Shown one piece after another: positions 1 through 64,000 of a stretch of 64,000 nucleotides of DNA. Both the position numbers and the translations under genes were made by a program. The first letter of the stretch is position 1. Each line of letters starts with the position of its first letter. The DNA comes from Comamonas kerstersii (GTDB taxonomy: Bacteria; Pseudomonadota; Gammaproteobacteria; Burkholderiales; Burkholderiaceae_C), in NCBI RefSeq assembly GCF_008801935.1, contig NZ_VZOT01000004.1, positions 1 to 64,000 on the forward strand, given 5' to 3'. The notes beneath the pieces were generated by a model. The model did no database searches. It saw only the letters and a list, made by a program, of their open reading frames with translations, and was not told where the DNA came from.

Positions 1-485
1 CCGGCTTTGACGCTGCTGCTGCTACCGGCGGCTCTGCAGCCGTTGAAACCGTGGCGGCTGTGGCTGATTCGGGCAAGAGCGCCTTTGTGGGCCGTGAAGT
101 GACCAAGAGCGACCGCCCTGAGCTGACCGCCGCCAAGATCATCGTCTCCGGTGGTCGTGCGCTGGGTTCGGCCGAGAAGTTCAACGAAGTCATCACCCCG
201 TTGGCTGACAAGCTGGGCGCGGCCATTGGTGCTTCCCGTGCAGCTGTGGATGCAGGTTACGCCCCCAACGACCTGCAAGTGGGCCAGACTGGCAAGATCG
301 TGGCACCTCAACTGTACATCGCAGCCGGTATTTCGGGCGCGATCCAGCACCTGGCAGGCATGAAGGACTCCAAGGTCATCGTGGCCATCAACAAGGACCC
401 TGAGGCTCCCATCTTCTCGGTGGCGGACTATGGTCTGGAAGCGGACCTGTTTGCCGCAGTGCCTGAAATGGTGGGCAAGCTGTAA
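1..485 (+). CDS. etfA: Electron transfer flavoprotein subunit alpha, C-terminal part
   Basis: The reading frame is open from the left edge (codons from base 3), so only the C-terminal ~160 residues are present. EtfA with EtfB forms the FAD-binding heterodimer that carries electrons from acyl-CoA and other dehydrogenases to ETF-ubiquinone oxidoreductase. The visible part is the FAD-binding domain: VSGGRALGS, then [10 protein letters not shown], the QVGQTGKIV segment and [11 protein letters not shown], ending [10 protein letters not shown]...DLFAAVPEM, all typical of EtfA. The upstream partner etfB would lie outside the window. A hairpin terminator follows 35 bases after the stop, so this is probably the end of an etfBA operon. 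Confidence 0.97.
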
Positions 486-519
486 AAAGCTTTTCAGCTG
501 CAAGGCTGCCAGTACAGGA

Positions 520-546
520 GGAGCCGCAAGGCTCCTTTTGTTTTTG
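520..546 (+). terminator. Rho-independent terminator after etfA
   Basis: GGAGCC (520-525), loop GCAA, GGCTCC (530-535), then a T-rich tract TTTTGTTTTTG. It sits 35 bases after the etfA stop. The rest of the 341-base gap up to 827 holds one half of the intergenic palindrome family (547-563) and no coding sequence I can support; the promoter for the next gene is presumably in 600-800. Confidence 0.8.
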
Positions 547-563
547 TAGCTGTCAGCGCTTGC
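547..563. repeat. Intergenic palindrome family, copy A (single arm)
   Basis: TAGCTGTCAGCGCTTGC matches the left arm of the repeats found at 3602-3634, 7788-7864 and 23665-23740 (consensus AGCTGCYAGCGCTT). Only one arm is recognisable here. Confidence 0.5.
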
Positions 564-826
564 TACATAAGCTCTGGAGTCATTTTTTACATAAACTCAG
601 GCTGGCTGTGAGTGGCGGGCGGTTGAGGCTGCTGTCATTCACCGCAATACCGTCAGCACTCTTGCCAAGTGCCTGTCAAGCATGAAAGCGGGCTTCAAGT
701 AAAATGGAGCGTTTTGCGTGAGGCATGGTCTGTGGCCTGTTCACGCAAGGCAGGAGCCAGTTGAAGCACTGGTTTCTTTTTCAACATTTCATGTTCTTCG
801 CTTTAGCCTGAGCTGACTTTGTAGCT

Positions 827-1099
827 ATGCCAATTTATGCGTACAAGTGTGGTGCCTGCGGCCACGCCAAGGATGTTCTCCAGAAGATGTCGGATACCCC
901 GCTGACGGATTGCCCAGCTTGCGGTGCGGCTGCGTTTTCCAAGCAGCTGACAGCGCCTGGCTTCCAGCTCAAGGGTACGGGCTGGTATGCCACCGATTTC
1001 AAGGGTGGCTCCAGCAGCGCTGCTTCTGCAGCCCCTGCCTGCGATAACGGTGGCAGCGCCTGCGCCGCTGCCGGTTGCCCCGCTGCTGCGGAGGCCTAA
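827..1099 (+). CDS. FmdB-family zinc-ribbon regulatory protein
   Basis: A 90-residue protein with an N-terminal zinc ribbon: MPIYAYKCGACGH (CxxC at 8-11) and a second pair in DCPACGAA (about 28-31). This is the FmdB/CxxC_CxxC_SSSS family signature, and the tail is rich in Gly, Ser, Ala and Cys. Members are often annotated as putative regulators; their biochemical role is unclear. It sits just ahead of a DUF502 membrane protein and aspS, a common arrangement in betaproteobacteria. The gap to the next start is 8 bases, so it is likely co-transcribed. Confidence 0.85.
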   Translation: MPIYAYKCGACGHAKDVLQKMSDTPLTDCPACGAAAFSKQLTAPGFQLKGTGWYATDFKGGSSSAASAAPACDNGGSACAAAGCPAAAEA

Positions 1100-1107
1100 G
1101 ACCAGCT

Positions 1108-1731
1108 ATGCCTGCATTGCGTAAATGGTTGCTGACCGGCTTGCTGGTCCTGGTGCCCGGCGTGATCACGGTCTGGGTGCTGCACTGGATCATCAGCACG
1201 CTGGACCAGACGCTGTATCTGTTGCCAGAGGCCTGGCAACCTGACCGGTTGCTGGGCATGCACATTCCAGGGTTTGGCGTGGTGCTGACACTGCTGGCTC
1301 TGCTGCTCATCGGTGCGATTGCCAGCAATTTTGTAGGCCGCAAGTTGGTGTCTTGGGGCGATGCCATCATCGCACGTATACCAGTGGTACGCTCGATCTA
1401 TTCCAGCGTCAAGCAGGTATCGGACACCGTCTTCTCCGACAATGGCAATGCGTTTCGCACCGCCGTGCTGGTGCAGTGGCCCCGTGAAGGGGTGTGGACC
1501 CTGGGGTTCATCACCGGTACACCGGCGGGTGAGGTTGCGGGCTATTTGCATGACGAGTTTGTCAGCGTGTTCGTGCCGACCACGCCCAACCCCACAGGTG
1601 GCTACTTCGTGATGATGCGCAAGAGTGACTGTGTGGAGCTTGAAATGAGCGTGGACGCTGCGCTCAAGTACATCGTCTCCATGGGGGTGGTGGCGCCTCC
1701 GCCGCTGCCCGTGCCTGACGAAGAACGATAA
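1108..1731 (+). CDS. DUF502 family membrane protein
   Basis: 207 residues starting at the ATG at 1108. An earlier in-frame start at 1075 would overlap the upstream gene. There are two hydrophobic spans: WLLTGLLVLVPGVITVWVL near the N-terminus and a second around FGVVLTLLALLLIGAIASN. A soluble domain follows with IPVVRSIYSSVKQV and FVPTTPNPTGGYFVM, conserved signatures of DUF502. The function of the family is not established in bacteria. It is cotranscribed with the FmdB-like gene and lies 45 bases before aspS. Confidence 0.85.
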   Translation: MPALRKWLLTGLLVLVPGVITVWVLHWIISTLDQTLYLLPEAWQPDRLLGMHIPGFGVVLTLLALLLIGAIASNFVGRKLVSWGDAIIARIPVVRSIYSSVKQVSDTVFSDNGNAFRTAVLVQWPREGVWTLGFITGTPAGEVAGYLHDEFVSVFVPTTPNPTGGYFVMMRKSDCVELEMSVDAALKYIVSMGVVAPPPLPVPDEER

Positions 1732-1776
1732 ACAACCTAAGAAAGCGCGTCCCACAAGGGCGCAGGAAGATAAATC

Positions 1777-3579
1777 ATGGCCATGCGCTCTGAATATTGC
1801 GGTCTTGTGACCGAAGCCCTGATGGGCCAAACCGTTACCCTGTGTGGCTGGGTAAACCGTCGCCGTGACCACGGTGGCGTGATCTTTATTGACCTGCGTG
1901 ACCGTGAAGGTTATGTGCAGGTGGTGTGCGACCCAGACCGCCCTGAAATGTTCAAGGTGGCTGAAGACATCCGCAACGAGTACTGCGTACAGGTCAAGGG
2001 CGTGGTGCGTGCACGTCCTGCAGGCACGACCAACGACAAACTCAAGAGCGGCCAGATTGAAGTGCTGTGCCATGAGCTGAACGTACTCAACGCATCGGTG
2101 ACACCTCCCTTCCAGGTGGATGACGAGAACCTGTCCGAAAACGTGCGTCTCACCAACCGCGTGATGGACCTGCGCCGTCCCCAGATGCAGCGCAACCTGA
2201 TGCTGCGCTACAAGACCTCCATCCAGGTGCGTAACTTCCTGGACAAGCTGGGTTTTGTAGACATCGAAACTCCCATGCTGGGCAAGTCCACCCCCGAAGG
2301 CGCTCGCGACTATCTGGTGCCTTCGCGCGTGCATGACGGCCAGTTCTTTGCGCTGCCCCAGTCGCCCCAGCTGTACAAGCAGATGCTGATGGTGGCGGGC
2401 TTTGACCGCTACTACCAGATCACCAAGTGCTTCCGCGATGAAGACCTGCGTGCGGATCGCCAGCCAGAATTTACCCAGATCGACTGCGAAACCTCCTTCC
2501 TGAGCGAAGAAGAAATTCGCGCCATCTTCCAGCAGATGATCTGCGAAGTGTTTCAGCAGCAGCTGGGCGTGGATCTGGGCGAGTTCCCCATCATGACCTA
2601 CCAGGACGCGGCTTTCCGTTTTGGTTCGGACAAGCCTGACCTGCGCGTGAAGCTCGAATTCACTGAGCTGACCGATGTCATGGCCGATGTGGACTTCAAG
2701 GTGTTCTCCACCCCCGCTACTACCAAGGGTGGCCGCGTGGTGGCCCTGCGCGTGCCCGGTGGCGCACAGATTTCGCGTGGCGAGATCGACGGCTACACCG
2801 AGTTCGTGAAGATCTACGGTGCCAAGGGTCTGGCATGGATCAAGGTCAACGAAGTGGCCAAGGGCCGCGACGGTCTGCAGTCGCCCATCGTGAAGAACCT
2901 GCACGATGCAGCGATTGCTGAAATCTTGAAGCGCACGGGCGCTCAAGACGGCGACCTGATCTTCTTTGGCGCAGACAAGGAAAAGATCGTCAATGACTCC
3001 ATCGGCGCACTGCGTCTGAAGATCGGCCACAGCGAATTCGGCAAGAAGAACGGCCTGTTCGAGGACAAGTGGGCACCGCTGTGGGTGGTGGACTTCCCCA
3101 TGTTCGAGCATGACGAGGAAGAAGACCGCTGGGTGGCTGTGCACCACCCCTTCACATCGCCCAAGGACGGCCACGAAGACCTCATGGCGACCGATCCCGG
3201 CAAGTGCCTGGCCAAGGCCTACGACATGGTGCTCAACGGCTGGGAACTGGGTGGCGGCTCGGTGCGTATCCACCGCGCTGACGTGCAGGCCAAGGTGTTT
3301 GAAGCCCTGAAGATCACGCCCGAGCAGCAGCGAGCCAAGTTCGGCTACCTGTTGGACGCGCTGCAGTACGGTGCGCCTCCCCACGGTGGTCTGGCCTTCG
3401 GTCTGGACCGCCTGATCACGCTGATGACCGGTGCCGAGTCCATCCGTGACGTGATTGCCTTCCCCAAGACACAGCGTGCCCAGGACCTGCTGACCCAGGC
3501 ACCTTCGCCTGTGGACGAAAAGCAGCTGCGCGAGCTGCACATTCGCCTGCGCAATCCTGACGCAGTGAAGGCATCGTAA
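1777..3579 (+). CDS. aspS: Aspartyl-tRNA synthetase
   Basis: 600 residues, the full length of a bacterial AspRS, which charges tRNA-Asp with aspartate. The N-terminal OB-fold anticodon domain includes [20 protein letters not shown]. The class II core carries motif 2 ([16 protein letters not shown], from about residue 219) and motif 3 (GLAFGLDRL, about 538). The bacterial GAD insertion domain lies between about 290 and 420. A ribosome binding site (AGGAAG) precedes the ATG at 1777; the second Met two codons on is an alternative start. I cannot tell from sequence alone whether it is discriminating or also charges tRNA-Asn. Confidence 0.98.
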
Positions 3580-3601
3580 TTCGATTGCTCTGCAAATAAG
3601 A

Positions 3602-3634
3602 GCTGCTGGCGCTTGTGTATCAAGCGCTAGCAGC
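3602..3634. repeat. Intergenic palindrome family, copy B (hairpin)
   Basis: GCTGCTGGCGCTTG (3602-3615), loop TGTAT, CAAGCGCTAGCAGC (3621-3634). This is a 14-base stem with one G-T mismatch. It lies between aspS and its terminator and has the same arms as the copies at 7788 and 23665. Confidence 0.75.
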
Positions 3635-3645
3635 CAAAAACATAG

Positions 3646-3676
3646 AAGGCCTTTGTGGAAACGCAAAGGCCTTTTT
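3646..3676 (+). terminator. Terminator after aspS
   Basis: AAGGCCTTTG (3646-3655) pairs with CAAAGGCCTT (3664-3673) around an 8-base loop and runs into a T tract. Confidence 0.85.
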
Positions 3677-3700
3677 GCATGAACAGGGCATGCTTTTGGT

Positions 3701-4189
3701 GTGAAGATGCAGGGGATGAAGCAGTGTGCTTACAAAATTGCCCAGTCTGTACTGGTGGTGATCTACACGGCGCAAGGCCAGGTCCTGCTGCTGCGGCGTA
3801 CGCAGGGCGATGGTCTGGGCCAGGACTACTGGCAGCCCGTCACCGGCAGCAAGGATGCCGAGGATGAACCCTGGGCGCAGACGGCTGCGCGTGAGGTCTG
3901 GGAAGAAACGGGTATTGACGTCCATGCCCCGGGCTGTGAGTTGCATGACTGGGAACTGGAGAACGTCTATGCGATCTACCCACAGTGGCTGCACCGCTAT
4001 GCACCGGGCACCTGTATGAATACAGAGCGGGTGTTTGGCCTACGGGTGCCACCGGACATCCGTGTAACCCTGAACCCTCGTGAACATACCGCGTTTGCAT
4101 GGCATGCTTGGCGCGAGGCCGCGGATCGCTGCTATTCGCCTTCGAATGCGGAAGCGATTCTTCATCTGTCAGCTTTTCTTGTTCCATGA
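3701..4189 (+). CDS. nudB: Dihydroneopterin triphosphate diphosphatase (Nudix)
   Basis: 162 residues from a GTG at 3701; an ATG at 3707 is an alternative start. A Nudix box is visible (GSKDAEDEPWAQ followed by TAAREVWEETGI) with the metal-binding REVWEE core, preceded by LLLRRTQGDG and YWQPVTG, as in NudB/NtpA. NudB removes pyrophosphate from dihydroneopterin triphosphate in folate synthesis. That fits its place directly after aspS (as in Escherichia coli) and two genes before folE, which makes the substrate precursor. The stop codon overlaps the next start (ATGA at 4186). Confidence 0.9.
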   Translation: MKMQGMKQCAYKIAQSVLVVIYTAQGQVLLLRRTQGDGLGQDYWQPVTGSKDAEDEPWAQTAAREVWEETGIDVHAPGCELHDWELENVYAIYPQWLHRYAPGTCMNTERVFGLRVPPDIRVTLNPREHTAFAWHAWREAADRCYSPSNAEAILHLSAFLVP

Positions 4190-4989
4190 CTTCTGAGCCT
4201 TCCATTTCTTTGCCACCCATGGAAACCACCGCTTCGGGCTTGCTGGTGCCCAGCGAGCCTGCGATCTTGCGTGTGGCCACCTACAACATTCACAAGGGTG
4301 TGCAGGGGCTGGGGCCGACGCGGCGGCTGGAAATCCACAACCTGGGGCTGGCTGTGGAACAGCTCGATGCCGACATCGTCTGCCTGCAAGAAGTGCGCAA
4401 GATGAACCGGCGCGAGGCGCAGTACTTTGACAACTGGCCCCATGTGCCGCAGGCTGAATTCCTGGCGCCTGAAGGCTATGAGGCCGTCTACCGCACCAAT
4501 GCCTACACCAAGGACGGTGAGCATGGCAATGCGCTGCTCTCGCGCTGGCCGGTGCGTGACATCAAGCACCTGGATGTGTCCGACCACCGCTTCGAGCAGC
4601 GCGGCCTGCTGCATGCTGAAGTGATGTTCCAGGGTCGCTCGGTCCACACCGTGGTGGTGCACCTGGGCCTGATTGCAGGCAGCCGTGTGCGCCAGATTCA
4701 GCAGCTGCACCAGTTCATCGAGCGTGAGATTCCACCGGGCGCGCCCGTGGTGGTGGCGGGTGACTTCAATGACTGGGGTAGCCACATCAAGCATATGCTT
4801 GCCGGTTTTGGCCTGCATGAGTATGACGGCGATGGCAGTACACTGACCTATCCTTCACGCCTGCCTTTGGCGCAGCTGGATCATGTGTATGTCCGGGGAC
4901 TGGAGCCTTTGAGCCTGATGGTGCCGCAGGGCCGCATCTGGTGGCGCATGTCGGATCACCTGCCACTGATTGCTGAATTCAGGCTATGA
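4186..4989 (+). CDS. Endonuclease/exonuclease/phosphatase (EEP) family hydrolase
   Basis: 267 residues from the ATG at 4186, which overlaps the nudB stop; a longer in-frame start at 4099 would lie inside nudB. The EEP fold signatures are all present: VATYNIHKG (metal-binding Asn), DIVCLQEVR (catalytic Glu), VVVAGDFNDW (Asp/Asn pair) and the C-terminal SDHLPLIAEF (Asp-His). The substrate is not identifiable: members include DNA nucleases and lipid or nucleotide phosphohydrolases. Translational coupling to nudB suggests co-expression. There is no clear signal peptide. Confidence 0.85.
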   Translation: MTSEPSISLPPMETTASGLLVPSEPAILRVATYNIHKGVQGLGPTRRLEIHNLGLAVEQLDADIVCLQEVRKMNRREAQYFDNWPHVPQAEFLAPEGYEAVYRTNAYTKDGEHGNALLSRWPVRDIKHLDVSDHRFEQRGLLHAEVMFQGRSVHTVVVHLGLIAGSRVRQIQQLHQFIEREIPPGAPVVVAGDFNDWGSHIKHMLAGFGLHEYDGDGSTLTYPSRLPLAQLDHVYVRGLEPLSLMVPQGRIWWRMSDHLPLIAEFRL

Positions 4990-5057
4990 GCTTTCAGTAT
5001 TTAATAGTATTTGATTATTGAATGCTGCCTCCATGATTCACTGTTACCATCCCGCCC

Positions 5058-5798
5058 ATGTTTCAAGATTTGGTTGCCGCATCCGCTACACAGCCTGAGA
5101 GCCAAGATCCTCAAGGCAAGCCTGTTTCCCTCAAGATTCGAGAGCGGGTGCAGGCCGCTGGCCGCAGTTTTTTTGCCAACGACAATATCTCGGAATTCAT
5201 CGAACCCGGCGAGCTGGAACAGCTGCTCGACGAAGTCGAGACCAAGATGCAGGGCGTGCTGGAGAGCATGGTCATTGACACGGCCAATGACCACAACACC
5301 AAGGCTACGGCCCGCCGTGTGGCCAAGATGTATCTGAAGGAAGTGTTTGCGGGCCGCTACCATGCGCAGCCCACCATCACCGAATTCCCCAATGCCAAGC
5401 ACCTGAACGAGCTGATGATCGTCGGCCCCATCACGGTGCGTTCGGCCTGCAGCCACCATCTGTGCCCCGTCATGGGCAAGATCTGGATTGGTGTGATGCC
5501 CAACAAGAACACCAATGTGATTGGTCTGTCCAAGTACGCACGTCTGGTGGACTGGATCATGGGTCGCCCCCAGATTCAGGAAGAGGCCATCATCCAGCTG
5601 GCAGACCTGATCATGGAAAAAACCCGTCCTGACGGGCTGGCCGTGGTCATGGAGTGCTCGCACTTTTGCATGTCCTGGCGCGGTGTGCGCGAGACGGACA
5701 GCAAGATGCTCAACTCCGTCATGCGTGGTGCTTTCCTGAACGACCCCACGCTGCGTCGTGAATTCCTGTCGCTGATTCCCGGTCGCCGTCCGGATTAA
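5058..5798 (+). CDS. folE: GTP cyclohydrolase I
   Basis: 246 residues. FolE converts GTP to 7,8-dihydroneopterin triphosphate, the first step of tetrahydrofolate synthesis and the substrate of NudB encoded just upstream. Zinc ligands are visible in SACSHHLCPVMGKIWIG (Cys and His) and MECSHFCM (Cys). The family signatures GLSKYARLVDW and RPDGLAVVMEC are also present. A strong terminator follows at 5823. Confidence 0.97.
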   Translation: MFQDLVAASATQPESQDPQGKPVSLKIRERVQAAGRSFFANDNISEFIEPGELEQLLDEVETKMQGVLESMVIDTANDHNTKATARRVAKMYLKEVFAGRYHAQPTITEFPNAKHLNELMIVGPITVRSACSHHLCPVMGKIWIGVMPNKNTNVIGLSKYARLVDWIMGRPQIQEEAIIQLADLIMEKTRPDGLAVVMECSHFCMSWRGVRETDSKMLNSVMRGAFLNDPTLRREFLSLIPGRRPD

Positions 5799-5822
5799 GC
5801 AGCGACAATCGCTACTCCTGCC

Positions 5823-5850
5823 AAGGGCTGCGCCATGCGCAGCCCTTTTC
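5823..5850 (+). terminator. Terminator after folE
   Basis: AAGGGCTGCGC (5823-5833), loop CAT, GCGCAGCCCTT (5837-5847), then T residues. Perfect 11-bp stem. Confidence 0.9.
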
Positions 5851-5896
5851 GTTGGCTGTCCCGTTTTGCCTTGCGCATTCTTTCGCGCTGCCCTTC

Positions 5897-6778
5897 ATGT
5901 CTTTGCAAGCCTTTGCCCTCATCATTTTTGCCGGTGTGATTCATGCGGGCTGGAACATTGCCGCCAAAAAAGCTGGGGGGGATGCGCGCTTTGCGTTTTT
6001 CACGTCTTTGCTGCTGATTGTGTTCTGGGCGCCCTTGGCCTGGTGGGTTGGGCGCGATGTGGTGGGCAGCTGGGGCTGGCAGGCCTGGGCGCTGGTGGCG
6101 GTCAGTGGCGTGTTGCATCTGGCCTATTACGTCATTTTGCTGCGCGGCTACCGCAAGGCCGACCTCACCGTGGTCTATCCGCTGGCGCGTGGCAGCGGGC
6201 CTTTGATCAGCTCGCTGTTTGCCATTGTGGTGCTGGGTGAGGAGATCTCGCAGCTGGGCATGCTCGGTGTGCTGGGCGTGGTGCTGGGGGTGTTTCTGAT
6301 TGCAGGTGGCCCCGGTATGTTCAGGCTGCGCCATGATCCACAAGCGCGTCTGCGCCTGCATCAGGGCCTGTTTTATGGTGTGGTGACGGGTATCTTCATT
6401 GCCGCCTATACGGTGGTGGATGGCTATGGCGTCAAGGTGCTGCTGCTTTCGCCCATTCTGATTGACTACTTTGGCAGCTGCCTGCGCGTGGTGCTGCTCT
6501 CGCCCGTCATTTTGCGCAATGTGCAGGAGGCCAAATTCCTGTGGCAGCTGCAGTGGCGCTGGGCACTGCTGGTGGCTGTGGTCAGCCCCATTGCCTATGT
6601 GCTGGTGCTGTATGCCATGCAAAGTGCGCCCATCTCGCACGTGGCACCGGCGCGTGAAGTCTCCATGCTGTTTGCGGCCATCATCGGCGGCCACCTGCTG
6701 CGTGAGGGCGATCGCATGGTACGCATTGCGGGGGCCATCTTGATTGCCTTTGGCGTCACGGCCTTGGGGCTGGGGTAA
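5897..6778 (+). CDS. EamA/DMT superfamily permease
   Basis: 293 residues from the ATG at 5897 (MSLQAFALIIFAGVIHAGWN). It is almost entirely hydrophobic, with about ten predicted membrane spans arranged as two EamA repeats. GWNIAAKKAGGD and YPLARGSGPLIS near the N-terminal half are typical of drug/metabolite transporters. The substrate is unknown. An upstream in-frame ATG at 5852 is possible, but it falls just after the folE terminator stem. The small gene at 6788 starts 9 bases after its stop. Confidence 0.85.
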   Translation: MSLQAFALIIFAGVIHAGWNIAAKKAGGDARFAFFTSLLLIVFWAPLAWWVGRDVVGSWGWQAWALVAVSGVLHLAYYVILLRGYRKADLTVVYPLARGSGPLISSLFAIVVLGEEISQLGMLGVLGVVLGVFLIAGGPGMFRLRHDPQARLRLHQGLFYGVVTGIFIAAYTVVDGYGVKVLLLSPILIDYFGSCLRVVLLSPVILRNVQEAKFLWQLQWRWALLVAVVSPIAYVLVLYAMQSAPISHVAPAREVSMLFAAIIGGHLLREGDRMVRIAGAILIAFGVTALGLG

Positions 6779-6787
6779 ATTGCAGCC

Positions 6788-7018
6788 ATGGTGATGAAAA
6801 AGTTTTTGCAGGCACTGATGCTGGGCGCGGCCCTTGCGCTGCTGGGCACAGGTTCGGCCCACAGTGCTCCCGCTCCCTGGTACTGGTGGATCAGCAAGCA
6901 CGATGGTCGCCAGATCTGCGCACAGTTCATGCCAGCCAAAGGCTGGGAGCGCGGTGCTGGCCCATTTGACAATGCGCAGTGCACTTCCAGACGCCGCTCA
7001 CTGCTGCATGAGCGCTGA
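6788..7018 (+). CDS. Small secreted protein of unknown function
   Basis: 76 residues. The N-terminus is a clear Sec signal peptide (MVMKKFLQALMLGAALALLG, cleavage likely after SAHSA). The mature part is only about 50 residues, with PWYWWISKHDGRQICAQF and two cysteines that could pair. I do not recognise a family. It starts 9 bases after the EamA permease and is probably co-transcribed with it. Confidence 0.55.
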   Translation: MVMKKFLQALMLGAALALLGTGSAHSAPAPWYWWISKHDGRQICAQFMPAKGWERGAGPFDNAQCTSRRRSLLHER

Positions 7019-7132
7019 GTCCGCAGGGGGCTGGGCTGCCTGATCCCGTCACGCAGGCGCTTGGCATAGCCGCAGCCGCAGGCGCAGGCGTACAATCGGC
7101 GCTTTTGTGCGATTGCGAAAGCCTTTTGCCCC

Positions 7133-7780
7133 ATGCCTGCCATTGATACCCTGATTGCTTTTTTTGGTGTTGCCGTGCTGCTGGCCCTGAGCCCCGGGCC
7201 GGATAACCTGTTTGTGCTGGTGCAGTCCGCACAGCGCGGCTGGCGGCTGGGCATGTGCGTGGTGGCAGGCCTGTGCCTGGGTATTCTGGTGCACACCACG
7301 GCGGTGGCGCTGGGCCTGGCTGCGGTGCTGGCAGCGTCGAGCACGGCGTTTACGGTGCTCAAGTGGTGTGGTGCTGCCTATCTGGCCTGGCTGGCCTGGG
7401 GGGCGCTGCGAGCGCCATCACAAGTCAGTGAAACGCCTGTGGGCAGCAGCGCGGCACAGCCTTTGCAACTGCGTGAAGCGCTGCGCATGGTGGGGCGTGG
7501 CGTGGTGATGAACATCACCAACCCCAAGGTGCTGATTTTCTTTCTGGCCTTTTTGCCGCAGTTTGCCGACCCGGCGCGCGGCAGCGTGGCCTGGCAGATT
7601 GCCTGCTTTGGTGCGGTGTTTGTGCTGGCGACCTTTTTGGTGCTTGGCGCAATTGCCTGCTTTTCCGGTGTGTTTGGCGGTCTGCTGCAGCGCTCAGCAC
7701 GTGCGCAGTGGTGGCTGAACCGGCTGGCTGGCGTGGTGTTTCTGGGGCTGGCGGTGCGGCTGGCCACTACGCAAAGATAA
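7133..7780 (+). CDS. LysE/RhtB family amino-acid exporter
   Basis: 215 residues with about six hydrophobic spans. The N-terminal family signature is visible (ALSPGPDNLFVLVQSAQRG, followed by RLG), with NITNPKVLIFFLAFLPQF in the middle. Such proteins export basic or hydrophobic amino acids and homoserine lactones; the substrate cannot be assigned. It ends just before a shared bidirectional hairpin that separates it from the convergent ABC transporter operon. Confidence 0.9.
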   Translation: MPAIDTLIAFFGVAVLLALSPGPDNLFVLVQSAQRGWRLGMCVVAGLCLGILVHTTAVALGLAAVLAASSTAFTVLKWCGAAYLAWLAWGALRAPSQVSETPVGSSAAQPLQLREALRMVGRGVVMNITNPKVLIFFLAFLPQFADPARGSVAWQIACFGAVFVLATFLVLGAIACFSGVFGGLLQRSARAQWWLNRLAGVVFLGLAVRLATTQR

Positions 7781-7787
7781 AAAACAA

Positions 7788-7864
7788 TAGCTGCTAGCGC
7801 TGATTTAAAAAGGACTTCAGATAGAAAACTATCTGAAGTCCTTTGTTTTCAAGCGCTGGTAGCT
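7788..7864. repeat. Intergenic palindrome family, copy C, with inner terminator hairpin
   Basis: Outer arms TAGCTGCTAGCGCT (7788-7801) and AAGCGCTGGTAGCT (7851-7864) enclose a perfect 14-bp hairpin: AGGACTTCAGATAG (7811-7824), loop AAAA, CTATCTGAAGTCCT (7829-7842). T runs on both strands make it a bidirectional terminator between the convergent LysE and ABC-transporter genes. Confidence 0.85.
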
Positions 7865-7871
7865 CTTTTTT

Positions 7872-9374
7872 TTAATTCTTCTCTGACCAGTGCAGAGCAG
7901 ACAGGTCGTTCACAAAAATCGGCATGTCCTTCCACAGACCACGCAGGTTCTTGTTCGCAACCGTCACCCACTGCGGCTGGTACAGGAAGCCGTGGACGGC
8001 ATCGTTGGCCAGCAGGCGCTGTGCCTGGCCCAGCAGCCGTGCACGGTCTGTGGGGTTGGGCGTGTGCTTGATCTTGTCGTACAGGTCGCGGAACTCCTGC
8101 GAGTCATAGGCCCAGTAGTAGTCAGGCTTGGCAAAGTTGCCCAGGTCAAAGGGCTCGACGTGGCTGATCATGGTCAGGTCGTACTGCTTGTTGCCATAGG
8201 TGCCAGACAGCCACTGCGCCCATTCCACGTTCTGCAGCTTGACTTCAATGCCCACCTTGGCCAGCTGGGCAGCAATAATTTCACCGCCCTGGCGCGCGTA
8301 GGGTGCGGGGGGCAGTGTCATGGTCAGTTTCAGGGGGAGCTTCACCCCCGCTTCAGCCAGCAGTGCCTTGGCTTTTTCAAGGTCGTGCGGGTTGATGCCC
8401 GTGGTGTCCACATAGCCAAAGGCACCGGGTACGTAATGGCTGCCAATGGGCTTGCCATAGCCTTCAGCAGCCCCTTCGATGACGGCCTTGCGGTCAATGG
8501 CTGCCGCAATCGCCTTGCGCACGCGCACATCGTTGAGTGGCTTTTTGCCGTTGTTAATGGCCAGAATGGTCTTGGCGCGTGAGCCGCTGACATGCACCTG
8601 AAAACGTGGGTCCTTGGCAAACTGCGGCACGCTGCGTGGAGCTGCGCGCGGGAAGGCATCCACGTCCCCTGCCAGCAGAGCAGCGACCTGGGCGGCCGCA
8701 TCGGGGATGAAGCGGAAAGTGGCGCGTTTGATGCGGATCTTGTTCGCATCGCGGTATTCCGGCCAGGCCACCAACGTGACCGAGCTGCCCTTGCGCCATT
8801 GACCCAGCTGGTAGGGGCCGGTGCCCACGGGCTTGGTGCTGTTGGTGGCGGCGCTCTTGGGCTCGACGATGATGGCAGTTGCCTGACCGAGCAGGAACAG
8901 GAAGTCCGGGTCGATTTCCTCGGTGACGATTTCTACCGTGTGCGCGTCCTTGACGCTCACTTTCATGCCCGCAAAGCTGCGCTTGTCCTTGTTGGTGCTG
9001 CCTTCGCTGCCCGCACGGTCAAAGGAAAACTTCACGGCATCGGCATTGAAGGGTTCGCCGTTCTGGAACTTCACGCCCTTGCGCAGGCGGAAGGTGTAGG
9101 TCTTGAGATCGGGCGAGACATCCCAGCTTTCGGCCAGCATGGGCGAGACACTGCCATCGGGGTTGATCTTGGTGAGCGTCTCAAAGATGTTGTAGTGCGT
9201 GACCTCAGCAATCGAGGAAGAAGCGCTGGCCGTGGGGTCCAGCACCGGTGGCTCCAGCGTGAGCGCCAGCGTCACAGCATCCTTTTTGCTGGACTGGGCC
9301 ATAGCGTGCAGAGGCACGATGGCAGCCAGGCTGGCGAGAGCGCTGGATGCCAGCAAGCTGCGGCGATGAATCAT
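7872..9374 (-). CDS. ABC transporter substrate-binding protein (dipeptide/oligopeptide type)
   Basis: 500 residues from the ATG at 9372-9374. The N-terminus MIHRRSLLASSALASLAAIV with AMAQSS is a signal peptide, so the protein is periplasmic. SBP family 5 features follow: LTLEPPVLDPTAS, MLAESWDVSPDLKTYTFRLR and GVKFQNGEPFNADAVKFSFD. It would capture peptides (or nickel/glutathione-type ligands) for the permeases encoded upstream. Here the binding protein is the last gene of the operon (9523-13252 on the same strand), about 150 bases after the second ATPase gene. The longer frame extending to 9734 overlaps that ATPase gene and lacks the signal peptide at its start. Confidence 0.92.
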   Translation of the reverse strand: MIHRRSLLASSALASLAAIVPLHAMAQSSKKDAVTLALTLEPPVLDPTASASSSIAEVTHYNIFETLTKINPDGSVSPMLAESWDVSPDLKTYTFRLRKGVKFQNGEPFNADAVKFSFDRAGSEGSTNKDKRSFAGMKVSVKDAHTVEIVTEEIDPDFLFLLGQATAIIVEPKSAATNSTKPVGTGPYQLGQWRKGSSVTLVAWPEYRDANKIRIKRATFRFIPDAAAQVAALLAGDVDAFPRAAPRSVPQFAKDPRFQVHVSGSRAKTILAINNGKKPLNDVRVRKAIAAAIDRKAVIEGAAEGYGKPIGSHYVPGAFGYVDTTGINPHDLEKAKALLAEAGVKLPLKLTMTLPPAPYARQGGEIIAAQLAKVGIEVKLQNVEWAQWLSGTYGNKQYDLTMISHVEPFDLGNFAKPDYYWAYDSQEFRDLYDKIKHTPNPTDRARLLGQAQRLLANDAVHGFLYQPQWVTVANKNLRGLWKDMPIFVNDLSALHWSEKN

Positions 9375-9522
9375 GGTGGAAGTTCTCCCTTGTGTCTCGT
9401 TGGATCGATGAAAACCGCGCAGGCCCGTGCACATGTCTGCCGTGCAGCGCGCAGATGGCGGCTCTCCAGTGTGTTCACACCCAGCTGTGCTGCACTGCAC
9501 AGTCTTGTGAGCAGCCTGCTTT

Positions 9523-10395
9523 TTACACCAAGTTCTGCAGACTGGCCTGCGCCCGCAGATGACGCAGCGCACGTGCACGGCCCGGAGCGATCTGTGGCAC
9601 GGCGTTGAGCAGGCTTTGCGTGTAGGGGTGGCGTGCATGCAGGAACAGCTGCTGTGGCGTGCCACACTCGACGATCTTGCCCTGCTGCATGACGGTGACT
9701 TCATCGCACAGGTGGTTGACCACGGCCAGATCATGGCTGATGAGCAGGTAGGTCATGCCAAAGCGCTGCTGCAGATCGAGCATCAGATTGAGCACCTGGG
9801 CCTGAATGGACACGTCCAGCGCACTCACGGGCTCATCGGCCACGATGAGCTTGGGGCGCGTAATCAGCGCACGTGCAATCGCAATGCGCTGGCGCTGGCC
9901 GCCTGAGAATTCGTGCGGGTATTTGTCCAGATCGCTGGGGTGCAGGCCGACTTCGACCAGGGCTTCTTCTGCCAGTTCGCGCTGTTCGCTGCGGCTGGAG
10001 CGGCTCAGGGCCTGCAGGGGCTCGGCAAGAATGGCGGCAATGCGCATGCGTGGGTCCAGTGATCCGTACGGGTCCTGAAACACCATCTGGTAGTTGCGGC
10101 GCATGTCGCGCAACGCACGGCTGCGCAGGCTGTGAATGTCATGGCCGTCCCACAGCACCTGGCCGCTGCTGGGGGTATCCAGCCCCATGGCAAGCCGTGC
10201 CAGCGTGGATTTGCCAGAACCAGACTCGCCCACAATGCCCAGATTGCGGCCGCTGTAGACCTTCAGGTCCACCCCCTGCAGGGCATGCAGAAACGCTGGT
10301 GCCTGCCACAGCTGGCGGCGTGGCAGGCGGTAGCTTTTGCTGACGGCCTGCAGTTGCAGCAGGGGCGGGCGCAGATCGTCGGGCTTCATTTCCAT
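9523..10395 (-). CDS. Peptide ABC transporter ATP-binding protein (DppF/OppF type)
   Basis: 290 residues. Walker A GIVGESGSGKSTLAR, signature HEFSGGQRQRIAIARAL, Walker B LIVADEPVSALDVS and a C-terminal oligopeptide-type extension (ARHPYTQSLLNAVP). It pairs with the adjacent DppD-type ATPase to drive import. Its start overlaps the end of that upstream gene by 10 bases, so the two are translationally coupled. Confidence 0.93.
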   Translation of the reverse strand: MEMKPDDLRPPLLQLQAVSKSYRLPRRQLWQAPAFLHALQGVDLKVYSGRNLGIVGESGSGKSTLARLAMGLDTPSSGQVLWDGHDIHSLRSRALRDMRRNYQMVFQDPYGSLDPRMRIAAILAEPLQALSRSSRSEQRELAEEALVEVGLHPSDLDKYPHEFSGGQRQRIAIARALITRPKLIVADEPVSALDVSIQAQVLNLMLDLQQRFGMTYLLISHDLAVVNHLCDEVTVMQQGKIVECGTPQQLFLHARHPYTQSLLNAVPQIAPGRARALRHLRAQASLQNLV

Positions 10396-11429
10396 GCCTC
10401 CGTATTGCCGGGACGCATGGCCTCAGGGCGCAGGCAGCGCACCTGGTGCACGCCCAGACTGCTGTATTCGGCCTCATGGGGCTGAAAGCTGGGGATGCCT
10501 ACGCGCGTGGGCCGCTCCTCGAAGCAGCGCTGTTCGGCAAACGAACAGCGGTCTGCAAATGTACAGCCACGTGGCAGAGCGCGCAGAGGCGGCACCGAAC
10601 CTGGAATGGTCAGCAGGTCCATAGGCTTGCCGCTGGGCTGGCGGGGCGCATCCAGCCGTGGGCGCGCAGCCATCAGGCCGCGCGTATAGGGGTGGGCCAT
10701 GTGGCGAAACAGGGCCGCAGTCGGGCCGCTTTCCACGACCTGACCGCCGTACATGACCAGCATGTCATCCACGTTCTGGGAGATCACGCCCAGGTCGTGC
10801 GAGATCAGGATGAGCGCCATGTCACGCTCTGCCACCACATCGTTGATCAGGTCGAGAATCTGTTGCTGCACGGTCACGTCCAGCGCAGTGGTGGGCTCGT
10901 CTGCAATCAACAGGTCTGGCTCGCAGGCCAGCGCCATGGCAATGGTGATGCGCTGGCGCTGGCCGCCGGAAAACTGGTGCGGGTAGTCATCCACGCGTGC
11001 GCTGGCATTGGGGATGCCCACGCGGCCGAGCAAATCTGTGGCGCGGCGCAGCGCCGCTGCACGGCTCAGACCCTGGTGGCGGATCATGGGCTCGGCCACT
11101 TGGCGCCCTATGGTGTGTACGGGGTTGAGGGCCGTCATGGGCTCCTGAAACACCATGGCCATGCGGTTGCCGCGCAGGGCCTGCCACGCGCTTTCGCTCT
11201 GGCCCACCAGCTCCTGACCGTTCCACAGTATGCTGCCGGTGACGCTGGCGTTGTCTGGCTGCAGCCCCATGAGGGTCTGCACCGTCAGCGATTTGCCGCT
11301 GCCCGACTCGCCGATGATGCCCAGCGCATGGCCGCGTTCAAGTTTGAAAGACACATGGCGCAGCGCCTGTACGGCACCTTGATCGCCACGCAGAAACAGA
11401 TGGAGCCCGGTTACTTCAAGCAAAGGCAT
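10386..11429 (-). CDS. Peptide ABC transporter ATP-binding protein (DppD/OppD type)
   Basis: 347 residues. Walker A GIIGESGSGKSLTVQ, signature HQFSGGQRQRITIAMAL, Walker B LLIADEPTTALDVTVQ. The C-terminal oligo_HPY extension has MAHPYTRGLMAARP and a cysteine-rich end (GCTFADRCSFAEQRC), which in this family can bind an Fe-S cluster. It is the second ATPase of the five-gene transporter, between the DppC-like permease and the DppF-like ATPase. Confidence 0.93.
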   Translation of the reverse strand: MPLLEVTGLHLFLRGDQGAVQALRHVSFKLERGHALGIIGESGSGKSLTVQTLMGLQPDNASVTGSILWNGQELVGQSESAWQALRGNRMAMVFQEPMTALNPVHTIGRQVAEPMIRHQGLSRAAALRRATDLLGRVGIPNASARVDDYPHQFSGGQRQRITIAMALACEPDLLIADEPTTALDVTVQQQILDLINDVVAERDMALILISHDLGVISQNVDDMLVMYGGQVVESGPTAALFRHMAHPYTRGLMAARPRLDAPRQPSGKPMDLLTIPGSVPPLRALPRGCTFADRCSFAEQRCFEERPTRVGIPSFQPHEAEYSSLGVHQVRCLRPEAMRPGNTEAWK

Positions 11430-11447
11430 GGCAGTCTTTCTGAGGGC

Positions 11448-12293
11448 TTAGCGCTGGCGGTGCAGGCGGGGGTCCAGCAGATCGCGCAGACCATCGCCCA
11501 GCAGGTTCAGGCCCAGCACCGACAGGGCAATCGCCACGCCGGGGAAGATGGCCAACAGTGGGGCCTGGAACATCAAGGTCTGGGCATCGCTGAGCATGCG
11601 GCCCCACGATGGCTGGGGCGGCTGCGTGCCAAGGCCCAGATAGGACAGGGCCGCCTCGGCCAGAATGGCCAGCGCAAACTGAATGGTGGCCTGCACGATG
11701 AGCACGCCCATGATGTTGGGCAGCACGTGCTGGAAGGTAATGCTGAAACGGTTTTTGCCACAGGCACGCGCGGCGGTGATGTATTCCCGCGTCCAGATGG
11801 CATTGGCCGAGGCACGCGTGATGCGGGCAAAGGTTGGAATATTGAAGATGCCAATGGCAATGATGGCGTTGACCATGCTGGGGCCAAACACGGCCGTCAT
11901 CATGATGGCCAGCAAAATGGCGGGAAAGGCAAAGGTGAAGTCACTCAGGCGCATGATGACTGCTTCCACCCAGCCGCGCAGGGCAGACGCCAGCAGGCCC
12001 AGGGCCACGCCAAAGACCAGGCCAATGCCCACGGCGATCACACCCACGGCAATGGAGCTGCGCGCACCCACCATGAGCTGTGAGAGTACATCGCGCCCGA
12101 AGGCGTCCGTGCCCAGCCAGTGCTGGCTGTCGGGCAGCAGCAGCTTGGCATCCATGTTCATGGCATAAGGGTCCCAGGGCGTCCAGATCAGGGACAGCAG
12201 GGCGCACAGCAGCAGGCAGCTGCTCAGCAGCATGCCCACCAGCAGGTTGGGCTGTCGCAGGCCACGCTGCCAGGCGGAAAAGGGCTGGCTCAT
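11448..12293 (-). CDS. Peptide ABC transporter permease (DppC type)
   Basis: 281 residues with a short N-terminal cytoplasmic stretch and about six membrane spans. It has HWLGTDAFGRDVLSQLMVGA near the start and the EAA-loop region ITRASANAIWTREYITAARA that contacts the ATPase. The N-terminal OppC segment is present. Its start overlaps the stop of the DppB-type gene by 4 bases. Confidence 0.93.
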   Translation of the reverse strand: MSQPFSAWQRGLRQPNLLVGMLLSSCLLLCALLSLIWTPWDPYAMNMDAKLLLPDSQHWLGTDAFGRDVLSQLMVGARSSIAVGVIAVGIGLVFGVALGLLASALRGWVEAVIMRLSDFTFAFPAILLAIMMTAVFGPSMVNAIIAIGIFNIPTFARITRASANAIWTREYITAARACGKNRFSITFQHVLPNIMGVLIVQATIQFALAILAEAALSYLGLGTQPPQPSWGRMLSDAQTLMFQAPLLAIFPGVAIALSVLGLNLLGDGLRDLLDPRLHRQR

Positions 12294-13252
12294 AAGTCTC
12301 TGGCTTTCACGCGGGGGTCAATGACGGCGTAGAGCACATCCACTATGAAGTTGACCACGATGACCATGGCGGCAAGCAGCATGACGCAGTTGCGCACCAC
12401 GATCAGATCCCGGTTGGCAATCGACTGAAAGATCAGCCGCCCCAGACCGGGCAGATAGAACACGTTTTCCACCACGATGGTGCCTGCCAGCAAATTGGCA
12501 AACTGCAGGCCCATGACGGTGATGACCGGAATCATGGCGTTGCGCAGCACATGGCCCCAGAGCACGGCACGCTGGCTCAGGCCCTTGGCGCGTGCAGTGC
12601 GCACAAAGTCTTCGCGCAGCACTTCCAGCACGGCCGAGCGTGTGATGCGCGCCAGAATCGCTGCCTGCACCACGGCCAGCGAAATGGCGGGCAGCAGCAG
12701 TGCCTGCAGCGCAGGCCAGAAACCTCCGCCTTCCTCGGCACTCCAGCCCGGAAAACCGCCTGCGGAAAACCATTGCAGCTTCACCGAAAACAGCAGAATC
12801 AACAGGATGGCAAACCAGAAATTCGGAATGGCAATACCCAGCTGTGCCAGACCCATGATGCTGATGTCGCCCAGCTTGTTGTGGTGCGAGGCCGCATAGA
12901 CCCCTGCCAGCAGGGCCAGCACCGTGGTCAGCAGCATGGCCATCAGGGCCAGGGGAATGGTCAGCGCCAGGCGTTCCTGAATCAGCTCCCACACAGGGGA
13001 GTCATAGGCATAGCTGTCACCCAGATGGCCTGTGAAAAAGCCTTGTATCCACTGTGCGTAGCGTTGCAGGGCAGGCTGGTTCAGGCCCAGCTGCTCGGCC
13101 AGGGCGGCCACGGCTTCCGGATCGGCATCCGGCCCCATCAGCACCTGCGCTGCATTGCCCGGCAGAATTTCGAGCATGGCAAACACCACCACGGATGCAC
13201 CCAGCAAGGTGGCAATCAGTGTGAGCAGGTGTCTGGCAAGAAAAACACTCAT
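12290..13252 (-). CDS. Peptide ABC transporter permease (DppB type)
   Basis: 320 residues, first gene of the transporter operon. It has about six membrane spans, a first span in the N-terminus (LLTLIATLLGASVVVFAML) and the EAA-loop segment VLREDFVRTARAKGLSQR. The operon order is dppB-dppC-dppD-dppF-binding protein. The promoter should lie in the 204-base divergent gap shared with the ferredoxin gene (13253-13456). Confidence 0.93.
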   Translation of the reverse strand: MSVFLARHLLTLIATLLGASVVVFAMLEILPGNAAQVLMGPDADPEAVAALAEQLGLNQPALQRYAQWIQGFFTGHLGDSYAYDSPVWELIQERLALTIPLALMAMLLTTVLALLAGVYAASHHNKLGDISIMGLAQLGIAIPNFWFAILLILLFSVKLQWFSAGGFPGWSAEEGGGFWPALQALLLPAISLAVVQAAILARITRSAVLEVLREDFVRTARAKGLSQRAVLWGHVLRNAMIPVITVMGLQFANLLAGTIVVENVFYLPGLGRLIFQSIANRDLIVVRNCVMLLAAMVIVVNFIVDVLYAVIDPRVKARDL

Positions 13253-13378
13253 GAATACGAGAGGGTGAGGCGGTCAGAAAAAGTGGGCCCGAGCATAGCG
13301 GCAAACCCGGCGCAAAACCGCAGTGCGAATACGGAAGTGCGGACTATATCGCTGAGAGGGGGCGGCTGCACACGATAA

Positions 13379-13743
<365 letters not shown>

Positions 13744-13767
13744 AATACTGCGCAAGCAGCTATGTTT

Positions 13768-14421
13768 TTAAGCTTGGCCTGATTGGGGCTGCGCCGCAGT
13801 GCCTGCGGCCTGCTCTGGCGCTGGCTTGCGTGGTGGCTTGGGGCGTGGTGGTTTATTGGTGTTGATCTGGGCCGTGGCCTTTTCCATGTCACCTGCCACC
13901 AGCAGCGGCCAGGCTTTGAGGCTGCGGTCAATTTGCTCGTGAATGGCGTTCCACTGCTCCTGTGGTGGCTTCTTGAGCACCCAGCCTGAGACCTCGCCCT
14001 TTTGTCCGGGGTGGCCAATGCCCACACGCAGGCGCCAGTAGTCAGGGCTGCCCAGCTGGGCGTGGATATCGCGCAGGCCATTGTGCCCGCCGTGGCTGCC
14101 GCCCTTTTTGAGCTTGACCTGGCCGGGTTCAAAGTCCAGCTCGTCATGCACGACCAGCACTTCCTCGGGCTTGATCTTGAAAAAGCGCGCCAGAGCGCCT
14201 ACCGACTTGCCCGACAGGTTCATAAAGGTCTGCGGCTGCAGCAGCCACACAGCCTGCCCCTGTACATTGGCGCGTGCCACCAGGCCCCAGTAGCTGCGCT
14301 CGGGCTGCAGATGCACCTTGAGTTCACGTGCCAGCCCGTCAATCCACCAGAAGCCGGCGTTGTGACGGGTGTCTTCGTATTCCGGACCTGGATTGCCAAG
14401 GCCCACAAACAGTTTGATCAT
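13768..14421 (-). CDS. pth: Peptidyl-tRNA hydrolase
   Basis: 217 residues from the ATG at 14419-14421 ([12 protein letters not shown]). Pth frees tRNA from prematurely released peptidyl-tRNA. Signatures are [17 protein letters not shown] (catalytic His at the end), the central [10 protein letters not shown] and [13 protein letters not shown] Pro/Lys-rich C-terminal tail follows the conserved domain, which makes the protein slightly longer than usual. It lies downstream of rplY, the classic ctc-pth pairing. Confidence 0.97.
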
Positions 14422-14464
14422 GTTGCGATTATCGGATGTGCCAAAGTCCACGGTATGTGCGCCG

Positions 14465-14503
14465 CAAAACAAATGGCCCACACAAGGTGGGCCATTTGTT
14501 TTG
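14465..14503 (-). terminator. Strong hairpin between rplY and pth
   Basis: CAAAACAAATGGCCCAC (14465-14481) and GTGGGCCATTTGTTTTG (14487-14503) form a perfect 17-bp stem with a 5-base loop. Read on the minus strand it follows rplY and ends in a T-rich arm, so it probably ends the prs-rplY transcript. Confidence 0.8.
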
Positions 14504-14543
14504 CCTACAGCCCCGGAAGGCTGTAGCGACAGGCAAAAAAGAA

Positions 14544-15161
14544 TTACTTCTTCTTCTTCTTGTCGGTGGTGGCGGCAGCCACAGGAGCTGCAACAGCAGC
14601 TTCAGGCAGCTTCACGGACACCAGAGCGGGGTTCTTGTTCGCGCCGCGAGCAATGATCTTCACGCCAGCAGGAGTCTTCACGGACTGCAGACCGGGGATG
14701 ATCTTGGAAGTCAGCTTGGACAGGTCCACAGCGATGAACTCAGGAGTCTTGGCAGGAGCTGCCAGCACGGACACTTCAGTGATCAGAGGAGTCACAGTGC
14801 CGTTTTCCACGGTCACAGCAGGAGACTGCTCAGCGTTTTCGTAACGCAGGGCCACCTTGGATTCCACCTTGGTGTTCTCGTCCACGCGCTGGAAGTCGAT
14901 GTGCAGCACCAGGGGCTTGAAGGGGTGGAATTGCACGTCGCGCAGCACAACCTTGGTGGTCTGGCCGTCCAGTTCCAGGTCCAGGATCGAAGTGTGGAAA
15001 GCTTCCTTCTTCAGAGCGTGGAACAGGTTGTTGTGATCGACTTCGATCTTCACAGCATCTTGGCCAGCGCCAAACAGGATGCCAGGGGTCTTACCAGTAA
15101 TACGCAGGCGGCGGCTCGCACCCGTACCTTGCAGATTGCGCGTAGTTGCGACGATTTGCAT
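14544..15161 (-). CDS. rplY: 50S ribosomal protein L25/general stress protein Ctc
   Basis: 205 residues from the ATG at 15159-15161 ([20 protein letters not shown]). L25 binds 5S rRNA. The long form seen here has the N-terminal L25 domain ([18 protein letters not shown]-like region) plus the C-terminal TL5/CTC beta domain, and ends in a lysine run. A frame extension to 15248 is unlikely to be translated because the family starts at this Met. It lies between prs and pth, the standard proteobacterial order. Confidence 0.96.
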
Positions 15162-15289
15162 AACAAACTCCAGTTTGAGTGGACCGCGACCAGTCCCACT
15201 CGGTTGATAACAAGGCTGTTGCCTTGGATGAAATTTCGGAAAACGCAAGCCTCCCGAAGGAGGCTCACAGCTTTCCGAAGGGAAAACGT

Positions 15290-16249
15290 TTAGTCCTGGA
15301 ACAGGCTGCTGACCGAATCACCAGACGAAATACGCTGCATGGTTTCGGCAAACAGAGGAGCCACGGAGAGCTGGCGAATCTTGCCGCAAGCCTGTGCCGC
15401 AGGGCTCAGAGGAATCGTGTTGGTCACTACGACTTCGTCGAGCGCATCGCCTTCGGAAATACGCTGGATGGCAGGGCCGGAGAAGATGGGGTGTGTGCAG
15501 TAGGCATACACCTTCTTGGCGCCACGCTGCTTCAGGACTTCGGCAGCCTTCACCAGTGTGCCTGCGGTGTCGATCATGTCGTCCATGATCACGCAGTTGC
15601 GGCCGTCGATGTCACCAATCACGTGCATCACTTCCGACACGTTGGCCTTGGGACGACGCTTGTCGATGATGGCCAGATCGCACCCCAGCTGCTTGGCCAG
15701 TGCACGTGCACGCACCACGCCACCCACGTCAGGAGAGACAACGATCAGATCGTCGTACTGCTTCTGCTTCAGGTCACCCAGCAATACGGGCGAAGCGTAG
15801 ATGTTGTCCACGGGAATGTCGAAGAAACCCTGGATCTGGTCAGCGTGCAGGTCCATGGTCAGGACGCGGTTCACGCCAGCGGCCTGCAGCATGTTGGCGA
15901 CCACCTTGGCGGTGATAGGCACACGTGTGGAACGCACGCGGCGATCCTGACGGGCATAGCCAAAGTAGGGAATCACAGCGCAGATGCTTTGTGCGGAAGC
16001 ACGCTTCAAGGCATCGACCATGACCAACAACTCCATCAGGTTGTCATTGGTTGGTGCGCATGTAGGCTGGACCACAAAAACGTCGCGGGTGCGGACGTTT
16101 TGCTTGATTTCTACGGTCACTTCACCGTCAGAAAAACGACCAACATCGGCTGCGCCCAGAGACGCGCCGAGGTGCTTGGCGATTTCTTCGGCCATGCCAC
16201 GATTGGCGTTGCCCGTAAAAACCACGAATTCAGAGTGATTGGATTGCAT
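15290..16249 (-). CDS. prs: Ribose-phosphate pyrophosphokinase
   Basis: 319 residues from the ATG at 16247-16249 ([18 protein letters not shown]); a start 11 codons upstream is possible but not usual for the family. Prs makes PRPP from ribose 5-phosphate and ATP for purine, pyrimidine, His, Trp and NAD synthesis. Visible are [16 protein letters not shown] (ATP-binding region), [17 protein letters not shown] and the PRPP loop [14 protein letters not shown]. It is preceded by a tRNA-Gln gene on the same strand. Confidence 0.97.
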
Positions 16250-16291
16250 GAGCTTCCCAGTATTGGGTTTGCTTAAACGCATAAAGATATT

Positions 16292-16368
16292 TGGCAGGGG
16301 AGGAAGGACTCGAACCCTCGCATGCCGGAATCAAAATCCGGTGCCTTAACCAACTTGGCGACTCCCCT
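16292..16368 (-). tRNA. tRNA-Gln (anticodon TTG)
   Basis: A 77-base cloverleaf on the minus strand. The acceptor stem AGGGGAG pairs with CTCCCCT, followed by G and an encoded CCA. The D-loop has AGTTGGTTAAGGCA, the anticodon loop is TTTTGAT with anticodon TTG, and the T-arm is GAGGGTTCGAGTCCTTC. It lies between ispE and prs, as in many betaproteobacteria. Confidence 0.95.
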
Positions 16369-16412
16369 ACACAGGTCAATTGTCGTCGATAACAATCAAC
16401 CGGTAGCTTGGT

Positions 16413-17276
16413 TTATTCTGGAACCCAGTGCAGCAAAGGGTGTTTATCCAGATTTTTGCAAAGTTTGATTTGCCAGCTACTGCTCGCAGCTTGTAAATCA
16501 ATGTCTTTACTGTCTTGTGCAAACACTGCACTACCTGAGCCCGTCATTGTAGCACGCAATCCTTGGGATTGAAGCCAATTGGTAACTTGCGTTACGTCCT
16601 GACACAGCGCTTCAGCAACTGGCTGCAAGTCGTTGTGGCCAAAGCCGTAGTGATCTGCAGCAAAGTCTGCGATTGTAGCAGACTTTGTGTCGCGTTTGAG
16701 CTCAGGCGAGCGAAAGATGCTGGGCGTGTCCAGCCCCGCCTGGGGTTTGATGACCCAGAAGCTGCTGGCGGGTAAGGCTGCATTGCCTTCCAGCGGCGTG
16801 ATGTGCTCACCAATGCCTTCGACCCAGGCGTTGTGACCATGAATGAAGAAAGGCACATCGGCTCCCAGACGCACGCCAATGTCTGCCAGCTGCTGGCGGT
16901 TCAACCCCAGCCTCCAGAGGCGGTTGAGCGCGATGAGTGTGGTGGCTGCATCCGAGGAGCCGCCGCCCATGCCGGCCTGCGAGGGAATGTGCTTGTCAAT
17001 CGCAATGCGTACGCCCTGTGTGCAGCCTGTGGCTGCCTGCAGTGCTCTGGCTGCACGCACGCACAGATCGTCAGCGGGCAGCTCCGGAGCGCCGGGGTTC
17101 AGGTCCTGGCGAGAGACTTCGCTGCTGCCCTGCAGGCTTTCAAAGTGCAGCTGGTCTTGCCAGTCGATCAACATGAAGACCGACTGCAGCAGGTGGTAGC
17201 CGTCCGCACGGCGGCCAGTGATGTGCAGAAACAGATTGAGTTTGGCCGGGGCCGGAACGTCGTACAGGCTGAGCAT
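16413..17276 (-). CDS. ispE: 4-diphosphocytidyl-2-C-methyl-D-erythritol kinase
   Basis: 287 residues. IspE phosphorylates CDP-methylerythritol in the MEP isoprenoid pathway. It has the GHMP-kinase signature PSQAGMGGGSSDAATTLIAL, an N-terminal PAPAKLNLFLHITGRRADGY and the C-terminal GLRATMTGSGSAVFA. It lies downstream of lolB on the same strand, the conserved lolB-ispE-tRNA-prs cluster. Confidence 0.97.
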   Translation of the reverse strand: MLSLYDVPAPAKLNLFLHITGRRADGYHLLQSVFMLIDWQDQLHFESLQGSSEVSRQDLNPGAPELPADDLCVRAARALQAATGCTQGVRIAIDKHIPSQAGMGGGSSDAATTLIALNRLWRLGLNRQQLADIGVRLGADVPFFIHGHNAWVEGIGEHITPLEGNAALPASSFWVIKPQAGLDTPSIFRSPELKRDTKSATIADFAADHYGFGHNDLQPVAEALCQDVTQVTNWLQSQGLRATMTGSGSAVFAQDSKDIDLQAASSSWQIKLCKNLDKHPLLHWVPE

Positions 17277-17318
17277 GAGAAAGTTTGGGGCAGCCCTGGG
17301 CTGCCGCTGGTATTTACT

Positions 17319-17840
17319 TTACTGAAGCGGTTGCAGCACCACGCGCAAGGTAGCCTGAGGTGGTGGGCTGATGCGCTGTGCCGTAATGCGGCCCTGTGCG
17401 TGGCGGCTGAGGTCCACCTGCCAGCCTTCAGCTGTCATGGGCTGGCCTTGCAGCCAGCTGAACAGTGCCTGCACTGGCAGTTCTGTGCCAAGGCTCAGGC
17501 GAAGCAGCTCCTGCAGGGAGTCGGAGTGGCGCATCTGACTGCCTTGTTGCAGTACTGCATGCTCCGGGGTCCACTGCAGCCTGGCAATCTGGGAGCCAAA
17601 CGGATTGAAAACATCGAGCTGGCCTTGCTCTGCAGAGCCCTGCAACTGGAAAGAAGCGCTGAAGGACTGCTCCTGTGCCATGGGGTCATGCACTTGCAGA
17701 CCCATTCGGCCACTCCAGGATGTGCGGGCGGTGTCCTGTGGGCGAGGTGGCGTGCTGCATGCCGACAGCGCCAATGCGGCCGCCAGTCCCAGCCAGCATG
17801 CTCGGCGATGTAGTAGGAAAGAGAGTGTGCTGGTGTGCAT
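17319..17840 (-). CDS. lolB: Outer-membrane lipoprotein receptor LolB
   Basis: 173 residues. It has a lipoprotein signal peptide with lipobox LSAC (lipidated Cys about residue 28, CSTPPRPQD following). LolB receives lipoproteins from LolA and inserts them in the outer membrane. The WSGRMGLQVHD segment after the signal and its position directly upstream of ispE support the assignment. The sequence is weakly conserved, so much of the call rests on context. Confidence 0.85.
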   Translation of the reverse strand: MHTSTLSFLLHRRACWLGLAAALALSACSTPPRPQDTARTSWSGRMGLQVHDPMAQEQSFSASFQLQGSAEQGQLDVFNPFGSQIARLQWTPEHAVLQQGSQMRHSDSLQELLRLSLGTELPVQALFSWLQGQPMTAEGWQVDLSRHAQGRITAQRISPPPQATLRVVLQPLQ

Positions 17841-17845
17841 GGTGA

Positions 17846-19621
17846 TCAGGGACGAACTTGCAGACGTTCCAGGGTGGCGCGCAGCACGCTGTTGTCAGCA
17901 TCTGCTTCCATGGCTTTGCGCCAGATCTTGCGGGCACGCTTTTTGTCGCCCAGCTCCCACAACACTTCGCCGAGGTGGGCTGCAATTTCCACGTCATCGC
18001 GCTGGGCGTAGGCTTGTTCCAGCAGCTCCTTGGCTTTGCCGTGATTGCCCATGCGAAACTCCACCCATCCCAAGCTGTCAAGGATGAAGGGGTCATCAGG
18101 CGCCAGTTGCAGGGCCTGCTCAATCAACTCCTTGGCTTCTGGCAGTCGTATGCCACGGTCGGCATAGGAGTAGCCCAGGGCATTGAGTGCGTGGTGGTAG
18201 TCGGGTTGCTTGGCAAGAATGCCTTGCAAAATCTTTTCCATGACCTCCAGCTTGCCTGCACGCTCTGCCAGGATGGCAGTTTCATAGGCAATGTCCGCGT
18301 TGTCCGGATGCTGGTCATACAGCGTGCGCTGCAGCAGATAGGCTTCTTGCACTGCGTTGCTGTCGCGCAGCAGCGCAACTTCAGCCTGGCGCTTGCGAAT
18401 GATCTGCTCCTTGGACTGAGCAGGTACAGCACGAATCAAGGCGCGGCCCTGTGCCAGCTTGCCTTGCTTGGCCAGTGCCAGTGCCTTGAGGCTCTGGAGG
18501 TTCAGGTCATTGTCACTGTCGGGGATCTTGTTCAGCCAGAGGGTGGCCTGTGCATAGTCTTTTTGCTGCATGGCGATGCGTCCGCCAAGCAAATAGGCTT
18601 CGCTGAGTACCTGCTCCTGCTGAGGGTCAGACGAAAGAGACTGCTTGCTGGCCAGATTTTCCACGCGGCGTACGGCTTTCAGCGCCTGCTTCCAGTCGCT
18701 TTGCAGTGCATATGCGCTGGCCTGTACCAGCCAGGCTTCTGCCATTTCCGGGTTGGACATCAGCAAAGTGTTGAGCTGCTGCTGTGCATCCGCGATGCGG
18801 TTCTGGCCGATCAGCACGCGCGCATAGGCAAGCTGTATCGGGGATGCAGGGTCGTTGGCCATGTATTCCTGAACCAGAGCCTCGGCAGCGAGCTCTCCGG
18901 CCTGCAGCAGTTCCAGCGCCAGCAGGGCAGTGGCGGAATCCATGGAGCCTGCGGCATGGGCATGCTGCAAGGCCTGCAGTGCCAGATCCTTTTGCTTGGC
19001 CGTCAGGCGCATGTGGCCGATGGTGGACCAGGCAGCTGCAGCGAGCTTGGGGTTTTGCAGATCCTGCTGCAGCGCTTGTTCTACGACGGCAGCGGCCAGA
19101 GCCTTGTCAGAAACGCGTCCATAGAGCTGGAGGATGCCTAGATATGTAGCGGTCTTGGCAGCGGGGTCCGTCCATGCCACTTCACGGGCCAGAGGCTCCT
19201 GCGTCTCGGAGACACGATTGAGCAGCAGCAGCACGTGCAGCAGAAAACGGTTGGCTTCACGCGAATCGGGAAAGTTCTGCTGCCATTCATTGGCGACAGA
19301 CAGTGCACGAGGCCCGGCACGTGACTGCAGGGCCAGCTCTGCGGCACGCTGGTAGATCGCCTCGTCCTGGCTGTTGCGTGCGGCTTCCATCAGCAGAGCA
19401 ATGGCGTTGACGAAATCCCCCTGTGCGGCAGACATCTCTCCCACGAGCAGCTCGTAAAACAGCTCGCCGTCCAGCGCGGAGGGCAGAGGTGTGCTGCTGG
19501 CAGGGCTGCCGATGGGCGGTGTGCTTTCCGCTGCCGGGGCCTTCTGGGCCTGAGCAGGCAGTGTTCCGAGAACAAGGGAAGTGATCAGGGCCAAGCGCCA
19601 TTTATGAAGTATGGAAACCAT
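17846..19621 (-). CDS. Tetratricopeptide-repeat periplasmic protein
   Basis: 591 residues from the ATG at 19619-19621 ([19 protein letters not shown]); the longer frame up to 19879 overlaps mutM on the other strand. The N-terminus is a signal peptide ending near PAQAQK. The rest is alpha-helical TPR-like repeats, clearest in the C-terminal third ([40 protein letters not shown]). Such proteins are scaffolds; the partner is unknown, but the 5-base gap to lolB suggests an envelope role. It is divergent from mutM. Confidence 0.85.
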
Positions 19622-19669
19622 CGAACCATAATAATCCAAGCCTTTACCTGCTGTACGCCAAACGCCAAG

Positions 19670-20488
19670 ATGCCAGAACTTCCAGAGGTTGAAGTCACCC
19701 GCCGCAGTTTTGCCCGCGAGATCGCGGGAGCCCACATATTGGCTGTCACCATGGGCAAGCCCTTGCGCTGGCCACTGGGCTGCGCGCCACAGCAGCTGGT
19801 GGGCGCCCAGGTGCTGCAGGTACGCAGGCGTGGCAAATACCTGCTGCTGGATCTGGATCGCGGCATGCTCATGGTGCATCTGGGGATGTCAGGCAGTCTG
19901 CGGTTTGCGCCTGATCTGCCGCCAGCGGGCAAGCATGACCACTTTGAGATGCGTACAGACCGCGGGGTGCTGCGTCTGCATGACCCACGCCGCTTTGGTG
20001 CGGTGATTGCCACGCAGGGCGAGCACGACCCTGTGGCACGCAAACTGCTTGATGGCCTGGGTATGGAGCCGCTGGACGAGCAAAGCTACAGCTGGCCACG
20101 CTTTCAGCATGGGCTGCAGAGCAGCCGCACACCCATCAAGCAATTGCTGCTGGGTGGCAAGCTGGTGGTGGGCGTGGGCAATATCTATGCGTCTGAAGTG
20201 CTGTTTGCCAGCCGTATTGCACCGACTGCACCAGCCAACACCATCAGTACCATCAAGGCCAGGCGGCTGTTTCATGCCATTCGTGAGACGCTGGCGCTGG
20301 CGGTAGAGCATGGGGGCACGACGCTGCGGGACTTTTCCAGCGCAGATGGCATGGCGGGGCACTTCCAGCTGCAGACCAAGGTGTATGGCCGTGAGGGCCT
20401 GCCCTGTGTGCATTGCGCACGCCCCGTCGTATTGCTGCGACAGGGGCAGCGAAGTACCTACTACTGTGCTTCTTGTCAAAAGCTCTAG
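19670..20488 (+). CDS. mutM: Formamidopyrimidine-DNA glycosylase (Fpg)
   Basis: 272 residues from the ATG at 19670, required because the catalytic N-terminus is [16 protein letters not shown] (Pro2 nucleophile, Glu3). It removes 8-oxoguanine and other oxidised purines. Other signatures: [11 protein letters not shown] and the C-terminal zinc finger CVHCARP...YYCASCQKL with four cysteines. mutY lies two genes downstream, so two arms of the 8-oxoguanine (GO) repair system are encoded close together. Confidence 0.97.
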
Positions 20489-20567
20489 CCAAAGCGTAGC
20501 CGGGCGATGAGCAGTCTGGTTATATTCAGAAGCTTTGAGAGGCAATCACAGCGAAGAGGGAGAAATC

Positions 20568-22535
20568 GTGGGCCCTTCACCTTCATTTAGCGAGCAGTTC
20601 GACCGTCTGAGCCACTGGCGCAAAAGCTTTGCGGCGCAGATGGCCAGTTTCCGGGAATGGCTGGCGGCCCATGAACTGCTGGATGCGGCGGTGCAGGAGC
20701 AGCTGCAGCGGCTGGAAAACCTGTTGCGTGGCGACAAGGTGAGCGTAGCCTTTGTGGCAGAGTTCTCCCGTGGCAAGTCAGAGCTGATCAATGCCGTGTT
20801 TTTTGCCCACTACGGCCGGCGCATCATGCCCGCCAGCCCCGGGCGCACCACCATGTGCCCGACCGAGCTGAGCTACGACACCGGCCTGCAACCCTGCCTG
20901 CGCCTGCTACCCATTGAAACACGTGCTCAGCCCTACAGCCTGGCCGAGTGGCGTGAGCGCCCTTCCACCTGGGTGCAGCTGCCGCTGGATGTGGATGATG
21001 CCGACCAGCTGGCGCAGACCATGGCCCATGTGGCGCAGGTACGCAAGGTGCCGGTGGACGAAGCCCGCCAGCTGGGTTTCTGGAGCGATGAAGACGGCGT
21101 GGAAAACCCGCTGGTGGATGCGCAGGGGCTGGTGGAAATCCCCAAATGGCGCCACGCCCTGATCAATATGGCGCATCCGCTGCTCCGGCAGGGGCTGGTG
21201 ATTGTGGACACCCCGGGCCTGAACGCCGTGGGTACGGAGCCGGAGCTGACGGTCAACCTCATCGCCCAGGCCCATGCCGTGGTGTTTGTGCTGGCGGCTG
21301 ATACGGGCGTGACCAAGTCAGACCTGGCGATCTGGAAAGAGCTCCTGCAGCCCTGCCACCGTGAAGGGGATGCGCATCTGGTGGTGCTCAACAAGATTGA
21401 CACCCTGTGGGGCAGCCTGGACTCCGGCACGGAAGTCAAAGAGTTGCTCAACCGCCAGCGCAGGCAAAGCGCCCAGATTCTGGATATTGATCCGGCGCGC
21501 ATCGTGCCGCTGTCGGCACAGAAAGGGCTGGTGGCCAAGATTGAAAGCAACACCGCACTGCTGCAAAAAAGCGGTCTGCCCTTGTTTGAGGATTTGCTGG
21601 CCCAGGGCATTCTGGCCCATCGCCAGAGCATTTTGCGCAGCGTGGTGGGTGAGGGCATGGCGCATTTGCAGCAGCAGGTGCTGCGTTCCATCCTGATTCG
21701 CCGCCGTGATCTGGATGAACAGATGCTGGAGCTGCGCAGCCTGCGCGGCAAAAACACGTCCATGATTGGTCGCATGCGCCAGCGCATTGAGCAGGAGCAG
21801 CAGGCCTTTGAGAACAGCACGGCCAAGATACTGGCGCTGCGCACCGTGCATCTGAAGCTCATGAACCAGGCCTTCCATCTGCTGGGCGCGACTTCGCTGC
21901 GCAAGGAGCTGGAGCAGCTGTCTGGTGCGCTGGAGCATTCGGGGCTGAAGGTGGGGGTGCGCAAGGTCTATGCCTCAACGTTTGAGCGCATGCGTGATCT
22001 GGGTGCGCAGGTGCGTGCAGCGGCAGCCGAGGTGCAGACCATGCTGGCTGCCATGTTCCGCGAGCTGAATGCGGAGTTCGGCTTTTCGCTGCAGCCGCCA
22101 GGTGATCTGCAGCTGCATGACTTTGAGCGCGAGCTGGCGCAGATTGAAGAGAGCTATCTGCAGTACCTGAGCTTTGGCAACACGCTCAAGCTGGCCAACC
22201 CCATGTTCGGCCAGCGCATGCTCAAGGCGCTGGGCATGCGGCTGCGTGCGGTGTTTGAATCCGCAGCCAATGACCTGGATTTATGGAGCAAGAGCGCCAC
22301 GGCACAGCTCGATGCACAATTGAAGGAGCGCAAGCGCAGCTTTGCCCGGCGCATGGAGGCGGTAGACCGCATCCACGAAGCCGCCAGCGGCCTGGCGCAG
22401 CGCATTGCCGAGATTGAGTCGGCCGAGCAGCAGTTGGACCAGCTGGAGCAGCGCCTGGTGCAGTGGGCGCAGCAGCTGCTGCAGGTACCGCAGGCGCAGG
22501 CCCTGGAGTCAGCCGTTGTGCCCGAGGCGGTCTGA
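20568..22535 (+). CDS. Dynamin-like GTPase
   Basis: 655 residues from a GTG at 20568, preferred over a TTG at 20535 because GAGGGAG lies 7 bases before it. The G domain has G1 AEFSRGKSELINAVF (GKS at 69-71), a G2-like PGRTTMCPTEL, G3 DTPGLN (214) and G4 NKID (275). The C-terminal 300 residues are helical with coiled-coil character, as in bacterial dynamins that remodel membranes. It is sandwiched between mutM and mutY. Its job is unknown. Confidence 0.8.
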   Translation: MGPSPSFSEQFDRLSHWRKSFAAQMASFREWLAAHELLDAAVQEQLQRLENLLRGDKVSVAFVAEFSRGKSELINAVFFAHYGRRIMPASPGRTTMCPTELSYDTGLQPCLRLLPIETRAQPYSLAEWRERPSTWVQLPLDVDDADQLAQTMAHVAQVRKVPVDEARQLGFWSDEDGVENPLVDAQGLVEIPKWRHALINMAHPLLRQGLVIVDTPGLNAVGTEPELTVNLIAQAHAVVFVLAADTGVTKSDLAIWKELLQPCHREGDAHLVVLNKIDTLWGSLDSGTEVKELLNRQRRQSAQILDIDPARIVPLSAQKGLVAKIESNTALLQKSGLPLFEDLLAQGILAHRQSILRSVVGEGMAHLQQQVLRSILIRRRDLDEQMLELRSLRGKNTSMIGRMRQRIEQEQQAFENSTAKILALRTVHLKLMNQAFHLLGATSLRKELEQLSGALEHSGLKVGVRKVYASTFERMRDLGAQVRAAAAEVQTMLAAMFRELNAEFGFSLQPPGDLQLHDFERELAQIEESYLQYLSFGNTLKLANPMFGQRMLKALGMRLRAVFESAANDLDLWSKSATAQLDAQLKERKRSFARRMEAVDRIHEAASGLAQRIAEIESAEQQLDQLEQRLVQWAQQLLQVPQAQALESAVVPEAV

Positions 22536-22583
22536 GTGCTGCTGCGCTGACTCTCTGAACCTTCCTCTTTCCCCGAGCTTCCT

Positions 22584-23657
22584 TTGAGCGTTCCGAATCC
22601 TTTGATTGCCACGCAGGTGGTGCAGTGGCAGGCCGTGCATGGCCGCAACCATCTTCCCTGGCAGCAAACGCGTGACCCGTACCGCGTCTGGCTGTCTGAA
22701 ATCATGCTGCAGCAGACCCAGGTCACCACAGTGCTGGGCTACTACGAGCGTTTTCTGCAGGCTTTTCCTGATGTGGCCAGCCTGGCGGCTGCACCCGAAG
22801 ACGATGTGATGGCGCTGTGGAGCGGCCTGGGCTACTACAGCCGCGCACGCAATCTGCACAAATGTGCCAAGGCGGTGATGGCCGAGCATGGTGGCGCTTT
22901 CCCGCGCAGTGCCGAGGTGCTGGCGACCTTGCCGGGCATTGGCCGCTCCACCGCAGCGGCCATTGCCTCGTTCTGCTTTGGTGAACGTGCAGCCATTCTG
23001 GATGCCAACGTCAAACGCGTGCTCACGCGCGTGCTCGCCTTTGGCGAAGACCTGTCGAGCAGCCGCAATGAAAAAGTGCTGTGGGCGATGGCTGAAGACC
23101 TGCTGCCCACGCAGGACCTGCAGCACAGCATGCCGCGCTACACGCAGGGCCTGATGGATCTGGGGGCCACCATTTGCCTGCCACGCAATCCCTCCTGCCT
23201 GGTGTGCCCGCTGCAGGCAGACTGCCGTGCTGCACAGCGTGGCAATCCGCAGGACTATCCCGTCAAGACGCGCAAGACCAAGCGTGGCTCACAGGCCTGG
23301 TGGCTGCTGGTGTTGCGTGATGTGGGAGGCAATCTCTGCCTGCAGCGCCGCCCTTCCAGCGGTGGTGACACGGGCATCTGGGCGGGGCTGTTCAGCCCGC
23401 CGGTCTATGCCGGCGCAGAGGCGTTGAACACGCAGCTGGCCGCGCTGGGCGTGCAGGTACAGGCGCGCCAGGACTGGCCTGCGCAGCTGCATGTGCTTAC
23501 GCACCGTGATCTGTTTCTGCACCCTGTGGTGGTTGATGTGGCCGGAGTGCAGCCTGCGCTGGATGTGCAGGACGCAGGCTGGCAGTGGCAGTCACCGGCC
23601 GCATGGCCCCAGTTGGGATTGCCAGCACCGGTGCGCAAGCTGCTGCAGGATTTATAA
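22584..23657 (+). CDS. mutY: A/G-specific adenine DNA glycosylase
   Basis: 357 residues, with a TTG start at 22584. MutY removes adenine mispaired with 8-oxoguanine. Visible are the catalytic Glu in WLSEIMLQQTQV, the helix-hairpin-helix LPGIGRSTAAAIASF, the catalytic Asp in AAILDANVKRVL, the 4Fe-4S ligands CLPRNPSCLVCPLQADC, and a C-terminal NUDIX-like domain (about 240-357) that reads 8-oxoG. The start codon is weak and the first residues are uncertain. Confidence 0.96.
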   Translation: MSVPNPLIATQVVQWQAVHGRNHLPWQQTRDPYRVWLSEIMLQQTQVTTVLGYYERFLQAFPDVASLAAAPEDDVMALWSGLGYYSRARNLHKCAKAVMAEHGGAFPRSAEVLATLPGIGRSTAAAIASFCFGERAAILDANVKRVLTRVLAFGEDLSSSRNEKVLWAMAEDLLPTQDLQHSMPRYTQGLMDLGATICLPRNPSCLVCPLQADCRAAQRGNPQDYPVKTRKTKRGSQAWWLLVLRDVGGNLCLQRRPSSGGDTGIWAGLFSPPVYAGAEALNTQLAALGVQVQARQDWPAQLHVLTHRDLFLHPVVVDVAGVQPALDVQDAGWQWQSPAAWPQLGLPAPVRKLLQDL

Positions 23658-23664
23658 AAAACAG

Positions 23665-23740
23665 AGCTGCCAGCGCTTGTCTAGCAAGTATTTCAGATGC
23701 TTTTATATCTGAAATGCTTTATTTATAAGCGCTAGAAGCT
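23665..23740. repeat. Intergenic palindrome family, copy D, with inner hairpin
   Basis: Outer arms AGCTGCCAGCGCTTGT (23665-23680) and AAGCGCTAGAAGCT (23727-23740) enclose ATTTCAGAT (23690-23698) / ATCTGAAAT (23707-23715). It has the same nested layout as 7788-7864 and again lies between convergent genes (mutY and rapZ), with T runs, so it acts as a bidirectional terminator. Confidence 0.85.
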
Positions 23741-23746
23741 ATTTTT

Positions 23747-24661
23747 TTAGTGAGCGATAGCAACGGTATTTGCCAGCGCGCGGCTGTCCATTTCACGGTG
23801 GCGGCGCAGGGTAGACCATTGCTGCTGATAGCGCTGTGCCAGCTGTTCCACCAGATAGACAGAGCGGTGCTGCCCGCCGGTGCAGCCAATGGCCACGGTC
23901 ACATAGCTGCGGTGGTTGGCGTTGAGCACAGGCAGCCAGTGGTCCAGAAACTGCGCAATATGAGCCTGCATGGTCTGCACGTCGGCCTGCTGCTGCAGAA
24001 AGTCCTGCACCGGTGCATCCTTGCCGGTCAGCGGGCGCAGCTGCACGTCGTAGTAGGGGTTGGGCAGCATGCGCACATCAAACACATAGTCGGCATCGAC
24101 CGGAATGCCGTGCTTGAAACCAAAGGACTGGAACACCAGCGTCATCTGGTTGGCTGGCGCCTGCAGCAGCTGCTTCACATAGCTTTGCAGCTGCGCACCG
24201 CGGATGTCGCTGGTGTCGATGACGTGGGCGTATTCGCGGATTTCACCAAGCAGCTCGCGCTCGCGGTCGATGATCTGAATCAGCGCCTCGCGAGCCTCCG
24301 GGCCCTGTGTGCCCTCGGCCTGTGACAGCGGGTGGCGACGGCGGGTTTCAGAAAAACGCCGTACCAGGGTGTTGGTGGAGGCGTCCAGAAACACCACATG
24401 CAGGCGCAGCCCAGAGGCTTTGAGCCGCTGCAGCTTTTCCAGCTCGCGCGGCAGATTGGGCAGGCTGGTAGCGCTGCGGGCATCAATGGCGACGGCCACG
24501 CGGTTGCGCTGTTGTGCGCGCTGCAGGCGGATAAAGTCGCCCAGCAGTTCGGGTGGCAGGTTGTCCACGCAGTAGTAGCCTGCGTCTTCCAGTGCATGCA
24601 AAGCCACGGATTTGCCCGAACCGGACATGCCGGTAATCAGCACAATCTCCAAATTCTTCAT
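23747..24661 (-). CDS. rapZ: RNase adapter RapZ
   Basis: 304 residues from the ATG at 24659-24661 ([18 protein letters not shown], Walker A near the N-terminus). In enterobacteria RapZ targets the small RNA GlmZ to RNase E to tune glucosamine-6-phosphate synthesis; elsewhere it is a nucleotide-binding protein of similar fold. Other signatures are [31 protein letters not shown] and the C-terminal [17 protein letters not shown]. It lies 17 bases after recN on the same strand. Confidence 0.93.
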
Positions 24662-24678
24662 ATCCCTGCCTTCCCCTC

Positions 24679-26334
24679 TCAAGCAGACGTTGCGGCCAGC
24701 AGCATCTCACGCGCGTGTGCCATGGTGGTGTCAGAAATCTTCTCGCCGCCCAGCATGCGTGCAATTTCGCGCTCGCGCTGACTGCTGTTGGTGGGGGTGA
24801 CGGTGCTGAAGGTGCCTGCCTTGTCGCGCTTTTTGGACACCACATAGTGGTGATCGGCACAGGCTGCAACCTGGGGCAGGTGGGTGACGGCCAGCACCTG
24901 GCGGTCCTTGCCCAGGGCACGCATGAGCTTGCCGACGGTTTCAGCCACGGCACCGCCGACGCCGGAGTCCACCTCGTCAAAAATCAGCGTGCCAGCCTGA
25001 CCCAGCTTGCTGGTGGTCACGGCAATGGCCAGCGACAGGCGAGAGAGTTCGCCGCCTGAGGCGACCTTGCCAATGGGCTTGGGCGTTGCGCCGGGGTGGC
25101 CTGCGACCAGGAATTGCACGCTGTCCAGCCCGTGGGGCGTGGGTTCATCCAGCTTGTCCAGCTGCACTTCAAACTTGCCGCCCTGCATGCCCAGCCCCTG
25201 CATGGCCTGGGTGATGGCGCGCGAGAGCTTGGGTGCAGCCTTGGTGCGCTGCAGCGACAGCTCGCGCGCAGCGCTGTGGTAGGCCGCAAGCGCTTGCTGC
25301 TCTGCATGGCGCAGGCGGTCCAGGTCCACCACGGCGTCCAGCTGGCGCAACTCTTCACGCCATGACTGCAGCATGCCCGGCAATTCTTCCGGCGTGCGCT
25401 TGTAGCGGCGTGCCAGCTGCATCCATAGCGACAGGCGCTCGTCCAGCTCGGCCAGCTTGTCCGGGTCCAGCTCGGTGCGGCGCAGATAGATCTGCAGCGA
25501 ATGCTGGGCATCATTGATCTGCGCCAGACTGGATGCCAGCACATCTGCAATCGCTTTGAATTCAGGCTCCAGATGCTCTTTATCCTGTAGCAAATCCTGG
25601 GCGCGGTTCAGCGGGGTGCCGACGCCGCTTTCGTCGTTTTCCAGCAGGTACAGCGCATTCTGTGCGGCATCCAGCAGCGCCTGTGCGTGGGACAGGCGGG
25701 TGTGCTGGGTGTTGAGCTCTTCCCACTCATCCATGCCGGGGCTGAGCTTTTCCAACTCGCCAATCTGCCACTGCAGGCGTTCGCGCTCACGCTGCAGTGT
25801 GTCCTGCGCTGCAATGGCGTGTTCCAGGTCTTTGGCTGCAGAGCGCCAGATCAGCCAGTGCTGGCGCAGGCTCTGGGTGTTGACACCGGCGTAGGCATCA
25901 AGCAATTGACGCACGGCATCCGCACGGGTCAGGCTCTGCCAGGCGTGCTGGCCGTGAATGTCCAGCAGCTCCTCACCCAGCGTACGCAGCTGCGTGGCGG
26001 TGGCCGGTGCGCCGTTGATCCAGGCGCGGCTGCGGCCCTGGCTGTCAATCACACGGCGCAGCAGCAGCACCTCTTCCAACGCAAAGCCGCCTTCTTCCAG
26101 CCAGTTGTGCAGGCGGGCGGGACAGTCAAACTCAGCGCTGATGTCCGCCTGCGTCGCACCTTCTCGCACCACTCCGGCATCGGCGCGGCTGCCCAGTACC
26201 AGCTGCAGGGCATCAATCAGAATGGATTTACCCGCGCCGGTTTCGCCGGTCAGCACGGTAAAGCCTGCGTGCAAATCCAGCTCCAGCTGCTGCACGATGA
26301 CAAAGTCGCGCAGCGTGATCCGCTTGAGCGCCAT
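24679..26334 (-). CDS. recN: DNA repair protein RecN
   Basis: 551 residues. RecN is an SMC-like ATPase that tethers DNA ends in double-strand break repair. Walker A is [20 protein letters not shown], followed by LVLGSRAD. A coiled-coil middle follows, then the signature [17 protein letters not shown] and Walker [13 protein letters not shown]. It lies directly downstream of nadK (2-base gap), the classic nadK-recN pair. Confidence 0.97.
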
Positions 26335-26336
26335 GG

Positions 26337-27239
26337 TCAGTAACCTCCCTCGTTCCAGCCGAGCTTCTTGCGCAGCGTTGCAAAGTAGTCCCAGCCCACA
26401 GGATGGATGAAGCGCACGCTGTGTTCGGAGCGGCGCACATAGATGCGGTCGCCATGCAGCAGTGAGGCCAGTGACTGCATGTCAAAGTTGGCGCTGATGT
26501 CCCGGCCGCTGACCACTTCCATCATCACCTCGGTCTGGTCGGACAGCACAATGGGCCGGTTGGACAGCGTATGCGGCGCAATAGGTGCCATCAGCCAGGC
26601 AGGAATCGAAGGGTGCATGAGTGGGCCGCCGACCGACAGGGTGTAGGCCGTAGAGCCTGTGGGCGTGGCCACAATCAGACCGTCTGCACGCTGGTTGGAG
26701 ACAAAGCGTCCATCTACCTCGACGCGAATTTCCACCATGCCCGAGGTGCCGCCACGGTTGACCACCACATCGTTCATGGCCAGGGCTTCAAACACGGTGG
26801 CACCATCGCGCACCACGCGTGCATGCATCAGCGGGCGGGCTTCCTGCTCGTACACGCCCTGCAGCATGGAGGGCAGCACCTCTTCATAGCGGTCCAGCGC
26901 AATGTCGGTGACAAAGCCGAGGCGGCCTTGATTGATTCCTATCAGTGGCGTGCCGTATTTGGCCATCTGGCGGGCAATGCCCAGCATGGTGCCGTCGCCG
27001 CCGACCACAATGCCCAGGTCGCAGTGTTGCCCCAGCTGGTCCACATCCATGGAAGGAAAACTGTGCTGCAGGCCCGTGTGGGCTGCGGTTTCAGCCTCCA
27101 GGACGACTTCACATCCTTGTGTACGCAGGAAATTTGCAATACCGTGAAGCACTGTGCTGGACTGCTCGGTAGCAGAACTAGAATGGCTCGGAGACTGGTA
27201 TTTACCTACCAGTGCGACATGGCGAAACTTGGACGTCAT
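26337..27239 (-). CDS. nadK: NAD kinase
   Basis: 300 residues from the ATG at 27237-27239 ([16 protein letters not shown]). NadK phosphorylates NAD to NADP. It has the kinase motif [15 protein letters not shown], the NE/D-type [17 protein letters not shown] and the glycine-rich [17 protein letters not shown]. It is divergent from hrcA with only 29 bases between starts, so the two promoters must overlap. Confidence 0.97.
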
Positions 27240-27268
27240 ACCGGAAATTACATCATTAAAATCAAAGC

Positions 27269-28276
27269 ATGCTCGATGAACGTGCCAAGTTATTGTTGAA
27301 AGCGCTGATCGAGCGCTATATCGCGGATGGTCAGCCGGTGGGCTCGCGCACTTTGTCGCGAGCTTCGGGGCTGGAATTGTCGCCTGCAACCATACGCAAT
27401 GTCATGTCTGACCTGGAGGAGTTGGGGCTCATCGCCAGTCCTCATACCTCGGCCGGACGGGTGCCCACGGCACGTGGCTACCGCCTGTTCGTCGACACCA
27501 TGCTCACGGTCCAGGGCAGCGAACTCACTCCCCCGGAGCTGCCCGCTGAGCAACCCCAGAAAGTGATTGCCAATGCGGCGCAGCTGCTGTCCAACATGTC
27601 CCAGTTCGTGGGCGTGGTCATGGCGCCGCGCCGCAGCTCGGTGTTCAAGCACATTGAATTTGTGAAGCTGTCCGAGCACCGGGTGCTGCTCATCATCGTC
27701 TCTCCACAGGGCGATGTGCAAAACCGCGTGCTGTTTACCGATGTGGAGTTTGATGCCTCGGAGCTCACCACCGCCTCCAACTTCATCAACACACACTACG
27801 CCGGTCTGGACATTGAAGAGGTGCGCGAGCGCATCAAGCAGGAAGTGGTGCGCTTGCAGGGTGAAGTGGTCAAACTCATGCAGTCTGCTGTCAATCTGGG
27901 CGCCGAAGCCATGATGCCCGGCCCCCAGGAACAGGTCGTCATCTCTGGAGAGCGCAATCTCCTGTCTGTCAGCGATTTCTCCAGTGACATGGGTAATCTG
28001 CGCCGTGCTTTTGAGCTGTTCGAGCAAAAGACCCAGATCCTGCGTCTGCTCGATGTCTCCAGCAAGGCCGAAGGCGTGCGTATCTATATTGGTGGCGAAA
28101 GCCAGGTCGTGCCTTTTGAGGAGCTGTCGGTTGTCAGTGCCCCATATGAAGTGGATGGTCAGGTGGTTGGCACTCTGGGCGTGATCGGCCCCACGCGCAT
28201 GCACTACGACAAGATGATTCAGATTGTGGACATCACATCGAAATTGGTCAGCAATGCGCTCAGTCAGCATCGCTAG
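27269..28276 (+). CDS. hrcA: Heat-inducible transcription repressor HrcA
   Basis: 335 residues. HrcA represses class I heat-shock genes (groESL, dnaK) by binding CIRCE. The N-terminal winged helix has [15 protein letters not shown] and [18 protein letters not shown], followed by [20 protein letters not shown]. The GAF-like and dimerisation domains follow, with [14 protein letters not shown] near the C-terminus. I see no CIRCE-like inverted repeat in the short gap to nadK. Confidence 0.97.
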
Positions 28277-28327
28277 CCGTTACAATGCGCGGGTTTCGTC
28301 CTTCGCAAGGAGCGGCGAGGCCCGGTT

Positions 28328-28404
<77 letters not shown>

Positions 28405-28416
28405 ACATACATAAGG

Positions 28417-28450
28417 AAAGCCTGCTATCTAAAAAGTAGCAGGCTTTTTT
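28417..28450 (+). terminator. Terminator after the CAT tRNA
   Basis: AAAGCCTGCTA (28417-28427) pairs with TAGCAGGCTTT (28437-28447) and a T run follows. The rest of the 335-base gap up to ychF (28740) shows no gene; it presumably holds the ychF promoter and leader. Confidence 0.85.
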
Positions 28451-28739
28451 CTTGTCTTGATGGACTGGTGCTCTGTCACTGTCAGCCTGATCTGAAAGAC
28501 ACTTGTCAGGCAGCATAGGAGTGGATGAGCCACCGCAATCCGCCCCTCGCCAGCAGAGATTCGCTGATCATTACAATCGGCATAGATTTCAGTGACAAAA
28601 CTGGCACAAAACTCTGTCTACACAGAGCGCATCCACGTCACATCTGCCCCCGAACACCGAATACGCGTCCATGCGGATCGGGCACTTCCACCACGGCTGT
28701 GTGGTGCTCGATAGTGCATTGATATTTAAGGAAAAATCC

Positions 28740-29834
28740 ATGAGCCTCAAATGCGGCATCGTGGGCCTGCCCAACGTCGGCAAGTCCACCCTTTTCAACG
28801 CGCTGACCAAGGCTGGCATCGCCGCCGAGAACTATCCCTTCTGCACGATCGAGCCTAACACCGGCGTGGTGGAAGTGCCTGATCCCCGTCTGAAGCAGCT
28901 CGAAGAGATTGTCAAGCCAGAGCGCATCGTGCCTGCCATCGTGGAGTTTGTGGACATCGCTGGTCTGGTGGCTGGCGCCTCTCAGGGTGAAGGCCTGGGC
29001 AACCAGTTCCTGGCTCACATCCGTGAGACAGACGCCATCGTGAACGTGGTACGCTGCTTTGAAGACCCCAATGTGATTCACGTGGCGGGCAAGGTGGACC
29101 CCATTGCCGATATCGAAGTAATTCAAACCGAGCTGTGCCTGGCTGACCTGGCCACCGTGGAAAAGGCGCTGAATCGCTACTCCAAGGCTGCCAAGTCTGG
29201 CAACGACAAGGAAGCGGCCAAGCTGGTGTCTCTGCTGACGCCCATTCAGCAGGCGCTGAATGAAGGCAAGCCAGCGCGCGTAGTGCCCGTGTCCAAGGAA
29301 GATGCACCGCTGCTCAAGCCCTTCTGCCTGATTACGGCCAAGCCCGCCATGTTTGTGGGCAACGTTTCGGAAGACGGCTTTGAAAACAACCCCATGCTGG
29401 ACAAGCTCAAGGCCTACGCCGAAGCCCAGGGTGCGCCTGTGGTGGCGATCTGCGCCAAGATTGAAGCGGAAATGTCCGAGATGGACGACGAAGACCGTGA
29501 CATGTTCCTGCAGGAAATGGGCCTGGAAGAGCCTGGACTGAATCGCCTGATCCGCGCTGGCTACTCGCTGCTGGGTCTGCAGACTTACTTCACTGCCGGT
29601 GTGAAGGAAGTGCGTGCCTGGACTGTGCGCGTGGGCGCAACAGCACCTCAGGCTGCTGGCGTGATCCATGGTGACTTCGAGCGTGGTTTTATCCGTGCCC
29701 AGACCATTGCGTTTGAAGACTTCATCGCCTACAAGGGCGAACAAGGTGCCAAGGACGCAGGCAAGATGCGTGCTGAAGGCAAGGAATACATTGTCAAGGA
29801 TGGCGATGTGATGAACTTCCTGTTCAACGTTTGA
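28740..29834 (+). CDS. ychF: Redox-regulated ATPase YchF
   Basis: 364 residues from the ATG at 28740, preceded by AAGGAAAAA. YchF (Ola1) is an Obg-family P-loop protein that prefers ATP and associates with ribosomes. Motifs: G1 [19 protein letters not shown]3 [20 protein letters not shown], the non-canonical G4 region, and the C-terminal TGS domain ([13 protein letters not shown] to [14 protein letters not shown]). pth, its usual neighbour, is elsewhere in this window. It is the last core gene before the island. Confidence 0.97.
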
Positions 29835-29890
29835 GTCGCCATGCCGTTTTCCTGATGTTTCATGAAACACCAGGAAAGCATGAAAACCCC

Positions 29891-29922
29891 CAATAAAACC
29901 GCGCATTTGCGCGGTTTTATTG
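29891..29922. terminator. Terminator after ychF, at the island edge
   Basis: CAATAAAACCGCGC (29891-29904), loop ATTT, GCGCGGTTTTATTG (29909-29922): a perfect 14-bp stem with A and T tracts on both sides, able to work in both directions. Confidence 0.9.
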
Positions 29923-30052
29923 TTTCATAGCGCTGCTTCAAGTTTCCCGAGTAGTCAATGCATGCCTGAGTACGCTAGCGAGTACAGCTCTTGGAGTATG
30001 TACGAATAAGTGAGTATAGTGCCGCTGTCGCCATGACAAGGAGTCAGCCACC

Positions 30053-31225
30053 ATGCTTACCGACACGCACTGCCGCAACGCCAAGCCCAGGGAGAAGCTC
30101 TACCGCTTGAATGACCAGCGCGGGCTCTACCTCGAAGTCAAGCCCAACGGAGTCAAGGCTTGGCGATACCGCTTCACACTGGATGGCAAGGCCAGCATGT
30201 TTGCGCTTGGCGAATACCCTGCTGTTACGCTCTCTGAAGCCAGGGAACGCAGCGAGGCCGCACGCAAACTGGTCAAGCAAGGCATCAATCCCGCCCAGCA
30301 AAGGCAGCTCGACCGCATCCGGAAAGCCAGCGAAGCAAAGAACACCTTCGAGATCGTCGCCAAGGAGTGGCTGCAGACAAAGGACTGGGAAGATGTCACC
30401 AAGAACCGGCGTCTGGATATGCTGGAGCGCGTGGTATTCCCCAGTATCGGCAGCATGCCGGTTCGCGAAATAACGCCAACCCATGTCCTGGACATCCTGC
30501 AGAAAACAGCAAAGCGTGGCGCGCCCACGGTCGCAGCCGAGGCGCGGCGCACCATGTCCGCCGTATTCGAGTTCGCCGTCGCCACCTTGCGAGCCGACAG
30601 CGACCCGGTTTGGCCGGTGCGCAAGGCGCTACCGGCAAACAAGACCCAGCACAAGCCGGCACTGAGTAAAGAGCAGATCGGCAAACTGCTGAGCGACTTC
30701 GCAAACCACCGCTGCAGCTTTCAGGTAAGTCATTGCATGCAACTGATGTGGTGGACCCTGGCGCGACCGACCGAAGTGGCCGAGGCGGCCTGGGATGAGT
30801 TTGACCTTGAGAAGGCTGTTTGGCGTATCCCGGCGCAGCGCATGAAAGCGCGCAAGGAGCACGTCGTGCCTCTGCCACGACAGGCAGTGGAGATGCTCAA
30901 AGGACTGCATGCCATTACCGGCAACCGCAAGCACCTGTTTCCTGGCCGGGATGATCGCAACGCCCCTATGTCCGCCGCATCGCTTCGCCAGGCGCTCAAG
31001 GTTTTGGGGTGGAGTGGCGCTTATAGCCCACACGCCACGCGGACCAGCGGCAGTACCCGTCTTAACGAGATGGGCTACCGCCCCGATGCCATCGAGGCGC
31101 AGCTTGCCCATGCCGACCAGAACAATGTGCGTCGTACCTACAACCACGCCACCTATTTCGATGAGCGCCGCACCATGATGCAGGAATGGGCGGACAAGTT
31201 GGATGAATGGAAGGGGCAAGCATGA
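30053..31225 (+). CDS. P4-type tyrosine integrase
   Basis: 390 residues. The N-terminal DUF4102 arm-binding domain starts MLTDTHCRNAKPREKLYRLN, followed by GLYLEVKPNGVKAWRYRF. The catalytic domain has the first Arg in MWWTLARPTEVAEAAW, the HxxR box HATRTSGSTRLNEMGY, and His-Tyr in AQLAHADQNNVRRTYNHA. It would insert and excise the island. Such integrases usually use tRNA 3' ends, yet here the upstream gene is ychF; the CAT tRNA is 1.6 kb away. GAGTA motifs in the gap before it could be arm sites. Its stop overlaps the next start. Confidence 0.95.
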   Translation: MLTDTHCRNAKPREKLYRLNDQRGLYLEVKPNGVKAWRYRFTLDGKASMFALGEYPAVTLSEARERSEAARKLVKQGINPAQQRQLDRIRKASEAKNTFEIVAKEWLQTKDWEDVTKNRRLDMLERVVFPSIGSMPVREITPTHVLDILQKTAKRGAPTVAAEARRTMSAVFEFAVATLRADSDPVWPVRKALPANKTQHKPALSKEQIGKLLSDFANHRCSFQVSHCMQLMWWTLARPTEVAEAAWDEFDLEKAVWRIPAQRMKARKEHVVPLPRQAVEMLKGLHAITGNRKHLFPGRDDRNAPMSAASLRQALKVLGWSGAYSPHATRTSGSTRLNEMGYRPDAIEAQLAHADQNNVRRTYNHATYFDERRTMMQEWADKLDEWKGQA

Positions 31226-32010
31226 AGCCGATCAAAACATCAAGCGATGGGCATGCCTTTCTCCCCCTCGGTCAAATTGAATATGAAATTTTCGCCCGCA
31301 GGACCCGTTGTGGCCTTCCTGTTTTCAGAGACCCCGCTGCTTTTTCCGAGCAGCTCAAAACTTTGGCGGCGTGGCATGCGGACCAAGTCAACCCCCTCAG
31401 AGACGAAGAGAGGAAAAAACGCTACCAGGCCGTCGCCAAAGCCGTTCACCTACTGCAGGAAGCATTGCTGGGTTTGAAGCCTGATGAAATCGAGCGGCTC
31501 CTAAGTGAGGAAAATCGATATTTGTCGTCAGGCACACTTGATGCGGCAGCTAATGAGCCGGATGACGAGCAGTTGTGGGCGGAGCTAAATATCGAACCAG
31601 CACAGTGCCATGAGCACGTCCTGATCCGACACAACCTGCACACACTTCAAATGATTGCAGAAGGACTCGCTTCTAACAAAAGAGGTAGGCCATCACTTAC
31701 CGCCGAGCTTGATACCGCGATGGAGTTCGTTTGGATTTGCCACATCGCTGGTTGGACGCTTGGCGTTGCAAATAGCGGGAGAGAGGAAAAACGCGGGGAC
31801 CAAGTCCTGGAGTCCGACGCGGTACGTTGCTTGGCCGCAGTCTTTCACGAGGGGGGAGAAAACCCCGTAACCAGTATTCAGCGTGCTAAAACTATGCTTC
31901 GCAAGATACGTAAGGGGGAAAGGTGCTACCTCTATGGTGACAAACACGTATCCGGTGAAATCAGCTACCGGATCAGTTTTCAAGGCGTTTCTACAAACTC
32001 TCCGGATTGA
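31222..32010 (+). CDS. Hypothetical protein next to the integrase
   Basis: 262 residues from the ATG at 31222, which overlaps the integrase stop (ATGA); an ATG five codons earlier is the alternative start. I recognise no domain. It is predicted soluble and mixed alpha, with charged segments (EERKKRYQAVAKAVHLLQEA, KPDEIERLLSEENRYL) and a C-terminal part with GRPSLTAELDTAMEFVW. Codon use is AT-richer than in the integrase. Its coupling to the integrase suggests an accessory role in island mobility or maintenance, but this is inference. Confidence 0.6.
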   Translation: MKPIKTSSDGHAFLPLGQIEYEIFARRTRCGLPVFRDPAAFSEQLKTLAAWHADQVNPLRDEERKKRYQAVAKAVHLLQEALLGLKPDEIERLLSEENRYLSSGTLDAAANEPDDEQLWAELNIEPAQCHEHVLIRHNLHTLQMIAEGLASNKRGRPSLTAELDTAMEFVWICHIAGWTLGVANSGREEKRGDQVLESDAVRCLAAVFHEGGENPVTSIQRAKTMLRKIRKGERCYLYGDKHVSGEISYRISFQGVSTNSPD

Positions 32011-32146
32011 TCTGGCAGCTCGCATCCGCTGGAGGGGATTTACGACGGACAGAAAGTGACGCGGTTTTGCGCATATTTAATGTCCGTGCGCACGGCTTCA
32101 ATCAGTCGCAGCATGGCCTCGTGTTCAAGATCATTCGAGGTGTTTC

Positions 32147-32368
32147 ATGCGCGTCATAAAGGTTCAGGATGTCTGCGACAAAATTGCCGTCAGCCGGACA
32201 ACCCTCTGGCGACTTTGCCAGTCTGAAGATTTTCCAAAGCCAGTTCGGCTAGGCCCTGGCGGCCGTTCGATTGGCTTTTTTGCCCACGAGATCGACGCGT
32301 GGCTTGAGACTCAGGCGGCGGAGCGTGAGCACGCCGGTTGTCTGGCTCGCCAGAGGGCGAAGTCATGA
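32147..32368 (+). CDS. AlpA-family excisionase/transcriptional regulator
   Basis: 73 residues with the MerR-like helix-turn-helix of AlpA: VSRTTLWRLCQSEDFPKPVR followed by LGPGGRSIGFFAHEIDAWLE. AlpA proteins activate P4-type integrase genes or act as excisionases. It follows a 136-base gap with no other feature, which should hold its promoter, and overlaps the next gene by 4 bases (ATGA at 32365). Confidence 0.85.
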   Translation: MRVIKVQDVCDKIAVSRTTLWRLCQSEDFPKPVRLGPGGRSIGFFAHEIDAWLETQAAEREHAGCLARQRAKS

Positions 32369-33279
32369 GCCGCATCCGCATTGATGACTCTGCGGAATAT
32401 TGGTGGTCTCTGCCTTGCAGCCTGCTGCGCGATTCGCGGCTGAGCTATGAAGCGCGAGGCGTGGCTTGCCACTTGCTCTCGCTAGGCCGTAACTGGCAGT
32501 TGCGCGCTGTCGCACTGCCGCGCGTGCTGCACGATCAGTCACGAGCGAAAGGCCATCTCGGCAGAGACCTTTGCCGCCGCATACTGCGCGAACTTGAAGA
32601 TGCCGGCTACCTGGCGCGGAGGAAGTTCCAGGACGAGGAAGGGCTTTGGCGATGGGAGTCCGTGTTGACACCCGTTTCGCAAAAGGTGCCACAGACATCC
32701 ATGGCCGGCTTGGCCGGCGACGGAGAAACCGTGGACGGCGCATCCGTCGCCGGTCAGGGCGGTGATATAGGTGTAGGTGAATACAAGGAAGAAGTAGTAG
32801 TAAAAAATATAAAACCACTACTACAGACAGGGGCTGTGGATAACTCTCCGAAAACGGGAGAGGCTTCCGCGCCCTTGGACTTGTCGCACCCTTCTCTTCT
32901 GCCCTACCTGCGCGTCATCGCCGACGTAACCCGCCGCTTCGGCCCCTCGCTCTCAGCACAACAGATACAGCTTGTCGCCGACGAGCTGGCTGGCGTCCTG
33001 TCGGCAGCCGGTAGTGGCAAGCACGCGGGCATCCGCTCCGTGCGCTCATGGCTATTGGCCGTGATGAATAGCGCTGTCGCGGGAGAATTCATCGCCGAGT
33101 TCGCACCGAACATCGCCCGCTGGCGAAAGAACCGACAGGAGGCGATGGAGGCAGCGCAGTCGCGCGCTCCTGTACAACAGTCAGAAGCCGAGCGTCAAAA
33201 GACAAAGGCTGAACGCGCAAAGGCCATCGCCGATTTGAAAGCGATGTTCCACGGTGAACGAAATGATCGACGCGAATGA
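32365..33279 (+). CDS. Winged-helix DNA-binding protein of the island core
   Basis: 304 residues from the ATG at 32365, coupled to the AlpA-like gene. The N-terminal ~110 residues resemble a winged helix of the replication/helix-turn-helix type (WWSLPCSLLRDSRLSYEARG then RRILRELEDAGYLARRKF). A low-complexity linker and a charged C-terminal region rich in Lys, Arg and Ala follow (AEFAPNIARWRKNRQEAMEA). It may be a replication-initiation or partition accessory of the element. No catalytic motif is visible. The next gene starts inside its 3' end. Confidence 0.6.
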   Translation: MSRIRIDDSAEYWWSLPCSLLRDSRLSYEARGVACHLLSLGRNWQLRAVALPRVLHDQSRAKGHLGRDLCRRILRELEDAGYLARRKFQDEEGLWRWESVLTPVSQKVPQTSMAGLAGDGETVDGASVAGQGGDIGVGEYKEEVVVKNIKPLLQTGAVDNSPKTGEASAPLDLSHPSLLPYLRVIADVTRRFGPSLSAQQIQLVADELAGVLSAAGSGKHAGIRSVRSWLLAVMNSAVAGEFIAEFAPNIARWRKNRQEAMEAAQSRAPVQQSEAERQKTKAERAKAIADLKAMFHGERNDRRE

Positions 33280-34324
33280 GATGGTTGCGCTGATCGAATC
33301 GTGCCGGCACGAGATGCAAGCCATGCTTCCGGCCGATGAATTTGCCAGCTTGAGTAGCAAGACCAGGCAAGACTATCGCCAGCTCGGCCGCACGCTGTTG
33401 CAGCGTCCCCGCTACGCCGAAGGTGGGGCGGCCGAAGTCATGACGGCCACCCTGCGTCCGACAACCTTCTACAAACGCGTCGCAGCGCTTCGCTACTGCC
33501 TGTACGCCGATCTTGTCGAGCAGCTGAAAAGCCTGCGTTCCGCGCTCTCTGCCCGACCTGTGGACAGGTTGCAAGTCATGGCCATCCAAGCCCAATTGCA
33601 ACAACAGCGTACATTTCTGCGCGAGTTCGATATAGCCCGGCAAAGCGGCCCTACCGATGAGCGCCGCAAGCGTGCCAGCAAGCGGCAAGCCTTGCGCGGC
33701 CTCCCCGGCGACTGGCGCGAGCGACTGTATCAGCGCGCTGCGAAAGGCAAGTATGCCGATGCGATTCTGGTCGCCGCGCTGACCGGCTGCCGCCCGGAAG
33801 AACTGCGGCGCGGCGTGCTCATTCGCTGGGTGAACAATCCGCGCAACGACATGGGCGAGATCAATTTCGAGATCGATGGCGCCAAGATCAAGGCGCATCA
33901 AGGCCAGCCGCACCGCTTGATCGCCTATGGCGCACACGATCCTCATCCATTGCTGGAGGCTCTGCGCATCCGTCTAGCGGGGCGGCGGGAATTGCTCGTT
34001 TGCATTGACAGCCCGGTCAACTTTACCGTCGAAGTCCGTCGGCTAGCACGTAGCCTCTGGCCGAAGCACAAGCACGCTATCACGGCTTACTGCCTGCGCC
34101 ACCAATGGGCGGCCGACCTGAAACGGCACGCGGCTGCGGACTCAGTCAGCCAGGGGTTGGGACATGCCAGCGCCAAAACACGGCGTCACTACGGCCAAGC
34201 CAATCAGGCCAGCAGCCGGCATGCCCTGCATCCCATCGCCATCGAGGCTGAGCGCTCCGTGAGGCTGGCTACCGCTAAGGCGCCGCACCATCGAGCAGCC
34301 TCAAGCAAGACAGTCACCCCCTGA
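33263..34324 (+). CDS. Tyrosine-recombinase-like protein
   Basis: 353 residues from the ATG at 33263 (another in-frame ATG lies at 33254); it overlaps the winged-helix gene. The C-terminal half has the recombinase layout: Arg in ALTGCRPEELRRGV, then YCLRHQWAADLKR (Arg-His) and QGLGHASAKTRRHYGQAN (Gly-His and a candidate Tyr nucleophile). The N-terminal half is helical. With the P4-type integrase this is a second recombinase on the island. Together with AlpA and the winged-helix protein it forms a four-gene mobility core common at the left end of such elements. Confidence 0.7.
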   Translation: MIDANEMVALIESCRHEMQAMLPADEFASLSSKTRQDYRQLGRTLLQRPRYAEGGAAEVMTATLRPTTFYKRVAALRYCLYADLVEQLKSLRSALSARPVDRLQVMAIQAQLQQQRTFLREFDIARQSGPTDERRKRASKRQALRGLPGDWRERLYQRAAKGKYADAILVAALTGCRPEELRRGVLIRWVNNPRNDMGEINFEIDGAKIKAHQGQPHRLIAYGAHDPHPLLEALRIRLAGRRELLVCIDSPVNFTVEVRRLARSLWPKHKHAITAYCLRHQWAADLKRHAAADSVSQGLGHASAKTRRHYGQANQASSRHALHPIAIEAERSVRLATAKAPHHRAASSKTVTP

Positions 34325-34390
34325 AGAGAATCATGGCGGGGTGAGGCAAAATGCAGTACATTTGCGTGACATCAATGACGAGACGCCGCC

Positions 34391-34579
34391 ATGTCACGCC
34401 TGAAGGACGAAACCCTTTCCATCCGCACCTCCGCCGAGATCAAGCAGCTTTTGCGCTTGGCGGCTGATCGTGAGCGTCGCTCGGTGGCCTCAATGATCGA
34501 AATTCTGGTGTTGGAGTACGCTCGTACGCATGGCCTGAAACCAGACCCTCAAGGTGAGCCAGTAAAGGGAAATATATGA
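34391..34579 (+). CDS. Ribbon-helix-helix (Arc/MetJ-type) DNA-binding protein
   Basis: 62 residues: MSRLKDETLSIRTSAEIKQL forms the beta strand and first helix, and the segment after LRLAADRERRSVASMIEILV completes the ribbon-helix-helix. It starts 66 bases after the recombinase. It may control the downstream fic gene, whose upstream region carries a perfect 11-base direct repeat, a site type used by such proteins. This link is inference. Residues 50-62 are Pro-rich and probably disordered. Confidence 0.75.
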   Translation: MSRLKDETLSIRTSAEIKQLLRLAADRERRSVASMIEILVLEYARTHGLKPDPQGEPVKGNI

Positions 34580-34674
34580 GGGTGGCGAATGCCGAGGAGA
34601 TGCTGCACGTCAAAATCAAGAAGCTGAGGAAATGGAGTAGTCAGAGACTGATAACAGGGTATTTGTAGAGACAG

Positions 34675-34707
34675 TACCCCATTTAATGGCTATGATTACC
34701 CCATTTA
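34675..34707. promoter_or_regulatory. 11-base direct repeat upstream of fic, candidate operator
   Basis: TACCCCATTTA occurs at 34675-34685 and again at 34697-34707, exactly 22 bases apart (two helical turns), 22 bases before the fic ATG. AGACAG follows the second copy and lies before the first. Confidence 0.5.
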
Positions 34708-34729
34708 GACAGCCTGGGCTTACATTTCC

Positions 34730-35830
34730 ATGCACTCGCTCACACCCGAGTACCTTGCCGCGCTTCGCTTCGATGGCTCCCAGGCTGCCACGTTGCGCAC
34801 ACTGGGCGAGTACCAGGGCAAGCAGCAACTCTACGCCGCGCAGTCGCCCGAAGCCCTCAAGGGGCTACGCCAGATCGCGGTAGTGGAGTCCACCGAGTCA
34901 TCCAACCGGCTGGAGGGTGTTGTCGTAGCGCCCTCGCGTTTGAAGTCTTTGGTCATCCGCAACGCAACCCCCAAGAGCCGTTCCGAACAGGGGATCGCCG
35001 GCTACCGTGATGCCCTGGCGCTGATCCACGAATCTGCCGCGCACATGCCCTTCAGCGATGGCGTAGTGCTGCAACTGCACACCCTGCTGTATCGCTACAT
35101 GCCGCAGGCGGGCGGGCGCTGGAAGGCTACCAATAACGACATCATCGAGCGTCGCCCGGATGGCACTTCCCGTCTGCGCTTCCAGCCAGTGGCTGCGCAC
35201 CTGACACCGATGGCAATGGCGGATCTGACCGGACGTTACGCCACCGCACTGGACCAGCACCTGGCCGACCCTCTGGTGTTGGCGCCGCTGGCGATGCTCG
35301 ACTTTTTGTGCATCCACCCCTTTCCGGACGGCAACGGTCGCATGTCCCGCTTGTTGACCTTGCTGCTGCTCTATCACTTCGACTATGCCGTGGGTCGCTA
35401 CATCAGCCTGGAACGCATCTTCGAAGATACCAAGGAAGGTTATTACGAAACGCTGGAAGCCAGCTCGCAGGGCTGGCACCAGGGGCAGCACGACGTAAAG
35501 CCCTGGCTCGACTACTTCTGGGGAGCCTTGCTACGGGCATACCGCGAGTTCGAGGAGCGTGTCGGCACCATCGAGCGTGGCCGTGGCAGCAAAGGCGACC
35601 GGGTGCGGACGGAAGTCCTGGGGCGCACCCTGCCATTCTCGATTTCCGAGATTGAAGAGGCCTGCCCGGGCGTGAGCCGGGACATGGTACGGCTGGTGCT
35701 GCGGGCGATGAAGTCAGAGGGATTGATCGAATCGACTGGCAAGGGAAGAGGGGCAAAGTGGAAGCGCGTCACAGCAGGCTCCTCGGATAGAGCAGCGGTT
35801 CTGGCGATTGACCGCAAGATGGATCAGTGA
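34730..35830 (+). CDS. Fic/DOC-family AMP-transferase
   Basis: 366 residues. The catalytic loop is HPFPDGNGRMSRLL, a full HxFxDGNGR motif, so it should transfer AMP (or another nucleotide group) to a Ser, Thr or Tyr of a target. An N-terminal inhibitory motif of class II is visible as S58-N-R-L-E62-G (STESSNRLEG), whose Glu blocks ATP until relieved. A C-terminal winged helix around residues 290-350 (FSISEIEEACPGVSRDMVRL) may bind DNA. The next gene starts 9 bases after its stop. Fic may therefore regulate or guard the defence run; that is inference. Confidence 0.9.
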   Translation: MHSLTPEYLAALRFDGSQAATLRTLGEYQGKQQLYAAQSPEALKGLRQIAVVESTESSNRLEGVVVAPSRLKSLVIRNATPKSRSEQGIAGYRDALALIHESAAHMPFSDGVVLQLHTLLYRYMPQAGGRWKATNNDIIERRPDGTSRLRFQPVAAHLTPMAMADLTGRYATALDQHLADPLVLAPLAMLDFLCIHPFPDGNGRMSRLLTLLLLYHFDYAVGRYISLERIFEDTKEGYYETLEASSQGWHQGQHDVKPWLDYFWGALLRAYREFEERVGTIERGRGSKGDRVRTEVLGRTLPFSISEIEEACPGVSRDMVRLVLRAMKSEGLIESTGKGRGAKWKRVTAGSSDRAAVLAIDRKMDQ

Positions 35831-35839
35831 GGACTCTAC

Positions 35840-38800
35840 ATGGATAACGTTTTCCAGTTCCGCGACCAGCTCATCGAACGATACGGCAGCTTTTCCCGCA
35901 GTTTCGTTCGCATCGCCGCACCTGATATCCAAGCCGAGGTCGAGCATCAATATGCGCAAGGCCGCTATTGGCCTGAACCGCTGGTGCAGATCAACCCGAA
36001 TTATCAACGTCAAGGCACAGTGCAGGATCTGGTGGCGGAGGGGGTCCTGCATCCTGCCTGCGCAGACATCTTTCAGGTTGGGAAGACGGAAGGCAAGCCA
36101 AGTCCCCTGCATCTTTACAAGCACCAAATGGAAGCCCTGGCCAAAGGCCAGGAACGCCAGAGCTATGTGGTCACAACCGGAACGGGGTCGGGCAAGTCCC
36201 TGTCCTTTTTCATCCCGGTCATCGACCGCCTTCTCAAGGCCAAGGACTCCGATGGCAAAGCACGTACCAGAGCCATTGTGATTTATCCGATGAACGCTCT
36301 GGCCAACAGCCAGCTGGAAGAGCTCGACAAGTTTCTGCATGGCTATGCGCCAGAGCACCGCCCCTTCACCGTCAAGCGCTACACCGGCCAGGAAAGCCAG
36401 ACGGAACGCCGCGCCATCGCGGATGAACCGCCCGATATCCTGCTCACCAACTTCATGATGCTGGAGTACATCCTCACGCGCTTCGACGAAGTGGATCGGC
36501 GCGTGGTGGAACACTGCGAGGGACTTGAGTTCCTGGTGTTGGATGAGTTGCATACCTATCGTGGCCGTCAAGGGGCGGACGTTGCCTTGCTGGTGCGTCG
36601 CCTGCGGGAGCGCTTGAAAGCCGAGCAACTGGTCTGTATCGGCACGTCTGCCACCATGTCCAGCGCAGGCAGCCAAGCTGACCGCAACCGCGTGGTGGCT
36701 GCTGTGGCCAGCAAACTGTTTGGCACCCGGATCACCGAGCATGATGTCATCGGCGAGACCCTGGAGCGCGTCACCAACCCACTCAAGGATGTCAACGCCA
36801 TCCGCACAGAACTGTCGGAAGCCGTTGCGCGAAAGCAGGATATCTGGGCTGATTTCGACGCTTTTCGCGATGATCCGTTGGCTATCTGGGTGGAATTGAA
36901 CCTGGGTATCGAGCTACCTGCGGACGAGCCTCCAAGGCGCGCGAAACCCATGACGCTGGAAGAGGCCAGCTACCGTCTCGCCGAAGATGCGGGCTGCCAG
37001 CCTGAAGCCGCTCGCGCCGCCCTGCAGCGCTTTCTGGTGGCTGCCCATGATGTGCGCACGCCCCAGGGCAGGCCGCCTTTCGCGTTCAAGCTGCACCAGT
37101 TCATCAGTGGACCTGGCAAGGTGCTCACCACGTTGGAAGAGCGAGGCAAGCGCCATGTCACGCTCGATGCCCAGCGTTTCGCACCGGGGCGGCAGCAAGA
37201 GAATGTGCTGCTTTACCCCACGCATTTCTGCCGCGATTGCGGCCAGGAGTACCTGCCTGTCTGGCACGCACAGCAACCGGTCAGCTTCAGCCCGCGTGAA
37301 ATCGACGATATCGCAGCAGAAGACGACACCGCCAGCTATGGCTTCCTGTGCCCACTGGTGCCCGGGCAGCAATACGGTGGCCTGCTCGAAGACCTGCCGG
37401 AAACCTGGATCGACCTCAGCCGTAACGAACCCAAAATCAAGCCAGCCTACAAGAATGCCGTTCCCTATATGGTCACGGTCGATGCCAAAGGGCAAACGGG
37501 CTCGGGGACGGAGTTCTGGTTCATTCCGGGAAAGTTCCGCTTCTGCCTGAACTGCGGCACGACACACGAAGCCCGCGGCAAGGATGCCAACCGCCTCTCC
37601 AGCCTGTCCGGCGAAGGCCGCTCTTCGGCCACTACCATGATTGCCCTGGCGGCCTTGCAGCAATTGTTCGCACTTTCCGAACCTGCGCCAGGGCAGCCTG
37701 ACCCACGCAAGTTGCTTGGGTTTACCGACAACCGCCAGGATGCCGCTCTGCAGGCAGGGCATTTCAACGACTTCATTTTCCTGCTGACGCTGCGTGCCGG
37801 CTTGATCGGCGCATTACAGGGCAGCGGCGGCCAACTCGATGAAGAACACTTGGCCGAAAGCGTATTCAAGGCCCTTGGCTTTCAAGGAGTCGATGAAGCG
37901 ACCTTGGTGGAGTATCTGCGTACCCCTAAGCTCATGGGACTGGCCCGACAAGAAGCGCAACGCACCTTGCGATTCATTATTGCCTACCGGCTGCTGCGCG
38001 ATCTGCGGCGTGGCTGGCGCTTCAATAATCCGAATCTGGATCAGCTTGGCCTGTTGCAGATTCGGTACCGAGACCTGGCCGCCTTTAGCGCTGACACCAG
38101 CATCTTTGCCGCAAACAGCACCTTGAACAAACTGACGGCGGTGCAGCGAGCAATTCTGTACGAATTACTGTTCGACACGCTGCGTCGCCATCTGTGCCTG
38201 GAAAGCCGTTACCTCGACCCGGTCGAGCAGGACAAGGCACGTACCAGCGCCCACACCTATCTGAATGAACGCTGGGCTTTTGCCTCCGACGAGAAACTCG
38301 ATACCGGCCGTTATCTCATCCTCGGCAAGCGCCCGGAATACAAGGGCAAACTGCGCACCGAGCTGGTGACCGGTGGCCCACGCTCCCGACTGCTGCGGCA
38401 AATAAAGGCTGCCGATTTCTGGCGTGCCAGCGCCTGTGCCGGCGAAGTCGCGCAGTGGAAAGACGCCGAATGGACTGAGCTGATCGAAGACATGCTCAAG
38501 GCAGCCAGCAACTATGGTTATGTGCAAAAACATGCCATTGATTCGCAGCTTGCTGGCTGGCGTCTGAACGCAGCCGCCATGGACTGGTGCCTGATTGCCG
38601 ATGACGCACCGGCAGAAAGCAATCGCATCAACCAGTACTTCCGTGCGCTGTATCTCAGCATTGCCGACCTGCTGCGTCAGCCCTCACATCCGCTGTTCGA
38701 TTTCGAGGCCCAGGAACATACGGCCCAGGTGGATGCACCGCGCCGGCAACTGCTGGAGCAGCGTTTCCGTTACACCGAAAAGGACAGGCAAGACTGGGCG

Positions 38801-41116
38801 CAGAACCCGGCCCACGAAGCACCGCTGGAGCGTCTGCCGGTGATGTTCTGCTCTCCCACCATGGAGCTGGGCGTGGATATCTCCGCACTCAACACCGTGT
38901 ACCTGCGCAATGTGCCGCCAACCCCGGCCAACTACGCCCAGCGCAGCGGCCGTGCGGGGCGTTCGGGCCAGCAGGCACTGGTCATCACCTACTGCGCGGC
39001 ACTCAGCCCGCATGACCAGTGGTTCTTCCACAATGCCAGCGAGATGGTGCATGGCGTGGTACGTGCACCTACACTCGATCTGGCCAACCGTGACTTGATT
39101 GACAGCCATCTGCAAGCGGTCTGGCTGGCCAGCACCCAGGTGCCGCTGGACGACAGCATTGCGCCCATGCTGGATCTCGACCAGCCCGGTAAACCACTGA
39201 AACAGCCCTTGCACGAAGCACTGCGGGCGCAGGCTGTCCAGCAGCGTGCCTTGGCCAGTGCCGGACGGGTCATCGACCAGCTTGAGGGCGAGCTTGAAGG
39301 CAGCGCCTGGTTCACGCCTGACTATGTGCGCCAGGTCATCGACAACGCGGCGCAAGCGTTCTCTGGGGCGCTGGAGCGCTGGCGCGTGCTGTTCGATGCT
39401 ACCCGCCAACAGATGGATATGGCTGATCGCATCGTCAAGAGCCATACCGCCTCGCACACGGAACGCCAAAATGCCCAGCGCCGCTACGGCGACGCCGCGC
39501 GCCAGTACGCCGTATTGCTCAAGTCCGGCAACGGCCAGAACAATGATTTCTATACCTATCGCTACTTGGCCAGCCAAGGCTTTTTGCCAGGCTACAACTT
39601 CCCGCGCCTGCCGCTGATGGCCTGGATTCCCGCCCGTGGCGGCCAGGCCGTCAATGGCAAGGATGACGAAGGCAGCATGGTCAGCCGTCCGCGCTTCCTG
39701 GCCCTGTCCGAATTTGGCCCCCGCAGCCTCATTTATCACCAGGGCCGCATGTACCGCGTGGTGCGTGCCAAGCTCAACGTAGGCAATACAGACCACATTT
39801 CCGGCAGCGGCCAGTTGGCCACCATTGCCTCGTTGGTGTGCAGCCAATGCGGCTACGGCCATCTCGGCGAGCCGGGCGGCGAACAGCCGCTGGTCAATCG
39901 CTGCGAGAACTGTGATGCCCTGCTCACCGAGCAAGATTGGGTGCGCAAGCTCTATCGCATCGAAACCGTGGAGACGGTAGCTACCGAGCGCATCTCCATC
40001 AACGACGAGGAACGCCAGCGTCAGGGCTTCGAGCTGCAGACCACCTACCGTTTCCTGCCCGGGCCCGATGGCCAGATTCAGAAGCAGAAAGCCGAAGTCC
40101 GGCTGGGCGAAGAATTGTTGGGCGAACTCACTTATGCGCCTGCTGCGCAAATCTGGCGTATCAACCGCGGCTGGCGCAGGCGTAAGAACAAGGAGCAACT
40201 GGGCTTCTACATCAATCCCATTACCGGCACCTGGAGCAAGCAGGACACGCCGGATGCGGAAGACGACAACGGCAACGACGATGCCTTGCTGGAAAAGGTG
40301 ACGTCCCAGCGCATCGTTCCTTTTGTGGAAGATCATCGCAACCTGCTGATATTCACACCTCTACATGCCCTGTCGCTGGAGGCCATGGCCACTCTGCAGG
40401 CTGCCCTCAAGCGTGGCATCGAAATGACCTTCCAGATCGAGGAATCCGAGCTGGTGGTCGAGCCACTGCCCAAGGCAGATGAGCGCCGTGCCTTGCTGTT
40501 CTACGAAGCGGCCGAAGGCGGTGCAGGCGTGCTCACTCGTCTGGCGAATCATCGCGACGACCTTGCACTCGTCGCCAGCAATGCCCTGCAACTGATTCAC
40601 TACCGCGCACCGCAGAGCGGCGTTTGGACGCTGGACGATCTGCCGTCACTGGAGCAGACCGATGCCCTGGGCAATCATCAATGCGAGGCCGGCTGTTACC
40701 AATGCCTGCTCTCCTACTTCAATCAGCCGGATCACGAGCACATCAACCGCCGTAACGCGGATGCACTCAAGCTGCTGGTCGCGCTTGCCAATGCTCAGGT
40801 GCAGCCCGTAGCGAACAGCCCGGCCACCGTTGCCGCAACGACTTCAGAAGACGAGCTGCTCGACGTCTGGCTGTCCGCACTCCGCCAGGTCGGGGCTAGA
40901 CAACCTGATGCGGTCAATGTACCCGTCAACAATGGCGCGGCCAACGCCGCAGCCCAGTACAAGGCATCTCGTGCGTTGGTATTTCTGTCGGCAGTGGATG
41001 AGCAGACCTCCAGCGTATTGCAGGATAAAGGCTGGCAGGTGCTGGATTTTTCGGACGCTTCACAGTGGCCACAACAGTTCGCCGCACACGCCGATGTGTT
41101 CGGCCGCAAGGAATAA
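35840..41116 (+). CDS. Giant DEAD/DEAH helicase with DUF1998-like C-terminus (DrmA-DrmB / DruE-like)
   Basis: 1758 residues. The N-terminal superfamily 2 helicase has Walker A TTGTGSGKSLSFFIP (GKS at 118-120), DELH at 235-238, motif III GTSATMSS and, in the second RecA domain, GVDISALNTVYLRNVPP then QRSGRAGR (1034-1041). Cys pairs occur in FCRDCGQEY, FCLNCGTTHE, CSQCGYG and CENCDALL. The C-terminal DUF1998-like motif CEAGCYQCLLSYFNQ starts at 1615. DISARM encodes the helicase and DUF1998 as two proteins (DrmA, DrmB); Druantia fuses them in DruE. This fused form is followed by DISARM class 1-type partners, so it is intermediate. No PLD (HxK) motif of DrmC was seen. Confidence 0.85.
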   Translation: MDNVFQFRDQLIERYGSFSRSFVRIAAPDIQAEVEHQYAQGRYWPEPLVQINPNYQRQGTVQDLVAEGVLHPACADIFQVGKTEGKPSPLHLYKHQMEALAKGQERQSYVVTTGTGSGKSLSFFIPVIDRLLKAKDSDGKARTRAIVIYPMNALANSQLEELDKFLHGYAPEHRPFTVKRYTGQESQTERRAIADEPPDILLTNFMMLEYILTRFDEVDRRVVEHCEGLEFLVLDELHTYRGRQGADVALLVRRLRERLKAEQLVCIGTSATMSSAGSQADRNRVVAAVASKLFGTRITEHDVIGETLERVTNPLKDVNAIRTELSEAVARKQDIWADFDAFRDDPLAIWVELNLGIELPADEPPRRAKPMTLEEASYRLAEDAGCQPEAARAALQRFLVAAHDVRTPQGRPPFAFKLHQFISGPGKVLTTLEERGKRHVTLDAQRFAPGRQQENVLLYPTHFCRDCGQEYLPVWHAQQPVSFSPREIDDIAAEDDTASYGFLCPLVPGQQYGGLLEDLPETWIDLSRNEPKIKPAYKNAVPYMVTVDAKGQTGSGTEFWFIPGKFRFCLNCGTTHEARGKDANRLSSLSGEGRSSATTMIALAALQQLFALSEPAPGQPDPRKLLGFTDNRQDAALQAGHFNDFIFLLTLRAGLIGALQGSGGQLDEEHLAESVFKALGFQGVDEATLVEYLRTPKLMGLARQEAQRTLRFIIAYRLLRDLRRGWRFNNPNLDQLGLLQIRYRDLAAFSADTSIFAANSTLNKLTAVQRAILYELLFDTLRRHLCLESRYLDPVEQDKARTSAHTYLNERWAFASDEKLDTGRYLILGKRPEYKGKLRTELVTGGPRSRLLRQIKAADFWRASACAGEVAQWKDAEWTELIEDMLKAASNYGYVQKHAIDSQLAGWRLNAAAMDWCLIADDAPAESNRINQYFRALYLSIADLLRQPSHPLFDFEAQEHTAQVDAPRRQLLEQRFRYTEKDRQDWAQNPAHEAPLERLPVMFCSPTMELGVDISALNTVYLRNVPPTPANYAQRSGRAGRSGQQALVITYCAALSPHDQWFFHNASEMVHGVVRAPTLDLANRDLIDSHLQAVWLASTQVPLDDSIAPMLDLDQPGKPLKQPLHEALRAQAVQQRALASAGRVIDQLEGELEGSAWFTPDYVRQVIDNAAQAFSGALERWRVLFDATRQQMDMADRIVKSHTASHTERQNAQRRYGDAARQYAVLLKSGNGQNNDFYTYRYLASQGFLPGYNFPRLPLMAWIPARGGQAVNGKDDEGSMVSRPRFLALSEFGPRSLIYHQGRMYRVVRAKLNVGNTDHISGSGQLATIASLVCSQCGYGHLGEPGGEQPLVNRCENCDALLTEQDWVRKLYRIETVETVATERISINDEERQRQGFELQTTYRFLPGPDGQIQKQKAEVRLGEELLGELTYAPAAQIWRINRGWRRRKNKEQLGFYINPITGTWSKQDTPDAEDDNGNDDALLEKVTSQRIVPFVEDHRNLLIFTPLHALSLEAMATLQAALKRGIEMTFQIEESELVVEPLPKADERRALLFYEAAEGGAGVLTRLANHRDDLALVASNALQLIHYRAPQSGVWTLDDLPSLEQTDALGNHQCEAGCYQCLLSYFNQPDHEHINRRNADALKLLVALANAQVQPVANSPATVAATTSEDELLDVWLSALRQVGARQPDAVNVPVNNGAANAAAQYKASRALVFLSAVDEQTSSVLQDKGWQVLDFSDASQWPQQFAAHADVFGRKE

Positions 41117-41122
41117 AGGCGC

Positions 41123-43909
41123 ATGACAACCCTTGAACACGACTTTTTACCCGGCAGCCTGGTGCGCGCCCGAGGCCGCGAATGGGTGGTGCAAAACGAC
41201 TCCCGCCGCGACTGGCTGCGCCTGCGCCCATTGAGCGGCGCCGAGGACGAAAGCATCGCCCTGATCCCAGAGTTGGAACTCCATCCCGTCGAACCAGCCT
41301 CCTTCGAATGGCCCGATCCCGCGCACGCCGGCAACCACGCCGCCGCGCTGTTGCTGCGCGATGCCTTGCGGATGACACTGCGTGCCGGTGCCGGCCCGTT
41401 CCGCTCCTTTGGCAATATCGCCGTGGAGCCGCGCGGCTACCAGCTTGTGCCGCTGCTGATGGCACTGCGACTGTCTACCGTGCGCCTGCTGATTGCTGAT
41501 GACGTCGGCATCGGCAAGACCATCGAAGCCGGCCTGATCGCACGTGAGCTCATGGACCGTGGCGAAATCGCCCGCCTGGCCATCCTATGTCCGCCACATC
41601 TGGTCGAGCAATGGCAAAGTGAGCTGGAAACCCGTTTCAACCTGCACGCGATCGCGCTGACCTCGGCATCCGCATCGCGCATCGAACGCGAACTGCCGCA
41701 TGGCGTGCGCCTGTTCGACCATCATCCCGTGGTGGTCGTCAGCCTGGACTACATCAAGAGCGAACGCCACCGCGAACAGTTTCTTGCCGCTGCCCCCGAA
41801 TGCATCATCGTTGACGAAGCCCACACGTGCGCCAGCAGCGGCACCGGCAAGCAATTGCGCTTCGAGTTGCTGCAGCGCCTTGCCCGTGACGCGCAGCGAC
41901 ACCTGATCCTGCTGACCGCCACCCCGCACTCCGGTGACGAAACCGCCTTCTACAACCTGCTGTCGCTGCTCGATCCCCGCTTTGCAGCGCTGCAAGGGCG
42001 CATGACGGCCTCCGATCCGCTGCGTCAGGAACTCGCCCGCCATTTTGTGCAACGCCGCCGCAAGGACATCGCCGAGTGGCAGGCCGAAACCCAGGATGGG
42101 CGGGGCTTCCCCCGCCGCATGAAAACCGAGCTCACCTACCAGCTCAGCGGCGAATGGGGTGCGTTTTTTGATGCCGTGCAGGACTACTGCCGAGAAATGG
42201 CGGAAGCCATTGAACAGCAGGACACGCAGCAAGGTGGCGCCCGCCTCATCTGGTACGCCACCCTAGCCTTGCTGCGCTGCGTGGCATCATCGCCTGCGGC
42301 TGCCGTCAAGGCCCTGACCACGCGGCTGGAAGGCTCCATGATGGATGACAACTTGCTCAGTGACGAGCGCCTGCACGATGGCGAAGCCGACGACCTGATG
42401 GGCAGTGACCTGGAGCCCCCCGCCCAATTGCAGGACGCCAGCCGCCTGCACGACCTCATTGCCGAAGCACAGCGCCTGTCCGGCAAGAAGGGCGATCCCA
42501 AGCTGGCCGCGCTCATCCGGCACATCGGTTCCTTGCTTGAAGATGGCTATCACCCCGTGGTGTTCTGCCGCTATGTCGCCACCGCCCATTACGTGGCCGA
42601 GCACCTCAAGGCCGCCTTTCCCACGGCCACCGTCGATGCCGTCACCGGCGAGCTCACCCCGGAAGAACGTCGTGAGCGCGTGGAAGGCCTGGAAGATGCC
42701 GGGCAACGCATCCTTGTCGCCACCGACTGCCTTTCCGAAGGCATCAACCTGCAGCATCTGTTCACCGCCGTCGTCCATTACGACCTGGCCTGGAACCCCA
42801 CACGCCACGAACAACGCGAAGGCCGCGTCGATCGTTTCGGCCAGCAGGCCGACGAAGTCCGTTGCACCATGCTTTACGGGCAGGACAACCCGGTCGATGG
42901 TTTCGTGCTCAACGTCATCCTGCGCAAGGGCGAAACCATCCAGAAGGAACTGGGCGTGCTGGTGCCCCTGCCCGAGGACGAAGCCCGCATCAGCCAGGCC
43001 CTGGTCAAGGCGGCTCTCATGCGGCGCAGCGACAGTAGCATGGCCCCGCGGCAAGCCCGTTTTGATTTCGGCGAATCCGAGCAACTGCTGGCGCCGTTGC
43101 AGGCCCAGTGGCAGGACGCCCTGGAGAAAGCCAAAGCCAACCGCACCGTCTTTGCCCAACGGCGCATCAAGCCCGACGAGGTGCTGCCGGAATGGCACAA
43201 ACAGCAACAAGCCCTGGGTACCCAGGCCGATGTGCAGCGTTTCCTGCAAAGCGCCTGCGTGCGCCTCGGATCGCCCTTGGAAATGAGCCGCAAGCAGGCC
43301 CGCTTCCTGCCCCAGCATCTGCCCGAAGCCCTGCGCCAGCGTCTAGCCGACGAAGGCATCAACAAACCGCAAAGCATCGACTTCGCCGAGCTGCACCGCA
43401 GCCACCCGCTGGTCGGCCTGCTGGCTCAGCACCTGCTGGAAGATGCACTCAGCAGCGAACGACCGCTGGCAGCCCGCTGTGCGGCCACGCTGACCGACGA
43501 CGTCGATGTCGCCACCACGATCTATTTGCTGCGCTTGCGGCATCAGCTCAGCTACGTGCGCCGTCGTGAGCCTTTCCAGATGATGGCCGAGGAGACCGTG
43601 GCCCTGGCCGTGCGTGGCCGTGCCAATCCGCAATGGCTGGCCGATGACAGCGTGAACCGCCTGCTCGAATGCACACCCAGCGGCAACCTGCCCGCAGAAG
43701 CCGTGCAGCGCGAAGTGCGCGCTGCGCTCGATTTTCTCGCCGCGCATCCCCAGCCACTGCAAGCTCTGGCAGAGCAACGCGCCCAAGCCCTGTTGACCGA
43801 CCATGAGCGCGTGCGCGCCGCTGCCCGCGACGTGGGCCACCACAGCGTCAGCCCTTGTCTGCCAGTGGATGTGATGGGTGTGTACGTGCTGCTGCCCGAC
43901 TCGCTATAA
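41123..43909 (+). CDS. SNF2/HepA-type helicase (DrmD-like)
   Basis: 928 residues. The SNF2 core has Walker A IADDVGIGKTIEAGLIAREL (DDVGIGKT at 126-133), DEAH at 231-234, LTATPHSGDETAFYNLLSLL and, in the second lobe, ATDCLSEGINLQ and HEQREGRVDRFGQQ (R565 onward). It resembles HepA/RapA and the DrmD subunit of class 1 DISARM, ATP-driven translocases on duplex DNA. The C-terminal ~300 residues are helical with no known domain. It lies 6 bases after the giant helicase and 24 before the methyltransferase, so one transcript is likely. Confidence 0.88.
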   Translation: MTTLEHDFLPGSLVRARGREWVVQNDSRRDWLRLRPLSGAEDESIALIPELELHPVEPASFEWPDPAHAGNHAAALLLRDALRMTLRAGAGPFRSFGNIAVEPRGYQLVPLLMALRLSTVRLLIADDVGIGKTIEAGLIARELMDRGEIARLAILCPPHLVEQWQSELETRFNLHAIALTSASASRIERELPHGVRLFDHHPVVVVSLDYIKSERHREQFLAAAPECIIVDEAHTCASSGTGKQLRFELLQRLARDAQRHLILLTATPHSGDETAFYNLLSLLDPRFAALQGRMTASDPLRQELARHFVQRRRKDIAEWQAETQDGRGFPRRMKTELTYQLSGEWGAFFDAVQDYCREMAEAIEQQDTQQGGARLIWYATLALLRCVASSPAAAVKALTTRLEGSMMDDNLLSDERLHDGEADDLMGSDLEPPAQLQDASRLHDLIAEAQRLSGKKGDPKLAALIRHIGSLLEDGYHPVVFCRYVATAHYVAEHLKAAFPTATVDAVTGELTPEERRERVEGLEDAGQRILVATDCLSEGINLQHLFTAVVHYDLAWNPTRHEQREGRVDRFGQQADEVRCTMLYGQDNPVDGFVLNVILRKGETIQKELGVLVPLPEDEARISQALVKAALMRRSDSSMAPRQARFDFGESEQLLAPLQAQWQDALEKAKANRTVFAQRRIKPDEVLPEWHKQQQALGTQADVQRFLQSACVRLGSPLEMSRKQARFLPQHLPEALRQRLADEGINKPQSIDFAELHRSHPLVGLLAQHLLEDALSSERPLAARCAATLTDDVDVATTIYLLRLRHQLSYVRRREPFQMMAEETVALAVRGRANPQWLADDSVNRLLECTPSGNLPAEAVQREVRAALDFLAAHPQPLQALAEQRAQALLTDHERVRAAARDVGHHSVSPCLPVDVMGVYVLLPDSL

Positions 43910-43933
43910 GCCTCGGCCTAAAGAAGAACAACC

Positions 43934-46900
43934 ATGAAACGCATCCGCAAGACCCAGGCCACGCTGGATTTGCCCACTCTCAAGCTTGAAGGTGGCCTGT
44001 TTCTGCCCGACCAACTGGAAAAAGCCGCCCAAGGCCGCGCCAGCGCCCAGAGCGAGGCCGATTACGGCACCCCCAAGGGCGTCAAGCTCAAGGATGAATA
44101 CAGCCGCGCCTTCCAGATCGCCTGCGCCCAGTGGCAGCACTTCGCCGCGCAGATGGAGCGTGCCGACGTCGATGCCGCCCAGCTCACCACCGCTTTCGTG
44201 CACGAACTGCTGCGCGATGCCTTCGGCTACGCCACCCTGCAAGCCACTTCGGCACAGTCGGTGGGGGAACTGCGCTACCCCGTCAGCCTGACGAACGGCA
44301 GCCTGCCCGTACTCGTTGCCCCGTATTCCCTGGGGCTGGACGAGGCCGACGCGCACTTTGCCGTGCAGGGCGGCGGCAGTCGCAGGAAGGCCCCCTTCCA
44401 GGCCATGCAGGAGCTGCTCAACGCCAGCCCCGATCACCTCTGGGGCATCGTCAGCAACGGCAAGCAACTGCGCCTGCTGCGCGACGCCGCCAGCCTCACC
44501 CGCCCCAGCTTTCTTGAAGTCGATCTGGCTGACCTGCTGGGTGGCCAGCGCTACGCCGAATTCGCCAACGTCTGGCGCCTGCTGCATGCCAGTCGTGCGC
44601 CCGGTCACCGTGTACAAGGAGCTGAAACCTGCATCTGGGAACAATGGCGCAGCGAAGGCCAGCAGGAAGGCACCCGCGTGCGCGACGGCCTGCGCGATGG
44701 CGTCGAGCAGGCGCTGCTGACCTTCGGTCAGGGCTTCCTGCAACACCCCGACAACCACGCCCTGCGCACCGCCCTGCATGACGGCACACTCAGCAAGGAC
44801 GCCTTTTTCCAACAACTGCTGCGCCTGGTCTACCGGCTCATCTTCGTCTTCACCGTGGAAGAGCGCGGCCTACTGCATCCGCAGGACGATAGCGCCGAAG
44901 CACAAGCCGCCCGCCGCGCCTATGCCGAAGGCTACGCCCTGGCCCGCCTGCGCGAGCTGTGCCTCAAACGCCGCGCCCGCACCCGGCACGACGACCAGTG
45001 GCAGGCCATCCGCATCGTCTTCCGTGGCCTGGCCCAGGGCGAGCCGCGTCTGGCCTTGCCCGCCCTGGGCGGCCTGTTCGCTCCCGCGCAATGCCCAGAT
45101 CTGGATGCCGCCAGCCTGGACAACGCCCACCTGCTGGCCGCCCTGCAACATCTGCGCTGGGCCAAGCCGACCGGCGCGCAAAGCCTGGTGCCGGTGGACT
45201 ACCGCAACATGGGCCCGGAAGAGCTGGGCAGTGTCTACGAAAGCCTGCTGGAACTGGTGCCCGCCATCGACCTGCCCGCCCGCACCTTCGGCTTCGTCGG
45301 CCGCACCGAGGAAGGCAGCACCGCCGGCAACGCCCGCAAGCTCACCGGCAGCTACTACACCCCCGACAGCCTGGTGCAGGAGCTGATCAGGAGCGCGCTC
45401 GACCCCGTCATCGAACAACGTCTGGCAGCCAACCCGACCAACCCCACCGAGGCACTGCTGGCCATCCGCGTCATCGACCCGGCCTGCGGCAGCGGCCACT
45501 TCCTGCTCGCCGCCGCCCGCCGTCTGGCGGAAAAGCTGGCCCAGTTGCGCAGCCTGGAAGGTGGGCAGGAAGGCGCCATCCAGCCGCAGGACTACCGCCA
45601 TGCCCTGCGCGAGGTGGTGACCCGCTGCATCTACGGGGTGGACCGCAACCCCATGGCCATCGAACTGGCGCGCATGGCACTGTGGCTGGAAGGCTACGAG
45701 GAAGGCCGCCCGCTGGGCTTTCTCGACCACCACCTGCAGGTGGGCGACGCCCTGCTGGGCCTGACCGACCTGAACGTGCTCGAACAAGGCATCGCCAAGG
45801 ATGCCTTCAAGCCCTTGAGCGGCGACGACAAGGACGTTTGCAAGGAGCTGGCCAAGGCCAACGCCGCCGGTCTCAAGCAAATAGACAAAGATCTGAACCG
45901 AAAACAGATGCTGCTGGGTGTGGACAACCGCAGCGGCCTCGATGCCCTGCGCGCCATCGAAACCCTGCCTGCCGACACCCCCGAGCAGGTGGCCGCCAAG
46001 GAACAGGCCTGGCGCCGCTTTCTGGAAGACTCCGCCCACAGCCCGCTTGCCCACGCCGCCGATGTGCTAGTGGGCGCCTACCTGCTGCCCAAGACGGAAG
46101 ACACGGCAGAAACCGTGCCCACCAGCATCACCCTGCATGCGCTGCTGACCGACCCGCAACGCGCCCAGACCGAGCATGCCGCTCCTATCATTGCGGCCCG
46201 CGACGCCTGCGAGCAGGCCCGCGTGTTCCACTGGCCGTTGGCCTTCCCGCAGGTGTTCGCGCAAGGCGGCTTCGACTGCGTGCTGGGCAATCCGCCTTGG
46301 GAACGCATCAAGTTGCAAGAAGAAGAGTTCTTCGCCACCCGCCACCGCGACGTGGCGCAAGCCCGCAACAAGGCCGAACGCGCCCAGCGCATCCAGTGGC
46401 TCAGCGAAGGCATGCTTGCACGCCACCTGTACCCCGACCTGGCCCACGAAACGAACGAGGACGAAGCTGAAAAACGCCTCTACCGCGAATTCGTCACCGC
46501 CCGCCGTACGGCGGAGGCGGCCAGCGTGTTCGCCCATGTGAAAGGCGCCGACGGCGGCCGCTACCCGCTGACCGGCGTGGGCGATGTGAATACCTACGCG
46601 CTGTTTGCCGAAACCATCCTGCAAATCCATGCCGACAGCGGCCGCGCCGGGTTCATCGTGCCCACCGGCATCGCCACCGACGACAGCACCAAGGCGTATT
46701 TCGGGCACATCACCCAGAACCGGCGGCTGGTCAGCCTGTACGACATCGAGAACCGCGAAAAGCTGTTCCCTGCTGTCGACAGCCGCATGAAGTTCTGCTT
46801 GCTCACCCTGGGCGCAGCCGAGCGGGCCGAGTTCGTCTGCTTTGCCACCCAGGTCAGCCAACTGGCCGACCCGCGCCGCCGCTTCACCCTAACGCCGGAG

Positions 46901-47965
46901 GAGTTTCGCCTCATCAATCCCAACACGCTCACCTGCCCGGTATTTCGCAGCGAGCGTGATGCGGAACTGACCAAGAAGCTCTACCGCGCCGCCCCGGTGC
47001 TGATGAGCGATGCCGTTACCGCAGGCGAGGGCAAGCAAGCCAAAGTGGTGGAACCTGCGCAAAACCCGTGGGGCATTTCGTTCATGGCGATGCTGCACAT
47101 GTCCAACGACAGCCACCTCTTCAGGGACGAGCCAGCTGCCGACCGCTTGCCACTGTACGAAGCCAAGCTCATTCACCAGTTCGACCACCGCTGGGCCACC
47201 TACACGGCGGACGGCAACAGCCGCGATGTCACGCTGCCCGAAAAGGCCGACCCGCATTTCACCGTCACCCCGCGCTATTGGGTCAGTCGCGCAGAGGTGG
47301 AAGAACGCCTGTGTAAACGCGACCGCGATGGTCGCGTGATCTGGCAATGGGAGCGGGATTGGTTGATGGGCTGGCGGGATATCACCAATGCGACCAATGA
47401 GCGGACGGTGATTGCGTCGGTGGTGCCAAGGGTGGGTGTTGGGCACACTATGCCGCTGTTCCTGACTGATACCGATACACGCCAAATCGCTGCGCTCTTG
47501 GGTAACTTGGGGGCACTCGTGCTGGATTTCTGCGCTCGGGTCAAAGTCGGTGGCACCCACCTCACATACGGCTACCTCAAACAATTTCCAGTACTGCCGC
47601 CAGACCACTACACCGACGCCGACCTCGCTTTTATCGTCCCGCGCGTACTGGAGCTGACCTACACCGCCCATGACCTCTCCAGTTGGGCACAAGACTTGGG
47701 CTACGGCGGCGAACCCTTCCCCTTCGACCCCGACCGCCGCGCCACCCTGCGCGCCGAACTCGATGCCTACTACGCCAAACTCTACGGCCTCACCGAAGAC
47801 GACCTGCGCTACATCCTCGACCCCGCCGACGTCATGGGCGCCGACTACCCCAGCGAAACCTTCCGTGTGCTCAAGAACAAGGAACAGAAGGAGTTCGACG
47901 AATACCGTACTCAACGGCTGATCCTGGCAGCTTGGGACAAGCTGGAACGCGGAGAACTCAGATGA
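43934..47965 (+). CDS. Eco57I-type N6-adenine DNA methyltransferase (DrmMI-like)
   Basis: 1343 residues. The S-adenosylmethionine motif I is VIDPACGSGHFLLAAARR (D515-G521). The catalytic NPPW is N786-W789 (VLGNPPWERIKLQ), and the spacing between them shows a large insertion. GVDRNPMAIELARMALWLEG gives motif II. The N-terminal half has WGIVSNGKQLRLLRDAASLT, as in type IIG/BREX-like proteins, without an obvious nuclease motif; the C-terminus (WRDITNATNERTVIASVVPR, VKVGGTHLTYGYLKQFPVLP) resembles a target-recognition domain. It probably marks host DNA against the helicase complex. Its stop overlaps the start of the APAZ gene (ATGA). Confidence 0.88.
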   Translation: MKRIRKTQATLDLPTLKLEGGLFLPDQLEKAAQGRASAQSEADYGTPKGVKLKDEYSRAFQIACAQWQHFAAQMERADVDAAQLTTAFVHELLRDAFGYATLQATSAQSVGELRYPVSLTNGSLPVLVAPYSLGLDEADAHFAVQGGGSRRKAPFQAMQELLNASPDHLWGIVSNGKQLRLLRDAASLTRPSFLEVDLADLLGGQRYAEFANVWRLLHASRAPGHRVQGAETCIWEQWRSEGQQEGTRVRDGLRDGVEQALLTFGQGFLQHPDNHALRTALHDGTLSKDAFFQQLLRLVYRLIFVFTVEERGLLHPQDDSAEAQAARRAYAEGYALARLRELCLKRRARTRHDDQWQAIRIVFRGLAQGEPRLALPALGGLFAPAQCPDLDAASLDNAHLLAALQHLRWAKPTGAQSLVPVDYRNMGPEELGSVYESLLELVPAIDLPARTFGFVGRTEEGSTAGNARKLTGSYYTPDSLVQELIRSALDPVIEQRLAANPTNPTEALLAIRVIDPACGSGHFLLAAARRLAEKLAQLRSLEGGQEGAIQPQDYRHALREVVTRCIYGVDRNPMAIELARMALWLEGYEEGRPLGFLDHHLQVGDALLGLTDLNVLEQGIAKDAFKPLSGDDKDVCKELAKANAAGLKQIDKDLNRKQMLLGVDNRSGLDALRAIETLPADTPEQVAAKEQAWRRFLEDSAHSPLAHAADVLVGAYLLPKTEDTAETVPTSITLHALLTDPQRAQTEHAAPIIAARDACEQARVFHWPLAFPQVFAQGGFDCVLGNPPWERIKLQEEEFFATRHRDVAQARNKAERAQRIQWLSEGMLARHLYPDLAHETNEDEAEKRLYREFVTARRTAEAASVFAHVKGADGGRYPLTGVGDVNTYALFAETILQIHADSGRAGFIVPTGIATDDSTKAYFGHITQNRRLVSLYDIENREKLFPAVDSRMKFCLLTLGAAERAEFVCFATQVSQLADPRRRFTLTPEEFRLINPNTLTCPVFRSERDAELTKKLYRAAPVLMSDAVTAGEGKQAKVVEPAQNPWGISFMAMLHMSNDSHLFRDEPAADRLPLYEAKLIHQFDHRWATYTADGNSRDVTLPEKADPHFTVTPRYWVSRAEVEERLCKRDRDGRVIWQWERDWLMGWRDITNATNERTVIASVVPRVGVGHTMPLFLTDTDTRQIAALLGNLGALVLDFCARVKVGGTHLTYGYLKQFPVLPPDHYTDADLAFIVPRVLELTYTAHDLSSWAQDLGYGGEPFPFDPDRRATLRAELDAYYAKLYGLTEDDLRYILDPADVMGADYPSETFRVLKNKEQKEFDEYRTQRLILAAWDKLERGELR

Positions 47966-49413
47966 AGATCCTTGATCTGCAGAACGAATTCCGCGAACTG
48001 ATCGCGCAACTCCGGCATGAAATCGAAGCCGCCAGTGCGATGGGGCAGTTTGATGTGCATAAGATTTCCGAGAACCTTATGTGCGGCCTTCTGCGAGAGC
48101 TGTGTGGCTGGACTGACTTGCGGAATCTGAACCACGAGCAAGCGAATTTTCCCGGAATTGATCTCGCAGACGATACGTGCCGAGTGGCGGTGCAGGTAAC
48201 GGCCACCGCAGACATCGGCAAGGTCAAATACACGCTGGAGCAATTTCTCAGTCGTGATTTGCACCAGCGTTACGACCGATTGATTGTCTATGTACTCACC
48301 GCCAAGCAAGGCAGCTACTCGCAAGCGGCCGTTGATTCGGTGTGCGAGAGCAAGCACAAGTTTTCAGCTGGCGATGATGTTTGGGACTACAAGGATCTGT
48401 GCACCCTAGCAGCCGATGCTGAACCACACAAGTTGCAAGCTGCGCTCAACCATTTGAAAGCCTATCTGCGCGGAGTGCCTGTTGGTTTAGCGGACGAGGA
48501 CATTGATCCACCGTTGACACCATCGGAATCGCTGACGGCCAACCTCGTGGAACTCTATTTTCCGAGCAAACTCTTCATTGCTCGATTGAGTGAGGATCTG
48601 CTGAAAAAGCATGGAAAAAGAAGACCAGGCTTGTGGCGAACTACCATTAGAGAGTTTAACCAAGAGAATGAACTCGCGGTTCCCTCTGCTTACGTAATCC
48701 ACAGTGGTAATCTGGTGACGTTTTTTGATCTGACCGAGCGGAACAATCCCTATCAGCACTTGTGTGAGCTAGGCACGGCAGAAGAACACCGCGCTGCTGA
48801 TTACTGTTCGATCGACGATGACCACGAGCGTGTCTTCAAGTCACTGTTGAGATTTTCCCTGCAGCATCGCCTGTTCAAAGAACGTGTACGGTGGGAAAAC
48901 GATATCGGTGAGTTCATATTCCTACCTTTGGAAGATGGCTTAAACCAACGGGAGGTGGTGTGGCAAGGAGAGAAAAAAGCCAAGCGCAATGTCTTTTCAA
49001 GGCAATTCAACAAAAAAGACCCTTCAAAGGTTTTTCTGCAAAAGCATCTCTCGTTCGCTGTAGATTTTTTGCGCCTGGATGGTCATTGGTTCATTGCCAT
49101 AACCCCCAGTTGGTTCTTTAGCTATGGAGCCAATTTCGAGCAGTCTGGTTTCAGTCACGACAACCTCAGCTGGATCAAGCGCCAGGAAAATAACCAGCAG
49201 GTGTTGAATCATTTTCGATTTATATCTGCCTGGCTGTCCTCAATTGACGACGAGGATCTTTTCTCAGAAAAAGGGACAACGGACTCCTTCCTCTCATTTG
49301 GGACTCCACTCATGCTGGACGGTGCCCCCTCTCTGGAGGAGTCTGGCTGGAAAGCCCTGCCTACGATCAATGAAGAAGATTCGGCGCAGCCGAGAAGGAT
49401 GTTCGGTTCATGA
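47962..49413 (+). CDS. APAZ protein with SMEK-like predicted nuclease N-terminus (short-Argonaute partner)
   Basis: 483 residues from the ATG at 47962. Residues 1-150 resemble the SMEK domain: FDVHKISENLMCGLLRELCG, then NFPGIDLADDTCRVAVQVTA (D67, Q78) and K87/K89, a pattern compatible with a PD-(D/E)XK-like fold. Residues about 190-430 resemble APAZ, the domain that pairs with short Argonautes: LPLEDGLNQREVVWQGEK and HLSFAVDFLRLDGHWFIAIT followed by PSWFFSYG. Known APAZ effectors carry TIR, SIR2 or nuclease domains; this N-terminus should be the toxic effector released on target binding. The SMEK label comes from memory of the family. It overlaps both neighbours by 4 bases. Confidence 0.75.
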   Translation: MKILDLQNEFRELIAQLRHEIEAASAMGQFDVHKISENLMCGLLRELCGWTDLRNLNHEQANFPGIDLADDTCRVAVQVTATADIGKVKYTLEQFLSRDLHQRYDRLIVYVLTAKQGSYSQAAVDSVCESKHKFSAGDDVWDYKDLCTLAADAEPHKLQAALNHLKAYLRGVPVGLADEDIDPPLTPSESLTANLVELYFPSKLFIARLSEDLLKKHGKRRPGLWRTTIREFNQENELAVPSAYVIHSGNLVTFFDLTERNNPYQHLCELGTAEEHRAADYCSIDDDHERVFKSLLRFSLQHRLFKERVRWENDIGEFIFLPLEDGLNQREVVWQGEKKAKRNVFSRQFNKKDPSKVFLQKHLSFAVDFLRLDGHWFIAITPSWFFSYGANFEQSGFSHDNLSWIKRQENNQQVLNHFRFISAWLSSIDDEDLFSEKGTTDSFLSFGTPLMLDGAPSLEESGWKALPTINEEDSAQPRRMFGS

Positions 49414-50831
49414 AACTGGTGCATGTCAACGAGCCAAGGCTTGAGTTTTTTGAGGGCTCACATGTTTGTCCTAGGCGCGGGATTGCAGCCTATGGGGTGT
49501 ATGACAAAGGCTCTCTCACCCGAAGAACTCGAATCCTAATCGGAGCCATCGGCACTAGCAAAGACCTCGAAGATTTTTCGAGTCTGATCGAGCGAATGAA
49601 GTCTCCTATATCGGCTGATGTGGATGAACACAAGGGCAATCTTTTTCCAGACTTCTGTGGATTCAATGAGCGGGTTGGGTTTCATGCGGAGCTTGCGTTC
49701 AACCAAGATTTAGGTCGCCCATTGAGACAATTGGATATCGAGAAAATTACAAAAATAAATAATAGAACGAAGCGTATAGAAGCAGCCCTCGATCTGTACT
49801 ATGAGGAGATCAAGTTCCTCGCACAGAACAGGCCTGTCGATGTGATCGTTTGCGTGCTTTCCAAATCTGTTTACGATGCAGTCAGCAAAGATTCGGCGAT
49901 AGAAGGCGACGAAAAGCTGGAAGAGAGCATCGAGGTTCAATCAGAGTTGAATTTCCGGCGGGCCTTGAAGGCGAAGGCCATGCACTTGGGAAAGCCGCTT
50001 CAATTGGTGCGTGCGGATTCACTGGCATCCGGCGCAAAGGGTCAGCAGGATGACGCAACCAAGGCTTGGAATCTCGCGACCGCGCTGTATTACAAGGCTG
50101 GCGCGACTAACCCATGGCGCCTTGAAAAGGCTGAAGGCAACACACTTTCTTGTGCCTTGGGTATCGCGTTCTACCGAAGCAGAGACAAGAAGACGCTTAA
50201 CACCAGCTTGGCTCAGGTTTTCGATGAATTGGGTAATGGATTGATTTTGCGGGGCACGCCTGTGCATCTCGACAAAGGAGATAGAGTCCCAAAGCTATCG
50301 GAGGAGCAGGCATATACGTTGTTCAAGGCTGCGCTTGAGGAGTATCGCAATGCGATGCGAACGTACCCTGGCAGGGTCGTTGTTCACAAGACATCAAATT
50401 TCTCTGACCTGGAGATTTCAGGTCTCATGAGTGCGGCCTCGGACTTGCGTATCGATACAGTTGATTTTGTGACGGTGATGGATTCGCGACTTCGACTCTT
50501 TAGGACTGGAGCATATCCTCCTTATCGAGGTACATCCCTAGTCCTTGATGACCAGCGGCAGTTGCTCTATACCCGAGGCTCAATCTGGTACTACAAGACC
50601 TATCCTGGGATGTACATTCCTCAGCCACTTGAGTTGCGCGTGATCCGCTCGGAGCAAAGCCCCGCCTTTCTGGCTAGGGAAATCCTCGGACTAACAAAAA
50701 TGAACTGGAACAACCCCCAGCTTGATGGAAAGTACCCCATCACGCTTAGTTGCGCCAGAAAGGTGGGGGAGATCATGAAGTATTTGGATGAACATGATCG
50801 ACCACAAATTCGCTATGGCTACTACATGTAA
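49410..50831 (+). CDS. Short prokaryotic Argonaute (MID-PIWI, catalytically inactive)
   Basis: 473 residues, the size of short pAgos, which lack the N and PAZ domains. The PIWI domain is recognised by VDFVTVMDSRLRLFRTG and the C-terminal LTKMNWNNPQLDGKYPIT (428-445). The first catalytic Asp is Ala (GIA, 251-253) and the third position reads HKTSNF (326-331), so it should bind guide and target but not cut. The MID domain should hold the guide 5' end. It is translationally coupled to the APAZ gene, its obligate partner in known short-Argonaute systems. Its codons are AT-richer than those of the methyltransferase, suggesting separate acquisition. Confidence 0.85.
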   Translation: MKLVHVNEPRLEFFEGSHVCPRRGIAAYGVYDKGSLTRRTRILIGAIGTSKDLEDFSSLIERMKSPISADVDEHKGNLFPDFCGFNERVGFHAELAFNQDLGRPLRQLDIEKITKINNRTKRIEAALDLYYEEIKFLAQNRPVDVIVCVLSKSVYDAVSKDSAIEGDEKLEESIEVQSELNFRRALKAKAMHLGKPLQLVRADSLASGAKGQQDDATKAWNLATALYYKAGATNPWRLEKAEGNTLSCALGIAFYRSRDKKTLNTSLAQVFDELGNGLILRGTPVHLDKGDRVPKLSEEQAYTLFKAALEEYRNAMRTYPGRVVVHKTSNFSDLEISGLMSAASDLRIDTVDFVTVMDSRLRLFRTGAYPPYRGTSLVLDDQRQLLYTRGSIWYYKTYPGMYIPQPLELRVIRSEQSPAFLAREILGLTKMNWNNPQLDGKYPITLSCARKVGEIMKYLDEHDRPQIRYGYYM

Positions 50832-50846
50832 TCTGCGGGACAGAAC

Positions 50847-52172
50847 ATGCTTACTCATCTCAAACTGGAGAACTTCAAGATCTGGCGCACCACGGGGCCT
50901 GTGCGACTCGCCCCTATCACTCTGCTGCTGGGTGCCAATTCATCGGGTAAGTCCAGTCTGATCCAAAGCCTGCTGCTCATCCGTCAGACCGTCAAGGGCG
51001 ATGATCCGAATCTGGATCTCAATCTAGGTAACCCCGATACCAGCGACTCCGTCACACTCGGCCAGTTCAAGGATGTGCTGTGTCGTCATGGTGCAGCAAC
51101 AGAAAGCACGGCGTCCAATCAAGTAGGTATCGAGTTTCGCTGGAGCGAAACGGGAAATGCTGCTGAATCGGCGATTTTCTCGGCACGCTACCGCAAAGGT
51201 CAGTCCGGTAGCGCTGAATTGGAGTTCCTGCGCTTAGGCAAAGACGGTCAAGGCTTCAGTGTGGAACGTCGCAAACCCGGGATTTATCGCCTCACGCTGG
51301 GCAATCAAACCAAACCTTTGGGGCAAAGCGCGGATTTTCGTCCGCAGCGTTCGTTTGCATTTTCACCCTCTACGCTTAACAAGCTGGGTGTGCAGGGTGA
51401 GGTGATTCGGCCGGTTGGTCCGGCGCTGCTGGACGAGTTGGGCCGCATCATCTACCTTGGCCCCGTGCGCCGCTTGGCCCAGCGTGACTATGTATGGGCA
51501 GGGCGTATGCCTGCCCATATCGGCGACGATGGCGCCAAAGCCGTGGATGCGTTGATTGCCAGCGGTGTGGCGTGCCAGCAAGCCAAGAGGCGTAGTCAAG
51601 CCTTGCCAGCGGAAGCCTATCTCTTTGAGCAAACGGTTCATTGGCTGAAGGAGATGAATCTGGCGCACGGTCTTTCCATCCGCGCCCTTGGCAATTCAGC
51701 GCGTCATGAGTTGCTAGTGGAAACCGATGGCCAGGCCAGTAACCTCAAAGACGTTGGAGTAGGGGTGTCGCAGGTGCTTCCCGTCATTGTGGCCGCCCTG
51801 TTCGCACAGCCCGGCCATATCGTGATCGTCGAAGAGCCGGAAAGCCATTTACACCCTCTGGCACAGAGCAAGCTGGCTGAGTTGCTGGCGCAGGTAAGCA
51901 AGGAGCGCAACGTTCAGTTCATTGTCGAGACGCATTCAGAGCATTTGTTCCGCCGTATGCAGACCTTGATTGCCCGCGAAGAAGTTTCTGTTGCTGGCGC
52001 CGCCATGTATTTCGTTGAACGTGATGGCAAGGCCGCGCGATTGAGAACCCTGGAAATGGATGATTTTGGTCGATTGAAGAACTGGCCTGAAGGTTTCTTT
52101 GGGGATGCGCTAGGTGAGACCCGCGAACAGGCACGCTTGATGTTCGAGCGCCAGAAGCGGAGTCAGCCATGA
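50847..52172 (+). CDS. AAA-type ATPase of the DUF3696/OLD-like group
   Basis: 441 residues. Walker A is LLLGANSSGKSSLIQSLLLI (GKS at 34-36). The C-terminal Walker B is EEPESHLHPLAQSKL (E329-E332), followed by FIVETHSEHLFRRMQ, which in this group supplies the trans-acting His/Arg. The middle is a variable beta-rich insert. Such ATPases usually act as sensors coupled to an effector nuclease; here the partner is the PIN-like protein it overlaps by 4 bases. It starts 15 bases after the Argonaute gene, so it could be part of that system or a separate two-gene module. Confidence 0.85.
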   Translation: MLTHLKLENFKIWRTTGPVRLAPITLLLGANSSGKSSLIQSLLLIRQTVKGDDPNLDLNLGNPDTSDSVTLGQFKDVLCRHGAATESTASNQVGIEFRWSETGNAAESAIFSARYRKGQSGSAELEFLRLGKDGQGFSVERRKPGIYRLTLGNQTKPLGQSADFRPQRSFAFSPSTLNKLGVQGEVIRPVGPALLDELGRIIYLGPVRRLAQRDYVWAGRMPAHIGDDGAKAVDALIASGVACQQAKRRSQALPAEAYLFEQTVHWLKEMNLAHGLSIRALGNSARHELLVETDGQASNLKDVGVGVSQVLPVIVAALFAQPGHIVIVEEPESHLHPLAQSKLAELLAQVSKERNVQFIVETHSEHLFRRMQTLIAREEVSVAGAAMYFVERDGKAARLRTLEMDDFGRLKNWPEGFFGDALGETREQARLMFERQKRSQP

Positions 52173-52696
52173 GGGCGCGTTATGTCGTGGATACCAATGT
52201 TTTGATTGCTGCCAGCGCTGCTGACCCAACTCACCCGAAGGATATTGATGCCACGCCAGATGATCCGACAGAACGCCAAAAGGTGTGGCAGTGGCTGGAC
52301 GTATTTCAGAAAAGCGAATCCCGGCTTGTACTGGATCTGGCGGGTGAAATCTATAACGAGTACACCAATAAGCTGGGGTTCAATGACTTTGGTATCCAAG
52401 TTGTCATGCACAAGTGGAGCACAGCAGCCGTCGATAACGTTGATGTCGCCTATGACGGGTATGGGCACGGGATATTGCAACTGCCATTGTTGGCTGTCAT
52501 CCACGATGACGCAGATAAGAAAATGGTCGCCGCTGCGTTGGACTCTCACAGGAAGTACGGCGAGGGCTGTGTTGCTTTTGCAGGGGACACCGATTGGCAT
52601 GATTGGGAGACTGATCTGCTGGCGAACAACGTTTTGTTGGAGCCCATCATTGAAATTTGGTCACGACAGAAACATGCCGAGAAGCAAGCTCGTTGA
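52169..52696 (+). CDS. PIN-like nuclease partner of the AAA ATPase
   Basis: 175 residues. It opens RARYVVDTNVLIAASA with Asp8, as in PIN-domain ribonucleases. Further acids lie in LDLAGEIYNEY and the C-terminal FAGDTDWHDWETDLL, which could complete the metal site. PIN nucleases of toxin and defence systems cut RNA. The gene starts 4 bases before the end of the ATPase gene, so the ATPase probably controls it. The adjacent RNA ligase could reseal its products, but this is speculation. Confidence 0.7.
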   Translation: MRARYVVDTNVLIAASAADPTHPKDIDATPDDPTERQKVWQWLDVFQKSESRLVLDLAGEIYNEYTNKLGFNDFGIQVVMHKWSTAAVDNVDVAYDGYGHGILQLPLLAVIHDDADKKMVAAALDSHRKYGEGCVAFAGDTDWHDWETDLLANNVLLEPIIEIWSRQKHAEKQAR

Positions 52697-52710
52697 ATGA
52701 GGATCATGCA

Positions 52711-53406
52711 TTGACCGACTTCTTCCGTTTTCCTACCACTCCGCACCTCGCCTGGCTGGCCAAAGACGGCATGCCACGCGACGACAAGGTGCTGTCACCC
52801 ACCGAAGCAGAGGCGCTGCTTGCCAGTGATGTGGTCGTGGAGGAGAAGCTCGACGGAGCAAACCTCGGCCTGTCTCTATCACCCGACGGCACCGTGCTTG
52901 CCCAGAATCGAGGCCAGTATCTGGGCGAGCCCTATGTTGGTCAGTTTGCGCGTTTACCCGCCTGGCTGGCGCAACACAAATCCAGCTTGCTTGCCGTGCT
53001 GCGTCCTGAGTTGATGCTGTTCGGCGAATGGTGCGCCGCCCGCCATTCACTGGATTACGACACGCTGCCCGACTGGTTTCTGTTGTTCGATGTCTATGAC
53101 CGCAGCAAGAGGCGTTTTTGGAGTACCTCCCGGCGCAACGCGCTGGCCTCAGAAGCCGGATTGTTCACTGTGCCGCGGATATTGAGTGGCCGCACCACCC
53201 TGGCGGCGCTGAAGCAATTGGTTATGGATACAGCCAGTCACTATCGCGCCGAGCTGCCGCTGGAAGGTGCGGTGGTACGGCGCGAATCAGCTGACTGGTG
53301 CGAGGCGCGTGCCAAGTTGGTGCGCCCGGATTTCGCCCAAGCGATCGACACCCATTGGCGCAAGCGCGCCATCGAGTGGAACCGGGTAGATTGGACGCGG
53401 ACATGA
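52711..53406 (+). CDS. Rnl2-type RNA ligase
   Basis: 231 residues from a TTG at 52711. AGGA lies about 8 bases before it, and the longer frame from 52657 overlaps the PIN-like gene. The nucleotidyltransferase motifs are in order: KLDGANLG (Lys46 accepts AMP), LFGEWCAARHSLDY (motif III/IIIa), LEGAVVRR (motif IV) and AKLVRPDF (motif V). It would seal RNA ends with ATP. There is no C-terminal helical domain of the size seen in T4 Rnl2. Its stop overlaps the next ATG (ATGA at 53403). Confidence 0.88.
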   Translation: MTDFFRFPTTPHLAWLAKDGMPRDDKVLSPTEAEALLASDVVVEEKLDGANLGLSLSPDGTVLAQNRGQYLGEPYVGQFARLPAWLAQHKSSLLAVLRPELMLFGEWCAARHSLDYDTLPDWFLLFDVYDRSKRRFWSTSRRNALASEAGLFTVPRILSGRTTLAALKQLVMDTASHYRAELPLEGAVVRRESADWCEARAKLVRPDFAQAIDTHWRKRAIEWNRVDWTRT

Positions 53407-54170
53407 ATCCTCTGCAACGCACCCTCATCGAAAAAGCCGGCCACGACAATGGCTTCGAGCACGTGCTATCTCCGGCAGGCGATGCGGTGACACTGGCTTC
53501 GGCCCGTCATCGCAGTCAGGCAGTGGTGACAGCATTGGCCGAAGGCTTTGAAGTGCGCTTTCAACCGGCAACGCCCGCGCTGTTGCCGGAGTTGCTGCGC
53601 AGCTTTCAGCCCTGGGCCGGCGCTGGCGGCGTGTTTTGTGTACCCACCATGCCCGATCTGGCAGCTTTGCTGCGCCGTGCGGCCAGTCTGTCGCAGGCCT
53701 TGCCGAACCAGGCGGTAAGCGACTACCACGCTGCCGTGGCGCAAGCGGTGGAAGCGATGCCTGCCGAAGCCCGGGGCACGGAAGTCGAACGCCTGGTGCG
53801 TCAGCGTGTGGGACAGGCGCGTTACCGCGATGCCTTGCTCACCTATTGGGGTGGCGCCTGTGCGGTAACCGGCATCAATGTGCCCGAGGTGCTGCGTGCC
53901 AGCCATGCCAAACCCTGGGCCGAGTGCGCCGGTGATGCCGAGCGGCTGGATGCCTTCAATGGCTTTCTGCTGGTGGCCAATCTGGATGCATTGTTTGATC
54001 GCTTTCTGATCAGCTTCGACGATACCGGGTACTTGCTGACCAGCTCCCGCCTGACCGCAGGCGATCTGCAGGGGCTTGGCATTCAGCCGGGCATGAGGCT
54101 GCGCTGGCTGGCCCGCGAGCACTTGCATTATCTGCAATGGCACTGCGAGCGCTTCCTGCTCACATCCTGA
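53403..54170 (+). CDS. HNH endonuclease
   Basis: 255 residues from the ATG at 53403. The C-terminal half is an HNH nuclease of the restriction type: YRDALLTYWGGACAVTGINV, then VLRASHAKPWAECAGDAERL and FNGFLLVANLDALFDRFLIS. The first His is in SHAKPW and the Asn in FNGFLL or ANLDALF. The N-terminal 110 residues have no recognised domain. Coupling to the RNA ligase gene suggests a shared role; a nuclease-ligase pair is unusual and not otherwise explained. Confidence 0.85.
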   Translation: MNPLQRTLIEKAGHDNGFEHVLSPAGDAVTLASARHRSQAVVTALAEGFEVRFQPATPALLPELLRSFQPWAGAGGVFCVPTMPDLAALLRRAASLSQALPNQAVSDYHAAVAQAVEAMPAEARGTEVERLVRQRVGQARYRDALLTYWGGACAVTGINVPEVLRASHAKPWAECAGDAERLDAFNGFLLVANLDALFDRFLISFDDTGYLLTSSRLTAGDLQGLGIQPGMRLRWLAREHLHYLQWHCERFLLTS

Positions 54171-54183
54171 TCGAGGAAATAGC

Positions 54184-55896
54184 ATGGCCAAGGCCGAAGC
54201 AAGCGTTGAAGAACTGGTTTCCATGATCGAGCGCGGCGAGCTGCGCTTGCCGGAAATGCAGCGCCAGTATGTGTGGCGTTCTACACGGGTGCGCGATTTG
54301 CTGGATTCGCTGTATCGGGGCTATCCCTCTGGGGCAATCCTGCTGTGGGAAACCGATGAGGCCGTGCCCCTGCAAAGCTTCGCCGTCAGCCAGAGCAACA
54401 ACCCTTATCAGAGCACCCGCCTGTTGCTCGATGGACAACAGCGTCTGACCTCGTTGTCTGCCGTCATTCGTGGCGAGCCGGTGTCGGTGCGCGGTCGCCG
54501 TCGGCCCATCGATTTGCTCTTCAATCTGGAGCATCCCGACCAACTGGCCGTCGTGACCGAAGTGGATGAGAACGGTGATGACGCCGAGGTCGAGGAGGAA
54601 GGCGAACTGGGCGGCGACGAGGCCGACGCCAGCGAAGACGAACTGCTGACGCGCTTCAACAAAATGACCTTCGTGGTGGCGACCCGGAAGCTGGAGCAGT
54701 TGCCGCAGTGGGTGAAGGTATCCGAAGTCTTCAAGACCGACAGCGATGCGCCTTTCCTCAAACGTGCGGGCATCAGTGGCTTTGATGATCCGCGTTACGA
54801 GAAATACAGTCAGCGCCTGGCCCGGCTGCGCGGCATTCGCAAGTACGTGTATCGCATGGACGTGCTGGAGCGAACACTGTCCTACGACGAGGTCACGGAA
54901 ATCTTCGTGCGGGTCAACTCGCTGGGCGCCAAGCTGCGCAGCTCCGATCTGGCTCTGGCGCAGATCACGGCCAAATGGCGGCACTCGCTGCAGACCTTCC
55001 TGGACTTCCAGAGTGCCTGCGCCCAGAACGGTTTCGAGCTTGATCTGGGTTTGCACCTGAAGAATTTGATGGCCTTTGCTACCGGGCAATCCCGTTTTCT
55101 GACCGTCGGCAGCCTGACCCTGGAGGTACTGCAGCAAGCCTGGAAAGAAGCCTGCGAGGGGATGGAATTTGCCCTCAATTTCGCACGCAGCAATCTGGGT
55201 ATCGACAGCCCTGCCTTGCTGTCATCGCCCTTCTTACTGGTGGTACTGGCCTACTTTGGGCATCGCCGCGACTATGCCCTCAGCACGGAAGAGGCGCAGC
55301 AGTTGCGCTACTGGGCCTTGACCGCCAATGCCAAAGGCCGTTTCTCGCGGGGTTCCAGTGAGACCATTCTGGATCAGGATTTGGCGACCATCCGTAATGG
55401 CGGCGGCGTCAATGAATTGATCGACCGGCTGCGCCTGCAGTTCGGCCGCCTTGACATCACGCCGGAAGAGCTGGAGGGGCGCAACCAGCGCAGCGCGCTG
55501 TTCAAGACCATGTTCCTGGCGTTTCGTGCGGCAGGCGCTAAGGATTGGCGCAGCCACCTGGCCATTGCCCTGGACCACTCGGGCAGTCAGCACCGCTTGC
55601 AGTTTCATCACATTTTCCCCAAGGCATTGCTGCGCGGCAGCTACACCCCTCGCGAGGCCGACGACATCGCCAATCTGGCTTTCATCGGCGGCAAAACCAA
55701 TCGTGCGATCAGCGACAAAGCGCCTGTGACCTACCTGTTGCCGCTGGTGACGCAGCACGGTGCAGCACCATTCGCAGCACAGTGCATCCCGGTGGAGGAG
55801 GAACTGTTGGCACTGGATCACTACAAGGCGTTCTTGCAAGAACGCCGTAAACGCATCGCGGCGGCACTGAATGCTTTCATCCATGCGACCGCTTGA
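54184..55896 (+). CDS. GmrSD-type DUF262/DUF1524 restriction protein
   Basis: 570 residues. The DUF262 half has LPEMQRQYVWRSTRVRDLLD with GYPSGAILLWE and the nucleotide-binding LLLDGQQRLTSL. An acidic insert (residues about 120-160) separates it from the second half. The C-terminal half ends with LQFHHIFPKALLRGS and ANLAFIGGKTNRAISDKAPV, the HNH-like DUF1524 core. GmrSD-family type IV enzymes cut DNA with modified bases such as glucosylated hydroxymethylcytosine, aided by NTP hydrolysis. It starts 13 bases after the HNH gene and ends the long run; the next 413 bases contain no gene. Confidence 0.88.
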   Translation: MAKAEASVEELVSMIERGELRLPEMQRQYVWRSTRVRDLLDSLYRGYPSGAILLWETDEAVPLQSFAVSQSNNPYQSTRLLLDGQQRLTSLSAVIRGEPVSVRGRRRPIDLLFNLEHPDQLAVVTEVDENGDDAEVEEEGELGGDEADASEDELLTRFNKMTFVVATRKLEQLPQWVKVSEVFKTDSDAPFLKRAGISGFDDPRYEKYSQRLARLRGIRKYVYRMDVLERTLSYDEVTEIFVRVNSLGAKLRSSDLALAQITAKWRHSLQTFLDFQSACAQNGFELDLGLHLKNLMAFATGQSRFLTVGSLTLEVLQQAWKEACEGMEFALNFARSNLGIDSPALLSSPFLLVVLAYFGHRRDYALSTEEAQQLRYWALTANAKGRFSRGSSETILDQDLATIRNGGGVNELIDRLRLQFGRLDITPEELEGRNQRSALFKTMFLAFRAAGAKDWRSHLAIALDHSGSQHRLQFHHIFPKALLRGSYTPREADDIANLAFIGGKTNRAISDKAPVTYLLPLVTQHGAAPFAAQCIPVEEELLALDHYKAFLQERRKRIAAALNAFIHATA

Positions 55897-55905
55897 GCTG
55901 TCAGC

Positions 55906-56022
55906 GCCACCTTGTTGCCACGCTGTGACCCACATGTCGCCACAATGCTGCCGCCATGTTCAACACAATGTTGCCACACTGCTCACCACATTGACGCCAC
56001 TATGTGCACACAGTGTTGCCAC
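55906..56022. repeat. Helically phased GCCAC motif array
   Basis: GCCAC starts at 55906, 55917, 55939, 55973, 55996 and 56018, with a GCCAT at 55953. The spacings of the exact copies are 11, 22, 34, 23 and 22 bases, close to whole helical turns. The extended form is CACAnTGnnGCCACnnTG. It lies in the 413-base gap between the gmrSD-like gene and jetA, where I see no convincing gene. It may be an array of protein-binding sites or the remnant of an attachment region. Confidence 0.5.
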
Positions 56023-56083
56023 CATGCCTTACACATTCCGGCCGGGACGCAGCCCGAGAGTCGCTTGTCCCCAGCACGCTGAG

Positions 56084-56123
56084 CACATTCTTTGTGCTGG
56101 CTCGCGAGAGCACAAAGAATGTG
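56084..56123. repeat. Perfect 15-bp inverted repeat with nested palindromic loop
   Basis: CACATTCTTTGTGCT (56084-56098) and AGCACAAAGAATGTG (56109-56123) are exact reverse complements. The 10-base loop contains CTCGCGAG. An outer pair TTGTCCCCA (56065-56073) / TGGGGACAA (56165-56173) encloses it. No T run follows, so it is not a standard terminator. Confidence 0.75.
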
Positions 56124-56238
56124 GCCGCTGGGCTCGATTTCGCCAGAAATCGGGCGCTGCGGCGTGGGGACAACGAATGGTCGATGCGTCCAGCCTGAAC
56201 CTTATGAAACCCCGCTGCGGCCATGCGCCGGGTTGCCG

Positions 56239-56276
56239 CCCTGTGCGGCTGGCGGGTGAGCGCATGCCGCACAGGG
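56239..56276. repeat. Second hairpin before jetA
   Basis: CCCTGTGCGGC (56239-56249) and GCCGCACAGGG (56266-56276), a perfect 11-bp stem with a 16-base loop, 33 bases before the jetA ATG. It could sit in the jetA leader. Confidence 0.6.
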
Positions 56277-56309
56277 AATGCCTGCTCGGTGGTGGGAGAC
56301 TGAACTGAC

Positions 56310-57570
56310 ATGGCCAACCCTCGCTCGCTGGTTTACGCGCTTTACACCCATTGGGACACCGTGGATCTTTTGGTGCGGCTGTCGCGCGAGTTTGCCGTGT
56401 TGACCAGCGATCAGGTGTTGAACGGTATTGCCAAGGTATCCGGGCAACTGGATGGCGAAGCGCAGGGCGCGGTGCTGCGTGCCCTGGTCAATGCGGACAT
56501 CCTGCAAACCTTGCCGCGCAGCAGCGATCTGCAGCTCAATGCCTATGTGCTGGAGTTCGTGCGCGGCCTCACCCGTGAACATGAGCTGGGCCTGGCTGCC
56601 GTACTGCAGGCGCGTGTTGCGGCCATCCGTGAAGCCACCGAAGCACTCAATGAAGGCATGCTCGGGGCCGACATTGGATCGCGTGCGCGGAGCCGCCAAC
56701 AAGCTGGCAGAACTCTTCCGCCAGATCAGTCTGCAGCTCGATCAGGACCGGCACGCGCTCTTTGAGCTGGCGGAAAACGCCAAAAGCGCCGACAGCAGCA
56801 TGCCGATCAGCCAGCGCTACCGCGAGGTGCTGGAAGCCTACGATCATTATGTGGAGCCGATGAACCAGATGATGGACAGCGGCTCGCAGGGCACCTTCTA
56901 TCGCTATCTGGAAGACGCCGAGCGTGCGCTGGACTGGAGCCTGGAGCAATTGTCGGTACAGGGTGCGCTCTACTCGCATCGCCTGCAGTTACGTCAGGTG
57001 GCGCACCAGGCCAAGGAGCTGCGGCGCTTTGGCCGGCTGGTGGCACAACAGTGCGCCGACACCCTGCTGCCCCTGCGCGAAGAGCTGCGTCAGCATAACG
57101 CGCTGACCAGTGCCATCAGCTTGCTGTTGGGGCAGGTGCGCAAACGCGGCCTGCGTCGCGCACTGTCGCGCCCGGCGAATGACACGGCGCTCCCCGTCTG
57201 GCGCAATGAGCGCGGTTTCAAACTGCAATTGGGCGATGAGGTACGGGCGCTCATGGCGGCCGCGCGCCAATACCAGCCGCAGGCGGTGGCCTTTCCGCAG
57301 GATGAACCCGGCGATGACGCTCCCTTGCTGGAGCAGGTGGACGAAGCCGCTATTCGTGCGCATCTGGCCCGCAGCCTGCCAGTGGAAAATCTGCTCGATT
57401 GGCTGCACAGCCATTACGCCCACCTGCAGGATGCCACCCTGCTGCGCCTATTCCATGACCTGCAACATGAGCCCGGCTGGCAGTTCGAGGCCGCCAGCCA
57501 GCCTGAAAAAACCACGTTGCAGACGATTCGCGTCCTGCATCACCCTCACCGCGTGAGTATCCCGCAATGA
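56310..57570 (+). pseudogene. jetA/mksF-like Wadjet subunit, interrupted by a one-base frameshift
   Basis: The first frame encodes ANPRSLVYALYTHWDTVDLL down to EALNEGMLG, then continues only into nonsense that stops at 56765. The second frame carries on the protein from LDRVRGAANKLAELFRQISL to the stop at 57570. Removing one G from the GGGG at 56664-56667 joins them into a single protein of about 419 residues, the size of JetA/MksF, the kleisin-like helix-turn-helix subunit of SMC complexes. Either the gene is broken, or the base is a sequencing error; a programmed shift is less likely. jetB starts in the last codons (ATGA at 57567). Confidence 0.75.
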
Positions 57571-58181
57571 CGATCCCACACGCTCTGGCAGCCGCGCTGT
57601 CGCAAATGCCGGCATTGGCCGAGCTGTTCCGCCTGTTTCTCTCCGGCAAACACCTGAATCGAATGGCCGAGCCCGCGCTGTGGGCGGAGCTGGAACAGCA
57701 CGAGGCCAGCTATGTCGGCTTGTTTGCCGCGCTGGGGTTCGAACTGCGCCTGGATGCCAGGGGCTTTGCCTGGTTTCACAACAGTGACGCCAACAGCAAC
57801 ATCGGCAAAATCAGCCGCCAGCTGGCCTTGCTGTTCATGGTGATCTTCGATGCCCAGGCCAACGCCGGCAAGGCCCTGCAGCGCTTTACCGATTGGCTGA
57901 TCGACAGCGCCTGGCTGGCCGAGGTCTACAAGCAACAGCAAGACCTGCTGGATGCCGAGGGCCTCAACCCCGACGCCCTGGTGGAGCTGATGGGCCGCGC
58001 CTGCAACCTGGGCTTTGCTGTGGCTGAGCCGACCGGCTGGCGACTGCTGCCCGCTGTATGCCGCTACCTCGATCATTTCGAGGGCCTGGCGTTGACGGCC
58101 AAGACCGATGGCGACGAAACGAACGCGCCGACGGAGGAAGACTGGGCTGCGGATGCACCAGACGACGAGGAGAACACCTGA
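57567..58181 (+). CDS. jetB/mksE-like Wadjet subunit
   Basis: 204 residues, mixed alpha. It is recognised mainly by position between the JetA-like and the SMC-like genes and by size. LFRLFLSGKHLNRMAEPALW and ALLFMVIFDAQANAGKAL resemble MksE-type winged-helix subunits, which bind the kleisin. It is coupled to jetA (ATGA) and to jetC (TGATG at 58179-58183). The acidic C-terminus (DDEENT) is probably disordered. Confidence 0.7.
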   Translation: MTIPHALAAALSQMPALAELFRLFLSGKHLNRMAEPALWAELEQHEASYVGLFAALGFELRLDARGFAWFHNSDANSNIGKISRQLALLFMVIFDAQANAGKALQRFTDWLIDSAWLAEVYKQQQDLLDAEGLNPDALVELMGRACNLGFAVAEPTGWRLLPAVCRYLDHFEGLALTAKTDGDETNAPTEEDWAADAPDDEENT

Positions 58182-60934
58182 TGCAGTACGGATTCCAACG
58201 TCTGGTCCTGCTGGGGAGTGCCGGCTACTCGCGTGCCGAGTTGCCGCTTGATGGCGCAGTCTCTTTGGTGGCACCCAACAACACCGGCAAGACCAGCCTG
58301 ATCAATGCCCTGCAGTTTCTGCTGATCATCGACCGCCGCCGTATGGATTTTGGTGCGCACGATGTGGATAAGAGCCGGCGCTTCTATTTCCCCAACAACA
58401 GCGCCTATGTGCTGCTGGAGGTGTCGCTGCCGGAGTCCGGCACCGTCGTGCTGGGCTGCGTGGGCAAAGGGGTAAGCTTCGAGTACGAGTATTTCGCCTA
58501 TGCCGGGCCGCTGAAGGTCGAGGAGTTCTGCCTGCCGGATGGCACCTTGGTGGCACAACCGCAACTGGCCAGCCATCTGGCCAGCTTTGGGCGCCGGGTG
58601 TTCAGCTACAGCAGCAGCGAATTTGCCGACATGGTCTATGGCGGGCGCAGCCGCAAGCTCGCCAGTCAGCAGGATTTCTGCGTTTTCCGCCTGGAGCACG
58701 CCAGCGATGCCAGCGTTTTTCAGCGGGTGCTGACCCGCACGCTGCGCCTGGACAAACTGCGCTCCAGCGAGGTCAAGGACTATCTGCTGCAGATTTTCCG
58801 GCGCGATCTGCCGGATGCCAGCATCGACTTCAAGGCGGAATGGGACAAGGCGTTTGCCGACCTCAACGCCGAACGCAGCCAGTACCTGGCCGCCGTGCGG
58901 CTGCAAGCCACCTTGAACGAACTGGAACAAAAGCAGGAAGCCCGCCTGGTGTTGCGCGGCAAATTGCTGTGCTGGCGCCCCTTGATCGACGCGGCACTGA
59001 GCCAGTGGCAGCAGCATTACGAGACCTGCCAGCTAGCTTTGCAGGATGAACTGGCGCAGTGCGATACCGAGCTGCAGCGCCTGCGCGAACAGGATATGCA
59101 GTCGGCTGGCGAGAAGAAAGAGTGCGAGTTGGAACAACAGCAGCTCCGCCAGCAAAGCGAACAGTTGCGCGCGTTGCAGCAGCGTTTTGCCTTGATCCCT
59201 GAACGCGCCCTGTTGGAGGCGCGCCGCCGCGAGCTGCAGGAACAACGGGATGCGCTGGTGGTACGGATCGGCCAGGCCCAGAGCCGCACGCCTGCGGCCA
59301 TCGAGCGCGAGCTGGCCCGGATCGAACGGGAATCCGCGCAGCTGGCGCAGGAGTTGCGCACCCAGGGGCAGAACCTCTATCAGCAACTGGCCGGTGTCGT
59401 ATCTGCGGAACAACTCAGTGCGCTGAACAAGATGCTGGCCAAGCCGGTACTGACTTTGGGCAGCGAAGACTTCCATCTCGATGGCAAGGCGCTGATTGCA
59501 GCCTTGGCCGATGCTGATGCCCGGCAACTCAACTTGCCTGGCCTGCAACTGCGGCTGGAAGCCCTGCCCGCGCAGTATCAGCAACGCACTCTGACGGAAC
59601 TGGGCGAATTGCAGCAGGAGCTGCAGCAACAGCAGGCTCAGCTGCAAGAACAATTGGCCACCGCCCAAGCCCTGGAGAGGGTCAAGCAACAGCGCCAGGC
59701 ATTGGAGCAGCAACTGACACAGCTGGATGCCGAACTGCGAGACTACGCGCACATGCAGGATCTGCAGCAGAGCGAGGCCGAGCGCAAGACGCGGCTGCAG
59801 ACACTGGAGGACAGGCTCGCAGAACTCGGCTCCCATTTGGCCCAGTCGGCAGAGCGGCACCGCGCATTGGATCAGCAGCGTCAGCAGCGGCAGCAGGATT
59901 TGACGGCCTTGCAGCAGCAACACCGGCAGATCGAGCAACGCCGTTATCAGCGCATCGACCACGAAGGCCCCTTCACCTGGCTGGCCGACCTGCCGCACAG
60001 CCCTTGGTTGGCCCAGCCCGAGTTCGCGCTGGAACAGCTGGCCGAGCGCCTGCAGACCTATCAGGCAGACTGCCGCCAGTTGCTGGAGCTGGATGAGCAG
60101 ATTCGCCATCTGCTGGGTGAAATCCATAGCGGCGGATTGACCAAGTATCAGTTTGTCGGAGAACCGGAAAGCGAGATTGTTCGTCTCGTTGAATTCGCCC
60201 ATCACCTGCCGCAGGAAGCCGAAGCTCTGGAAAGGAAAGTACGCTCGGCGGTGGTGAATGTGGCCGCCTGCCTGCGCGAGCTGCGCGATGGCCTGTTTGC
60301 TTTCAAGCGCCGGATGCGCGAGTTCAATCGCAAGATCAGCGGTCGGCAACTTTCCGACCTGGCGGTGTTCAAGATCGAACCCGAGGACGAAACCATCCTG
60401 GTCGAAGCTATCGAGCTGCTGATCAATACCGCCGCCACGGTGGACAGTGGCGAAACCTTCGAGCTGTTCAACCAGCAGAGCGTCCTTGACGACGAGCAGC
60501 TCAATCGCGCCAAGACCCTGCTGATCGAAGAGGGCAATGCCCGCCACGGCTTGCGCGTGGCCGACCTGTTTCGCCTGCGCTTCTGGGTCGGCAAGGCCGA
60601 TCGCGAGCCGGAAGCCTTCGACGACCTCGACAGTGCCGCCTCCAATGGCACCGTGCTGATGGCCAAACTGGTGACGGGGCTGGCGATGCTGCATCTGATG
60701 CAGGATCAGCGTCGCCCCATCCAGGGCATCTGCTACCTGGACGAAGCCCTGGCGCTGGACGCCCGCAATCAGCGCAGCCTGATCGACACGGCAGCGGAGT
60801 TCGGTTTCTCGCTGATTTTTGCCTCGCCCGCGCCGCTGACCACCGTGCGCTACTGCGTGCCGATTCACACGCGCAACGGCAGCAACCAGATCAGTCGCCA
60901 TAGCTGGCAGATCATCGAACCGCTGGAGGCCTGA
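58181..60934 (+). CDS. jetC/mksB-like SMC ATPase
   Basis: 917 residues from the ATG at 58181; a longer frame to 58058 overlaps jetB. Walker A APNNTGKTS is at 31-39. A very long Gln/Glu/Leu-rich coiled coil runs from about 230 to 620. The C-terminal ATPase half has SNGTVLMAKLVTGLAMLHLM (ABC signature region) and Walker B GICYLDEALALD (D854, E855). Wadjet complexes extrude DNA loops and restrict circular plasmids. It is smaller than many JetC proteins. jetD follows after 2 bases. Confidence 0.88.
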   Translation: MQYGFQRLVLLGSAGYSRAELPLDGAVSLVAPNNTGKTSLINALQFLLIIDRRRMDFGAHDVDKSRRFYFPNNSAYVLLEVSLPESGTVVLGCVGKGVSFEYEYFAYAGPLKVEEFCLPDGTLVAQPQLASHLASFGRRVFSYSSSEFADMVYGGRSRKLASQQDFCVFRLEHASDASVFQRVLTRTLRLDKLRSSEVKDYLLQIFRRDLPDASIDFKAEWDKAFADLNAERSQYLAAVRLQATLNELEQKQEARLVLRGKLLCWRPLIDAALSQWQQHYETCQLALQDELAQCDTELQRLREQDMQSAGEKKECELEQQQLRQQSEQLRALQQRFALIPERALLEARRRELQEQRDALVVRIGQAQSRTPAAIERELARIERESAQLAQELRTQGQNLYQQLAGVVSAEQLSALNKMLAKPVLTLGSEDFHLDGKALIAALADADARQLNLPGLQLRLEALPAQYQQRTLTELGELQQELQQQQAQLQEQLATAQALERVKQQRQALEQQLTQLDAELRDYAHMQDLQQSEAERKTRLQTLEDRLAELGSHLAQSAERHRALDQQRQQRQQDLTALQQQHRQIEQRRYQRIDHEGPFTWLADLPHSPWLAQPEFALEQLAERLQTYQADCRQLLELDEQIRHLLGEIHSGGLTKYQFVGEPESEIVRLVEFAHHLPQEAEALERKVRSAVVNVAACLRELRDGLFAFKRRMREFNRKISGRQLSDLAVFKIEPEDETILVEAIELLINTAATVDSGETFELFNQQSVLDDEQLNRAKTLLIEEGNARHGLRVADLFRLRFWVGKADREPEAFDDLDSAASNGTVLMAKLVTGLAMLHLMQDQRRPIQGICYLDEALALDARNQRSLIDTAAEFGFSLIFASPAPLTTVRYCVPIHTRNGSNQISRHSWQIIEPLEA

Positions 60935-60936
60935 CC

Positions 60937-61800
60937 ATGGATCGAACCCTGCGCGCAGCCTTGCTCAAGCTGCATGGTCAGCCATACCTGCAGGCCAGCC
61001 AGTTCACCGCCGCTCAGCGCCGCGCGCTGGATTACTTTGCTCGGCAGACCGGAGCGGTGACCTGCCAGCGTCAGGGGCGCGGTGATGTTTACCGTGTCCG
61101 CGATCCGCGACTATTCAATACCCATCTGAGCGCACTCTCCCCACAGGTCGGGATGCTTACCACGGACGATCTGCCGCTGCGGGCGCAACACATCGCCCAT
61201 GCCCGCGACAGCAAAGCGCGCAATCATCAGCATGAGTGTTACTACCCCTTGCTCAAGACTGTTGGCGAAAAGGTTTGCTGGCGGCAAGGCGAACACGGGA
61301 GCGAGCTGCCACTCAGCCGGCTGACCCACGACTTCGGAGCCGCCAGCCTGCGCATCGAAGCCGGCGATACCTGGCAAAGCGAGCAGCCACTCTGGCTGGT
61401 GGAGAACCAGGCGCTGTTTGACCGCACGGATTGGTTGCCGACCGGAACGCAGGCCACCCTGCTGTACTACGGTGGCCAGCTCGATGGCCGGCTTCTCGCC
61501 TGGCTGGGGCAGCGCCCGCGTGCCAGCCGTGTCATCCTGTTCCCGGACTATGACGGGGTGGGGTTGGCCAATTTCGCGCGACTCTTTGCACAGCTTGGTG
61601 ATGCTTGCGAATGCTGGCTGATGCCCGACTGGCAAAGCAAACTGGCACGCTATGGCAGCCAGCGGCTATGGCAGGATACGTTTCGGGACTTCGCCAGTGC
61701 CGTTGCCCAGTTGCCCGACTATCTGAGCCCGTTAACCGCACAAATGCGCCAATCCGGGCTGGCACTCGAACAGGAAGCGGTCTGGCTACCTGTTCTGTAG
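60937..61800 (+). CDS. jetD/mksG-like TOPRIM nuclease subunit
   Basis: 287 residues. The C-terminal TOPRIM-like part has LVENQALF (acidic Glu), YYGGQLDGRLLAWLGQRP and FPDYDGVGLANF (D204, D206), matching the metal-binding Glu and DxD of the nuclease that nicks DNA in Wadjet. The N-terminal half is a helical domain with no clear match to the DNA-binding arm usually seen, and the protein is shorter than typical JetD. Its 3' end overlaps the oppositely oriented XRE regulator by 15 bases. Confidence 0.8.
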   Translation: MDRTLRAALLKLHGQPYLQASQFTAAQRRALDYFARQTGAVTCQRQGRGDVYRVRDPRLFNTHLSALSPQVGMLTTDDLPLRAQHIAHARDSKARNHQHECYYPLLKTVGEKVCWRQGEHGSELPLSRLTHDFGAASLRIEAGDTWQSEQPLWLVENQALFDRTDWLPTGTQATLLYYGGQLDGRLLAWLGQRPRASRVILFPDYDGVGLANFARLFAQLGDACECWLMPDWQSKLARYGSQRLWQDTFRDFASAVAQLPDYLSPLTAQMRQSGLALEQEAVWLPVL

Positions 61801-62496
61801 ATGTCCTTTAAGCAAGCTCGCAATGTCATCTGGGGACAGACCAGCCCCCAGGGCCCGCCTCAGGGCCTGCTCCAGTTGTTGCCAGCCCTGCGCTGAAGAG
61901 ACATGACTGCCCACTGTTTCAGCTAGGCGAAAAATTAGCCCTTCCAGCAGTTCTTCGTCACCCACATCCGCTGCGGTCTGCTCCGCCAGGGCCAAGAGGA
62001 CGTTGCGCGCAGATGCCAACGAGTCGATTGGTACCCCGGCCAATGCTGTAGGGGTGCTGATGACACGATCCACCCTGACGACTGTCGCCAAATCAAGGGC
62101 CTGATCGACGCCCGGCTCGATCTCCATGCGGATCAGCACATCGCCAGCCAACAGAAAGCGGGTCTTGATAAGCCCCGGCTGCTCATCCTGAAACAACCAC
62201 ACCGGCTGCGTGTTGGCCAGCAGCTTGCCTAGCACGAGCTTGCTGTCATCCAGTGCCCCACGATCCTGCCACTGGTGCAACACGTCGGTACGCAGGCGAC
62301 CGCCTTCCACGCCGAGGTAGTGCAACAGGCCGACCAGTCGTTTGGCGGAGATCACCTGCTCCTTGCCGCGCAGCCAGACCGAGAGGTTAGCGGTGCGGAT
62401 ACCGGTGGCTTCGGCGATCCGCCCCAGCGTTTCTCCGCGCAGCCTTATCAAGGCGGCGGCAAGGGCTGGCAATTGTTCGGGGGCAAGGATTGGCAT
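61786..62496 (-). CDS. XRE-type helix-turn-helix regulator
   Basis: 236 residues from the ATG at 62494-62496 (MPILAPEQLPALAAALIRLR); the longer frame to 62775 runs into the divergent gene. The helix-turn-helix is GETLGRIAEATGIRTANLSV followed by WLRGKEQVISAKRL. The C-terminal ~170 residues are an unknown ligand or oligomerisation domain. It is transcribed away from the AAA+ gene at 62626 and toward jetD. It probably controls itself and the AAA+ gene through the TCACTRTA sites in between. Confidence 0.75.
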   Translation of the reverse strand: MPILAPEQLPALAAALIRLRGETLGRIAEATGIRTANLSVWLRGKEQVISAKRLVGLLHYLGVEGGRLRTDVLHQWQDRGALDDSKLVLGKLLANTQPVWLFQDEQPGLIKTRFLLAGDVLIRMEIEPGVDQALDLATVVRVDRVISTPTALAGVPIDSLASARNVLLALAEQTAADVGDEELLEGLIFRLAETVGSHVSSAQGWQQLEQALRRALGAGLSPDDIASLLKGHLQNR

Positions 62497-62512
62497 GTCG
62501 GGCTCTCTGAAT

Positions 62513-62606
62513 TCACTGTAAATCACTATAAGACTTATCGACCAACAAGGCGAGCGTGCAGGTCTTGGCTGTTTGCACAAATCACTGTTATAGTAATTTA
62601 TAGTTA
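62513..62606. promoter_or_regulatory. Cluster of TCACTRTA half-sites between the XRE and AAA+ genes
   Basis: TCACTGTA (62513-62520) and TCACTATA (62523-62530) are direct half-sites next to the XRE gene. TCACTGTTATAGTAA (62582-62596) is an imperfect inverted pair near the AAA+ gene, followed by TATAGTTA (62599-62606). An AT-rich -10-like stretch overlaps the second group. GGGAGG at 62615 is the ribosome binding site of the AAA+ gene. Confidence 0.55.
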
Positions 62607-62625
62607 AACCATTTGGGAGGCCATC

Positions 62626-64000
62626 ATGCGCAAGCCAAAGCAAGCCCGTCCGTTGCGCCTGCGGGAATACGAAGCCGCCATTGCTGCACTCAAGGTGCAG
62701 CATCCCTGGCTTGCCCGGCAGATCGTCGAACCTGCGCCGGGGCATTTGGCCGTGGTAGCACATCTGTTTGCCCAAGTGGAATACCTGCTGCCACCCGCCG
62801 TGCTCGCCCGCAAGGGCTCACTGTCCGTGAGCTGCAATCGGGATCGCCTGGCCATCCATTACCAGCCGCCGCGACGCCACAGCGAACGCGCAGCAGCCGT
62901 GTTCGATCTGATTGCCCAAACGAAGCACCTTTCGCAGCAACAATGCCCCGTTTGCGGTGCACAAGTTATCGGGGACGGCATCCGCCCGCAGCGTTGCCCG
63001 CAACATGAAGGAATCCAGGGGCTGTTTGCCGAAGAAGTGCGCCGCAGCCGCCAACTCATCGTCGAACAGGGGGTACAGCAGGTGGTGCGCGATCTGGGCA
63101 AGGTGACGACCGAAGACGTGCGCGCTGCCACGGTGGTTGAAGATGAGCCCGTCCCGAGTGAAGCCGAAGCGGAGCAGGTTCAGGAGCAGCCGACAGAATC
63201 CGCTCAATCAGTACCCTTGCCGAGCATCGTCTTTCTTGATGAAGCAGGACTGGAGGCGTTTGTGAATCGCCACCGACCGAAAGGCGATGACAAGTTCAAG
63301 CGCGCGCAGGCGATGGCGGAGCGGATCAAGCGGGCAGGCCATGGTAGCCGCCAACTGGGCCTGCTGCCTCCGGACAGGAAAGCCCTTCTGGATGAGTTCG
63401 CGCTGGCTTTTCCAAACTTCCATGAACTGGCCGAGCTGCTACGTGACCACTTTGCCCTCTCCAGCCTGGGCGATGGCCGTGTATCCTGGCCTGCCGTGTT
63501 GCTGGTCGGCCCGGCGGGCATTGGCAAAACCGAGGCTGCACGCTGGCTGGCCGATCAGTTGTATTTGCCCTTTCGTGTATTTGATATGGCGAGTACGCAA
63601 TCGAGTTCGCCGCTCGCAGGTTCCGAAGCCTTCTGGAGCAACTCCGAGCCAGGCCAGCTCTTTGAGCTGCTGGCCTACCAGCCACTGGCCAACCCGGTGG
63701 TGGTGCTCGATGAACTGGACAAGGCCAGCAACGGTCGACCGCAATACGATCCGCTGGCCGCGCTCTATACCTTGCTGGAACCGCGCAGTGCGCGGAATTT
63801 CATCGACCTGTCGATTCGTGATTTCTCCATCGATGCCAGTCATGTGAATTGGATGGCTACCGCGAATGAGCTGGAGGCAATTCCGGGGCCGCTGCGCTCA
63901 CGGCTGACGGTGTTGCACATTCAACCGCCCAAGCCGGAGCAGGTCAGAAGCATTGCTCAGTCGATTTACAACCGTCTGCGCGACGAGGCGAGCTGGGGCA
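62626..64000 (+). CDS. AAA+ ATPase with N-terminal zinc-ribbon-like region, cut by the window edge
   Basis: The ATG at 62626 (RBS GGGAGG) opens a frame that runs off the right edge with at least 458 residues. Residues 107-127 hold CPVCGAQV...RCPQH, a zinc-ribbon-like set of ligands. The AAA+ domain has Walker A LLVGPAGIGKTEAARWLADQ (G295-T302) and Walker B VVVLDELDKASNG (D362, E363), then a sensor-1-like WMATANELEAIPGPLRSRL. The layout resembles the Lon/AAA_2 group, but whether a protease domain follows is outside the window. It is divergent from the XRE regulator. It may belong to a further defence module. Confidence 0.8.
   Translation, partial: MRKPKQARPLRLREYEAAIAALKVQHPWLARQIVEPAPGHLAVVAHLFAQVEYLLPPAVLARKGSLSVSCNRDRLAIHYQPPRRHSERAAAVFDLIAQTKHLSQQQCPVCGAQVIGDGIRPQRCPQHEGIQGLFAEEVRRSRQLIVEQGVQQVVRDLGKVTTEDVRAATVVEDEPVPSEAEAEQVQEQPTESAQSVPLPSIVFLDEAGLEAFVNRHRPKGDDKFKRAQAMAERIKRAGHGSRQLGLLPPDRKALLDEFALAFPNFHELAELLRDHFALSSLGDGRVSWPAVLLVGPAGIGKTEAARWLADQLYLPFRVFDMASTQSSSPLAGSEAFWSNSEPGQLFELLAYQPLANPVVVLDELDKASNGRPQYDPLAALYTLLEPRSARNFIDLSIRDFSIDASHVNWMATANELEAIPGPLRSRLTVLHIQPPKPEQVRSIAQSIYNRLRDEASWG

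Follow-up and report, generated by a model that had tools for sequence, protein, structure and literature searches.

Integrons join a tyrosine recombinase to a folded, strand-biased sequence that lies right after the 3' end of a cargo gene, and defense genes are found among their cargo. Direct repeats of 11 bp characterize parC, the site bound by ParR, as well as other arrays bound by RHH proteins. A conserved element that stands at the edge of the cargo together with a recombinase gives a handle on the question of how islands come to accumulate defense genes. BldC is reported to leave one DNA turn between bound molecules, whereas for RdfS the same report gives no apparent consensus motif (PMC11963761). 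RhoTermPredict takes as criteria for a rut site that C exceeds G, that cytosines recur every 11-13 nt, and that a hairpin lies downstream (PMC6407284).

The locus analyzed here lies in the window, that is, the whole stretch of 64,000 nucleotides of Comamonas kerstersii DNA that was studied (contig NZ_VZOT01000004.1, positions 1 to 64,000), where an element stands between two antiviral gene sets. The first-pass annotation of this DNA had recorded an array of GCCAC motifs at this place; the array is real, but the description was too narrow, as the array is the left half and a folded core the right half of one compound element of ~300 bp (Table 1). The adjoining covarying fold and the link with the putative second tyrosine recombinase of the island (YR2) had both been overlooked.

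Results

Table 1. Features of the window that bear on the compound element, with the evidence for each
Feature	Position	Strand	Evidence
tRNA-Met, possible island insertion site	28328..28404	+	no second copy of the 3' end in the window plus 12 kb
Island integrase with arm-binding domain	30053..31225	+	PF13356, PF00589
AlpA-type excisionase/regulator	32147..32368	+	PF05930 E=5.1e-12
Replication-initiator-like protein, upstream of YR2	32338..33279	+	phrog_270 E=5.7e-7, no Pfam match
YR2, putative divergent tyrosine recombinase, 356 aa	33254..34324	+	phrog_1 E=7.7e-6; motifs; PDB fold matches
Small RHH-like protein adjoining YR2, candidate array binder	34391..34579	+	PF07878 E=8.4e-4, 19.5 bits vs a curated threshold of 26
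GmrSD/DUF262-type restriction gene, upstream of the array	54184..55896	+	PF03235 E=8.9e-28
Phased CACnnTG array, ~12 units of 10-12 bp	55906..56038	+	CAC period 11.15 bp, 0/1000 shuffles
Three-way-junction core: outer stem GGACGCA/TGCGTCC, middle stem TGTCCCCA/TGGGGACA, two hairpins	56042..56196	+	fold z, covariation, covariance model
Third hairpin region (predicted)	56205..56276	+	sequence conserved in G355, G694, and G634; unrecognisable in G624
MksF, reading frame broken by a shift of one base	56310..57570	+	named by position before MksE; no family match
MksE, MksB, MksG	57567-58181, 58058-60934, 60937-61800	+	PF21980 MksE E=2.1e-34; MksB weak JetC 2e-6; MksG DUF7281

A phased array of CAC units

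The exact GCCAC copies start at 55906, 55917, 55939, 55973, 55996, and 56018, at spacings of 11, 22, 34, 23, and 22 bp exactly as claimed by the first-pass annotation. These six copies belong to a series of ~12 CACnnTG-like units between 55908 and 56038, which follow the form C[A/G]CnnTG and start on the + strand at 55908, 55919, 55931, 55941, 55952, 55964, 55975, 55987, 55998, 56009, 56020, and 56032, with a spacing of 10-12 bp and a mean of 11.27 bp. The full form is matched by 10 of the 12 units, the TG being missing at 55931 and 56032; counted by letter, CAC is retained in 11, T in 11, and G in 10, and the positions between are variable. The longest run at a spacing of 11 or 12 bp comprises eight units, compared with a maximum of two elsewhere in the window and the next 12 kb (76 kb, both strands), and a run of this length was reached in none of 5000 dinucleotide shuffles of 140 bp and in none of 100 shuffles of the whole window, the largest run being three in each set. 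CACnnTG also tops 1023 gapped cores of like shape on the + strand, with an exact run of six and a next best of three, and GCCAC as a word is only mildly over-represented in the window (307 occurrences on both strands vs 265 expected). Conservation within the units is uneven: the CAC..TG columns hold 4/36 of the mismatches, a value matched by the best five columns in 6 of 20,000 random placements, and the observed unevenness among columns was reached in 23 of 20,000, in a test for which the unit starts were placed by hand in a manner slightly favoring the core columns. In folding, the array alone is unremarkable (z -0.16 on one strand, -1.87 on the other).

A turn of B-DNA takes ~10.5 bp, so that at a period of 11.27 bp the site rotates by ~26 degrees with each unit. 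The sites of the array follow a slow superhelical path and not one face of the helix, and the earlier description of whole helical turns on a single face is right only roughly. The same description had called the stretch gene-free; a 145-aa open reading frame (55871-56308) spans it, which goes against the wording, but this frame is not conserved, and the G624 copy has 6-8 stops in each frame. Near-identical repeats of at least 23 bp with unique spacers, as in a CRISPR, are not present in the array, whose tandem units of 11/23 bp are degenerate and follow each other with no spacers, and on this point we agree with the first reading. Nor does it resemble the arm-type sites of a tyrosine integrase, as the arm-binding integrase of the island ends 24.7 kb from the array and no second run of units was found near that integrase.

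An arm-site motif shared across phyla was considered and rejected. CACNNTGNNGCCACNNTGNNGCCACNNTG formed 75 stretches in genome_contigs, 19 of them in Arcticibacter and a few beside integrases or tRNA, but in viral_contigs two control patterns gave 6 and 34 stretches (the 34 mostly from one unit family) vs 6 for the motif; because the control patterns are as frequent as the motif, its recurrence across phyla carries no weight. A strict pattern was found in none of 369 genomes of the class, as was a control of the reversed type, and this strict pattern misses the window array itself too, so that its absence is uninformative. Viral contigs contain at least 120 stretches that fit a 14-base pattern. 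An integrase profile gave at least four matches, a lower bound because at least two of the open reading frames from which it was built lie on the wrong strand. Among the Arcticibacter loci displayed (of L163, L167, L174, and 16 others), an inverted copy comes after the 11-bp array in most, which resembles a family of interspersed hairpin repeats. In L200, L231, and L168, arrays of the GCCAC type with an 11-bp period lie close to tyrosine integrases, and in L168 and L233 close to a tRNA gene; these arrays are perhaps arm-type sites. Tandem arrays with an 11-bp period made of ACCAAGTACCG and similar units, retrieved by a control pattern, are present in many viral contigs (L275-L308).

A folded core adjoining the array

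The right half of the element folds with a z-score of -7.0 relative to shuffles (56036-56204), and the window scores 164.9 bits against the core covariance model, of which it is one of the model's own sequences. The structure of the core was obtained with RNAalifold from a MAFFT alignment of four copies, in which 8 of 50 pairs had changed on both sides. Across five copies, in an alignment made to the covariance model and hence leaning towards its structure, standard pairs account for 97.6% of 250 pair cells and double changes for 14 of the 50 pairs. On each of five measures, the covariation of the core was reached by none of 500 shuffles, and structures slid along the alignment drop to 35-50% paired. 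On the + strand, the pair types include 11 G.T, 1 A.C, and 5 other mismatches, and the excess of G.T over A.C indicates that the functional strand is probably the + strand, a bias that fits RNA as well as single-stranded DNA. As many as 76 of 171 core columns are invariant, among them many stem letters (GGACGCA/TGCGTCC and ACATTCTTTG/AAGAATGTGG), which suggests that the core may be recognized in a sequence-specific manner.

Copies and losses of the element in other genomes

Array and core occur together in the window and in four other genomes (G355, G694, G634, and G624). When the phasing of CAC was measured in the 190 bp before the core, with periods from 10.5 to 12.2 bp tried, its strength was matched by 0 of 1000 shuffles in each of the five copies, including the AT-richer G624, and the best periods were 11.15 (window), 11.10 (G355), 11.30 (G694), 11.40 (G634), and 11.20 bp (G624). 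The letters between the CACs differ widely among copies, so that the conserved part consists of the spacing and CAC; the TG of the window units is not general. The last CAC sits 7-18 bp ahead of the core in the five copies. Since the phasing is held in all of them, the protein-binding, operator-like role envisaged in the first-pass annotation is plausible, with a binder that is putative.

The copy in G355, a genome of another family in the same class, is 95.7% identical to the window over 2.8 kb and keeps array and fold without indels. Seven of 141 bases differ in the array region, four at nn positions, two in spacers, and one in a core column of a unit that was already odd, and this distribution (one substitution in core columns vs six outside) is not significant by plain arithmetic. 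Of 379 genomes in the order, seven contain a match to MksF, the window's own included. The MksF-bearing genomes G694 and G634 carry the array-plus-fold, with the array, the core, and the following part 68-82% identical to the window, and the element lies directly before MksF in the former and one gene away from it in the latter. The four-copy covariance model, applied to the 379 genomes, recovered its own three copies there and one new copy, that of G624 (E = 4.8e-10), whose core has 40% G+C.

Other loci have lost or lack the element. G036, from the same genus and with the same two gene sets, is without the part corresponding to ~55866-56154 and still has the right-hand strand of both the outer and the middle stem, from which we infer that G036 lost sequence rather than that the window gained it. 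Through this deletion, GmrSD of G036 has acquired a new C-terminal tail, which stops shortly ahead of the start of MksF (L149, 12292-14121). At the junction of G226 (MksF 86%), which measures ~60 bp, neither half of the element is present; the element is also absent from G510 and, over the 1.5 kb examined ahead of Mks, from G743 and G557, and the contig of G727 starts inside MksF and is thus uninformative. In G510, a gene that reads like a Y1 transposase stands upstream of MksF where the element would be expected (L309). No run of four units was found at the more distant MksF loci (G227, G315, G238, G085, Halioglobus, and Polaromonas), no core at the two plasmid loci, and no copy beyond G634 and G624 themselves in the 10 and 9 genomes around them. 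Searches of plasmids, phages, and E. coli with blastn gave short matches only and no notable further copy, and viral contigs held neither a match to the exact hairpin pattern nor a relative of MksF. The first-pass annotation had allowed for a motif that is neither in excess nor conserved at homologous junctions: an excess was found, and the array is conserved at some of these junctions and lost or absent at others (G036, G226, and G510).

Defense genes and the Mks operon

Defense genes lie upstream of all five copies, in four contexts and on the same strand as the element. The upstream gene is GmrSD in the window and G355; G694 has a type III-like helicase, an AAA protein, and a McrBC gene, and G634 a type I R subunit and a Mrr-type nuclease. 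In G624 the upstream genes are PycC, E1-E2, JAB, and a Pycsar TIR effector, the array following ~400 bp after the Pycsar operon, with an IS-type fragment, recognized by reading the sequence and without a Pfam match, between effector and array, and with an IS66 fragment after the element. The array begins at most ~35 bp past the stop of the defense gene in the window, G355, G694 (McrBC), and G634 (Mrr-type). Homology between G694 and G634 starts 137 bp ahead of the core, inside the array and 65 and 34 bp past the stops of unrelated upstream genes, which places the switch from one upstream module to another at the left end of the array or slightly within it. Both observations bear out the earlier suggestion of a junction element. 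A prokaryotic Argonaute of 473 aa is encoded in the same region of the window (49410-50831; PADLOC pAgo_I, E=1.2e-175).

The occurrence of the element is not tied to the Mks operon that follows it in the window. A role as a Mks leader, as suggested by the window, G355, and G694, is unlikely in view of G624, where the element is present and a tblastn search of 19.5 kb showed no Mks (best E 0.56), and of G226 and G510, which have Mks without the element. The reading frame of MksF is broken at ~56673 by one base that is extra in the window compared with G036 and G355, and the Mks system of the window may be inactive, or the assembly may be wrong at this frameshift.

A putative second tyrosine recombinase in the mobile island

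YR2 lies on the strand of the element, ~6-22 kb upstream of it, with defense cargo between. In four of four homologues, both Arg, the Lys residues, LGH, and the Tyr are invariant, and the usual active-site His is replaced (Y/Y/T/Y at the HxxR position), so that YR2 may, on sequence grounds, be catalytically inactive. The fold model of YR2 is moderate (pLDDT 75, pTM 0.54), and ranks 1-7 of its PDB fold matches are tyrosine recombinases (XerH, staphylococcal integrase, Cre, lambda Int, and IntI), with a best E of 0.023 and none below 0.001.

Eight loci were compared over 40-76 kb: the window, loci from the Mks searches other than G743, G557, and the distant MksF loci, and G624, which was reached via the element itself. 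The element is present in all four loci with an intact YR2 (the window, or G000, and G694, G634, and G624). G355 has an intact element and only a 3' remnant of YR2, G036 has half an element and no YR2, and G226 and G510 have Mks and neither YR2 nor the element. In the loci read, the element thus follows YR2 more closely than it follows Mks, and because seven of the eight are Mks-derived or the window, and several are close relatives, this association is a lead and not a statistic.

Other genes of the island are shared to different extents. The G624 locus has in common with the window the integrase (37.5%), AlpA (43%), YR2 (38%), and two further genes; AlpA is present in the window, G634, and G624, and the integrase in these and, truncated, in G355. 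No Int or AlpA homologue was found in ~60 kb of G694, so the island core is not complete everywhere. The first candidates for a protein that binds the array are the RHH-like and AlpA-type proteins, encoded on either side of the Rep-like and YR2 genes. No second copy of the element was found in 323 kb of flanks. Just downstream of YR2, a search for an attI-like partner gave short matches only (best E 0.20); on the upstream side the search was for the stem letters only.

Discussion

The array and fold beside antiviral genes in related mobile islands look like a working part of such islands and not like a product of chance. The reading that we favor, tentatively and with confidence somewhat short of even, is a compound cis-acting element of the island with the array as its protein-binding half, placed where the defense cargo ends on the right and probably acting in recombination, resolution, transfer, or replication. 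An oligomeric island protein (the RHH protein, the AlpA-like one, Rep, or YR2 itself) would coat the CAC sites, spaced by 11.2 bp, as a filament, and the core would act as a folded + single strand or as a cruciform, forming a substrate of YR2 or of the Rep/transfer machinery. Array and core as a unit would then serve one of these four processes, and their place at the cargo edge could let the element help the island gain or exchange defense modules, or process DNA after excision. Against this reading count the lack of a second copy in the flanks and of an attI-like partner just downstream of YR2, the replaced His of YR2, and the intact element of G355, a locus with no intact YR2.

We regard as unlikely the more far-reaching proposal of a second, integron-like builder of defense islands, in which YR2 with Rep and AlpA captures or exchanges whole antiviral operons at a single compound site. 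Capture would require a second site, or an explanation for the lack of one, and none was found.

Among the alternatives to the compound cis-acting element, a structured RNA survives best, and we rate it as possible but doubtful. The core would in that case be a + strand RNA, transcribed from its own gene or as a leader, and the array an upstream DNA control region under an oligomeric regulator. The core fold fits an RNA gene equally well: it covaries, its G.U pairs are on the + strand, its orientation is that of the upstream defense genes in all five copies, and the array is directly upstream of it. On the other hand, a consensus scan of 55850-56400 found no sigma-70-like promoter and no intrinsic terminator (a GC-rich hairpin with a T run), and Rfam 15 gave only sub-threshold matches for 55000-57000 of the window, L321, and L310. 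An RNA of the Mks leader kind is unlikely given that G226, G510, and, over 1.5 kb ahead of Mks, G743 and G557 have Mks without the element and the G624 locus the element without Mks, and an RNA also explains the recombinase link less well. Type III toxin-antitoxin and retron noncoding RNAs were likewise considered as candidate classes.

Quite unlikely, in our estimate, is a Rho-dependent terminator or insulator ending the defense operon, in which Rho would use the C-rich, G-poor array as its rut site and the hairpins would cause pausing and protect the 3' end. C exceeds G in all five arrays, and by a loose criterion, applied without a null, cytosines can be chained every 11-13 nt with a hairpin downstream; but the conserved CAC, the invariant stem letters, and the YR2 link are left unexplained, and the array exceeds the 78-nt rut of the RhoTermPredict model.

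An origin of the iteron type, in which the array would bind the island Rep and the fold would be part of the origin, is less than likely to a marked degree and in our view improbable. The window has a Rep-like protein before YR2, G624 has a RepA_C protein just upstream of its YR2, and TRF assigns the window array a period of 23. Iterons, however, usually adjoin rep, whereas the core lies ~6-22 kb from YR2 and hence from the rep beside it, and at an E of 1e-4 nothing in the G624 locus matches the Rep-like protein of the window. The idea of a neutral, decaying 11-bp tandem repeat without function is highly improbable and already contradicted, for although 11-bp tandem arrays of other sequence are common, as the control patterns in viral contigs illustrate, neutrality does not account for the uneven column conservation, for phasing held in 5/5 copies despite large divergence, or for the joining of the array to a covarying core in each of them.

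The element can be searched for with a covariance model, and new defense genes may turn up just upstream of further copies. If the core is an RNA, it would represent a structured RNA class of defense islands that Rfam 15 does not hold.

A literature search found no account of such an element, although with partial coverage and few terms this is no proof of absence. The compound element can nevertheless be set beside several known systems. With the rut sites of RhoTermPredict it shares C exceeding G, regular cytosines, and hairpins downstream, whereas the conserved CAC and the invariant stem letters exceed that model (PMC6407284). The oligomers of small proteins on DNA that we propose for the array have a counterpart in the filaments of wHTH recombination directionality factors and BldC; unlike RdfS, for which no consensus is reported, the array has a plain motif. 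With arrays of the parC/ParR type the locus has in common about ten direct repeats of 11 bp and an RHH-like protein in the island, and differs in that the RHH match is under the cut-off and a covarying core is attached. The differences from integrons are several: the RYYYAAC/GTTRRRY boxes of attC are found in none of the five core copies on the + strand, each locus read has one copy of the element and no attI-like site was found, a phased array precedes the fold, and IntI4 is only a weak match to YR2 (E=0.16), ranking behind an unrelated chain (0.091). What the locus shares with attC and IntI is a putative tyrosine recombinase, a sequence past the cargo genes that is predicted to fold and is probably strand-biased, and a cargo of defense.
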